Shown here one piece after another: positions 1 through 43,453 of a DNA stretch of 43,453 nucleotides. The notes beneath the pieces are model-generated. The model did no database searches and was not told where the DNA came from. It saw nothing but the letters and a program-made list of their open reading frames with translations. The stretch's first letter is position 1. The number at the start of each line of letters is the position of its first letter. Where the stretch lies: contig NZ_SPPC01000018.1 of assembly GCF_004570975.1 (NCBI RefSeq), positions 1-43,453 of the forward strand, given 5' to 3'. This DNA is from Barnesiella sp. WM24 (GTDB taxonomy: Bacteria > Bacteroidota > Bacteroidia > Bacteroidales > Muribaculaceae). The position numbers and the translations under genes were made by a program.

Positions 1-60
1 TGTATACGAAGCCCCCGACTCGTCGCTCGACTTATTTGGACTTGAATTGACTTGAGGCAT
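1..60 (-). CDS. Possible N-terminus of a divergent gene (partial)
   Basis: A minus-strand ATG at 58-60 opens a frame that runs off the left edge and begins MPQVNSSPNKSSDESGASYT. A TAACTTTG -7-like box lies upstream on the same strand at 164-171, which would give a leader of about 100 nt. The visible peptide is polar, Ser-rich and has no recognisable motif. I do not recognise the product. Only 20 residues are visible, so it could be a chance frame. Confidence 0.35.
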   Translation of the reverse strand, partial: MPQVNSSPNKSSDESGASYT

Positions 61-163
61 TATTTCATTAATGCTCTTGTACTGTTTCTTGTCTATTTAA
101 TCATTTCAATGTTCTTGCGCTTTCGTTATCGAATCACTTTCGTTTCGTTCTCAAAAGCGAGTG

Positions 164-171
164 CAAAGTTA
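164..171 (-). promoter_or_regulatory. -7 box facing left
   Basis: On the minus strand this reads TAACTTTG, matching the Bacteroidetes TAnnTTTG -7 consensus. It faces the partial ORF at the left edge, so the dnaE upstream region would contain divergent promoters. Confidence 0.4.
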
Positions 172-354
172 TGCGATATTTTTGAACCCTCCAAATATTT
201 TTGCAAAGAATTTTTCAAGGCAAAATGAACAATTTGTCACAAAAGTATGTTTTATAACATTTTACGCGATTTTACCGATTATATATTTAACTTTGGTTAA
301 CAATTGGCTTTTCTTAAATTATCCTCAAGCCGCCCTTTTATCAATAATTATCCG

Positions 355-362
355 TATCTTTG
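355..362 (+). promoter_or_regulatory. dnaE promoter -7 box
   Basis: TATCTTTG matches TAnnTTTG and lies 20 bp before the ATG at 383. No clear TTG is seen at -33. Because the box lies inside the open frame that extends upstream to 161, it argues that the upstream 74 codons are not translated. Confidence 0.55.
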
Positions 363-382
363 ACAAAAAGAAAAAAACACAG

Positions 383-3300
383 ATGCTACCATTTATACAC
401 CTCCACGTACACACCCAATTTTCGGTGCTTGACGGACAGGCGTCGGTGCCGGCGCTTGTCGACAAGGCTATCGCCGACGGAATGCCGGGACTTGCTATCA
501 CCGATCATGGAAACATGTTTGGCATAAAAGAGTTCTATAATTATGTAAAAAAGAAAAACGGTAAAGTAAAAGACCAGATAGCAGAAGCCGAAAAAGCGCT
601 AAAAGAAGCTGAAGAAAACGGTGATGAAACGGCTGCAACAGAAAACAAGCAAAAGATAGAAGACTTGAAAAAGAAAATTTTCAAGCCTATTTTCGGCTGC
701 GAGATGTATGTCGCCCTAAAATCGCTGCATGAGCATGTTGATAAAAAGGATACCGGACGCCACCTTATCGTGCTTGCCAAAAACGAGACCGGCTATCACA
801 ACCTGATCAAGATTGTGTCGCAGGCATGGACAGAGGGATTTTATTCTCACCCGCGTACTGACAAAGAAGCGCTCGCGGCACATCACGAGGGTCTGATCGT
901 ATGTTCGGCATGCTTAGGCGGCGAAATACCAAGGCTTATACAAGCCGGAGAAATCGAGGAGGCCGAAAAACAGGTGCAGTGGTTTCAAAGCGTATTCGGC
1001 GATGACTATTATATAGAGCTGCAACGCCACAAGACCAACAAGCCCGGCGCCAACCGCTCGACATATGAAGTGCAGGAGTCGGTAAACCCCGAACTAATAA
1101 GAATCGCGCGTAAATATAATATAAAGATAGTCGCCACTAATGACGTGCATTTTGTCAACGAGACCGACGCCGAGGCTCATGACCGCCTCATATGCGTGAG
1201 TACAAACAAAAATCTCACCGACGAGACACGCATGCGCTACACAAAGCAGGAGTGGATGAAGACCCAGGCAGAAATGAACGAAGTCTTTGCCGACCTGCCT
1301 GACGCGCTTACCAACACGCTTGAGATTCTTGACAAGGTGACCACCTACTCTATCGACCATAAGCCGATATTGCCAAACTTCCCGTTGCCCGACGGATTTA
1401 CCGACAATGACGACTATCTGCGCTATCTCACTTATGAGGGCGCAAAGAGGCGCTGGGGCGACAATCTTGGAGAGGTACACCGCGAAAGACTTGATTTCGA
1501 GCTCGACACGATAAAAAACATGGGTTTCCCGGGTTACTTCCTCATCGTGCAGGACTTCATCAGAGCCGGACGCGAGCGCGGAGTGTCAATCGGTCCGGGA
1601 CGTGGCTCGGCTGCCGGTTCGGCGGTGGCATATTGCCTTGACATAACCCAGATAGACCCGATTAAATACGACCTGCTCTTTGAGCGTTTCCTCAATCCCG
1701 ACCGTATATCGCTGCCCGATATCGATATTGACTTCGACGACGACGGACGCGCCGACGTGCTTAGATACGTAACCGAAAAATATGGTGCAGAAAAGGTGGC
1801 GCGAATCATCACCTACGGCACCATGGCTGCGAAATCGGCAATAAAAGACGTGGCGCGCATAGAACAGCTTCCGCTTTCCGAAAGCAACCGTTTGACAAAG
1901 CTCATACCCAAGCACATGCCTGAAGTCAACGGAAAGGAGCTAAAACCCACGCTTAAAAACTGTTACGAGCATGTGCCGGAATTTCAAGCCGAACTAAAGA
2001 GCCATAATCCGCTCATAATAGAGACATTACGATATGCCAAAGAACTCGAAGGCAATGTCAGGAACACGGGCGTACACGCCTGTGGAGTCATAATCGGACG
2101 CGACGACATAACCGACTGGGTACCCGTCAGCACCGCCACCGATAAAGACGGCTCCAAGCAGCTTGTGACACAATATGAAGGAAGCGTAATCGAGGACACC
2201 GGTCTTATAAAAATGGACTTCCTCGGACTAAAGACATTGTCCATCATAAAGGAAGCCATCGCCAATATCAAGCAGACCCGCGGCATTGACGTAGACATAG
2301 ACACTGTGCCCATCGACGACAAAAAGACTTATGAACTTTACTGTGCGGGAAAGACCACCGGCACATTCCAGTTTGAGTCGGCGGGCATGCAGAAGTATCT
2401 CCGCGAACTCCAGCCGACAGTGTTTGAGGACCTGATCGCGATGAACGCCCTTTACCGTCCGGGGCCTATGGACTACATCCCCGACTTCATCGCCCGTAAA
2501 CACGGCAAGTCGCCAATCGTCTACGACATCCCCATCATGGAGCAGTATCTCAAAGACACATATGGCGTCACTGTATATCAGGAGCAGGTCATGCTCCTGT
2601 CAAGACTGCTTGCCAATTTCACCCGAGGCGAGAGCGACACACTCCGTAAGGCCATGGGTAAAAAGCTCATCGACAAGATGAACGCCCTAAAGGCTAAATT
2701 TCTTGAAGGCGGTCAAGCCAACGGACATAAAAAAGAGGTGCTTGAAAAAATATGGGCCGACTGGGAAAAATTTGCCTCTTACGCCTTCAACAAGAGTCAT
2801 GCGACCTGCTATTCATGGGTTGCGTTCCAGACCGCCTATCTCAAAGCCAATTATCCCGCCGAATACATGGCAGCGGTGTTAAGCCGCAACCTCGCCGACA
2901 TCACAAAACTCACCAACTTCATGGATGAGTGCAAGTCGATGAAAATAGATGTACTCGGCCCCGATGTAAATGAATCGTTCTCGGCATTCGGTGTGAACAA
3001 GGACGGAAACATACGCTTCGGACTCGCTGCCATCAAGGGCATAGGAGTGAATGTGGTAAATGAGATTATACGCGCCCGAAACGAAGGGGGCACCTTTACT
3101 GACATATATGACTTTGTAGAACGCGTCGACCGCTCGGCAATAAACAGGCGCACACTCGAAAACCTTGCCAACGCAGGCGCGTTTGACTGCTTCACCGACA
3201 TAAAGCGGGAAGACTATTTCGAACAAAACAACAAGGGAGAGACCCTTGCCGAACTGCTTGTGCGTTACGGACAAAACTTCCAGAACGACAAGAGCAAAAA

Positions 3301-4012
3301 TGAAAACTCCCTTTTTGGCGACTTCGACGACAATCTTACCGTAGCCGGCCGACCGCCGGTAAAACCGGCACCGGAACTTCCGCTTGCCGTAAAGCTTGAG
3401 AAGGAGAAAGAGCTTGTCGGGATGTACCTGTCGGCAAATCCTCTTGACCCCTACTATGTGGAGCTGCAATACGGATGCACCACCCTGAAAGATTTCTCTT
3501 CGGAAGAAGACATAGCTCTCGGAAAGGAGATCACGCTCGGCGGAATGGTCACGGAATTTGCTGTAAAGCAGGGCAAAAAAGGACCTTTCGGCATCATGAA
3601 AATCGAAGATTACTCCTCGGCAGCCGAGTTTATGATGTTTGGCAACGACTTCCTGAGCTTCCAGAAGTTTGGTGTGCCGGGCACGATTGTACGCTTAATC
3701 GGCAAATATGAAAACATCTACGACCGTGTAAGATTCAAGATAATAAATATCTCGCTGATGGAAGATGTAAAACGCGACCTTGTGTCACGCATCACCATCG
3801 ATGTCAGCGCCGACCGCCTTAACGAGAATCTCCACAAAGTGATAAAGGACTATGTAAAGAGCAAGGCCGACGACGGGAAACAGCTATATTTCCGAGTGCG
3901 CGAACCGGAGCTCAACCGCTCTGTAAGGCTTGGAGCATCGGTAATGGTGTCACTTGAACGCAAATTCCTGAAAGCTCTCAGCGACATGAACCTAGAGTAT
4001 GACATTGTGTAA
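383..4012 (+). CDS. dnaE: DNA polymerase III subunit alpha
   Basis: Replicative polymerase of the chromosomal replisome, about 1209 aa, a normal DnaE1 length. The frame is open back to 161, but residues encoded before 383 are hydrophobic and unrelated to DnaE. The family N-terminus (PHP domain, HLHVHTQFSVLDG) begins right after the ATG at 383, and a -7 box precedes it. The catalytic PDIDIDFDDDGR motif gives Asp446 and Asp448, the counterparts of E. coli Asp401 and Asp403. A Lys/Glu-rich insert lies inside the PHP domain at about residues 55-95. A helix-hairpin-helix region (AIKGIGVNVVNEI) and an OB-fold region follow toward the C-terminus. The next gene is trxA on the same strand with its own promoter. 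Confidence 0.97.
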   Translation: MLPFIHLHVHTQFSVLDGQASVPALVDKAIADGMPGLAITDHGNMFGIKEFYNYVKKKNGKVKDQIAEAEKALKEAEENGDETAATENKQKIEDLKKKIFKPIFGCEMYVALKSLHEHVDKKDTGRHLIVLAKNETGYHNLIKIVSQAWTEGFYSHPRTDKEALAAHHEGLIVCSACLGGEIPRLIQAGEIEEAEKQVQWFQSVFGDDYYIELQRHKTNKPGANRSTYEVQESVNPELIRIARKYNIKIVATNDVHFVNETDAEAHDRLICVSTNKNLTDETRMRYTKQEWMKTQAEMNEVFADLPDALTNTLEILDKVTTYSIDHKPILPNFPLPDGFTDNDDYLRYLTYEGAKRRWGDNLGEVHRERLDFELDTIKNMGFPGYFLIVQDFIRAGRERGVSIGPGRGSAAGSAVAYCLDITQIDPIKYDLLFERFLNPDRISLPDIDIDFDDDGRADVLRYVTEKYGAEKVARIITYGTMAAKSAIKDVARIEQLPLSESNRLTKLIPKHMPEVNGKELKPTLKNCYEHVPEFQAELKSHNPLIIETLRYAKELEGNVRNTGVHACGVIIGRDDITDWVPVSTATDKDGSKQLVTQYEGSVIEDTGLIKMDFLGLKTLSIIKEAIANIKQTRGIDVDIDTVPIDDKKTYELYCAGKTTGTFQFESAGMQKYLRELQPTVFEDLIAMNALYRPGPMDYIPDFIARKHGKSPIVYDIPIMEQYLKDTYGVTVYQEQVMLLSRLLANFTRGESDTLRKAMGKKLIDKMNALKAKFLEGGQANGHKKEVLEKIWADWEKFASYAFNKSHATCYSWVAFQTAYLKANYPAEYMAAVLSRNLADITKLTNFMDECKSMKIDVLGPDVNESFSAFGVNKDGNIRFGLAAIKGIGVNVVNEIIRARNEGGTFTDIYDFVERVDRSAINRRTLENLANAGAFDCFTDIKREDYFEQNNKGETLAELLVRYGQNFQNDKSKNENSLFGDFDDNLTVAGRPPVKPAPELPLAVKLEKEKELVGMYLSANPLDPYYVELQYGCTTLKDFSSEEDIALGKEITLGGMVTEFAVKQGKKGPFGIMKIEDYSSAAEFMMFGNDFLSFQKFGVPGTIVRLIGKYENIYDRVRFKIINISLMEDVKRDLVSRITIDVSADRLNENLHKVIKDYVKSKADDGKQLYFRVREPELNRSVRLGASVMVSLERKFLKALSDMNLEYDIV

Positions 4013-4020
4013 AGTCAATG

Positions 4021-4051
4021 TTGCGTAAAAGCGTAATCTTTTTTAAATTTG
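4021..4051 (+). promoter_or_regulatory. trxA promoter (-33 TTG, -7 TAAATTTG)
   Basis: TTG at 4021-4023 is followed after 20 bp by TAAATTTG at 4044-4051. This is the Bacteroidetes housekeeping promoter form, ending 43 bp before the trxA ATG. Confidence 0.6.
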
Positions 4052-4094
4052 TCATCGGAAATTATTCACAATAATATAAAAAACATATCCAATT

Positions 4095-4409
4095 ATGGCA
4101 TTTCAATTTACTGACGAAAACGTAAAAGAATCAATTGCAAGCGGAAAGCTTGTTGTGGTAGACTGCTGGGCGACCTGGTGTGGACCCTGTGTGCGCATGA
4201 GCCCCATTATCGATGAAGTAGCTGAAGAATTTGGCGACAAGGCAATCATAGGCAAATACAATGTCGATGAGCAAAACGACCTGTCGTCAGAGTATCGCAT
4301 CATGTCAATACCGACAATACTCTTTTTCAAAGACGGCAAACTTGTAGACCGCCTCGCCGGTTCTCAGTCAAAAGCCACTCTTGATGAAAAAATAAACAGC
4401 CTGCTCTAA
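4095..4409 (+). CDS. trxA: Thioredoxin
   Basis: A 104-aa cytoplasmic dithiol-disulfide oxidoreductase with the complete thioredoxin fold. It has the redox motif WCGPC (about residues 28-32) preceded by VVDCWAT, and the conserved cis-Pro segment MSIPTILFF near residue 73. It has no signal peptide. It has its own promoter and is followed by a strong hairpin terminator, so it is probably monocistronic. Placement next to dnaE is, from memory, seen in related Bacteroidales. Confidence 0.95.
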   Translation: MAFQFTDENVKESIASGKLVVVDCWATWCGPCVRMSPIIDEVAEEFGDKAIIGKYNVDEQNDLSSEYRIMSIPTILFFKDGKLVDRLAGSQSKATLDEKINSLL

Positions 4410-4431
4410 AAACCGGCTAAACAAATAGACA

Positions 4432-4480
4432 ACAGCGGCAACAGAAGTCATCATGCTCCTGTTGCCGCTGTCATTTTTTA
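4432..4480 (+). terminator. trxA terminator
   Basis: A perfect 13-bp stem (ACAGCGGCAACAG at 4432-4444 with CTGTTGCCGCTGT at 4459-4471) is followed by a T run at 4474-4479. Confidence 0.8.
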
Positions 4481-4495
4481 TAAAAATATCAAAGC

Positions 4496-4972
4496 TTATA
4501 TAATCGCTGCAATTGAGTAACATGTAATGACAACCGTCACTACAAGCTTAAACAAGAGTCCACACACAAATCCCGCAAGCGAACCTGCTCCCGACCTGAA
4601 AGCGTCGGTCACACTGCTCCTCCCGATGAGCTCGCCGATGAATGCCCCGACAAACGGACCGACAATCAGTCCCCATGGCAAGAAAAACAATCCGGCAAAC
4701 GTGCCGGCAATGCTCCCCCTTTTACCGTAAGGTGTCCCGCCAAACCATCTTACTCCAAGCGTCGGTATAATATAGTCGGCAACAAGAGTAAACAAGACAA
4801 GCACCCCCAGCACAAGGACAGTAAGCCATCCTATATGAGCTGCTGCCGGAGTAAGAAGCAAAATCAGATAACCCACCATGGCAAGCGGAGGACCGGGAAT
4901 GACCGGCAAAAAGCAGCCGACCACTCCACCGAAACACATAAGCAGGCTCACTATATAACAAAATATATCCAT
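4496..4972 (-). CDS. DUF456 family membrane protein
   Basis: A 158-aa integral membrane protein. It is almost entirely hydrophobic, with Gly-rich transmembrane segments and the DUF456 hallmarks PVIPGPPLAMVGYLILL near the N-terminus, then a GRRGSIAG-like segment (here GKRGSIAGTFAGLFFLPWG) and a GAFIGELIG motif. The biochemical function of the family is not established. The start ATG lies only 8 bp from a -7 box, so the message may be nearly leaderless. It sits downstream of rpsP on the same strand but is separated by a terminator. Confidence 0.85.
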   Translation of the reverse strand: MDIFCYIVSLLMCFGGVVGCFLPVIPGPPLAMVGYLILLLTPAAAHIGWLTVLVLGVLVLFTLVADYIIPTLGVRWFGGTPYGKRGSIAGTFAGLFFLPWGLIVGPFVGAFIGELIGRSSVTDAFRSGAGSLAGFVCGLLFKLVVTVVITCYSIAAII

Positions 4973-4980
4973 AATACTTG

Positions 4981-4988
4981 CAAATATA
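4981..4988 (-). promoter_or_regulatory. -7 box of the DUF456 gene
   Basis: On the minus strand it reads TATATTTG, a full match to TAnnTTTG, 8 bp before the start codon. It directly abuts the T tract of the rpsP terminator. Confidence 0.5.
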
Positions 4989-4989
4989 C

Positions 4990-5020
4990 AAAAAAAGAGG
5001 CTGCTTTGACACAGCCTCTT
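4990..5020 (-). terminator. rpsP terminator
   Basis: Minus-strand hairpin with the 8-bp stem AGAGGCTG/CAGCCTCT (5019-5012 with 5003-4996), followed by a T run reading leftwards. Confidence 0.75.
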
Positions 5021-5046
5021 CTAAATTGTAAATCTTAAAGTAAAGA

Positions 5047-5607
5047 TTATTCTGCAGCGGGAGCCTCAGCCTCAGCAGCGGGAGCTTCTTCAGTTGCAGC
5101 AGCCTCAGCGGCAGCAGCGGCCTCAGCCTCAGCCTTAGCGGCAGCGAGTTCAGCCTTCTTCTTTGCAACTTCTTCAGCCTTAGCCTTATTCTTGGCAGCC
5201 TCAGCCTCAAAACGCTGTTTTACTTCCTGTTCCTTCTTGCTTGCCATAGTTGCCTTTGCAGCGTCTACGGTAGCCTGACGGTTGGTCTTCCAAGCCTCGA
5301 AACGACGCTGAGCCTCAGCCTCGTCAAAAGCGCCCTTCTTGACACCACCCTGAAGGTGCTTCATAAGGAGCACGCCTTCGTGAGAAAGGATTGAACGCAC
5401 TGTGTCGGTTGGTTGAGCACCAACGTTAAGCCAATACAAAGCCCGCTCGAAGTTTAAAGTTACTGTAGCAGGATTAGTGTTCGGATTATAAGAACCTATC
5501 CTTTCAATAAATTTACCATCTCGTGGTGCCCTGCTATCGGCGATTACAATAGGATAAAACGCATAGTTCTTGCGACCATGACGCTGTAATCTGATTTTAG
5601 TTGCCAT
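5047..5607 (-). CDS. rpsP: 30S ribosomal protein S16 with long C-terminal tail
   Basis: Small-subunit ribosomal protein needed for 30S assembly. The first ~80 residues carry the family: [20 protein letters not shown], then [19 protein letters not shown]. The total is 186 aa against roughly 80-90 aa for the E. coli protein. The extra ~100 residues are a Lys/Glu/Ala-rich likely helix that becomes almost pure Ala/Glu at the end ([15 protein letters not shown]). Long S16 tails are known in Bacteroidetes, so I read this as a lineage trait and not a fusion error. It has its own consensus promoter and a terminator. Confidence 0.95.
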
Positions 5608-5650
5608 TGATTAAATTGAATTAAGTGGTTTTGTATTGCAAAATGCGGTG

Positions 5651-5681
5651 CAAAGGTAAACATTTTGAATGAAACTGCAAA
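5651..5681 (-). promoter_or_regulatory. rpsP promoter
   Basis: Minus strand: TTTG (5681-5678), 19 bp, TACCTTTG (5658-5651). It is a near-perfect consensus, with about 43 bp between the -7 box and the rpsP ATG. Confidence 0.65.
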
Positions 5682-5715
5682 ACATTTGCCATCTAACTTT
5701 CTAATATTGTTCGCA

Positions 5716-5748
5716 GAACGTGAAGTGAACGTGAAGCCGAACGTGAAG
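5716..5748 (+). repeat. Short direct repeat GAACGTGAAG x3
   Basis: GAACGTGAAG occurs at 5716-5725, 5727-5736 and 5739-5748, a period of 11-12 bp, in the gap between the 3' end of the GH97 gene and the rpsP promoter. Function unknown. Confidence 0.7.
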
Positions 5749-5754
5749 GCATGA

Positions 5755-7755
5755 CTATTTTTGCGGTTTGATTATAGCGGCAAAGCCTCCTCCCGAAGCC
5801 ATTACCGCGTCAAGCGACGACGATGAATCGACCTTAACACTGTTGCGGCGGCAGTCAGCACCGTTACGCGCCACGTTGACTCCATCGCTCATGGTAACCG
5901 CCTCATATCCCACTCCGGGAGAAAGAAACGAAAGCGGCAACTCCAAAGAACGCGGGGTCATCGACGTAAGCGCACCGACATACCATGTATCGCCCTTACG
6001 ACGGGCTATCGCGACATACTCGCCCACTTTCCCTGAAAGGACCTGAGTCTCGTCAAACACCGTAGGTATCTCAGAGATAAATTCAAGGCTCTCAGGATTG
6101 GAGCGATAAGCACCGGGTGAGTCGGCAAGCATCTGCAACGGAGCCTCATAGACCACATACATGGCAATCTGATGGGCACGTGTGCCAAAACTCATCGGCG
6201 TGTCGTTTATGCTACGGTAATTTCCGGGAGCCGCATTCACCATGGCTCCAGGTGTATAGTCCATCGGACCGGCAGCCATGCGTATAAACGGAGCGGTCAC
6301 ATCATAGCGCATCACGTCAACACCCGGCTTGCCATCCACCACAGGAAGCCATTTATAGTTTTCAAGTCCCTTGACTCCTTCAAAATTCACGACGTTAGGA
6401 TATGTGCGCTGTATGCCGGTAGCCTTCATTCCGTGAAGGTCAAGAAGAAGATGATTGGCGGCCGCGAGGTCGGCTATACGTGTCATCGATTCAACCACGC
6501 GCTGGTCGTCACGGTCAAAGAAGTCAACCTTGAATCCTGCGACCCCGAGTCGGGCATAATGAGGAAATGCCTCAGCCATTTCTTTGTCGACATCGCGCCA
6601 GCGAGCCCACAAAATCACCCCTACACCTTTTTCCTTGCCATAACGCACCACTTCGGCGATGTCAATGTCACTGACCGGCTGCATCAATGACTCGCGGCTC
6701 CATCCTTCATCCACTATGATATATTCAAGACCGTTTTCTGCGGCAAAGTCGATATAATGCTTATAGGTCGGTGTATTTACGCCGGCCACAAAATCCACTC
6801 CGGTCACGTTCCAATTATTCCACCAGTCCCATGCCACTTTACCGGGCTTTATCCAGCCGGTGTCGGCAATTCGCGACGGCGCGGCAAGACGCTGTGCCAT
6901 GTCACAGTCGGCAAGGCTGCCGTCATCTGATGTCACCACTACAGCTCGCCATGGCAGCTCTACATCTCCATCGATCTCAGCTATATAGGGTGCGGTCTCT
7001 GTCGGTATGAGGTTAAGACGGTTAAAACCGCCTACCTTTTCCGAAAGAGGCACCGGGGCAAACCGCGCCTCAACCGAGTTGGCATCCTTACCTTTGACTA
7101 AAAACATGCCCGGATAGCCCTGAAGGTCACCTTCCATAAGAAGCGCCTTTCGATTGCCCGGCAACTCGACCATAAGCGGCACTATCGCAAGCGAGTCGGC
7201 ATACATCTCTGACAGCGGCGACTCATCATAATAAGACTCAAACGAATAACTGTAAGGATAGCCGCTATCACGCAGGTCATTGACATAGGGCACAAAAGCC
7301 TTGTAATCGCCCGCAAAGTTAAACACGGCTTCCTCCGAGGTCACATGACGCTCGCCCTTCCCGGAGAGCCGCAGACGATAAGCCGCACCATCGTCATAAG
7401 CGCGGAATATGACCGAAAGTCCGCCCGACAAGCGCAATGTCATCTCATTATAAGCGTCTTTTACCTCTGCCTTTTTATAAAACGGGGTAGCAAACGAGCT
7501 GTCGACGCTACGTCGGCTCACTTTGCTCACTCTCGGATTTTCACCCGGCAATTTACGTTCACCCAGCGACAGGGAGACGGGAGAAGGCGTGATTACACTT
7601 ACCGAGTCATGACACAGCGACCATGTAAGCCTCTTGCCTGCGTCAACCGTCACGACAAGATGTCCGTCGGGCGATGACAGTTTATATTCCTTTGCCTGCA
7701 AGGCATTTGCAGCAACGCCGCTGATAGCGGTGACTGCAATCAAAAGTTTTTTCAT
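5755..7755 (-). CDS. Glycoside hydrolase family 97 (alpha-glycosidase)
   Basis: A 666-aa exported glycosidase with an N-terminal signal peptide (MKKLLIAVTAISGVAANALQA). The GH97 N-terminal beta-sandwich spans about 23-290, then a TIM barrel (KVAWDWWNNWNVTGVDF, YIIVDEGWS), then a C-terminal beta domain. GFKVDFFDRDDQ places Asp411 where retaining GH97 enzymes carry their nucleophile, and NFEGVKG offers Glu459 as a candidate acid/base. This suggests a retaining enzyme such as an alpha-galactosidase and not a SusB-type inverting alpha-glucosidase. That is inference from motif position, not a proven specificity. Its start lies 2 bp from the GH43 stop, so the two are co-transcribed. No SusC/SusD pair is nearby. 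Confidence 0.9.
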   Translation of the reverse strand: MKKLLIAVTAISGVAANALQAKEYKLSSPDGHLVVTVDAGKRLTWSLCHDSVSVITPSPVSLSLGERKLPGENPRVSKVSRRSVDSSFATPFYKKAEVKDAYNEMTLRLSGGLSVIFRAYDDGAAYRLRLSGKGERHVTSEEAVFNFAGDYKAFVPYVNDLRDSGYPYSYSFESYYDESPLSEMYADSLAIVPLMVELPGNRKALLMEGDLQGYPGMFLVKGKDANSVEARFAPVPLSEKVGGFNRLNLIPTETAPYIAEIDGDVELPWRAVVVTSDDGSLADCDMAQRLAAPSRIADTGWIKPGKVAWDWWNNWNVTGVDFVAGVNTPTYKHYIDFAAENGLEYIIVDEGWSRESLMQPVSDIDIAEVVRYGKEKGVGVILWARWRDVDKEMAEAFPHYARLGVAGFKVDFFDRDDQRVVESMTRIADLAAANHLLLDLHGMKATGIQRTYPNVVNFEGVKGLENYKWLPVVDGKPGVDVMRYDVTAPFIRMAAGPMDYTPGAMVNAAPGNYRSINDTPMSFGTRAHQIAMYVVYEAPLQMLADSPGAYRSNPESLEFISEIPTVFDETQVLSGKVGEYVAIARRKGDTWYVGALTSMTPRSLELPLSFLSPGVGYEAVTMSDGVNVARNGADCRRNSVKVDSSSSLDAVMASGGGFAAIIKPQK

Positions 7756-7757
7756 AA

Positions 7758-9329
7758 TTATTCAGGTTGATATGTAAATGATTTGACCACGGCTGTGCCG
7801 TCGCCGGTAGCAAAAAGTCCTATTGTAATGCCGGTGAACCCTCCGGCTGTCTCGGTAGACAGATAGCGGGTGTCAAGTTGACCGAGCGAATATGCTTCGT
7901 CTCCGATAATACAGGAGAAATCATATCTTTCGGCTGTGCCCTTGACCCTCAGCTTGACGGCTGTGCCCGGGGCTATGCCAACGGGCAGCGAACGCGAACC
8001 GCTTATGGAGTTAAGCTGATAGTGCAACACGGGATATTGCTTTCCATCGGCACGCTGTTCAAGGAATATGTCGTAATGAGACATCGCATCCATGTAGACC
8101 GAGACACCGCCTTCGGCACCTTCGGCTGAACCGACAAGCTCCATCTCCGCCGTGACGCTGAAATCTATATCCTGCTGCCTTACAGCTACAAATGTTGGGC
8201 TGCCAAGACCGTTAAGTGTCTCCGCGCTACCCTTCAGCAACAATCCATCAGCAGTAAAGGCATAGTTATCAGTCACGGGATTACGCAAAAACACCCAATT
8301 ATAAGGGAACCGGTCCATTTCGGTAAAATTGCAGAATATGCTCCTCTCAGTGCCGGCAGTCTGCGGGAGTGTCGCGACATTCATTTCAGTAGCAATCGTG
8401 CCGTTGCCATTCACCACGGGCCAACCGTCGGAGTTCCAAGTCACCGGGGCAAGATAAGTCTCACGTCCTGTCAGATGCATGTTGTTGGTCTGCGGACGGA
8501 AGGCAAGACACACCATCCACCACGAGCCGTCGTGAGCTTCGACAAGATCGGCATGTCCCGTGCCCTGGATTGGGTTATCCTGCGCAATCTGACGCTGATG
8601 ATATAGAATCGGATTATCGGGGTTTGCCTCATAGGGGCCATATATGTCACGGCTTCTGGCAATCGTGACCATGTGTCCCATCTCTGTGCCACCCTCAGCA
8701 ATCATGAGATAATACCATCCGTCCTTTTTATATATGTGAGGCGCTTCAGGATGACGCCCGCCGGTGCCGCCCCATATGCGGCGCGACTCCGTCAACTGCC
8801 GTCCCGTGGCAGGATCTATCTCGCAAAGCCATATCGCCCCGTCGGGATTTGACACAAAATAAGTCTTTCCGTCGGCAAACAGGAGCGACGGGTCAATACC
8901 TCCCTGGTCAAGCCACACCGGCTCGCTCCAGGGTCCGGCAGGATCGGTCGATGTCACTAAAAAATTACCTCTGCCATTGTCACCGTTGCCGACATTGGTA
9001 GTAATCATGTAATATGTGCCATCGTTGTAACGAATCGTTGGGGCATATATCCCCAGCCATGCAGAAGCTCCCTTCAAAGGCAACTGCGACTCGCGGTCAA
9101 GCACATTGCCTATCTGTGTCCAGTGAATAAGATCTTTACTATGAAATACCGGCACTCCGGGAAAAAACTGAAAGCTGCTGTTTACCAGATAATAGTCATC
9201 GCCTACACGACATACACTCGGGTCGGGATAAAAACCGGGAATCACCGGGTTGACATACCCCGTGACCGAAGCTTCACCGGCAATACCGGTCATGGCAAGA
9301 AATGAAAGTGCCGCTAAAAAATGTTTCAT
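7758..9329 (-). CDS. Glycoside hydrolase family 43 (beta-xylosidase/arabinofuranosidase type)
   Basis: A 523-aa exported enzyme with a signal peptide (about residues 1-20). The five-bladed propeller begins at NPVIPGFYPDPSVC. The expected catalytic trio is visible: Asp36 (base, in YPDPS), Asp146 (pKa modulator, in GGIDPS) and Glu195 (acid, in GGRHPEAPH). A C-terminal ~190-residue beta-sandwich of the GH43-associated concanavalin-like type follows. Likely substrates are xylan or arabinan side-chain oligosaccharides (family knowledge). It is the first gene of a two-gene operon with the GH97 gene. Confidence 0.92.
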   Translation of the reverse strand: MKHFLAALSFLAMTGIAGEASVTGYVNPVIPGFYPDPSVCRVGDDYYLVNSSFQFFPGVPVFHSKDLIHWTQIGNVLDRESQLPLKGASAWLGIYAPTIRYNDGTYYMITTNVGNGDNGRGNFLVTSTDPAGPWSEPVWLDQGGIDPSLLFADGKTYFVSNPDGAIWLCEIDPATGRQLTESRRIWGGTGGRHPEAPHIYKKDGWYYLMIAEGGTEMGHMVTIARSRDIYGPYEANPDNPILYHQRQIAQDNPIQGTGHADLVEAHDGSWWMVCLAFRPQTNNMHLTGRETYLAPVTWNSDGWPVVNGNGTIATEMNVATLPQTAGTERSIFCNFTEMDRFPYNWVFLRNPVTDNYAFTADGLLLKGSAETLNGLGSPTFVAVRQQDIDFSVTAEMELVGSAEGAEGGVSVYMDAMSHYDIFLEQRADGKQYPVLHYQLNSISGSRSLPVGIAPGTAVKLRVKGTAERYDFSCIIGDEAYSLGQLDTRYLSTETAGGFTGITIGLFATGDGTAVVKSFTYQPE

Positions 9330-9351
9330 GCTAAGAAGGTTAATCAGGTTA

Positions 9352-9359
9352 CAAATATA
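9352..9359 (-). promoter_or_regulatory. -7 box of the GH43-GH97 operon
   Basis: Minus strand TATATTTG, 22 bp before the GH43 ATG. No good -33 TTG is visible at the expected distance, which would fit dependence on an activator (inference). Confidence 0.45.
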
Positions 9360-9415
9360 ATGATTTTACACTAATATTCATAACCATATTCATGACAACC
9401 TTCCCCAATACTTTT

Positions 9416-11410
9416 TTAATGCTCTTTTATTATGCCGTTGCGGTAGGCGTAAAGCAATTCGGTAAGTTCATCAATCTGGCTCAGCAATTCCTTGCCCTTG
9501 TCGGTGTCACGCACACGCATTCGCTTCTGGCTAAGCTCAACAATCTGTGTGGTGCTTACAATGTCAGTCCCGGTTGATATGGCCTCGGCCGCCGAGGTAA
9601 ATGGCTCATGCTGCACGAGCTGCAGTCCGCGGCTATGATAGACCAGGGTGTATCCGGCAATGCCCGTAGTGCCGTGGTAAGCCTTTGCAAAACCGCCGTC
9701 TATTACCATTAGCTTGCCGTTGGCTCTTATCGGTGTCTCCCCCTTATTGATTCTGACCGGTACATGCCCGTTTATGATATGGCGGTGCTCGCCCCCGACT
9801 TTAAACGCATCAAGAATCATGTCACACACCTGTTCACTGTCACGAAGAGTGTAGTAGTGACCTTTCTCCTCCTTGTGTGTGGCGGGATCGACAAGGAAAT
9901 AGCGCTCAAATGTAGCCATCTTGGACTTGTCAAAAAGCGGAGAGTCGGGACCACACCAAAGATACCAGTAGTAATCGCGTGCAAATTCACGGTCGGCGGC
10001 ATCGGCATCATCATTAAACGCCGAGCGCATGACCATGCCTATACGCCGGAACAACTCGCTCCCTTTATATCTCTGTCCGCGCAGCTCAACTTCTTTCAGG
10101 GAGCCGTCGGCATTCAATGGCATAGATGCATGGAAAAGCAGATTGGAATTATATACGCCATACATGCTGCCGTGGGAGAACAGGCATTGTATGTGCTTGC
10201 GCAGCTTGTCGCTGATGCGGAACGAATGATGCAGTTTCTTTACAAGCTCTGCTTCCTCAGTGGTGAGACTATACGGGTCATCGGGATTGACCGTAGGAAA
10301 ATGCGTATCCTTCATCTCGTAGTCCTTCCCGTCAAGAGTGAACACTTTGCGCCCGAAGTCGATGTGGCCGAGCAGCTTCCTGTCCTGCATGCCCCATTCC
10401 GGATATTTGTCGGCAAGAGCCGCCTCAAGTTTAAACTGGATTATACTTATGGCTTTGTGCATCTTGGCTATAAGCCGCTGGGTCTTTTCCGTGTGGGTCG
10501 TGTCTTCCGGATCAAGACGCGGACCAAACCCGTTGCACTCGTCATCGCCGTAGGTCTCCATAGCAAATGTTGCGAGCGGAACCAGGTTTATGCCATAACC
10601 GTCCTCTATAGTAGCCATGTTGCCATAACGCAGCGACAGCCTCAGCACATTGGCTATGCAGGCATCGTTGCCTGCTGCCGCGCCCATCCACAGGGCGTCA
10701 TGATTGCCCCACTGGATGTCAAAATTACCGTAGTCACAAAGGGTGTCCATGATAAGATGAGCGCCGGGACCGCGGTCATATATGTCGCCGAGTATGTGCA
10801 GCTGGTCGATGCTCAGACGCTGAATCACATTACACAAGGCTATTATAAATGAATCAGCCTGACCGGTAAGGATGATTGTCTCGACGATACGGTTGAAATA
10901 AGCCTGCTTATTGTCATCTGACGGAGACTCGTGGAGAAGCTCCTCAATAATATAGGCAAATTCCTTAGGGAGCGCCTTTCTCACCTTAGAGCGCGTGTAC
11001 TTTGAAGAGACAGTCTGACACACACGCACGAGCTGATGCAGCGTGACATTATAAAAATCGTCAAGGTCGCTCTCGGAAGCACGTATGTACTCAAGTTTTT
11101 GTTCAGGATAATAAATGAGCGAACAGAGTTCACGTATCTCCTGCTCGCGCAACGAGGTGCCGAATATTTCAGTCACTTTACGCTTTATATTGCCTGAGGC
11201 ATTTTTCAGTATATGCCTGAAAGCTTCATGTTCGCCATGTATGTCGGCGACAAAATGCTCTGTCCCTTTAGGAAGGTTGAGTATCGCCTCAAGATTTATT
11301 ATTTCGGTGCTGGCGGCACTTATATTACGGAAAGTCTGTGACAGAAGTTCAAGCACACGGCGGTCATTTTCGATGCGCGCCGGGGTTATCTCGGTTGTAT
11401 GTAGGGTCAT
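9416..11410 (-). CDS. fbp: Fructose-1,6-bisphosphatase, class III
   Basis: Gluconeogenic enzyme hydrolysing fructose-1,6-bisphosphate to fructose-6-phosphate in the cytoplasm. Its 664 aa match the class III (Firmicutes/Bacteroidetes) size. Metallophosphoesterase motifs are intact: VADIHGEHEAFRHIL near residue 54, then LGDIYDRGPGAHLIMD and WGNHDALWMGAAAGN, and a C-terminal NGHVPVRINKGE. It is a single gene with a consensus promoter at 11440-11471. No clear terminator hairpin was seen in the 86 bp before the GH43 gene. Confidence 0.95.
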   Translation of the reverse strand: MTLHTTEITPARIENDRRVLELLSQTFRNISAASTEIINLEAILNLPKGTEHFVADIHGEHEAFRHILKNASGNIKRKVTEIFGTSLREQEIRELCSLIYYPEQKLEYIRASESDLDDFYNVTLHQLVRVCQTVSSKYTRSKVRKALPKEFAYIIEELLHESPSDDNKQAYFNRIVETIILTGQADSFIIALCNVIQRLSIDQLHILGDIYDRGPGAHLIMDTLCDYGNFDIQWGNHDALWMGAAAGNDACIANVLRLSLRYGNMATIEDGYGINLVPLATFAMETYGDDECNGFGPRLDPEDTTHTEKTQRLIAKMHKAISIIQFKLEAALADKYPEWGMQDRKLLGHIDFGRKVFTLDGKDYEMKDTHFPTVNPDDPYSLTTEEAELVKKLHHSFRISDKLRKHIQCLFSHGSMYGVYNSNLLFHASMPLNADGSLKEVELRGQRYKGSELFRRIGMVMRSAFNDDADAADREFARDYYWYLWCGPDSPLFDKSKMATFERYFLVDPATHKEEKGHYYTLRDSEQVCDMILDAFKVGGEHRHIINGHVPVRINKGETPIRANGKLMVIDGGFAKAYHGTTGIAGYTLVYHSRGLQLVQHEPFTSAAEAISTGTDIVSTTQIVELSQKRMRVRDTDKGKELLSQIDELTELLYAYRNGIIKEH

Positions 11411-11439
11411 TCAGATAGTCAGTTTTTACGCGGTTTCCA

Positions 11440-11471
11440 CAAAATTAGCAAAAGTTATCTTATGAGGCAAA
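11440..11471 (-). promoter_or_regulatory. fbp promoter
   Basis: Minus strand: TTTG (11471-11468), 20 bp, TAATTTTG (11447-11440), ending 29 bp before the fbp ATG. Confidence 0.6.
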
Positions 11472-11723
11472 CAAATGACTAATCGATTTTGTTTACCGGA
11501 GTCAGGGCAATTATAATCAGCATGCCCCGTCTCCTGCATTAACACACTTAAACATTAGGCATGTTATCATTGTTTATTATCTGTAAACAACCCGCAAAAT
11601 AATGTTTTGAGTGAATAGTCTTATTACATATTCGTCTGTCATTGTACTGTGTGCCACGATGCTTTCACGCTTTCACGTGTGCCACAGCCCGAGGAATATG
11701 GCATGACTCCACTGCTGATTGAC
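11472..11723. other. Intergenic region between fbp and the fimbrillin operon
   Basis: About 250 bp between the divergent genes fbp and DUF5119. Apart from the fbp promoter to its left, no convincing gene is seen and no full-consensus promoter was found for the rightward operon. Confidence 0.4.
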
Positions 11724-12686
11724 ATGACAACCTGTATCAGAATCATAGCCGGCATATTATGTGCCATTTCAGTTTATGGCTGCACCCAGAAAGAGCTTGT
11801 TTTTCCGGGTGAGGAGATGGCTACTGTTTCTGTGAGATTCATGTGGGACCACGCTGAAGAAGCCTCTGTCGACGGAATGACGCTATACTTCTTTTCTGCC
11901 GACGGAATCTCCAAAAACTGGCGTTTCGATATAGCGGGACGCGATGGAGGCAAAATCGAGATTCCTATAGGTCGATACCATATGGTCGCATGCAACAATG
12001 ACCTGCCGGGCATAGAAATTGAAAACGCCGACCAATACAGTTCAATCAGCGCCACGGCACGCCGATGGATTACCACCGGCACCTTCACCTCAACCGGCAT
12101 GCTTTACGGAAGCACGGTAGATGACATCTATGTGACACCATGCGGAGTCGCTTACGAGACACCATCAGGCGAGACAAAGGAATGTGACCACAGTCTTGTC
12201 AGATGCTTTCCCGACTCACTTTCGACACAATATACCGTGAGCATTACCAATGTCTCCGGGCTCGAACATGTCAGGTCGGTATCGGCGCTCCTTTCGGGGG
12301 AAGCCTCGGCTCTCACCCTTGCCGAACATTTGCCGTCAGGCTTCGGACAAGAACTGTCATTCGGACTTCTTGCCGACAGGACTGACAACCGACTTTACGG
12401 TTCGGGATGCGCATTCAACTATGATGACGGGCGCATGGAGCCTTACATCCTGTCGATAATCGTAATGCTCGACACCGGAAAGTCGTTGAAAAAAACAATC
12501 ACTCTGACACCCGAAAACATAAACATATTATCAAGACACAATGTTATAATAAATGTAAATGACTTTGAAATTCCCGATGAAAGCGACTCTCCGCCGGAAG
12601 ATGTAGGCGACATCAATGTTTCAGTAGACGGATGGAATGTCATTGTCATCGACATTTATAACACTTACAATAATTGGAAAGTATAA
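11724..12686 (+). CDS. DUF5119 family lipoprotein (fimbrial-assembly type)
   Basis: About 320 aa from the ATG at 11724. In-frame ATGs also exist at 11703 and 11649. I chose 11724 because it directly yields a signal sequence (MTTCIRIIAGILCAISVYGC) ending in a Cys suited to lipidation, although the Tyr at -2 is atypical. The rest is a beta-rich secreted protein with features of DUF5119 proteins (SVRFMWDH near the start, YSISIT/VSITNVSGL, LTPENINILSRHNVIINV, VDGWN near the end). Members of this family are commonly encoded just before fimbrillin-like proteins and are thought to resemble Mfa2/FimB anchors (inference). It forms an operon with the following fimbrillin, 21 bp away. Confidence 0.75.
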   Translation: MTTCIRIIAGILCAISVYGCTQKELVFPGEEMATVSVRFMWDHAEEASVDGMTLYFFSADGISKNWRFDIAGRDGGKIEIPIGRYHMVACNNDLPGIEIENADQYSSISATARRWITTGTFTSTGMLYGSTVDDIYVTPCGVAYETPSGETKECDHSLVRCFPDSLSTQYTVSITNVSGLEHVRSVSALLSGEASALTLAEHLPSGFGQELSFGLLADRTDNRLYGSGCAFNYDDGRMEPYILSIIVMLDTGKSLKKTITLTPENINILSRHNVIINVNDFEIPDESDSPPEDVGDINVSVDGWNVIVIDIYNTYNNWKV

Positions 12687-12707
12687 TATAATTAAGCATC
12701 ATCAGAC

Positions 12708-13805
12708 ATGAAAAAGAGGAACTTATTGATGGCATTATCGGTTACGGCGGTTACGGTGATTACGGCTACAGCCGTATCCTGTAGCGATGACGATGATGTG
12801 CCCTATGTAAACACAAGCAGCGACAACGCGATACGATTTGCCGCCGGCACCGAATTCTCCCGTGCCGGAGACATAACCACCAATAACCTGACTGAATTTA
12901 ACGTATATGCCTATACTGACGAGTCGTCGGGTCCTAACCTGTTCATGAATAATGTGACAGTCAGCAAGACCGGCACAAATACATGGACCTACTCCCCGTT
13001 GCAGTATTGGCCGGCAAACGAGTCAGTCGACTTTTATGCATATGCCCCGACAACATGGGTAGGCGAGACCGGGCCGCTGCTTCCCATTGCCTACGACGCT
13101 ATTACAGGCGACGAGGATATCGTGTATGCAGTAATTCCCGACCAGAAAGGAAATACCGGACAGCCAAACGCACAGGTCATCTTTAATTTCCGACATGCCC
13201 TGTCGAAGCTTACCATAAAGCTTAGCTCGTCAGACGCCAAGCTAAAGGTGGTAGTAACAAATGTGGCAATGTCAAATATAATGACCAAAGGCAACTTCAA
13301 TTTCCCGTCGGCTTCGACAGCCGACCCTGCATCACCTGAGACTGTTGGCACATGGACCGACCAGAATACCCCCTACTCTTATATCCTGCACTGGTCACAG
13401 GCTCTGTCGGAAATGCTTACGCTTACGCAGACACCGACTGTCATCGCTGCAAGCGGAATGGGAAGAGGCGGCACTATGTTTGTCTTGCCGCAGCCGCTTA
13501 CCTATCGCAGCAACGGAAACGGAAATGACACATACATCGCTGTACAATGCTCCATCTCTGACGTGGCAAGCGGTGAAAAGCTGTGGCCTAATGAAAATAC
13601 ACCTAAAGATGACCTTGCACAGGGAAGCACTACCGGCGACGGCATTCTTAGATTTCCGTTGTCGACAAGCAAGTACTCTGAATGGCAACCGGGATGTCAC
13701 TACATCTATAACCTTGTCATAAACTCTAACGATGACATGGGCGCAATCGAGTTTGGCACTCCCTCTGTCGATACATTCATTGACGTTGAGACCTCATACC
13801 AATAA
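12708..13805 (+). CDS. Fimbrillin family protein
   Basis: A 365-aa surface protein with a lipoprotein signal peptide (TATAVSCSDDDD, Cys at about 26), as expected for fimbrillins that are exported as lipoproteins and then proteolytically matured. The fimbrillin core is recognisable from IRFAAGTEFSRAG, NVYAYTD, WTYSPLQYWPANESVDFYAYAP and VIFNFRHALSKLTIKL. It probably forms or tips a fimbria used for adhesion. It is preceded by the DUF5119 gene and followed by a long terminator hairpin, making a two-gene operon. Confidence 0.85.
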   Translation: MKKRNLLMALSVTAVTVITATAVSCSDDDDVPYVNTSSDNAIRFAAGTEFSRAGDITTNNLTEFNVYAYTDESSGPNLFMNNVTVSKTGTNTWTYSPLQYWPANESVDFYAYAPTTWVGETGPLLPIAYDAITGDEDIVYAVIPDQKGNTGQPNAQVIFNFRHALSKLTIKLSSSDAKLKVVVTNVAMSNIMTKGNFNFPSASTADPASPETVGTWTDQNTPYSYILHWSQALSEMLTLTQTPTVIAASGMGRGGTMFVLPQPLTYRSNGNGNDTYIAVQCSISDVASGEKLWPNENTPKDDLAQGSTTGDGILRFPLSTSKYSEWQPGCHYIYNLVINSNDDMGAIEFGTPSVDTFIDVETSYQ

Positions 13806-13830
13806 TAAGCAACAATAAACATAGTATTTA

Positions 13831-13879
13831 AGTACGGGAGACATGACAACAGCTCGTTTGTCATGTCTCCCGTACTTTG
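13831..13879 (+). terminator. Terminator after the fimbrillin gene
   Basis: A 16-bp perfect stem (13832-13847 with 13860-13875) around a 12-nt loop, followed by a short TTTG tract. The T tract is weak, but the stem is long and symmetrical. Confidence 0.65.
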
Positions 13880-13914
13880 CTCCGGCGCGATATGGATTAT
13901 ACCGATAATTTATG

Positions 13915-13922
13915 TAACTTTG
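13915..13922 (+). promoter_or_regulatory. mltG -7 box
   Basis: TAACTTTG lies only 6 bp before the ATG at 13929. Transcription would start at or very near the start codon, implying a leaderless message. Confidence 0.5.
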
Positions 13923-13928
13923 CCATGT

Positions 13929-14960
13929 ATGATACATAACTCTTCCAATAAAAAGACTATACGCATCGTCGTAGCCGCATTGTCGATAGCCGCAATCGCT
14001 ACGGCTCTTCTTGTATATCGCAGTTATTTCATCACCGGCTATGATGGAAACGAAGCAAAATGGATATACATCGGCGACAAGATGACATCTGACAGTATCG
14101 GGCAAATACTTGGCTCCGAGCTTGGCGCAACCGGTAAAAAGGCGGCAACGATATGGTCGCTCGCCGGCGGTGACGCATCACGCGCGCATGGTGCCTACCG
14201 TATAGAGCCGGGCATGAGCGCCGCAAAAATATACCGCAAGATTTCACGTGGAGCACAGACTCCTGTAAAACTCACTTTCAACAACGTCCGTACAGTCAAC
14301 CAGCTTGCAGGACTTGTGGGCCGACGTCTCGAAACCGACTCCGCCGCCTTTTTAAGCGCCTGCGACTCAATCCTGCCGGAAAAGGGATTTAAAAAGCAGC
14401 AATATGCCGCGGCATTTCTACCTGACTCCTATGAATTTTACTGGACGGCATCGCCTGAAAAAGTAGTGACCACACTCTGCGGTTACCGTGACCGTTTCTG
14501 GAATGACGAGCGCCGCGCCAAGGCGTCAGGACTCGGACTGTCACCGGTGCAGGTGGCGATAATAGCCTCAATTGCTGAAGAGGAGACCAATGACCGCGCT
14601 GAACGCGGTACAGTAGGACGCCTGTATCTGAACCGCGTAAAAAAAGGCATGAAGCTTCAGGCTGACCCGACTGTAAAATTTGCGGTCGGCGATTTCTCGT
14701 TGCGACGCATCACAGGCAAGCATCTTGCCATACAATCGCCCTATAACACATATCAAAACGCCGGACTTCCGCCCGGCCCGATACGCATAGCCGACAGAGA
14801 GACAATTAACGCAATTCTTGATTCAAAGCCTCACCCCTATCTGTACATGTGTGCAAAGGAAGATTTCTCCGGACGCCACAACTTTGCCGTGACCTATGCC
14901 GAACACCAACAGAATGCCGCGCGTTATCATAGAGCATTGAACTCACGAAACATCAAATAG
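13929..14960 (+). CDS. mltG: Endolytic murein transglycosylase MltG
   Basis: A 343-aa inner-membrane enzyme that cleaves nascent glycan strands and so sets their length. The start at 13929 (MIHNSSNKK) is preferred over the frame opening at 13863, because the upstream part overlaps the fimbrillin terminator and the -7 box. One transmembrane helix (about residues 13-30) precedes a periplasmic YceG domain with the catalytic ASIAEEET (Glu217, aligned with the essential E. coli Glu218), NRVKKGMKLQADPTVKFA, and the terminal YNTYQNAGLPPGPI and ILDSKPHPYLYM motifs. The DUF2007 gene follows 2 bp later. Confidence 0.93.
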   Translation: MIHNSSNKKTIRIVVAALSIAAIATALLVYRSYFITGYDGNEAKWIYIGDKMTSDSIGQILGSELGATGKKAATIWSLAGGDASRAHGAYRIEPGMSAAKIYRKISRGAQTPVKLTFNNVRTVNQLAGLVGRRLETDSAAFLSACDSILPEKGFKKQQYAAAFLPDSYEFYWTASPEKVVTTLCGYRDRFWNDERRAKASGLGLSPVQVAIIASIAEEETNDRAERGTVGRLYLNRVKKGMKLQADPTVKFAVGDFSLRRITGKHLAIQSPYNTYQNAGLPPGPIRIADRETINAILDSKPHPYLYMCAKEDFSGRHNFAVTYAEHQQNAARYHRALNSRNIK

Positions 14961-14962
14961 CC

Positions 14963-15205
14963 ATGACCCTGAACCGACCTGACGACAAAGACGAACTTGT
15001 GGTCTTTGACACCTACACTTCCGATGCCGATGCCTATATCGCAAAGGGCGTGCTAGAGACCAACGGAGTGCCGTGTATAATCAACAATGAGATATTCTCG
15101 TCGGTATATCCCGTCACCCTGTCGCCCTGGGGCGCGATAAAACTGCTCGTCTTCAGGCATGACCTTGAGAAGGCGGTCAGCATAATGGAGTCACGACCGC
15201 TCTGA
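14963..15205 (+). CDS. DUF2007 (putative signal-transducing protein)
   Basis: An 80-aa soluble protein with the DUF2007 pattern ELVVFDTYTSDADAYIAKGVLETNGVPCIINNE and a C-terminal LLVFRHDLEKAVSIMES. The domain is a small alpha-beta fold whose role is not firmly established. It begins 2 bp after mltG and so is co-transcribed. Its 3' end overlaps the convergent permease gene by 15 bp. Confidence 0.8.
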   Translation: MTLNRPDDKDELVVFDTYTSDADAYIAKGVLETNGVPCIINNEIFSSVYPVTLSPWGAIKLLVFRHDLEKAVSIMESRPL

Positions 15206-16306
15206 GGCGCCGGAGTGATGTTCACGTCGCTTTGTCTGTAGCGTTATGTAATCGTCATAGTAAGCAAGCAGGAGAGTCGTCAGCGGCAACGCTATTATAA
15301 GCCCGAGGAAGCCGAGGAGACTTCCCCACACCGAGAGCGACAGCAATATTATCGCCGGATTAAGCCCCATTGCCTTTCCCATTATCTTAGGAGTGAGATA
15401 CAGGTCCTGGATTGCCTGCACTACCGCATAGATTGCCATGCACTCCCAGAATATGACCCAGAAATCAACCCCTGAATCCACTGAACATACAAGACACAGT
15501 ATCGTAGTCGGGATTATCGAAATCAACTGTAGATAAGGCACCATGTTGAGAAGCCCGATAAACATGCCGAGCACTATGGCAAGCGGCATGTCAATAATCA
15601 GAAAACCGATGCTGAAAAGCACGCCGACACAAAATGCCACCAACGCCTGACCACGGAAATAATGGTTCATAGACCGCTGTATGTCGCGTCCTATGCGGAA
15701 TACCGTGCGCCGGTAGACAGGGGGGACCATATGCCTCACCATCAGAGTAAGCTTCTCATAATCAAGCATTATAAATATCACATAGAGAAACACGATAAAC
15801 CAGCTGAGGAGTCCTATTATCATGCTGATACCGCTCGTGACAATGTTCCAGGTCGAAGAGATGAGATTTTCCACCATTTTTATCTGGTCTTCCCGCTGCA
15901 TCAGCCCGGCGAGGTAGTCAAAATCGACATATTTCTTTATGAAGGAGTGGACTCCCTCCGGCATAAACGGAATCTCGAGTTCGGAGTCGGAATACACTTT
16001 CAGCAGATGCCCCATGTGGTGCATCTCACCTATTATCAACGGCACAAGAAGATAACACAACAGGCCGAAAAGGAATGTAGCCTCAAACAGCGTGACAAAT
16101 ATAGCCACCACCCTGCCCTTCAGATTGAGCAGCCTGCGGTTAAACTGAACAAAAGGCTCAAACAGATAGGCTACAAGGCATGCCACGCAGAATGGCAGCA
16201 ACACTCCTTTCAGGATGCCGATTAGCCAGATAATTCCTATGATTACGACACATGTGATAATGATGCGTACGACACGGTCAAACGTGTAAGGTTCCCTTGA
16301 AAACAT
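15191..16306 (-). CDS. AI-2E family transporter (PF01594-type permease)
   Basis: A 371-aa polytopic membrane protein with about eight hydrophobic segments. The family C-terminal signature is present: LGMFIGLLNMVPYLQLISIIPTTI, then LYLTPKIMGKAMGLNPAIILLSLSVWGSLLGFLGLIIALPLTTLL. The family name comes from E. coli TqsA, but most members have unknown substrates (some are Na+/H+ antiporters), so autoinducer export should not be assumed. A near-consensus -7 box (TAATTTCG, minus strand, 16336-16329) precedes the start. Confidence 0.88.
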   Translation of the reverse strand: MFSREPYTFDRVVRIIITCVVIIGIIWLIGILKGVLLPFCVACLVAYLFEPFVQFNRRLLNLKGRVVAIFVTLFEATFLFGLLCYLLVPLIIGEMHHMGHLLKVYSDSELEIPFMPEGVHSFIKKYVDFDYLAGLMQREDQIKMVENLISSTWNIVTSGISMIIGLLSWFIVFLYVIFIMLDYEKLTLMVRHMVPPVYRRTVFRIGRDIQRSMNHYFRGQALVAFCVGVLFSIGFLIIDMPLAIVLGMFIGLLNMVPYLQLISIIPTTILCLVCSVDSGVDFWVIFWECMAIYAVVQAIQDLYLTPKIMGKAMGLNPAIILLSLSVWGSLLGFLGLIIALPLTTLLLAYYDDYITLQTKRREHHSGASERS

Positions 16307-16476
16307 TTTTTCTCTTCTAATAATGTCACGAAATTAGCTATAATTTCTCTCATTATGATGATTTCTGACAAAATTCCTCATAAAATAATGACGGGAAATG
16401 TCGTGAATGTTGAGCCAAAGATGACGATATAAGTCATTCTTTTAACCACGAGGGGCGGAAAATCATGTTTTTTGTG

Positions 16477-16484
16477 TAATTTTG
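16477..16484 (+). promoter_or_regulatory. MFS gene -7 box
   Basis: TAATTTTG, 36 bp before the ATG at 16521. No clear -33 TTG at the expected spacing. Confidence 0.45.
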
Positions 16485-16520
16485 TAGAAAATAATTATCA
16501 CATTAAACGCAAAACAAACT

Positions 16521-17954
16521 ATGACAGAACAAGTCAAACAGACACTCAACGACAAGGCGTGGGCACGATGGACCGTACTCGTGCTCGTAGCGTCGATGAT
16601 GTTTTTCGCCTACATGTTTGTAGACGTAATGTCACCCTTACAGTCACTTATCGAGACTGAACGCGGATGGTCGCCCGACGCGTTCGGCTATTATGCCGGA
16701 GCGGAATATATCCTGAATGTATTCGGATTTCTGATTCTTGCGGGTATTATCCTTGACAAGATGGGGGTAAGGTTCACAGGCACGCTATCGGCTTCAGTAA
16801 TGGTGATTGGAGCGTGTATCAAACTATATGCCATCAGCGACATGTTTCAAGGCTCGGCACTTGACACCTGGCTTAGCTCCTGGTGGACCGCAATGCCGGG
16901 AAGCGCAAAGCTTGCGGCGTTCGGCTTCATGATTTTCGGATGCGGATGCGAGATGGCTGGTATCACCGTGTCCAAGACTCTTGCAAAGTGGTTTGAGGGC
17001 AAGGAGATGGCTCTTGCCATGGGTGCAGAGATGGCAATCGCCCGCTTCGGCGTGTTTGCAGTGTTCTCCATCTCTCCGCGCCTCGCCAACTGGATGGGCG
17101 ACGAGACAGTGGTCGTTCCGGTAGGATTCTGTACCGCGCTGCTTTTCATCGGTCTTATATGCTACATCGTGTTTACATTCTTTGACACCAAGCTTGACAA
17201 AGAACTCGGCTCGTCAAAAGAAGACAACACCGCTGAAGAGGAGTTCAAGCTCAGCGATGTCAAAAACATCCTCACAAGCAAGCTTTTCTGGATTATCGCG
17301 ATGCTCTGCGTGCTATATTATTCGGCTATTTTCCCGTTCCAGCGTTATGCAGCCAACATGCTTCAGTGTAACCTCGGTATTGACGCCACGACGGCAGCCG
17401 ACATATTCCGCTGGTTCCCCATCGGCGCGGCAGTCCTGACACCTTTCCTCGGCTATTTCCTTGACCGTAAGGGAAAGGGTGCCTCGATGCTTATCCTCGG
17501 AGCCATCCTGATGATTGTATGTCACCTGACATTTGCCCTTCTGCTTCCGGCTTATCCGAGCAAGGCCCTCGCTTTCACCGCCATTATCGTGCTCGGAGTC
17601 TCGTTCTCTCTCGTTCCTGCGGCTCTGTGGCCCTCGGTGCCCAAGATCATGGACTCACGATTCCTCGGAAGTGCCTATTCTCTTATATTCTGGGTTCAGA
17701 ACATCGGTCTGTCGCTTTTCCCGATTCTTATCGGCATAGTGCTTACGTCGTCCAACCCCGGAGTCACCGACCCGATGAAGTATGACTATACCAACCCTAT
17801 GCTTCTCTTTGCCGGTCTCGGCGTGCTTGCACTGATATTCGGAATATGGCTAAAGGCTCTCGATGCAAGGAAACATTATGGTCTTGAGCTGCCCAATATC
17901 GCCCCGAGCAGGGAAGAAGAGATATTTGCCTCTGAAGGTGAAATCAACGAATAA
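16521..17954 (+). CDS. MFS transporter
   Basis: A 477-aa major facilitator with about 12 transmembrane segments in two halves, separated by a charged cytoplasmic loop (KLDKELGSSKEDNTAEEEFKLSD, about residues 226-248). The loop 2-3 motif ILDKMGVRFTG and the second-half GYFLDRKGKGASMLI are MFS signatures. The N-terminus is short and cytoplasmic. The substrate cannot be read from sequence. The overall look resembles the MFSD1-like bacterial group, but I would not assign a solute. It is monocistronic, with a strong terminator after the stop. Confidence 0.88.
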   Translation: MTEQVKQTLNDKAWARWTVLVLVASMMFFAYMFVDVMSPLQSLIETERGWSPDAFGYYAGAEYILNVFGFLILAGIILDKMGVRFTGTLSASVMVIGACIKLYAISDMFQGSALDTWLSSWWTAMPGSAKLAAFGFMIFGCGCEMAGITVSKTLAKWFEGKEMALAMGAEMAIARFGVFAVFSISPRLANWMGDETVVVPVGFCTALLFIGLICYIVFTFFDTKLDKELGSSKEDNTAEEEFKLSDVKNILTSKLFWIIAMLCVLYYSAIFPFQRYAANMLQCNLGIDATTAADIFRWFPIGAAVLTPFLGYFLDRKGKGASMLILGAILMIVCHLTFALLLPAYPSKALAFTAIIVLGVSFSLVPAALWPSVPKIMDSRFLGSAYSLIFWVQNIGLSLFPILIGIVLTSSNPGVTDPMKYDYTNPMLLFAGLGVLALIFGIWLKALDARKHYGLELPNIAPSREEEIFASEGEINE

Positions 17955-17973
17955 ACCGAAACGGTTTGTTATA

Positions 17974-18022
17974 ACAGAGAGGCGTGATTCCGCAGCGGGA
18001 GTCACGCCTCTCTGTTCTTTTT
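17974..18022 (+). terminator. Terminator after the MFS gene
   Basis: A 14-bp perfect stem (17974-17987 with 18002-18015), extendable inside the loop, followed by TTCTTTTT. Confidence 0.85.
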
Positions 18023-18039
18023 AGAGCCTGAGCAAGGGG

Positions 18040-18516
18040 TCAGTCGTCGCGGGTGACACGTGTCATCTGCCCCGCAGCATTAAACCGGTAATCATCAATG
18101 CGGTCATGTCTTACCTCCACTTTATAGCCCTTTACCGGATGAAACTGAATCTCCTCTACCGAGTCAAGCGCACCCTGGTCGGAAAGGGTGCGACACGCCT
18201 CGGCAGGCAGCATATCGCGCACCAGGACCGCCGGCAGCACTCCTCGGTCAGGGGCACTTACCTCCGTGCATTTGCCCTGTGAGTCAAAGTCAAGGTCAGT
18301 GCCGTCGGAGAGTTCCAGTTCGTAGGAGTTGGACCAGAACTTCTTTTCATACTTTACAATCGTCTTTCCTTCAAAATGCTTTTTGATAAAAGACTTTGCG
18401 GCCACAGGCAGTCCGGAACTTTCGACCGATGCCGGGATCTGCGCCCTCAGCGACATGCAGCCCACACTCAGCGCGGCTGTTATCGCAAGTACTGTTTTCT
18501 GGACAAAACGATACAT
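18040..18516 (-). CDS. PepSY-like secreted protein
   Basis: A 158-aa exported protein with a signal peptide ending near LRAQ (residue 26). It has two repeats of the Bacteroidetes PepSY-like domain: LPVAAKSFIKKHFEGKTIVKYEKKFWSNSYELELSDGTDLDFDSQG, and then the weaker LPAEACRTL...EEIQFHPVKGYKVEVRHDRIDDYRFNAAG. Proteins of this type are periplasmic and of unknown function, and possible protease or hydrolase inhibitor roles are speculative. It lies downstream of typA on the same strand but after a terminator hairpin. Confidence 0.8.
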   Translation of the reverse strand: MYRFVQKTVLAITAALSVGCMSLRAQIPASVESSGLPVAAKSFIKKHFEGKTIVKYEKKFWSNSYELELSDGTDLDFDSQGKCTEVSAPDRGVLPAVLVRDMLPAEACRTLSDQGALDSVEEIQFHPVKGYKVEVRHDRIDDYRFNAAGQMTRVTRDD

Positions 18517-18519
18517 AAT

Positions 18520-18559
18520 AAAAGTGTCTTACAGTTAGCAATCTAACCATAAGACACTT
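18520..18559 (-). terminator. typA terminator
   Basis: Minus-strand hairpin AGTGTCTTA (18558-18550) with TAAGACACT (18531-18523), plus an inner GTTAG/CTAAC stem, followed by TTTATT reading into the PepSY-like gene start. Confidence 0.7.
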
Positions 18560-18586
18560 GTTCGGATGATATTGTTCAGTGTAATA

Positions 18587-20386
18587 TCAGGCTTTATTAG
18601 CTCTCTTGCGCTCGATCTCGTCAAGGATAATTTTACGCAGGCGCAAGTGATTGGGGGTCACCTCGACATATTCATCTTCCTTGATATATTCAAGTGCTTC
18701 TTCAAGCGAAAATACCACCGGGGGAATGATACGCGCCTTGTCGTCGGCTCCCGACGCACGCATGTTGGTAAGCTTCTTTGACTTGGTGACATTGACCACG
18801 ATGTCGTTGTCCTTGGCATTCTCTCCCACTACCTGTCCGGCATACACCTCTTCCTGCGGGAAGATGAAGAATCGTCCTCGGTCCTGAAGCTTGTCGATAG
18901 CATAGGCATAGGCGGTGCCCGCCTCCATTGCTATAAGCGAGCCGTTGGTGCGGCGTTCGATATCTCCCTTCCAGGGCTGATATTCAAGGAAGCGGTGAGC
19001 CATTATAGCCTCTCCCGCCGAAGCAGTTAGCACATTGTTGCGCAGTCCTATGATGCCGCGCGACGGGATATTGAATTCAATGTGCAATCGGTCATTCTGG
19101 GTGGTCATCGACACCATCTCTCCCTTTCGGCGGGTTACCATGTCGATAATCTTGCTTGAATATTCCTCGGGCACATTGATGGTAAGCAGCTCGACGGGCT
19201 CGCATTTCTTTCCGTCAATCTCCTTGATGATTACCTGAGGCTGACCCACCTGCAACTCGTAACCTTCGCGACGCATGGTCTCTATCAGCACCGACAGGTG
19301 AAGCACACCGCGACCAAACACAGTCCACACATCCTCATGCGCCGCCTTGCTGACACGCAACGCAAGGTTCTTGTCAAGCTCCTTTTCAAGACGGTCGGCA
19401 ATGTGGCGCGAGGTCACATATTTTCCATCTTTTCCAAAGAAAGGCGAGTCGTTGATGGTGAATGTCATTGACATGGTAGGCTCGTCGATGGCTATGCGCG
19501 GAAGCGGCTCCGGATTATTGATGTCAGAGACAGTGTCGCCGATCTCAAATCCGTCGATACCGACAAGCGCACAGATGTCGCCCGACGATACTTCCTGCAC
19601 GCGCTTGCGACCCATTCCTTCAAAGGTGTGGAGCTCTTTTATACGCTGCTTCACCACTGAGCCGTCTTTCTTGCAGAGGGCTATATCCATGCCTTCACGG
19701 AGTGTGCCGCGATGTACACGGCCCACAGCGATACGCCCTACATAGCTTGAATAGTCAAGCGAGGTAATCAGCATCTGCGGGTCGCCTTCAAGGGTCTCCG
19801 GTGCCGGGATATAGTCGATTATGGCGTCGAGCACGGGAAGGATATTGTCGGTAGGCTTGTTCCAGTCGGTCGACATCCATCCTTGTTTAGCCGAGCCGTA
19901 GACTGTAGGGAAATCAAGCTGGTCTTCTGTCGCGTCAAGGTTAAACATCAGGTCAAACACCATCTCCTGCACTTCGTCGGGACGGCAGTTGGGCTTGTCG
20001 ACCTTGTTAATGACAACCACAGGCTTCAGACCCATCTGTATGGCTTTCTGTAAGACAAAGCGGGTCTGGGGCATCGGGCCCTCGAAAGCATCGACAAGCA
20101 GCAGACAGCCGTCAGCCATGTTGAGCACTCGCTCCACCTCTCCGCCGAAGTCGGCGTGTCCCGGAGTGTCGATGATGTTTATCTTATATCCCTTGTAGTT
20201 GATTGATACGTTTTTTGACAGAATAGTTATGCCTCGTTCACGCTCAAGGTCATTATTGTCAAGAATTAATTCACCCGCATTCTGATTCTCTCTGAAAAGG
20301 TTACCCGCGAGCAACATCTTGTCGACCAGCGTCGTTTTGCCGTGATCGACGTGAGCGATAATGGCAATATTTCTTATGTTCTGCAT
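18587..20386 (-). CDS. typA: Ribosome-binding GTPase TypA/BipA
   Basis: A 599-aa translational GTPase that acts on the 50S subunit during assembly and stress adaptation. The G domain is complete: [10 protein letters not shown] (G1), RERGIT (G2), [15 protein letters not shown] (G3) and VINKVDKPN (G4). Domain II, EF-G-like domains III and V, and the TypA-specific C-terminal domain ([22 protein letters not shown]) follow. It has a consensus promoter at 20406-20437. The repeat array begins about 70 bp further upstream. Confidence 0.97.
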
Positions 20387-20405
20387 ATTCTTTTGATTTT
20401 CACTG

Positions 20406-20437
20406 CAAAATTACTATGTTTAAAAACATAAACCAAA
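20406..20437 (-). promoter_or_regulatory. typA promoter
   Basis: Minus strand: TTTG (20437-20434), 20 bp, TAATTTTG (20413-20406), ending 19 bp before the typA ATG. It is a full match to the Bacteroidetes consensus. Confidence 0.7.
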
Positions 20438-20506
20438 CCGATTGACAAAAAAATCAGTCACCATCATCAAAAAGAGCCGCCCCAAATCAAAAACATTTGC
20501 CCCATC

Positions 20507-22676
20507 AACAAAAAATACACCACGGTTTACACCGCGTAGCTGTAGGGGCGACCGGGAGGTCGCCCGCCCATCCGCATGGCGCACCCACCCACATCCCGGG
20601 GTTGCTGTCACCGCGGGCGAGCTTCCACTCGCCCCTACATTGCATGTTGTAAATCAACGAAATACACAGGGATTACATCAACAAAAACACACCACGGTTT
20701 ACACCGCGTAGCTGTAGGGGCGACCGGGAGGTCGCCCGCCCATCCGCATGGCGCACCCACGCACATTCCGGTGTTGCTGTCACCGCGGGCGAGCTTCCAC
20801 TCGCCCCTACATTGCATGTTGTAAATCAACGAAATACGCAGGGATTATATCAACAATATACACCGGGGTTACACCGCGTAGCTGTAGGGGCGACTGGGAG
20901 GTCGCCCGCCACATCCGCATGGCGCACCCACCCATATTCCGGGGTTGTTGTCACCGCGGGCGAGCTTCCACTCGCCCCTACATTGCATGTTGTACATCAA
21001 CGAAATACGCAGGGTTTACATCAACGATATGCACCACGGGGTACATCGCGTAGCTGTAGGGGCGACCGGGAGGTCGCCCGCAATATCCGCATGGCGCACC
21101 CCAAGCGCACATCCCGGGTTGCTGTCACCGCAGGCGAGCTTCAACTCGCCCCTACATTACATGTTGTACACCAATAAAATACGGCGCATTTCTTCAACAA
21201 AAATGCACCACGGGGCACATCGCGTAGCTGTAGGGGCGACTGGGAGGTCGCCCGCCACACCCGCATGGCGCACCCCAAACGCACATCCCGGGTTGCTGTC
21301 ACCGCAGGCGAGCTTCCACTCGCCCCTACATTGCATACTGTAAATCAGCGATATACAATGCGGATTACATCAACAAAAATACACCTTGGTTACACCGCGT
21401 AGCTGTATGGGCGACTGGGAGGTCGCCCGCCCATCCGCATGGCGCCCACGCAATCTATCCCCGGCAGGGGATAATCCATGTTTAGCCGTGGGTTGAGCGT
21501 AGCGACACCCACAGTAACCGCAACCCCAAAAATATCGTTTCCGCAGGAATCGTCAATTCCCGTAACATGATGATTCCTAACGGAAACCACACGCTTGGTA
21601 CATATTTTTCCGTGGGTATCACTTCGTTCAACCCACGGCTACAAGAAAGATCATCCCCAAGGGGATGCAACCCATGCCACACACCCACATGGCGCACCCA
21701 CGCGCATATTCCGGGGTTGTTGTCACCGCGGGCGAGCTTCCACTCGCCCCCACATTGCATGTTGTAAATCAACGGAATACACAGGGATTACATCAACAAA
21801 ATACACCTGGGTTACACCGCGTAGCTGTAGGGGCGACCGGGAGGTCGCCCGCCCATCCGCATGGCGCACCCGACCCACATCCCGGGGTCGCTGTCACCGC
21901 GGGCGAGCTTCCACTCGCCCCTACATTGCATATTGTAAATCAATAAAATACGGCGCGGATTACATCAACAAAAATGCACCACGGGTTACACCGCGTAGCT
22001 GTAGGGGCGACCGGGAGGTCGCCCGCCCATCCGCATGGCGCCCCACCCACATTCCGGGGTTGCTGTCACCGCGGGCGAGCTTCCACTCGCCCCTACATTG
22101 CATGTTGTACACCAATAAAATACGTCGCGGATTACATCAACAATATACACCGGGGTTACATCGCGTAGCTGTAGGGGCGACCGGGAGGTCGCCCGCCCAT
22201 CCGCATGGCGCGCCCACCCACATTCCGGGGTTGCTGTTACCGCGGGCGAGCTTCCACTCGCCCCTACATTGCATGTTGTAAATCAATAAAATACGGCGCG
22301 GATTACATCAACAAAAAATGCACCACGGGTTACATCGCGTAGCTGTAGGGGCGACTGGGAGGTCGCCCGCCACATCCGCATGGCGCACCCTCGCACATTC
22401 CGGGGTTGCTGTCACCGCGGGCGAGCTTCCACTCGCCCCTACATTGCATGTTGTAAATCAACGGAATACGCATGAATTACATCAACAAAAAATACACTAC
22501 GGGTTACATCGCGTAGCTGTAGGGGCGACTGGGAGGTCGCCCGCCCATCCGCATGGCGCGCCCACGCACATTCCGGTGTTGCTGTCACCGCGGGCGAGCT
22601 TCCACTCGCCCTACACGGCATGTTGTACATCAATAAAATACGGCGCGGATTACATCAACAATATACACCGGGGTTG
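20507..22676. repeat. Tandem array of eleven ~172-bp double-hairpin units
   Basis: The motif GTAGGGGCGA starts at 20542, 20714, 20884, 21056, 21230, 21405 (variant GTATGGGCGA), 21827, 22001, 22171, 22345 and 22519. Normal spacing is 170-175 bp; the jump from 21405 to 21827 is caused by an inserted palindrome. Each unit has hairpin 1 (GGGCGACC-GGGA-GGTCGCCC, or with T in place of the last stem C), a ~60-bp linker, and hairpin 2 (GGGCGAG-CTTCCA-CTCGCCC). The outer GTAGGGGCGA and TCGCCCCTAC are also mutually complementary. A ~75-bp AT-richer spacer (ATTGCATGTTGTAAATC... ATTACATCAACAA) separates units. The layout resembles REP/BIME-type elements. No gene is credible here: the repeats are open in several frames only because they contain few stops. 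Confidence 0.9.
21483..21641. repeat. Nested ~160-bp palindrome inserted in the array
   Basis: The outer arms TAGCCGTGGGTTGAGCG (21483-21499) and CGTTCAACCCACGGCTA (21625-21641) match at 16 of 17 positions. Inside are ACCCAC/GTGGGT, AAAAATAT/ATATTTTT, and GTTTCCGCAGGAATC (21537-21551) with GATTCCTAACGGAAAC (21572-21587). Small ATCCCC...GGGGAT hairpins flank it at about 21454-21471 and 21653-21668. It splits the sixth array unit. It has no coding capacity. It could be a MITE-like element or a REP-like composite. Confidence 0.8.
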
Positions 22677-22715
22677 CGGGGTGCGGCGCATGCATGGCGC
22701 ACATGCGCGTTGCCG

Positions 22716-22748
22716 TAAATAAAACAGCCGGCCCGGAGGGGTCGGCTG
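22716..22748 (-). terminator. Terminator of the M3 peptidase gene
   Basis: A 10-bp stem (22748-22739 with 22734-22725, one G-T pair) with a 4-nt loop, followed on the minus strand by TTTTATTTAC. Confidence 0.8.
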
Positions 22749-22758
22749 TGGTGTGGGG

Positions 22759-24912
22759 TTAATCTTTTGTGGAGTGGATTGGCTGTGGAAGCGACGGTAT
22801 CTCTGCCGGAGCCTTTACGCCGTCGCGCTCGAGGAGAGCGTCGATGGTAGGTTCCTGTCCGCGGAAACGCTTGTAGAGCGTCATGGGATGTTCGGTGCCC
22901 CCACGTGTCAATACGTTTTCACGGAAAGAGTCAGCGGTAGCCTTGTCAAACAGACCGTTTTTGAGGAAGACCGAGAATGCGTCGGCATCGAGCACTTCAG
23001 CCCACTTGTAGCTGTAATATCCTGCCGCATATCCACCTGAGAAAATGTGGCTGAACTGCGGGCTGAAAAGGCAGCCTTCCACCTCGTCAAACATGCTTAC
23101 AGGCGCCATAGCCTCATTTTCAAACGCCACAGGATCAGCGACAGGAGCAGTGGTCATGTGCCATGCCATATCGGTCAAGCCAAACGCGAGCTGACGAAGG
23201 CAGGCATATCCGGCGCCAAACTGGGAAGTATTGACAATCTTGTCGACAAGATTCTGAGGAATCGGTTCGCCGGTCAGGTAATGACGGGCAAAACCGTCAA
23301 GAAATTCCTTTTGTGTAAGATAATTTTCATTGAACTGGGAAGGCAGCTCCACAAAGTCACGATAGACGTTAGTGCCGGAGAGCGAGCTGTATTTAGTGGC
23401 TGCGAGAAGCCCGTGGAGCGCATGACCGAACTCATGGAGGAATGTCTCCACCTCATAGGGTGTAAGCAGCGAGGGCTTTGAGCCTGTAGGCTTGGTGAAG
23501 TTCATGACAATTGACACATGGGGACGCACGGAGTCGCCCCCGGCAGTAATCCACTCTTCGCGGAAATTGGTCATCCAGGCGCCGGGACGCTTGCTTTCAC
23601 GGGGGAAGAAGTCGGTATAGATTACACCGACAAAGCTACCGTCGGCATCCTTTACATCATAAGCCTTTACATCGGGGTGATAGACAGAGACAGCGGGATT
23701 ATGCTCGAATGTGAGTCCGTAAAGACGGGTCGCGAGCCCGAACACACCGTCAATCACATTGTTAAGTTCAAAGTAGGGGCGAAGCTCTTCTTCGTCATAT
23801 TTATACTTCTCTTCCTTCAGCTTATTGGCATAGTAGCTGTAATCCCACGGCATAAGCTTGACCGGGGCACCCTCACGCGCGGAAGCAAAATTCACAATCT
23901 CCTCAAACTCGCGCAACTGGGCGGGACGATAAGCCTCGGCAAGCTGCTGCAAGAGCTTATTGACATTTTCCGGGGTCTCCGCCATTGTCTTTTCAAGCTT
24001 ATAGTCGGCATAAGTCGATTTACCGAAAAGATTGGCAATCTGACGGCGGGTGTCGGCAATAGAGGTCATAATCTCCATGTTGGAGTATTCGCCTTTTGTA
24101 TTGCGGCTGCTGTATAGCTTGTAAAACTTCTCGCGCAGGTCGCGACGGTCGCTATATTTCATAAACGCCGTGTAGACAGGCTGAGCAAGCGTGAAGAGGT
24201 ATTCCCCGTCTCTGCCTTTTTCACGGGCGGCAAGAGCGGCAGCCTCTACAGAGCTTGCAGGGAGTCCGGCAAGGTCGTCGGCGGTGAGCCATATCTCATA
24301 GGTGTTAAGCTCTTTCAACACATTTTGTCCGAATTTGGTGGTAAGGTCGGAAAGCTGAGCCGAAAGCTTGCGATAAGCATCTCGCTTCTCTCCCTGCAGC
24401 TCCGCACCCTGGCGAGCAAAACTGTCGTAGGTCGTAGAGAGCAGCATCTCGTCTTCAGGAGAGAGTGAGAGGCCGTCTTTTTTGTCATATACAGCCTTGA
24501 TGCGCTTCCACAAGCCCTCGTTAAGGCTTATGCCGGTAGAGTGCTGCGACAGCTTGGCAGATACACGTAGCGAAATCTCCATCATCTCATCGTCGCTCAA
24601 CGCCGAGAGAATGGGGAAAAACGCATTTAGCACCCGGTTAAGGTCGGAGCCGGAGCGTTCAAGGGCAACGATGGTGTTTTCAAACGTAGGCTCTTCAGGA
24701 GAATTGACAATAGCGTCAATCTCGCTGTTCTGCAACTGCATGCCACGGTCGATAGCCGGCTCGTAGTCCTTGTTGGAAATCCGGTCAAACGGGATTGTGT
24801 TATGTACTGTCTCAAACTCCGTAAAAAACGGGTTTGAAATATCTTCTACTTTTTGCTCTGCGTGAATCATGTTAATACATAAAATTAAAAAAGTCAGGGC
24901 TATTTTTCTCAT
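22759..24912 (-). CDS. dcp: M3 family metallopeptidase (peptidyl-dipeptidase Dcp type)
   Basis: A 717-aa zinc peptidase of the thimet/oligopeptidase M3 family that trims peptides, probably as a dipeptidyl carboxypeptidase. It has a signal peptide (MRKIALTFLILCINMIHA), pointing to a periplasmic location. The zinc motif is HEFGH at 493-497, and the third ligand is likely Glu522 (RDFVELPSQ). The N-terminal NPFFTEFETVHNTIPFDRI and the C-terminal FSHIFSGGYAAGYYSYKWAEVLDADAF are typical Dcp/OpdA segments. It has a -7 box upstream and a terminator downstream. The next upstream gene (TPR) is 73 bp away. Confidence 0.93.
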   Translation of the reverse strand: MRKIALTFLILCINMIHAEQKVEDISNPFFTEFETVHNTIPFDRISNKDYEPAIDRGMQLQNSEIDAIVNSPEEPTFENTIVALERSGSDLNRVLNAFFPILSALSDDEMMEISLRVSAKLSQHSTGISLNEGLWKRIKAVYDKKDGLSLSPEDEMLLSTTYDSFARQGAELQGEKRDAYRKLSAQLSDLTTKFGQNVLKELNTYEIWLTADDLAGLPASSVEAAALAAREKGRDGEYLFTLAQPVYTAFMKYSDRRDLREKFYKLYSSRNTKGEYSNMEIMTSIADTRRQIANLFGKSTYADYKLEKTMAETPENVNKLLQQLAEAYRPAQLREFEEIVNFASAREGAPVKLMPWDYSYYANKLKEEKYKYDEEELRPYFELNNVIDGVFGLATRLYGLTFEHNPAVSVYHPDVKAYDVKDADGSFVGVIYTDFFPRESKRPGAWMTNFREEWITAGGDSVRPHVSIVMNFTKPTGSKPSLLTPYEVETFLHEFGHALHGLLAATKYSSLSGTNVYRDFVELPSQFNENYLTQKEFLDGFARHYLTGEPIPQNLVDKIVNTSQFGAGYACLRQLAFGLTDMAWHMTTAPVADPVAFENEAMAPVSMFDEVEGCLFSPQFSHIFSGGYAAGYYSYKWAEVLDADAFSVFLKNGLFDKATADSFRENVLTRGGTEHPMTLYKRFRGQEPTIDALLERDGVKAPAEIPSLPQPIHSTKD

Positions 24913-24942
24913 AAGCTCGTCATATTGTTTCGATTAATCACA

Positions 24943-24950
24943 CAAATTTA
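24943..24950 (-). promoter_or_regulatory. -7 box of the M3 peptidase gene
   Basis: Minus strand TAAATTTG, 30 bp before the ATG at 24912. The -33 element is not clear. Confidence 0.45.
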
Positions 24951-24985
24951 CGGAAAAATCCTGACACATTGCCATAAACGGGGTC

Positions 24986-27175
24986 TTAATCTCGTGAATA
25001 TAACAGAGCGTCGATGACAAGCGGCAACAGCGACTCCTGCACGCCGGCGGCAAGAAGCCTCGGGACATCGGCCTTAAAGCCCTTAATGAATGCCTCGACA
25101 CCCCCACTCTCATTGTCGACCGACAGTCCGTAGAAATTCAACGCCTCCTTTATATCACCGCAGGCAAGATAAAGATGCCCCATGTTGAGATAGTCTGACG
25201 CGTCAGGGCGGTCAGTGAGCACCTTCTCATAATAACTGCGGCTCTGGCTGAAATCGCCCGCCACAAAAGAGGTCCAGGCGATAGGACGCCATGCACGAGT
25301 CGACTTGTCGTCAAGAAACTCCACCTTGAAATAATAGCGCAACGCGTCGTTGTAACGGTCGAGTTCAAGATAGCAGTGTCCAATGCTCAACGCCACGCCG
25401 AGGTCATCGGGTTTCTTCTCCTCGACACGACGGTAATATTCTAGCGCCATCGCGGGATTGTCAAGCTCCTTGTAGCAATTGGCAATGCGGCGCAGTGTCC
25501 ACAGGCTGTCGCCGTTAAGCAGCTCCGCCTGCTTGTAATAGTCGAGAGCCTGCGCCATGTCACCGAGCTTGGCGTGACAATAGCCGAGTTTCTGGTAAAG
25601 CTGCGCATCGGGAGGCATGGAGCCGGCAAGCAACCCGAACACATGGGCGGCATCCTCATAATAACCGCGCCGGAAATAAAACTCGCTCACTACCGGGAGA
25701 GTCTCAACGTCAGTAAGGTCGGCGGCAAGAAATGGCAACTGGAGCAGATTGACAGGGCGCATGAACGGGTCCTTAAAATCGCCCTTCCTACGGAACAGCT
25801 TGAAGAAGCGATACAAGTCCTGCACATATTTGTTAGCTATACGCCCCGCCGACATCGAGCCTGAAGAGACAGCGGCAGCCTGCAGCTCAAGCTCATTGAT
25901 GCGCTGAGAGTCAAACTGCGACAGCATCATATGTTTCTGAGCGGCGGGCACCGAAGCCAGGGCGAGTACAAACGAATACTTGTCACCGTCGCAGAAAAAC
26001 GGTGATGACGCCACCATGTCACCTATTGTCGACAGGTCCTTGCCGAGCGCATCCTTGACGGCAGAGTGATCCATGTGAAACGGGATGAACCAGTTAGCCA
26101 CATCAGAGAAAAACGGGAAATACTTGAGGTTGGAAAATGTCATCATGAACACATCGCCGCCATCCTCCTGCATCTTGGTAAGCTCTTTGAGTTTGTCGGT
26201 TATGCCCGACTTATCGAGGAGCTCCTGCCACTCTGGGTTTTCCTCAATGTCGGCAATATCGGCGACGCTATCCTTCATGCGCCGGGCTATGTCGGGGCGC
26301 AGCTTTAGCATTGAAGGCAGCAGCTCTTCCTGCATCTTGCGGTTGATGCGCTCTGTGTCACGCGTACGGATAAACTCAAGAAACACTTCCTTCACATCGT
26401 CGTGCCATGACGTGGTGTCACGCAAGGCGTCAATCCTCCGCGCCAGCTTCGACGACGCTACCCTCGACCGGTTGACATACATGGCAAGCAGCGCCGCAAC
26501 GAGCGCACGCACAGAAATGCTTCTTGACGGCGACGACTGATAGATGTCAAGCAGCATGTCAAGACGGGGCTCGTCATAATACTGCAGCAAGCCGAGCAAC
26601 AGAGCCGACACAAGCATCTCCTTAAAATAGAGGGGAATCTCATCGCCCGACATCAGGGATGACACAACCGCCGCATCATCGGCAGAGAGCGGATAGGACA
26701 CCCACAGACGGTTGAAGAGACGGCGCTCCGTCTCCTCCTTCTCCTTAACACCGGCATCAGCCTTAGCATTGCCCGCGGCGATGTTATAGAGCGACAGGTC
26801 GGAGAGCAAGGCTACGTAACGGTCGGAGAGCGACTTTAACGAGTCGCTTTGCATGCTCTCATAGCGGAGAGTGTTGAAATATATCTCAGGCGACTTAGGG
26901 CGGCGCAGCTCACGCGACACCCTGTCAAGAATCTCAAATATGCCTCTTACAATCGAGTGGTAAATCTCATCGCGCGAAGGATCGTCTACACCCTCTACGG
27001 CATATCGGAGCATCATCGAGTAAGATTGCTCAAGGTGGTCGATGCGGTCGGTTATGCGCCAGTCGCCTAAAGAAGCGCTATAACTGCGAAGCAAGCCAAA
27101 CGCGTCGCGCAGACGCTTCTGCATGACATAATTCTCTATCTTGGCAGGCAGATCGCCTGTTGAATGCTGTATCAT
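24986..27175 (-). CDS. Large tetratricopeptide-repeat protein
   Basis: A 729-aa soluble, apparently cytoplasmic protein without a signal peptide or transmembrane helix. The N-terminal ~450 residues are helical and not assigned to a family. The C-terminal part (about 490-690) contains consecutive TPR units such as AQLYQKLGYCHAKLGDMAQALDYYKQAE, SLWTLRRIANCYKELDNPAMALEYYRRVEE and DLGVALSIGHCYLELDRYNDALRYYFKVEF. TPR arrays mediate protein-protein contacts, and the partner is unknown. A TAAGTTTG -7-like box lies upstream at 27239-27232 (minus strand). It stands alone between the OmpA and M3 peptidase genes. Confidence 0.8.
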   Translation of the reverse strand: MIQHSTGDLPAKIENYVMQKRLRDAFGLLRSYSASLGDWRITDRIDHLEQSYSMMLRYAVEGVDDPSRDEIYHSIVRGIFEILDRVSRELRRPKSPEIYFNTLRYESMQSDSLKSLSDRYVALLSDLSLYNIAAGNAKADAGVKEKEETERRLFNRLWVSYPLSADDAAVVSSLMSGDEIPLYFKEMLVSALLLGLLQYYDEPRLDMLLDIYQSSPSRSISVRALVAALLAMYVNRSRVASSKLARRIDALRDTTSWHDDVKEVFLEFIRTRDTERINRKMQEELLPSMLKLRPDIARRMKDSVADIADIEENPEWQELLDKSGITDKLKELTKMQEDGGDVFMMTFSNLKYFPFFSDVANWFIPFHMDHSAVKDALGKDLSTIGDMVASSPFFCDGDKYSFVLALASVPAAQKHMMLSQFDSQRINELELQAAAVSSGSMSAGRIANKYVQDLYRFFKLFRRKGDFKDPFMRPVNLLQLPFLAADLTDVETLPVVSEFYFRRGYYEDAAHVFGLLAGSMPPDAQLYQKLGYCHAKLGDMAQALDYYKQAELLNGDSLWTLRRIANCYKELDNPAMALEYYRRVEEKKPDDLGVALSIGHCYLELDRYNDALRYYFKVEFLDDKSTRAWRPIAWTSFVAGDFSQSRSYYEKVLTDRPDASDYLNMGHLYLACGDIKEALNFYGLSVDNESGGVEAFIKGFKADVPRLLAAGVQESLLPLVIDALLYSRD

Positions 27176-27297
27176 ATAACTAAGTAACTGTTAATGTGCA
27201 ATTATAACAATCAATATAGCAAAACTTATGCCAAACTTATATTAAAAAGATGTAATGCACGGCAACGTGTATAAAAAGCCTCCGCCAAGGTACAGGC

Positions 27298-27331
27298 AAA
27301 AAAAAGCCTCCGCCCGTAAAGGGGCGGAGGC
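27298..27331 (-). terminator. Terminator of the OmpA-family gene
   Basis: Minus strand: a 10-bp stem (GCCTCCGCCC with GGGCGGAGGC; 27331-27322 and 27315-27306) followed by eight T. The left arm with its A run is partly duplicated at 27273-27286. Confidence 0.85.
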
Positions 27332-27358
27332 AAAGGGTTTATTCAGGTTTTACCTTAA

Positions 27359-28555
27359 TTAGTCCTGTGAAAAGATTACGATACGGTTCCAGTTGTTGGT
27401 GTCGTATACCTGTGATGCGCTACCCTCAGCCTTAACTGTCAAGCGATCAGCGGCGATACCGTATTCCTTGGTAAGCATGTTGAATACGTTCTGTGCACGA
27501 CGCTCAGAGAGCTTGAGGTTGTAGTCAGCAGTACCGGTATCCTTGTCAGCGTAACCCTTGATGACAACCTTAGTGTCGGGATTAGCCTTCATCCACTGAG
27601 CGATGTTGTATACGTTAACTGCTTCCATAGAAGAAATCTTGGCAGAGTTGATAGTGAAGCGTACAGTTGACATCAACGGAGCGCCTACTTCAGGACATTC
27701 AACAGCTACAACTTCGGGGCAGGGGAGCTGAGCCTCAGCAGCTGCAAGACGTGCGCCGGTGTTGGCGAGCTCGCCGCGGAGGTCGTTAATCTGACCGTTA
27801 AGCTGGCTGATGTAGCCAAGATAAGAGCAGGGGTTGAATGACTTGAACTTCTTGCCACCGAGGTTGAAAGTGAAACCACCCATTGCGGTAAGGTTCATGT
27901 CGATAGAGTTGGTTCCGTAAGTGATGCCGTCAAACTGGTCACCGTAGAATGAGTAACGACCTTCAGCGAAGAAGTCAACATACTCGCAAAGACGGAAACG
28001 GAACTGCATACCTACTGATACGGGGATCTGCCATACCTTAGTCTTGTAGCGACCGTGGTTTTCAGGAGCGTAAGCGTTGTAAGGACCGGTAAAATCCCAA
28101 GAGTAAGAACCACCGACACCGACGAAAGGCACGATGCTGAATACACGGTTGTCATTTACCTTGAAGCTGTTAAACATATCCCACATCAAGTCGAGGTTAG
28201 CGTTAACAAACTTAGCCTTACGGTAAGCGCCTGATGCGTTGAAGTGGTAAGCACCACCCTGTGCGCTGATACGCCATCCCAGATAGGGAGTAAACCATTT
28301 ACCGAATCCTGCACCATAAGCAGCAGTGATGTGACGCTTAGCAGCGTGAGGAGCGTGTTCTACGATAGGGAATTCCATACCGGCACCAATCTGGATAAAC
28401 CAGTTATCCTTCTTTCCAGAATAGTAGTGGTCAGCACATTCTACTTCGCTGAATGTAGCTTCCTCAATTACTATAGCCTCTTGAGCTTTAGCTTCGTTTG
28501 CTGAAAGAAGCATAGCTCCCGCTGCAGCAAAACCAAAAAGGATGTTCTTTTTCAT
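27359..28555 (-). CDS. OmpA family outer-membrane protein
   Basis: A 398-aa outer-membrane protein with a signal peptide cleaved near EAKAQ (residue 25), an eight-strand-like beta-barrel region (about 50-235; WFIQIGAGMEFPIV, YLGWRISAQGGAYHF, GGFTFNLGGKKF), a short coiled linker with SQLNGQINDLRGELANTGARLAAAEAQ, and a C-terminal OmpA peptidoglycan-binding domain (TVRFTINSAKI, KVVIKGYADKDTGTADYNLKLSERRAQNV). It likely anchors the outer membrane to the wall and is abundant, as suggested by a consensus promoter, a ~145-nt leader and a strong terminator. Confidence 0.93.
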   Translation of the reverse strand: MKKNILFGFAAAGAMLLSANEAKAQEAIVIEEATFSEVECADHYYSGKKDNWFIQIGAGMEFPIVEHAPHAAKRHITAAYGAGFGKWFTPYLGWRISAQGGAYHFNASGAYRKAKFVNANLDLMWDMFNSFKVNDNRVFSIVPFVGVGGSYSWDFTGPYNAYAPENHGRYKTKVWQIPVSVGMQFRFRLCEYVDFFAEGRYSFYGDQFDGITYGTNSIDMNLTAMGGFTFNLGGKKFKSFNPCSYLGYISQLNGQINDLRGELANTGARLAAAEAQLPCPEVVAVECPEVGAPLMSTVRFTINSAKISSMEAVNVYNIAQWMKANPDTKVVIKGYADKDTGTADYNLKLSERRAQNVFNMLTKEYGIAADRLTVKAEGSASQVYDTNNWNRIVIFSQD

Positions 28556-28702
28556 TCTTCTTTAATTTTAATTTATACAAATTATTTTAAACCCTTCATT
28601 GTCTCTAACCATTCAACCGGCTCTCTTTTCATTAGCGGTCGGTATCACAAGTTTTGGTATATTAACACAAAGACATTTCGCTTTGTTCAATAAAATTTTT
28701 CA

Positions 28703-28733
28703 CAAAGGTATAGTTTTGTTGAATATCATGCAA
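28703..28733 (-). promoter_or_regulatory. Promoter of the OmpA-family gene
   Basis: Minus strand: TTG (28733-28731), 20 bp, TACCTTTG (28710-28703). It predicts a 5' leader of roughly 140-145 nt. Confidence 0.6.
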
Positions 28734-28864
28734 CTTTTTTGGACACAATTTAACACGTGATTGTTAAAGTTCACACTACTTTATGTGCTAATTTTCATGT
28801 TATTTAGCGATAGCACAATCGGTTTGCAAATTTAACGTTATATTAAATACCGGAAAAATATGCT

Positions 28865-28872
28865 TATATTTG
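28865..28872 (+). promoter_or_regulatory. -7 box of the LytM-like gene
   Basis: TATATTTG, 33 bp before the ATG at 28906. No consensus -33 box at the usual distance. Confidence 0.45.
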
Positions 28873-28905
28873 TAATCTATTTTTCTGCATAATAACCGAC
28901 AAGAC

Positions 28906-29769
28906 ATGGCTGACCGACAAGACGACATTAAGAAACATAAACATTCATTCAAGACCAAAAGCCGGTTCAGGCTATCGTTTATTAACGAAAACCGGTTTAA
29001 TGAGGTGTGGACAATGAAATTCACACGCACGGAGATTGTAATCGCCAGCATATTGCTCGTGGCGGCATTAAGCTGCCTCGCGGCGACCATAATCGTCATG
29101 TCGCCTATACGCACTCTCCTGCCCGGCTATCTTAAAGAAGGACAGAGGCAGGAAAATATAGTCAACTCCATGCGCATCGACTCGCTTACAACCCGCGTCA
29201 ACATCAACAACGCCTACATCTCCAATCTTGAGTCGCTGCTCGCCAACCCAGCCGACTCGCTGCCATCCGCCGCCACTGTGCAGCATGGAGAGCCCATGTC
29301 GCCCGACTCACTGCTGCCCGCGTCGGAAAACGAGCGCCAGTTTGTCAGACAATTTGAGGAAAACGAGCGGTTCAACCTCAACGTGCTGTCGCCGATAGCC
29401 GCCGACGGCATCTCGTTTTACCCTCCGGTAAGCGGCGCCACGGAGCTTAACGCCGAAGGGCAGAATGAATTTTCCATAACACTGACAGCACCACCGTCAT
29501 CAACCGTATGTGCCATATACGCAGGCACTGTCGTGGACTCTTACATGACACGCGGAAGCCGCAACACCATTATCCTGCAGCATCCCAACGGCTTTGTGTC
29601 AAAATATTCCGGCATACACACACCCTTTGCCAGGACAGGCGAAAAAATAGCCAAGGGAGCGGTGATAGGCATCACCTCGCCCAAAGAGTCGGGACAAGAG
29701 ACGACTGTGACATTTGAGCTGTGGAATAAAGGCGCTGCGCTCAATCCGCGCGAATATATCGTTTTTTAG
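28906..29769 (+). CDS. Membrane-anchored M23/LytM-like protein, probably catalytically inactive
   Basis: 287 aa: a basic cytoplasmic N-terminus (1-42), one transmembrane helix (about 43-68), an extracytoplasmic linker with coiled character, and a C-terminal LytM-like beta domain (from about 168). The scaffold YAGTVV...GSRNTIILQHPNGFVSKYSGI...GEKIAKGAVIGI...FELWNKGAALNPREYI is clear. The zinc residues are not: the usual HxxxD segment reads NEFSITLTAP, and the usual HLHFE reads TVTFE (Thr267, Thr269). I infer a degenerate LytM domain that binds or activates a partner, as in EnvC/NlpD-type regulators. dxr follows with its own -7 box. Confidence 0.8.
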   Translation: MADRQDDIKKHKHSFKTKSRFRLSFINENRFNEVWTMKFTRTEIVIASILLVAALSCLAATIIVMSPIRTLLPGYLKEGQRQENIVNSMRIDSLTTRVNINNAYISNLESLLANPADSLPSAATVQHGEPMSPDSLLPASENERQFVRQFEENERFNLNVLSPIAADGISFYPPVSGATELNAEGQNEFSITLTAPPSSTVCAIYAGTVVDSYMTRGSRNTIILQHPNGFVSKYSGIHTPFARTGEKIAKGAVIGITSPKESGQETTVTFELWNKGAALNPREYIVF

Positions 29770-29801
29770 CCTATTCGCTTTTATGTTAAATGAAATTGCC
29801 G

Positions 29802-29809
29802 TAAATTTG
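29802..29809 (+). promoter_or_regulatory. dxr operon -7 box
   Basis: TAAATTTG, 20 bp before the dxr ATG. A T-rich TTTTA stretch lies near the -33 position. Confidence 0.5.
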
Positions 29810-29829
29810 CAGACACATTAATATATATA

Positions 29830-30984
29830 ATGAAACAGAAACAACTCGCTATAATCGGAAGTACAGGTTCGATTGGCGTACAGACACTTGATATAATCTC
29901 AGAATACCCTGAATTGTTCCGCGCATCGGTGCTTGCCGGAGGCTCTAATGTCGAATTGCTTGAAAAGCAAGCTATCGAACACCGCCCCGACAAAGTGGTG
30001 ATAGCCGACGAAAGCGGCTACGAACGACTGCGCGACTCGCTCTCGCCGCTCGGCATACAGGTAGAGGCGGGCAGCAAGGCAGTGGCTGAGGCAGCGGTAT
30101 CGGTCGACGGAATCGACACTGCCGTGATAGCCACGGTAGGCTACAGCGGACTTGAGCCCACGCTCAAAGCCATTGAGCATGGCAAAGAGATAGCGCTCGC
30201 CAACAAGGAGACACTTGTAGTGGCGGGAGAGCTGGTGACAGGTCGGCTCGCGAAATCGCGCTCGACAATCATGCCCATCGACTCCGAACATTCCGCGATA
30301 TATCAGTCGCTCACCGGCGAGACCCCTGAGTCGATACGCCGGCTGTTGATAACGGCCTCGGGCGGCCCGTTCCGCAAAATGTCGCTCAAAGAGATGGAAC
30401 ACGTGACCGTGAAAGACGCCCTTGCCCACCCCAACTGGTCGATGGGGGCAAAAATCACCATTGACTCGGCGACTATGATCAACAAGGCGTTTGAAATCAT
30501 CGAGGCGCGGTGGCTGTTTGATGTTCCAGCTGAAAAAATCAATGCAGTCGTGCATCCGCAATCGATCATTCACTCAATGGTGGAATTTGTCGACGGCTCC
30601 ATAAAAGCCCAGCTCGGCTTGCCCGACATGCACCTGCCCATACGCTACGCGCTCGGCTGCGGCAACCGATTGCCATCGGAACGCCCCGGACTCACGATAG
30701 CCGACTACGCGTCGCTTGAATTTTTCGAGCCTGACTTCGAGCGGTTCCCGTTGCTGCGCCTCGCCTACCATTCGCTTGAAAAGGGCGGCAATGTGGCGTG
30801 TGTGGTAAACGCGGCAAACGAGATAGCAGTCGCCGCCTTCCTGAAAGGGCAGATTCCATTCCTCGGCATACGCGGCATAATCGAGAAATCACTTGAGGCG
30901 ATACCCTATATCGCGACCCCGTCATATGACGACTACGTGGCTACCAACGCCGAGACTCGCGCCTATGCCTCATCTCTCTTATAA
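29830..30984 (+). CDS. dxr: 1-deoxy-D-xylulose-5-phosphate reductoisomerase
   Basis: A 384-aa cytoplasmic enzyme of the MEP isoprenoid pathway, converting DXP to MEP with NADPH. The N-terminal Rossmann motif GSTGSIGVQTLDII, the NKETLVVAGEL segment, the metal/substrate loop PIDSEHSAIYQ, the flexible-loop region ASGGPFRKM, and HPNWSMGAKITIDSATMINKAFEIIEARWLF are all intact. It is the first gene of a run dxr-rseP-rlmI-like-DPP III on the same strand with gaps of 39, 9 and 19 bp. Confidence 0.97.
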   Translation: MKQKQLAIIGSTGSIGVQTLDIISEYPELFRASVLAGGSNVELLEKQAIEHRPDKVVIADESGYERLRDSLSPLGIQVEAGSKAVAEAAVSVDGIDTAVIATVGYSGLEPTLKAIEHGKEIALANKETLVVAGELVTGRLAKSRSTIMPIDSEHSAIYQSLTGETPESIRRLLITASGGPFRKMSLKEMEHVTVKDALAHPNWSMGAKITIDSATMINKAFEIIEARWLFDVPAEKINAVVHPQSIIHSMVEFVDGSIKAQLGLPDMHLPIRYALGCGNRLPSERPGLTIADYASLEFFEPDFERFPLLRLAYHSLEKGGNVACVVNAANEIAVAAFLKGQIPFLGIRGIIEKSLEAIPYIATPSYDDYVATNAETRAYASSLL

Positions 30985-31023
30985 GCAACTCAAAACGTAA
31001 ATATCTACAATCACTTATTAACA

Positions 31024-32391
31024 ATGGAAACATTTTTGATAAAAGCGCTACAGCTCATCCTTGCGCTCGGACTTCTGGTAATAATCCATGAGTTCGGACA
31101 CTATATATTTGCCCGCATGTTTGGCATAAAGGTTGAAAAGTTCTATCTGTTTTTCGACCCCTGGTTTTCCCTATTGAAATGGAAGCCGAAAAAGCAGAAA
31201 GCCGTGACCGACGCCGACGGCAACGAGCGTGCCACATGGAGAGACACCGAATATGGTATCGGATGGCTGCCACTGGGCGGATATGTGAAAATCGCCGGAA
31301 TGATTGACGAGTCAATGGACAAAGAGCAGATGGCTCAGCCGGCAAAACCTTGGGAATTCAGGTCAAAGCCCGCTTATCAGCGTCTTCTGGTCATGGTTGC
31401 CGGAGTGTTGATGAATTTTGTTCTCGCAATCCTTATCTACGCCGGCATCGCATGGTACTGGGGAGAAAAATATATCCCCTTCGACCAGGCATATGAAGGT
31501 TTTGACTATGTGCCGGCGGCGCAGAAGATAGGCTTTAAAAACGGTGACATACCATTGCTCGTGGACGGCGAGAAAATTGACATCTCCACCGGTGACCACC
31601 TCATGAAAATGGTGGAGGCTAAGAAAATCACCGTACTGCGCAACCATAAAGACACCGTAGACATAGCCATCCCCGAAAACTTCATATTCCGGCTGAACGA
31701 TGACAAGGGATTTCTTAACTACAGGCTGCCTGTCTATGTGCAAAGTGTGGTAAACGGCGAGCCGGCAAAGGAAGCCGGACTGCTCGCAGGCGACCACATA
31801 GTCGCCGTAGGCGATGCGCCGACACCATCCTACACCGAATTTACCGCCGAGCTTGCCAATCATCCCGAAGAGACAATAGGGATGAGAGTAGTGCGCGACG
31901 GTGACACTATCACTGTGCCGGTAAAGCCTACGGCGGCAGGAAAAATCGGCATACAGCTGAAGCCGATTACCGACATATATCCCGTGGTAACCCGCCATTA
32001 TAACTTGCTCCAGTCGATACCCAAGGGATGGGAAATCGGCACGGGCAAACTGTCGGCCTACGTCGGCTCGATGAAATATGTAGCCACCGCCGAAGGAGCG
32101 AAGAGCCTTGGCGGATTCGGGGCGATTGGAAACATGTTCCCTGAAAAGTGGAGCTGGCTTGCATTCTGGGAAATCACCGCTTTCCTGTCAGTCGCACTCG
32201 CATTCATGAACATACTCCCGATTCCCGCGCTTGACGGAGGCCACATAATGTTTCTTCTTTACGAGATTATCACTCGCCGCAAGCCAAGCGAGAAGTTTAT
32301 GGAATATGCCCAGATTGCGGGCATGGCATTCCTTATCCTGCTTCTGCTTTATGCCAACGGCAATGACATCTACCGATTTATATTCCGATAA
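31024..32391 (+). CDS. rseP: RIP metalloprotease RseP (site-2 protease)
   Basis: A 455-aa intramembrane zinc protease. HEFGH at 22-26 lies in the first transmembrane helix, and the third ligand is in NILPIPALDGGH near the C-terminus. A PDZ-type region (about 205-300; VVNGEPAKEAGLLAGDHIVAVGDAPT) sits between membrane segments, with four hydrophobic helices overall. The family cleaves anti-sigma factors and signal-peptide remnants. No cognate sigma factor is in this window. Association with dxr is common in bacteria. Confidence 0.96.
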   Translation: METFLIKALQLILALGLLVIIHEFGHYIFARMFGIKVEKFYLFFDPWFSLLKWKPKKQKAVTDADGNERATWRDTEYGIGWLPLGGYVKIAGMIDESMDKEQMAQPAKPWEFRSKPAYQRLLVMVAGVLMNFVLAILIYAGIAWYWGEKYIPFDQAYEGFDYVPAAQKIGFKNGDIPLLVDGEKIDISTGDHLMKMVEAKKITVLRNHKDTVDIAIPENFIFRLNDDKGFLNYRLPVYVQSVVNGEPAKEAGLLAGDHIVAVGDAPTPSYTEFTAELANHPEETIGMRVVRDGDTITVPVKPTAAGKIGIQLKPITDIYPVVTRHYNLLQSIPKGWEIGTGKLSAYVGSMKYVATAEGAKSLGGFGAIGNMFPEKWSWLAFWEITAFLSVALAFMNILPIPALDGGHIMFLLYEIITRRKPSEKFMEYAQIAGMAFLILLLLYANGNDIYRFIFR

Positions 32392-32400
32392 AACAACGAT

Positions 32401-33582
32401 ATGGACTATCCTGAAATAGTATTGAGAAAAGGCAAGGAGCAATCGCTCGAACGCCTGCACCCATGGGTGTTTTCAGGTGCTGTCGCACACCTGCCCGAAA
32501 CAGTCGAGGAGGGTGACACGGTAAAAGTAGTGTCATCTACCGGCAAGGTAATCGGCACCGGACACTATCAGATAGGCAGCATAACCGTAAGGATACTTGC
32601 CTGGGGCGACGCGGCGGTCGATGCCGCCCTTTACGGCGAGCGCCTTAACGCCGCCTATGAGCTGCGTCGCGCCCTGAAGCTCATAAACCGCCACAACAAC
32701 GCCTACAGGCTTGTTCATGGAGAAGGCGACTTCCTGCCGGGACTTGTCGTCGACGTGTATGGCGACACGGCTGTGTTGCAGGCCCACTCTCCGGGAATGC
32801 ACTTTGCGCGCGACATCATAGCCGCCGAACTCGTGAACCTCCCTGACGCAGGCATAAAGAATGTCTACTACAAGTCGGAGACGACTTTACCTTACAAGGC
32901 TCATCTCGACCCGCAGAACCAGTATATAATCGGACAATTTTCAACCAACGTCGCCGAGGAAAACGGGCTCAAATTTCATGTCGACTGGCTGAAAGGTCAG
33001 AAGACCGGATTTTTTGTCGACCAGCGCGACAACCGTGCATTGCTTGAGAAGTATTCCCATAACCGCAAGGTGCTCAACATGTTCTGCTACACGGGCGGAT
33101 TCTCTGTATATGCCTTGCGTGGCGGCGCGGAACTTGTCCACTCTGTCGACAGTTCGGCAAAGGCCATTGCCCTGACCGATGACAATGTAAGGCTTAACTT
33201 CCCCGATGACACCCGCCACAGCTCTTATGCCGAAGACGCGTTCAAGTTTCTATCGGCGATGGACACCCCCTACGACCTCATCATCCTTGACCCTCCGGCG
33301 TTTGCCAAGCACCGTAGCGCACTGAAAAACGCGCTTATAGGCTATCGCAAGCTTAATGCGAAGGCTTTTGAGAAGATTGCCCCGGGAGGCATCCTGTTCA
33401 CCTTCTCATGCTCGCAGGCGGTAAGCCGCGAACAGTTCAGGCTCGCAGTGTTTTCGGCTGCCGCGCAGAGCCGCAGGAAGGTGCGCATCCTGCATCAGCT
33501 GACTCAGCCTGCCGACCATCCGGTCAACATCTATCATCCCGAAGGTGAATACCTGAAAGGGCTTATATTATATGTCGAATAA
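32401..33582 (+). CDS. Class I SAM-dependent rRNA methyltransferase, RlmI-like
   Basis: A 393-aa probable 23S rRNA (cytosine-5) methyltransferase. An N-terminal PUA domain (LRKGKEQSLERLHPWVFSGAV) is followed by the RlmI-type EEHD region (HGEGDFLPGLVVDVYGD), the SAM-binding fold (VLNMFCYTGGFSVYALRGGAELVHSVDSS) and the catalytic-loop NPPAF-type motif, here DPPAFAKHRSALKNA. The Cys-containing SCSQAVS near the C-terminus fits the m5C mechanism. Its end comes just before the DPP III gene. Confidence 0.88.
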   Translation: MDYPEIVLRKGKEQSLERLHPWVFSGAVAHLPETVEEGDTVKVVSSTGKVIGTGHYQIGSITVRILAWGDAAVDAALYGERLNAAYELRRALKLINRHNNAYRLVHGEGDFLPGLVVDVYGDTAVLQAHSPGMHFARDIIAAELVNLPDAGIKNVYYKSETTLPYKAHLDPQNQYIIGQFSTNVAEENGLKFHVDWLKGQKTGFFVDQRDNRALLEKYSHNRKVLNMFCYTGGFSVYALRGGAELVHSVDSSAKAIALTDDNVRLNFPDDTRHSSYAEDAFKFLSAMDTPYDLIILDPPAFAKHRSALKNALIGYRKLNAKAFEKIAPGGILFTFSCSQAVSREQFRLAVFSAAAQSRRKVRILHQLTQPADHPVNIYHPEGEYLKGLILYVE

Positions 33583-33601
33583 GAAGTACCCTATACCTAT
33601 A

Positions 33602-35611
33602 ATGATTAATAAGATAAAAACCGCCGGCGTGGCCCTGCTCACAATGGCTACAAGCATCAATGCAATGGCTAAAGACAAAGACCAGTTCCAATATGTTACC
33701 GACCGCTTCGCTGACATCGAGGTGTTGAGATACAAAGTCCCCGACTTTGAAAATCTTTCTCTGCAGCAGAAACTCCTCATATACCATCTTACCGAAGCAG
33801 CGCTTGCCGGACGTGACATCCTCTGGGATCAGAACGGCAAAGACAATCTTGCCGTCCGCGACCTTATGGAAAACATTTATCTGAACTATAAGGGCGACAA
33901 AAACTCCGGTGAGTACAAGGAATTTGAGAAATATCTTAAACAGATCTGGTTTGCCAACGGTCTTCACCATCACTATTCGATGGACAAGTTCACGCCAGGA
34001 TTCAGCAAAGAGTTTCTGGTGTCACAGATCAATCTTCTCCCTCAGGAAAAGCGCCCTGCCAATCAGGAGACACTTCTCGCCCTTATCTTTGACCCTGCTG
34101 TCAAGCCCAAGAAAGTAAACCAGGCTGAAGGCGAAGACCTTATTCTCACCTCTGCGACAAATATATATGAAGGCGTTACCCAGCCTGAAGTAGAGGCTTA
34201 TTATGCAGCAATCAAAGACACTACCAACCTCACTCCGATATCTTACGGACTCAATACCCGAAAGATAAAAATCGACGGAAAAGTAGTGGAGCAGCCTTAC
34301 AAGGTAGGCGGACTCTACTCCGATGCCATCAAGCGCATTGTCAAAGAGCTCGGACTGGCTGCGGAATATGCTGAAAACCCGGCGCAGAAGGCTTATATCG
34401 ACAAACTTATCGAGTTTTACACCACCGGCGACCTGAAAACATTTGATGAATACTCGATATTGTGGTCGGAAGAAACCGACTCACAGGTCGACTTCATAAA
34501 TGGATTCATCGAGTCATATGACGACCCGCTGGGCATGACCGGCTCATGGGAGTCTATCGTCAATTTCAAAAACAAAGAAGCGTCGGCGCGCACCGAGACG
34601 TTAAGCGGCAACGCGCAGTGGTTTGAAAGCCACAGCCCCGTAAATCCCTCATTCCGTAAAGACGAGGTGAAAGGTGTCTCTGCAAAGGTAATCACCGCGG
34701 CGATACTTGCCGGTGACGCGTATCCCGCTACCCCTATCGGCATAAACCTGCCTAACGCCAACTGGATTCGTGCCGCCCACGGCTCAAAATCAGTTACGCT
34801 GGAAAATATCACCCAGGCTTACGACGAGGCATCCCACGGCGACGGATTCAACGAAGAGTTTGTAATCGACGAGCCTACACGTCAGCTGCTAAACGACTAT
34901 CTGTTTATCACAGATAATCTACACACCGACCTCCACGAGTGTCTCGGACACGCCTCCGGCCGCCTGCTGCCCGGTGTTGACCAGGATGCGTTGAAAGCCC
35001 ACGGCTCAACTCTTGAGGAGGCTCGTGCCGACCTGTTTGCGCTATACTATCTTGCCGACCCGAAGCTGCTTGAGCTCGGTCTGCTCGACAATCCCGATGC
35101 CTACAAGGCAGAATATTACAAATACATGCTCAACGGACTCATGACCCAGTTGATGCGCATAGAGCCGGGCAAAGATGTCGAAGAAGCCCACATGCGCAAC
35201 CGCAAGCTCATCGCAGAGTGGGCATATGAACACGGTAAAGCCGACAATGTAGTGGAATATGTGAAAAAAGATGGCAAGACATTCATCAAAATCAACGACT
35301 ATCGCAAACTTCGCGACCTCTTCGGTCAGCTGCTCGGAGAGATACAGCGCATCAAGAGCGAGGGCGATTACGAGGCAGGCCGTGACCTGGTGGAGAAATA
35401 TGCGGTAAAGGTTGACCCCGCAATCCACAAGGAGGTGCTCGACCGCTATTCTCATCTTGACATAGCTCCCTATAAGGGATTTGTAAACCCGGTCTACACT
35501 CTTGTAAAGGATGCCGACGGCAATGTGACCGACGTGACTGTCGATTACAGCGAGGATTATATCCCGCAGATGTTGCGATATTCCCGCGATTACTCCACCC
35601 TACCGAGATAA
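33602..35611 (+). CDS. Dipeptidyl peptidase III (M49)
   Basis: A 669-aa zinc exopeptidase removing dipeptides from the N-terminus of short peptides. The frame opens at 33572, inside the previous gene, but the ATG at 33602 gives a proper signal peptide (MINKIKTAGVALLTMATSINAMA), so I start there and infer export. The Bacteroides-type zinc motif HECLGH (445-450, shorter by one residue than the eukaryotic HELLGH-plus form) and EEARAD with the third ligand Glu473 are intact. These are close to the positions I recall for B. thetaiotaomicron DPP III. It is the last gene of the dxr run, followed by a terminator. Confidence 0.92.
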   Translation: MINKIKTAGVALLTMATSINAMAKDKDQFQYVTDRFADIEVLRYKVPDFENLSLQQKLLIYHLTEAALAGRDILWDQNGKDNLAVRDLMENIYLNYKGDKNSGEYKEFEKYLKQIWFANGLHHHYSMDKFTPGFSKEFLVSQINLLPQEKRPANQETLLALIFDPAVKPKKVNQAEGEDLILTSATNIYEGVTQPEVEAYYAAIKDTTNLTPISYGLNTRKIKIDGKVVEQPYKVGGLYSDAIKRIVKELGLAAEYAENPAQKAYIDKLIEFYTTGDLKTFDEYSILWSEETDSQVDFINGFIESYDDPLGMTGSWESIVNFKNKEASARTETLSGNAQWFESHSPVNPSFRKDEVKGVSAKVITAAILAGDAYPATPIGINLPNANWIRAAHGSKSVTLENITQAYDEASHGDGFNEEFVIDEPTRQLLNDYLFITDNLHTDLHECLGHASGRLLPGVDQDALKAHGSTLEEARADLFALYYLADPKLLELGLLDNPDAYKAEYYKYMLNGLMTQLMRIEPGKDVEEAHMRNRKLIAEWAYEHGKADNVVEYVKKDGKTFIKINDYRKLRDLFGQLLGEIQRIKSEGDYEAGRDLVEKYAVKVDPAIHKEVLDRYSHLDIAPYKGFVNPVYTLVKDADGNVTDVTVDYSEDYIPQMLRYSRDYSTLPR

Positions 35612-35647
35612 TCGCCACACCGAAATTCAGACCCCGACACACCCTAC

Positions 35648-35683
35648 AAATTACCCGGTTCATTACGAATCGGGTAATTTTGC
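35648..35683 (+). terminator. Terminator after the DPP III gene
   Basis: A 10-bp stem AAATTACCCG (35648-35657) with CGGGTAATTT (35671-35680), then TTG. This is also roughly where the sequence becomes more AT-rich. Confidence 0.7.
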
Positions 35684-35802
35684 ATTTGCCCGTTTAGAGC
35701 AGGATTTTGCCGGTCAAATCACTACTAATCATGTGTTTTATGGGCTGAAAAATTAGCTTAGATGAAATATTTTCATTAAACTTGCAACCAAAAATCATCA
35801 TA

Positions 35803-36030
35803 ATGTCTAAAATCAACAAGCTAAAGACCGTTCTGAACGAAAAGGGAGTGACAAGCAAATGGCTTGCCAACCAGTTGGAGGTGAATCCGACCACAGTCTC
35901 CAAATGGTGTACCAACTCTTCTCAGCCAGATATCCTTACCTTATTGAAAATCGCACATCTTCTTGATTTAGAGGTAATGAGCCTTTATGATGAAGAACTT
36001 GTACGACTATATCAGACCAATGTAGAATAA
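35803..36030 (+). CDS. Small XRE/Cro-C1-type DNA-binding protein
   Basis: 75 aa. A frame from a TTG at 35782 exists, but the ATG at 35803 (MSKINKLKTVLNEKGVTSKW) fits the usual XRE N-terminus. The helix-turn-helix is clear: GVTSKWLANQLEVNPTTVSKWCTNSSQPDILTLLKIAHLLDL. There is no extra effector domain. A 7/8 match to the -7 consensus (TAAACTTG, 35777-35784) precedes it. The TPR-HTH gene starts 10 bp after its stop, so the two form a regulatory operon. It is a candidate binder of the paired boxes near 38.0-38.5 kb (inference). Confidence 0.85.
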   Translation: MSKINKLKTVLNEKGVTSKWLANQLEVNPTTVSKWCTNSSQPDILTLLKIAHLLDLEVMSLYDEELVRLYQTNVE

Positions 36031-36040
36031 TGAACTTTTT

Positions 36041-37894
36041 ATGAGTAAACGCCCAATAAAATTTTATGTTTGTGTACTGCTGTTATCTATTATTATAACA
36101 GCGGTTGGTTGTGTCGGACACAGCGAAGTATGGGAAAAACTGGATGTGGTAGAACAACTTATGGAGACAAAACCAGATTCTGCCCTTGTGTTGCTGGACA
36201 GAGTCAAAGTTTCCGATTTTATCAGCAATGAGGAAGTTGCACGGTATGCCTTGCTCAAATCCATAGCTTTGGATAAAAATTATATTGACACGACAACATT
36301 TGACATCCTTCAACCAGCTATAGACTACTATCTAAAACACGGTTCCCCTGACGAAAAACTGAAGACCTACTACTATCAAGGTCGCATATACCAAAATCAG
36401 GGAGACAATGATTCAGCGATACAAAGTTTTATGCGCGGTAGAGAGTATTTTGGACAATCAGAAGATTCTATTACTATGGCAAACCTTATGGTAGCCAAAG
36501 CTACGATTCTATATACTACATATAAATTCGACGATTACATTCATGACAATCTTTACGCAGCCAAGTTGTATAGGGGTATTGGTAAAGATGGCTACGAAAT
36601 GTCATGCCTTGCCAATGTATTGGACGGAGGTATAATTACTAATAACAAACAACTCGCAGACAGCGTCCTATTTGTGGCTCAGCAGAGGGTCAGTGAAAAT
36701 GAGGAGTTGGGATCTTTATTTTCTCCATATCTTTTATCTTATGCAGTTAATTTCGGAGATAAAGATGATATAATTGAACTTCTTGATTATTGTAACTCAT
36801 TGGATTCTATTGACGATGCTGTTAAAATAGATATTGCAGAGGCATATTGTAAAATTGGAGATTCATATAACGCCAAACGTTTTATAGACTCAATAGATTC
36901 AGTTTCAGACTTGACAAAATCTCTGAAACTTTTGGCAATCAAGCCTGATATCCTTGAACTAAATGGTGATTTTGCAGGAGCTTTATCGGCCTACCGAGAC
37001 TTTTTAACTACTATAGACTCCATACACTTGAATATCTTTTCTCACGATTTGCTGTTTGCCAAAGAACGCCACGAGATGGAGAGATGCAATATGCAGAAGA
37101 TGCAAAAGAGAGATAAAATAATATGGCTGTGTCTCTGTATGGCTCTGGTGTTGCTTTGTATTACAGGATATATTTACTATCATTACAGATTGGGAAAAGC
37201 GAAAGGCTTATTGGATGATCAGGAGAAAAAAAGGTTGCGACTTGAGCAAGACAATCTCAAAAAGGAAAACGAGAATCTTGAACTGAGAAACCATCAGGCA
37301 GAACTGGAAAGGCAGAATCTTCAACAGGCTAATGAAAAGCTTGAGCTGGAAAGGCATAATGCAATTCTTGAAAAACAAGCGGCCGAATTGGATTGTGAGC
37401 GTCAATCATTGGTCGCAGAGAATCTTCATCTTAAAATTGAACAGTTGGAGGATGAGAGTGCTTCTCTTAAAGAGATTTTGGAGAAGCGAAAAGACCTTGC
37501 CAAACCAATAGCAGATGCAATCAAGATAAGGATGGAGATGCTGAACGGGTTATTAGCCACCAAGATTACAGAAAATGATTCATATGCTAAACCCTATGGG
37601 GCTTGGAGAGACCAACTCATTCAGGACAAAGATGAGTTTATGAATACTACTCGTCTTGCGTTCAAAGCTTCACATCCCAAATTTATAGAATATCTGGAAG
37701 CTCACGGACTGACTGAATCTGAAATCAACTATGTCTGTCTTTATGCCATTGGTCTTCGGGGAAAAGAAGCCGGTGAATATATGCAGTTGAAACGACATTA
37801 TCATATTAGTAGCGATGTTCGCAAGAAACTGGGTATTGACGAGCATCAGACCAATATTGGAATCTACATTCGAAAGCTGATGAAACAATTATAA
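36041..37894 (+). CDS. Membrane TPR / coiled-coil / HTH regulator
   Basis: 617 aa. The order visible is: signal or anchor with a lipobox-like end (TAVGC, Cys24), TPR-like helical repeats outside the cytoplasm (about 30-340, e.g. LKTYYYQGRIYQNQGDNDSAIQSFMRG), a transmembrane helix at about 360-382, a long charged coiled coil (about 385-490, Leu/Glu/Lys/Gln heptads), and a C-terminal LuxR-like HTH (LTESEINYVCLYAIGLRGKEAGEYM... VRKKLGID). This is a known Bacteroidetes one-protein transmembrane regulator design. The signal sensed is unknown. Base use is AT-richer than in the housekeeping genes to the left. Confidence 0.8.
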   Translation: MSKRPIKFYVCVLLLSIIITAVGCVGHSEVWEKLDVVEQLMETKPDSALVLLDRVKVSDFISNEEVARYALLKSIALDKNYIDTTTFDILQPAIDYYLKHGSPDEKLKTYYYQGRIYQNQGDNDSAIQSFMRGREYFGQSEDSITMANLMVAKATILYTTYKFDDYIHDNLYAAKLYRGIGKDGYEMSCLANVLDGGIITNNKQLADSVLFVAQQRVSENEELGSLFSPYLLSYAVNFGDKDDIIELLDYCNSLDSIDDAVKIDIAEAYCKIGDSYNAKRFIDSIDSVSDLTKSLKLLAIKPDILELNGDFAGALSAYRDFLTTIDSIHLNIFSHDLLFAKERHEMERCNMQKMQKRDKIIWLCLCMALVLLCITGYIYYHYRLGKAKGLLDDQEKKRLRLEQDNLKKENENLELRNHQAELERQNLQQANEKLELERHNAILEKQAAELDCERQSLVAENLHLKIEQLEDESASLKEILEKRKDLAKPIADAIKIRMEMLNGLLATKITENDSYAKPYGAWRDQLIQDKDEFMNTTRLAFKASHPKFIEYLEAHGLTESEINYVCLYAIGLRGKEAGEYMQLKRHYHISSDVRKKLGIDEHQTNIGIYIRKLMKQL

Positions 37895-37927
37895 ATCAGC
37901 TGGGCTTCCTTTTAACCCCATTCATTA

Positions 37928-37969
37928 AGACAGTCCATTGCCTTGTTAGGCAAATGGACTGTCTTTTTA
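37928..37969 (+). terminator. Terminator after the TPR-HTH regulator
   Basis: A 15-bp stem with one bulged A (37928-37942 with 37949-37964), followed by TTTTT. Confidence 0.8.
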
Positions 37970-38006
37970 TCTGTTTTCTTCATTTTGCCCCATTAAAATC
38001 CAGTGT

Positions 38007-38016
38007 GTCAAACTTT
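38007..38016 (+). promoter_or_regulatory. GTCAAACTTT box 1 (distal, module 1)
   Basis: GTCAAACTTT, 85 bp (start to start) upstream of the same box at 38092. No -7 box follows it at the spacing seen in the proximal boxes, so it looks like an upstream operator half of a pair. Confidence 0.6.
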
Positions 38017-38091
38017 GACCTTGACCACGCGGAAAGCCCATTTAAGACAATAGACATCTGCTTGTTATTTAGAGGGATACAGTAGGCTTGT

Positions 38092-38137
38092 GTCAAACTT
38101 TTATTCTTGAATGCAAATAACGGCCATTGTAATTTTG
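38092..38137 (+). promoter_or_regulatory. Promoter P1 with proximal GTCAAACTTT box
   Basis: GTCAAACTTTT at 38092, TTCTTG with TTG at 38107-38109, then 20 bp, then TAATTTTG at 38130-38137. The distance from box start to -7 start is 38 bp, identical in P2. The ATG of the small ORF lies 36 bp from the start of the -7 box. Confidence 0.7.
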
Positions 38138-38165
38138 TGTTTACTTATGAACAACAAATAACGTT

Positions 38166-38348
38166 ATGATGAATATTACTTCATTTTTCAGAAAAAACAC
38201 CTACATGATAAAATGTAAGGGCATATCTTATATCAGTTGGCGAACATTGCTTTTGCTTGTCTCATTTTTTACGGTTCTTTTGTTAGTGTGTTTTTCCCAA
38301 TATCCGGGTTCTAATGGGGAAAGCATACTCCAGCATATATTATTTTAG
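38166..38348 (+). CDS. Small membrane protein, hypothetical
   Basis: A 60-aa ORF starting MMNITSFFRKNTYMIKCKGI, with one strong transmembrane helix (TLLLLVSFFTVLLLVCFS, about residues 27-44) and a short polar tail. I do not recognise it. The reason for calling it is position: it begins at the same distance behind promoter P1 as the DUF3244 gene does behind P2. It may instead be a leader of an RNA or a decayed copy of a secreted-protein gene. Confidence 0.4.
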   Translation: MMNITSFFRKNTYMIKCKGISYISWRTLLLLVSFFTVLLLVCFSQYPGSNGESILQHILF

Positions 38349-38419
38349 AAGATTGGATAATGCAAAAGAATAATTACCAAGCTACGAAACCCAATGTATG
38401 TGGCTCATGGACTATTGCC

Positions 38420-38429
38420 GTCAAACTTT
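38420..38429 (+). promoter_or_regulatory. GTCAAACTTT box 3 (distal, module 2)
   Basis: GTCAAACTTT exactly 85 bp upstream of the box at 38505, repeating the spacing of the 38007/38092 pair although the sequence between the boxes is unrelated in the two modules. Confidence 0.6.
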
Positions 38430-38504
38430 TGGCTTCCCAAAGCAGAAAAGAAGCACCTCCATAGTTGTAATAAGTTAAATACTAATGTGTTAAAAATATC
38501 AACC

Positions 38505-38550
38505 GTCAAACTTTTCTTCTTGCATGAAAACTTTTTCAGCAGTAATTTTG
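38505..38550 (+). promoter_or_regulatory. Promoter P2 with proximal GTCAAACTTT box
   Basis: GTCAAACTTTT at 38505, TTG at 38520-38522, then 20 bp, then TAATTTTG at 38543-38550. This is the same geometry as P1. It drives the DUF3244 gene, whose ATG is 37 bp from the start of the -7 box. Confidence 0.7.
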
Positions 38551-38579
38551 CTATAGATAAACCAATAAAAAAGCACGAT

Positions 38580-38942
38580 ATGAAAAAGTATCTTCTTCTG
38601 ATTGGAGTCTTAATCTCCATTGCCATTCAGGCTACCGCTGCCAAAAGCGGGGTGTTCATGACCATTTACCGAAAAGGTCATGTAGATAAAAACACAACTG
38701 TCCATCGTTCTCCGATGCGACTCCCAATTGATGTTTTCTACGACAATGTGGCACGACAGATAGAAGTTGCCGGTAATGAGGATATGATTGCACAAATATA
38801 CCTCTGTGATGAAAACGGTAATACATTAGACTACTCTCCATGTGTCAATGTGGTGTTGGATATTCCGAGTAACTATAATGGACTAATCATAATACGCATC
38901 GATGGTGCGGATTGGGTAGCTACGGGAAAAATCATTGACTGA
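38580..38942 (+). CDS. DUF3244 family secreted protein
   Basis: 120 aa from the ATG at 38580. The frame is open upstream to 38394, but that part overlaps promoter P2 and lacks protein-like features. The signal peptide is MKKYLLLIGVLISIAIQATA. The remainder is a single small beta-sandwich: RSPMRLPIDVFYDNVARQIEV, then AQIYLCDENGNTLDYSPCVNVVLDIP and GLIIIRIDGADWVATGKI. DUF3244 proteins are small secreted Ig-like proteins common in Bacteroidales, often near secreted proteases, with unproven function. The next gene is 107 bp away without a clear promoter, so readthrough is possible. Confidence 0.8.
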   Translation: MKKYLLLIGVLISIAIQATAAKSGVFMTIYRKGHVDKNTTVHRSPMRLPIDVFYDNVARQIEVAGNEDMIAQIYLCDENGNTLDYSPCVNVVLDIPSNYNGLIIIRIDGADWVATGKIID

Positions 38943-39049
38943 TACCTCTATGACGAATGAATACACCATCATTTGCCGCGCATAGAAGGAATGATTGTAA
39001 GTGTGTATTTTGAGAATAAACCATAATAATAACCTTAAACACAAACACA

Positions 39050-40729
39050 ATGAGAAAGAAATGCCTACTCATGATTGCTGCCGGCATAGTGCTTGCAACA
39101 GCGAATGTGCCGACAACTGCGGCGCAAGAAGTTGCGGGAATCGAAATCTCTCCAACATCAGTCCTCCCCATAACGGGAGTATCCGAATCTACGGATGGCA
39201 ACTACAACTTCAAGAGTTTCGAGGTCGAGGCTTCCGAGGCGGGTTCGTACTACACGGAATTCTGGCTTCTGCCATCCAAGTATGCCAACAACAGCTATTC
39301 GTCGTTTATGATTTACGTGAACGACAATTACATCGGCTCCATAACTCCAACTGTCGGCAACTGGCAGGCAGTACGTGTTGATGGACATGAGACCTTCGAT
39401 ATGACAGAAGGTACAAATGTAATCACCATCGCAACTCTGGCGCCTGAGTTTCCAGAAGTCGAGACTCTCAAAGTGTCCTTGAATGATGCTGATGCAACAT
39501 TCTCCTCAGAGGCCTACGAAGAATATCTTGATGACGCTGCTGCTGGTGTCACTTATGATATTCCAGAAGATGATGGTATGACGGTGTATGCAAGTGATGC
39601 AACGGGAGTGGGACCGGCGCATTTTTCAAATGTACCTCTGAACTATACATTCTACAAGACCTTCAGCTTCACAAAGGGACAGGAAATCTTCATCACTTCC
39701 TCAAGTTCAGCCGCACACAAGATTGATGTAGTATATTACGGCTCTGAGCCTAAAAGTTCTGGACTCATTGGTCCGACCAATCCGATTATTACGCCGATTA
39801 ATTCTGGCATTCTTAATCCTGGCGTTATCAATCTGACAAGTTTGAATCCATTGGCTGAGAGTTCTGTTATAATTCGACCATATGTAAAATTTCGAGTTCT
39901 ATATACTCCGGCCACTTCTGAGGAAATGCAGGGATTGAGTTGGGTCTTTCCTTCTCAGAAAACCCTGAATTCATCAATGCAGGTAGCTACTGCAAAAATG
40001 AGAATTACTAAATCCGGTCAATATCTTGTACGAGTACGTCATGCTGTAAATGGTGGCTCCGCTTTGGCTGATGTCAATGTAAACGGTGCGTACTATTATG
40101 AAAACACACCTATAACCTTGTCATATAAATCATGTGTTATTCCGGCCGATGGTAATTATTACGCTACATTTACTTGCTGCAATAACTTCGGTACAGATGA
40201 TCCGTACCTGTTCATCCACGGAGCTGATGTCGATAAAATCGTAGGCTTCAATGACGATGCGCCAAGTGCACAAAGAGAACAATACAATCTGTCTACATGG
40301 GATTCCTACATTTCTCAGAAGTACTTCATGAAGACATCCGGCATAAGTGTCAGCAACTACAGTTCATCAAAGCCTACTTCACGCTGTAATATAGTAGCCC
40401 GAATATCAGAGGGGGCTGCGCAGTCCGTGGCTAAGGCAAGAGCCAAAGCCGCTAATACTGCCGGTGTAACTGAGATGTCAATCACAGACGAATCTGTACA
40501 GATTGCCGTCCCTGCGAATATAAATGACTCGTTCTCAATCAATACGACTGAGATTATTCATAAAGTTTCGATATATGGATTGGCAGGTAATCGCATTGGT
40601 TCTGTCAACTGTAATGAATCCTGTGCGATTATACCGACATCCTCCCTTAATATAAATCATCCGGGAATCTATGTCATAAGCGTTGAGACATCAAATGGTG
40701 TAATATCAAAGAAAGTAGCTATTAAATAA
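39050..40729 (+). CDS. Secreted protein with type IX secretion sorting domain
   Basis: 559 aa with a signal peptide (MRKKCLLMIAAGIVLATANVPTTAAQ). It has beta-rich, Ser/Thr/Asn-rich repeats of about 120 residues: two segments resemble each other in carrying a Y-x-x-x-x-F/V-V-N-D/G-x-Y pattern (FMIYVNDNYIGSI near 84, and ADVNVNGAYYYEN near 345). The C-terminal ~70 residues form a type A sorting domain (HKVSIYGLAGNRIGSV... NHPGIYVISVETSNGVISKKVAIK). I do not recognise the main domain. It is likely cell-surface or released through the type IX system. It is followed by another sorting-domain protein and a subtilisin. Confidence 0.75.
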   Translation: MRKKCLLMIAAGIVLATANVPTTAAQEVAGIEISPTSVLPITGVSESTDGNYNFKSFEVEASEAGSYYTEFWLLPSKYANNSYSSFMIYVNDNYIGSITPTVGNWQAVRVDGHETFDMTEGTNVITIATLAPEFPEVETLKVSLNDADATFSSEAYEEYLDDAAAGVTYDIPEDDGMTVYASDATGVGPAHFSNVPLNYTFYKTFSFTKGQEIFITSSSSAAHKIDVVYYGSEPKSSGLIGPTNPIITPINSGILNPGVINLTSLNPLAESSVIIRPYVKFRVLYTPATSEEMQGLSWVFPSQKTLNSSMQVATAKMRITKSGQYLVRVRHAVNGGSALADVNVNGAYYYENTPITLSYKSCVIPADGNYYATFTCCNNFGTDDPYLFIHGADVDKIVGFNDDAPSAQREQYNLSTWDSYISQKYFMKTSGISVSNYSSSKPTSRCNIVARISEGAAQSVAKARAKAANTAGVTEMSITDESVQIAVPANINDSFSINTTEIIHKVSIYGLAGNRIGSVNCNESCAIIPTSSLNINHPGIYVISVETSNGVISKKVAIK

Positions 40730-40790
40730 TAATGAATTGTAGTAGTGGGGCATGAGATATAATGCCTCTCTACTACGTAAAATAATGCTT

Positions 40791-41759
40791 ATGAAGTATT
40801 TAATTACTCCTTTAATCTGTAGTCTGGCAATAAATTGTTTTGCTGAGGAGCCGCAACCACCGGCTCCAAGCGAACCGGACGGAATCATCGGAGGACATGA
40901 ATATGTGAATCTGGGGCTTCCAAGCGGTACACTATGGGCTACTTATAATGTAGGAGCGACTTCCCCTTATGAAAAGGGACATTACTTCGCATGGGGGGAA
41001 GTGGAGCCTCGCGAAGATTTCTCTTGGGAAAGCTATAAGTTCTTTGAAGGATATGAAGTGGACCCGAATAATGGCGAATGGGTTGTTCTTGAGAATATCG
41101 GTGCTGACATATGCGGAACCGAATATGATGCGGCGCGTTATCAGTGGGGCAGCGGCTGGAGGCTTCCCAATGAACAGGAACGCTATGAGTTGCAGATGTT
41201 ATGCTGGAGCAACGGACTTTCTGAAGAAAATGGCGTCCGAGGCGTAAGGATATATGGACCAAATGAACACAGCATATTCTTGCCGATATGTGGGGGCGGT
41301 TTATGGAATGGCGAACAGGATCCATTTCATAATACCGACGCAGCCTATTGGACAGGGGTTGAAATGCCGGAGTACGGTTATAACGGCAGACCAATTGAAC
41401 CCAGCAATGTAGGAATGTCTATGTTGGTGGATTTAGCCGGATTTTCTTCAGGGCATTCGTCCCAAAAAGCTTACGGTCTCAACATCCGTGCGGTGGTCAA
41501 TCCTAAAGAGGCGGGTATTGACAATATAGTTTCCGAGAATGATAAAGTCCGTTTAGCCTACCATAATGGTTGTATTCATGTCTCAGGAAACCATTCCCAA
41601 GGAATGATAAAGGTATTTGACCTTTCCGGGAGAATGACCTTCTCGGATTCCGTCGTGGACGGCACTTGTCTGTTGCCTAAACTGGCAGACGGTATATATA
41701 TCATTTCGTATGCTGATAAAGGAAATAGAATAACAACTCAAAAAATAACAATCAAATAA
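40791..41759 (+). CDS. FISUMP-like secreted protein with type IX sorting domain
   Basis: 322 aa from the ATG at 40791, which gives the best signal peptide (MKYLITPLICSLAINCFAEE). In-frame ATGs at 40785 and 40752 are alternatives. The central part matches the Bacteroidetes/Fibrobacter paralogous domain: GHEYVNLGLPSGTLWATYNVGA, YFAWGEVEPREDFSW, WGSGWRLPNEQERYEL, HSIFLPICGGG, YWTGVE, and AYGLNIRAVVNP. A C-terminal sorting domain (MIKVFDLSGRMTF... LADGIYIISYADKGNRITTQKITIK) follows. The function of the domain is not known. The subtilisin gene starts 8 bp after the stop, so they are co-transcribed. Confidence 0.8.
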   Translation: MKYLITPLICSLAINCFAEEPQPPAPSEPDGIIGGHEYVNLGLPSGTLWATYNVGATSPYEKGHYFAWGEVEPREDFSWESYKFFEGYEVDPNNGEWVVLENIGADICGTEYDAARYQWGSGWRLPNEQERYELQMLCWSNGLSEENGVRGVRIYGPNEHSIFLPICGGGLWNGEQDPFHNTDAAYWTGVEMPEYGYNGRPIEPSNVGMSMLVDLAGFSSGHSSQKAYGLNIRAVVNPKEAGIDNIVSENDKVRLAYHNGCIHVSGNHSQGMIKVFDLSGRMTFSDSVVDGTCLLPKLADGIYIISYADKGNRITTQKITIK

Positions 41760-41767
41760 ATCACATC

Positions 41768-43267
41768 ATGAAGAAGTTCATCACTTTCATGGTAGCAGCA
41801 TTCTGTCTGTCGTTATCAATCTCTGCACAGGATAGTTTCTACTACTATCATGGCACAAAAATGCCGTTGAGCGAGGATGCGACCAAGATTGTATCGATTG
41901 CTCCAAAAACAGAAAATGTATCCCTCTCTCAGTCAAACGGGTTCACGCTTGTCAAAACAATTTCGGACACACGCAGTCTTATCAAGGTGTATGAACTGTC
42001 TTCATCCACCACAATCAAGCGTGCCATTGCAACAAATCCATCTGCATCGGTAAACATTCTGCCCTGTTATAAGTCAGTAAGCGGGAATGAACTTATCCCC
42101 AACGGGTACATCAATGTAAAGCTTAAATCAGCTACAGATTATTCAAATCTTCAGACTATAGCGCAACAGAATGGCTGCGAAATCATAGAGCAGAACCCCT
42201 TTATGCCCTTATGGTATAATCTGCGGGTTAAGAATGCTCCCGGACATAATTCGGTTGAAATCGCCAATGCGATATACGAAACAGGAAAATTCGCCTCAGC
42301 ATTTCCAAGCTTTACGTTTGACGCTCTTGAAATCTCCTACGACCCAAACGTATACGAACAATGGGGATTGTATAATTCCCAATACGAAGATCTGGATATT
42401 TCATTAAGTCAGGCGTGGAGTTACGCCACAGGAAGAGGAATAAAGGTCGCTGTCATCGATCAGGGAATCGACTTGAATCATCAGGATCTGCGTGACAATA
42501 TCTACCCACTGAGTTACGACACAGAGACAAAAACATCTCCCAGCAAATTATATGACTATCATGGAACCCATTGTGCAGGTATTATAGCTGCTGTAAGAAA
42601 CAATGGAATTCAAGTTGCCGGTGTCGCGCCGGATGCTAAACTCATGTCTGTCAGCAATAGCTTATCTTTGACCTCTAATTTGGAATCCAATCTGGCAAAT
42701 GGAATTAATTGGGCATGGGAAAACAGTGCGGATGTCATTTCCTGCTCATGGTGGTGTGAAAAGAACGAATTGTTGGAAGAAGCAATTGATAACGCAGTTA
42801 CAAAAGGACGTGAAGGCAAGGGCTGTGTATTCGTTAAGTCTGCTGGCAATTATACAAGATTACATCCAACCTATGATATATCTTACCCTGGAGATTATAG
42901 TCCTGATGTTATCGCTGTATCCAATATGACTGAGAATGGAAGTCTTTCAACTACTTCTTGTTATGGTCCAAATCTACTTGTCGCCGCACCGGGTACTAAT
43001 ATATTATCTACATTGCCTGATAATAAAATCGGGAAACTTAGTGGAACTTCCATGGCATGTCCTCACGTTGCAGGATTAGCTGCATTGATTCTTGAACGGA
43101 ACCCATCACTGACGGCAAAGAAAGTCCGTGAGATTATTGCTAAGAATACGAAAAAGGTCGGCAGTATTCCTTACAGCACCAATAAAATTTATGGAACATG
43201 GAATATTAAATATGGCTATGGCCTTATTGATGCCTATAAAGCTGTCATCAATACCCCCCGTAACTAA
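41768..43267 (+). CDS. S8 family serine peptidase (subtilisin-like), secreted
   Basis: 499 aa with a signal peptide (MKKFITFMVAAFCLSLSISAQ), an N-terminal propeptide region (about 22-200, including NGYINVKLKSATDYSNLQ and ENPFMPLWYNLRV), and a complete subtilase domain. The catalytic triad is Asp231 (VAVIDQGIDL), His265 (YHGTHCAG) and Ser428 (LSGTSMACPHVAG), with the oxyanion Asn in VKSAGNYT. The protein ends soon after GYGLIDAYKAV, without the sorting domain carried by its two upstream neighbours. It is the last gene of the accessory operon. Confidence 0.92.
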   Translation: MKKFITFMVAAFCLSLSISAQDSFYYYHGTKMPLSEDATKIVSIAPKTENVSLSQSNGFTLVKTISDTRSLIKVYELSSSTTIKRAIATNPSASVNILPCYKSVSGNELIPNGYINVKLKSATDYSNLQTIAQQNGCEIIEQNPFMPLWYNLRVKNAPGHNSVEIANAIYETGKFASAFPSFTFDALEISYDPNVYEQWGLYNSQYEDLDISLSQAWSYATGRGIKVAVIDQGIDLNHQDLRDNIYPLSYDTETKTSPSKLYDYHGTHCAGIIAAVRNNGIQVAGVAPDAKLMSVSNSLSLTSNLESNLANGINWAWENSADVISCSWWCEKNELLEEAIDNAVTKGREGKGCVFVKSAGNYTRLHPTYDISYPGDYSPDVIAVSNMTENGSLSTTSCYGPNLLVAAPGTNILSTLPDNKIGKLSGTSMACPHVAGLAALILERNPSLTAKKVREIIAKNTKKVGSIPYSTNKIYGTWNIKYGYGLIDAYKAVINTPRN

Positions 43268-43311
43268 AAAAATGGGCTGTGTCATAGTTGTACTTATTAT
43301 GGCATAGCCCA
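43264..43311 (-). terminator. Hairpin between convergent genes
   Basis: A stem of about 14 bp with G-T pairs (43273-43286 and 43298-43311). On the minus strand it is followed by a T run (43272-43266), so it best serves the leftward partial ORF. It may also stop the subtilisin transcript, but the T tract on that side is poor. Confidence 0.6.
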
Positions 43312-43348
43312 CAATACATCTTAATTAACGTGAGTTCGATATAAGCAA

Positions 43349-43453
43349 TCAGAACAAAGTTAGCTGGTTATCTGTCACAAACTCCAAAGAGATAGACGGT
43401 TTCTTTGGAAAAAAACAGTAAGCAGCGATAGCACTCAAGGCATTGGTGATGAA
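43349..43453 (-). CDS. C-terminal tail of an unidentified gene, possibly a transposase (partial)
   Basis: A minus-strand frame enters from the right edge and ends at 43349. It encodes 34 residues that begin FITNALSAIAAYCFFPKKPS and end DNQLTLF. The hydrophobic-Tyr-Pro-Lys-Lys-Pro-Ser pattern reminds me of DDE transposase C-termini, but I cannot name the family. The terminator-like hairpin follows it. If confirmed, an insertion sequence borders the accessory module. Confidence 0.35.
   Translation of the reverse strand, partial: FITNALSAIAAYCFFPKKPSISLEFVTDNQLTLF

Follow-up and report, generated by a model that had tools for sequence, protein, structure and literature searches.

Box pairs at whole-turn spacings behind a predicted membrane-tethered TPR regulator gene in Bacteroidales

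AraC, LacI and lambda CI are soluble regulators with helically phased operators and act by DNA looping. In the membrane-anchored regulator CadC, the periplasmic sensor is C-terminal. An excerpt of one CadC study describes an N-terminal winged helix, two operator sites (Cad1 and Cad2) upstream of the target promoter and a membrane-anchored dimer that is thought to raise the affinity for DNA (PMC5430869). The locus described here would resemble CadC and ToxR in that a putative sensor and a candidate DNA-binding domain lie in one chain with a single predicted transmembrane helix and that two putative operators are involved. Compared with CadC, however, the order of the parts is reversed (a lipobox comes first, followed by the TPR sensor, a coiled-coil-like stretch and, at the C terminus, a LuxR-like domain), and paralogues own separate pairs at whole-turn spacings. 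CadC is the nearest working model, with a ToxR/CadC-like logic realised in a different protein family. Like the targets of AraC, LacI and lambda CI, the locus has a pair of sites that are whole turns apart and so share a face of the DNA; its regulator, in contrast to these soluble proteins, is predicted to sit in the membrane, and paralogues differ in spacing class. Likeness to the Bacteroidota TPR-type regulators (DUF6377 and BT3442 family neighbours) consists in TPR models that match up to 13 of 19 paralogues. For the operators of these TPR regulators, no description was found in the open-licence literature among the matches listed; in an excerpt of PMC10352776, two RiPP clusters are said to contain TPR genes that might be regulators, and operators are not named. 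The box pairs, which related regulators have in other spellings and likewise at whole-turn spacings, suggest an undescribed wiring of a cell-surface sensor to its operon. If the box of each regulator can be read, sequence by itself would connect the sensor with its operon, and class-specific turn numbers would offer a route to how a membrane-held protein reads DNA.

The window, meaning the whole analysed stretch of 43,453 nucleotides from a gut bacterium, contains two promoter modules, P1 and P2, behind a regulator gene (Table 1). The reading preferred here, with a probability of roughly 70%, is that the adjacent, predicted membrane-tethered regulator binds both boxes of a module on one DNA face and controls P1 as well as P2. 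It draws on the anatomy of the modules, their conservation, the whole-turn spacing and the covariation of box and regulator.

Table 1. Coordinates of the regulator locus and its two promoter modules within the window
Feature	Position	Strand	Remark
XRE-type HTH protein, 75 aa, directly upstream of the regulator	35803..36030	+	HTH_3, E=2.7e-7
Regulator, 617 aa (P0001)	36041..37894	+	Candidate binder of the boxes; modules P1/P2 directly downstream
Probable regulator-gene terminator	37927..37965	+	Perfect 13-bp inverted repeat, then T run
Module P1 distal box GTCAAACTTT	38007..38016	+	Weak second half at about 38029-38035
Module P1 proximal box GTCAAACTTT	38092..38101	+	Weak second half at about 38112-38118
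P1 core promoter	38107..38137	+	TTG 38107-38109, 20-bp spacer, TAATTTTG 38130-38137
Single-TM peptide, 60 aa, putative P1 product	38166..38348	+	
Module P2 distal box GTCAAACTTT	38420..38429	+	Weak second half at about 38442-38448
Module P2 proximal box GTCAAACTTT	38505..38514	+	Second half TGAAAACTTT at 38525-38534
P2 core promoter	38520..38550	+	TTG 38520-38522, 20-bp spacer, TAATTTTG 38543-38550
120-aa protein, signal-peptide-like start, first gene after P2	38580..38942	+	
Secreted protein, 559 aa	39050..40729	+	Type A T9SS sorting tail
Secreted protein, 335 aa	40752..41759	+	T9SS-like tail (at the model's cut-off)
S8 (subtilase) peptidase	41768..43267	+	

The preliminary description of this DNA had placed four exact copies of GTCAAACTTT at 38007, 38092, 38420 and 38505, and all four coordinates are correct, with the copies on the plus strand. 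A fifth exact copy is absent from the window, for which 0.14 copies are expected, and at least four copies were reached in none of 100 shuffles. It had also described a distance of 38 bp from the start of the proximal box to TAATTTTG in both modules, with TTG and a 20-bp spacer between, and this arrangement was confirmed. TTG, spacer and TAATTTTG of P1 together form what we take to be a Bacteroidetes promoter of the -33/-7 type. The claimed distance of exactly 85 bp between the boxes holds for both pairs in the window but not for orthologues and near relatives, which range from 83 to 88 bp. Likeness between P1 and P2 exceeds the 10-bp box, covering 26 nt at 88% around the proximal copies and 29 nt at 72% at the distal ones. 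An RNA element at the modules is disfavoured, as no Rfam family reached its gathering score in 35500-39200.

The regulator starts with a lipobox-like signal (AVGC) whose cysteine, Cys24, is invariant across 19 aligned paralogues; the lipobox pattern is present in 15 of them. Hydropathy predicts a single central transmembrane helix at about residues 360-378, and a central transmembrane helix was also found in 19/19 paralogues. TPR repeats are indicated by TPR_12 and TPR_2, each of which matches 13/19 paralogues at E<=0.1, while the TPR-type matches of the window's regulator itself are weak and under the cut-offs (SNAP, 4.1e-5; TPR_6, 0.0083). DUF6377 matches three of the 19 paralogues at E<=0.1, and the match of the window's regulator to NF053779 (BT3442_fam) is partial, with 62 bits against a cut-off of 940. 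A long charged stretch looks coiled-coil-like by eye, and a C-terminal HTH-like domain of LuxR-type appearance spans residues 480-617 approximately. For this domain, the GerE profile gave a weak match in one of 19 paralogues (E=0.0063), and a comparison of the window regulator's domain with PDB sequences gave no match. An OmpR/PhoB-type winged helix is absent from the full Pfam list of the window's regulator; for 18 paralogues, 25 of 64 families are covered. The regulator's reading frame is broken in one orthologue locus (L047, 6001-7817) and split into two open reading frames in another relative (L273, 751-2598).

Box pairs were searched in the window's own genome (3.49 Mb) and in a family sample of 287 genomes, with start-to-start spacings of 39-131 bp scanned. 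Single GTCAAACTTT sites are not rare in the own genome, with 10 against 14 for a reversed-pattern control. Pairs at gaps of 65-85 bp numbered two against none for the control; no own-genome pair at start-to-start distances of 39-131 bp was found beyond the two in the window, and the box-to-TAnnTTTG arrangement occurs in this genome solely at this locus. Since single sites stay at control level and pairs are confined to this locus, local control rather than a wide regulon is indicated. A genome search had been proposed earlier as a test of phased binding, with boxes at random spacings as the outcome that would speak against it, and it found 7 of the 9 exact pairs outside arrays at 84-86 bp. These seven, from five of the 287 genomes (G000 and G427 twice each, G423, G457 and G487 once), all stand behind a regulator gene of the same family as the one in the window. 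Two isolated exact pairs lie elsewhere, one at 69 bp that runs antisense within a long open reading frame (G406:C20) and one at 67 bp (G624:C89), and no regulator was found in the 2-2.5 kb examined around either. The reversed-pattern control gave a single match over the family genomes (in G461). Excluded from the pair count were the repeat arrays of G516:C24 (27-bp repeats) and G427:C18 (20-bp repeats), as well as two 69-bp pairs of G065:C66, both inside one 468-codon open frame.

Orthologues of the regulator were found on 10 genome contigs, with labels that include Prevotella, Palleniella, Parabacteroides and Muribaculaceae, and boxes lie behind the regulator in all 10 of these loci. The C-terminal domain of seven relatives is 61-91% identical to that of the window's regulator. 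P2-type promoters of the orthologues carry pairs at 84-88 bp. Their P1 promoters are more varied: two (L041 and L042) keep 85 bp and are without a strict TAnnTTTG, three (L039, L044 and L047) have an altered distal box, GTCAAACTGG, at 80 bp, and the distal box of another two (L040 and L048) is likewise altered. The step from the proximal box to TAnnTTTG, counted if this motif lay 30-45 bp beyond the box, is 37 or 38 bp in every pair of orthologues and near relatives that has the motif. The earlier proposal, in which phased binding is under selection and recent duplication does not suffice, is supported by relatives with diverged filler, which keep the pair, the spacing of about eight turns and the 37-38 bp step, and also by paralogues, which have other box sequences and other whole-turn spacings. 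By its sequence the arrangement is that of a phased operator pair, in which two similar sites stay whole turns apart among relatives.

Between the P2 boxes of seven orthologue loci (L039, L040, L041, L042, L044, L047 and L048) lies a poly-C tract of 5-9, and the P2 box spacing follows the length of the tract over a range of 84 to 87 bp, closely similar loci included; the tract is possibly a slippage switch. Pieces of a group II intron (Rfam RF02001 and RF01998) lie between P1 and P2 in L042 (3069-3352); L041 resembles this intron sequence by eye and L043 is without most of it.

The regulator family is common: of 118 genomes sampled from the taxonomic family, 95 have a member at E<=1e-30, and the window's genome has eight. 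Paralogues show direct repeats of other sequence at the same place downstream, and these were scored by matching the sequence immediately ahead of the core promoter against DNA lying a further 30-110 bp upstream. The best-scoring matches, with the window and L039-L048 excluded, formed a discovery set (99 loci, 64 anchored, 63 after dereplication, 34 with a repeat at p<=0.05) and a validation set (80 loci, 55 anchored, 18 with a repeat at p<=0.05); a usable TAnnTTTG anchor is missing in 60 of these 179 loci. Left out of the validation set were G482:C79, G458:C20, G482:C70 and G471:C145, which have no usable downstream DNA, as well as G340:C26 and matches that stopped short of profile position 520 or so. 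The -60..-28 window, the 30-110 bp range and the 10.5-bp period were fixed after the discovery set and before the validation loci; the anchor rule, the scoring, the 75% dereplication and the p cut-offs were not fixed in advance of validation.

Among the loci at p<=0.05, spacings cluster at 41-43, 52-54, 63-67, 74-75, 83-86 and 95-96 bp, whereas 70 and 109 bp clearly do not fit. A first periodicity run, made with a -62..-28 window, gave a Rayleigh R at 10.5 bp of 0.74 for discovery (n=34) and 0.78 for validation (n=18), against 0.55 and 0.59, respectively, in the best of 100 shuffled sets, for which any period from 9.5 to 12 was allowed. The run was repeated with -60..-28 and without L184, a validation locus apparently on the same contig as the earlier L045, and R at 10.5 bp was 0.70 for the 34 discovery loci and 0.78 for the 21 validation loci, against 0.49 and 0.55, respectively, in the best of 200 shuffled sets. 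Without the 61-68 bp cluster, R was 0.71 (n=19) in discovery and 0.79 (n=9, p=0.0017 versus uniform spacings) in validation. At looser cut-offs, with the 64-bp cluster removed, the periodicity of the validation set fades, from R=0.49 at p<=0.1 (n=13, p=0.04) to R=0.33 at p<=0.2 (n=15, p=0.20). If the period is taken as 10.6, a value chosen post hoc, 44 of 52 spacings deviate from a whole multiple by no more than 1.5 bp, as compared with 34 of 52 at 10.5.

Box and regulator vary together. In 70 loci (p<=0.1), Mantel tests of the last 35 or so regulator residues against promoter windows gave r=0.233 for the proximal and r=0.216 for the distal box window (p=0.0003), compared with r=0.04-0.09 for four filler windows between the copies, three of them nominally significant. 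The core promoter (r=0.158, p=0.0003) and the 5' leader (r=0.07, p=0.008) also covary with the tail, as does the filler, so part of the box signal reflects shared descent. Tail similarity likewise correlates with having the same spacing (Mantel r=0.245), which is inherited within clades.

Two tail classes were tallied, again without the window and L039-L048. RHYHISSD-type tails (class A, for example with the box GTCAAACTTT at 85 bp) go with AAACTT-type pairs at 83-86 bp in 11 of 18 loci (scan 30-110 bp); two of these 11 give 63 bp too, via an inner copy, and seven class A loci are without a pair, a class in which two loci have <200 bp of DNA and in which the pattern missed L124 and L132, both with 83-bp pairs. 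SHVNISSA-type tails (class B, for example with the box ATGAAAGTTT at 95 bp) go with TGAAA[CG]T pairs at 94-97 bp, one turn more than class A, in 15 of 21 loci (scan 80-100 bp). Two of these 15 also have an 85-bp pair, one further class B locus has solely an 85-bp pair, and five have none. The consensus of 21 class A sites shows a second half about 20-22 bp after each box. At the distal sites of L099, L120 and L124 it repeats the box in full, in L132, L174, L190 and L192 it does so nearly, and elsewhere it is weak or absent. In class B, the proximal boxes of L094, L162, L170, L175 and L183 are followed about 21 bp on by an extra TGAAA[GC]T near TAnnTTTG. One class B regulator (L153) has its own 95-bp pair and, 1016 and 1101 bp past its stop, a class A pair (85 bp); the contig also carries, some 20 kb off, a class A-type regulator (L188) that possibly acts on that pair at a distance. 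Within the group A1, the stretch after the transmembrane helix measures 188-189 aa in the 74-bp regulators L062 and L065, 169-171 aa in the 64-bp regulators L050, L057 and L061, and 183 aa in L051 (64 bp), so that in these few members linker length may be related to box spacing.

Several other explanations were weighed against the preferred reading. That the periodicity merely mirrors the 10-11 bp period which A/T-rich DNA of bacteria shows in general would fit with a control of 61 other TAnnTTTG promoters from the same DNA, of which 13 had a repeat at p<=0.05 (8 at p<=0.01) and 6 of these 13 lay near multiples of 10.6; control promoters are richer in repeats than shuffles, which makes the shuffles a lenient null. 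However, R of the control was 0.35 (n=13), against 0.74 and 0.78, none of the 13 lay at 63-66 bp, at least one control match (L162, 95 bp) is itself a second module behind a regulator, and related tails share repeat words bearing G/C, which together make this explanation very improbable. Neutral duplication, in which modules and pairs are recent copies that inherited their spacing without function, accounts for the shared stretches of 26-29 nt in P1 and P2 and for the inheritance of spacing within clades. It is equally hard to credit, since the boxes persist where the filler has changed, as seen in records labelled Prevotella, Palleniella, Parabacteroides and Muribaculaceae and unlike box sequences land on the same whole-turn series.

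Binding of the boxes by another protein, with the TPR regulator a mere neighbour, is quite unlikely. The preliminary description had named both the 75-aa XRE protein and the C-terminal HTH of the TPR regulator as possible binders, and the regulator fits as a candidate. The XRE gene lies directly upstream of it, and a 59% identical copy precedes the regulator in L273, but the XRE protein is not kept along with the boxes, as a good match lies near only one of the 27 regulator loci searched, a few of which have little upstream DNA. A global factor does not fit either, as the boxes change with the regulator tail. More serious, though still unlikely, is the possibility that the regulator is a repressor that holds a loop over the promoter and releases it on signal. 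Whole-turn operator pairs are typical of looping repressors, and the second half TGAAAACTTT sits within the -33/-7 spacer in P2 and several relatives; in the 64-75 bp classes, however, about 50 bp separate the start of the proximal copy from TAnnTTTG, which puts that copy upstream of -33, a usual location of sites for activators.

For the preferred reading, binding of both boxes by the adjacent regulator, we infer a mechanism that includes the binding protein, its dimers, their bridging, the signal, activation over repression and the transcription start. Each module would be a regulated promoter with two operators for the regulator encoded directly upstream. An operator would consist of the box GTCAAACTTT and a weaker half about two turns on, so that each operator probably takes a dimer. 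The proximal operator would abut the -33 element, and the distal one would sit on the same side of the DNA, eight turns of the helix further up. The TPR domain may sense a periplasmic signal and pass it through the single transmembrane helix to the cytoplasmic DNA-binding domains. Because these domains would hang from the membrane, dimers could join both operators only if these face the same way, hence the whole-turn spacing. The most likely role of the complex is to activate RNA polymerase at both promoters, P1 in front of the 60-aa membrane peptide and P2 in front of the secreted protein, the T9SS proteins and the S8 peptidase; repression is less likely, given a proximal operator at or upstream of -33. 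A broader and tentative proposal, to which we give somewhat less than even odds, is that membrane-tethered TPR regulators of Bacteroidales use an own box word and turn number (4 to 9) for each class, with the promoter docked flat on the membrane, and that in some orthologues slippage of the poly-C tract shifts the phase of the operators and might turn the operon on or off.

The genes behind the boxes differ between loci. In 42 of 80 paralogue loci, the first open reading frame behind the regulator has 115-135 aa, mostly with a signal-peptide-like start by eye, and a few of these are weakly DUF3244-like. A C39 exporter together with a radical SAM enzyme occurs at several regulator loci, in operons for peptide export. 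The operon that follows the pair in L273 (G427:C58) contains a C39 peptidase/ABC exporter, a radical SAM protein and, by eye and with no Pfam match, a GG-leader-like peptide, and the operon of L272 is similar; peptide export is therefore a likely theme, whereas the window has a protease operon instead.

The putative P1 product, for which no Pfam or NCBIfam match was found, belongs to an unnamed family of small membrane proteins that usually adjoin C39 peptidase/ABC exporter genes. Members have 60-98 aa and the pattern LRSEKVR...GEIPP.LVRWG...LPYPYSNGESILxH (window 38166-38348; L054 10689-10886; L227-L255), and presumably resemble a stand-alone HlyD N-terminus. At E<=0.05, 68 of 358 genomes match, with several weaker matches inside frames of 400-700 aa. 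A pattern test found a C39-exporter-type tail upstream of the small protein in 26 of 29 loci, and the neighbouring exporters are named by Pfam in L272-L274. The copy in the window sits under its own box-pair promoter.
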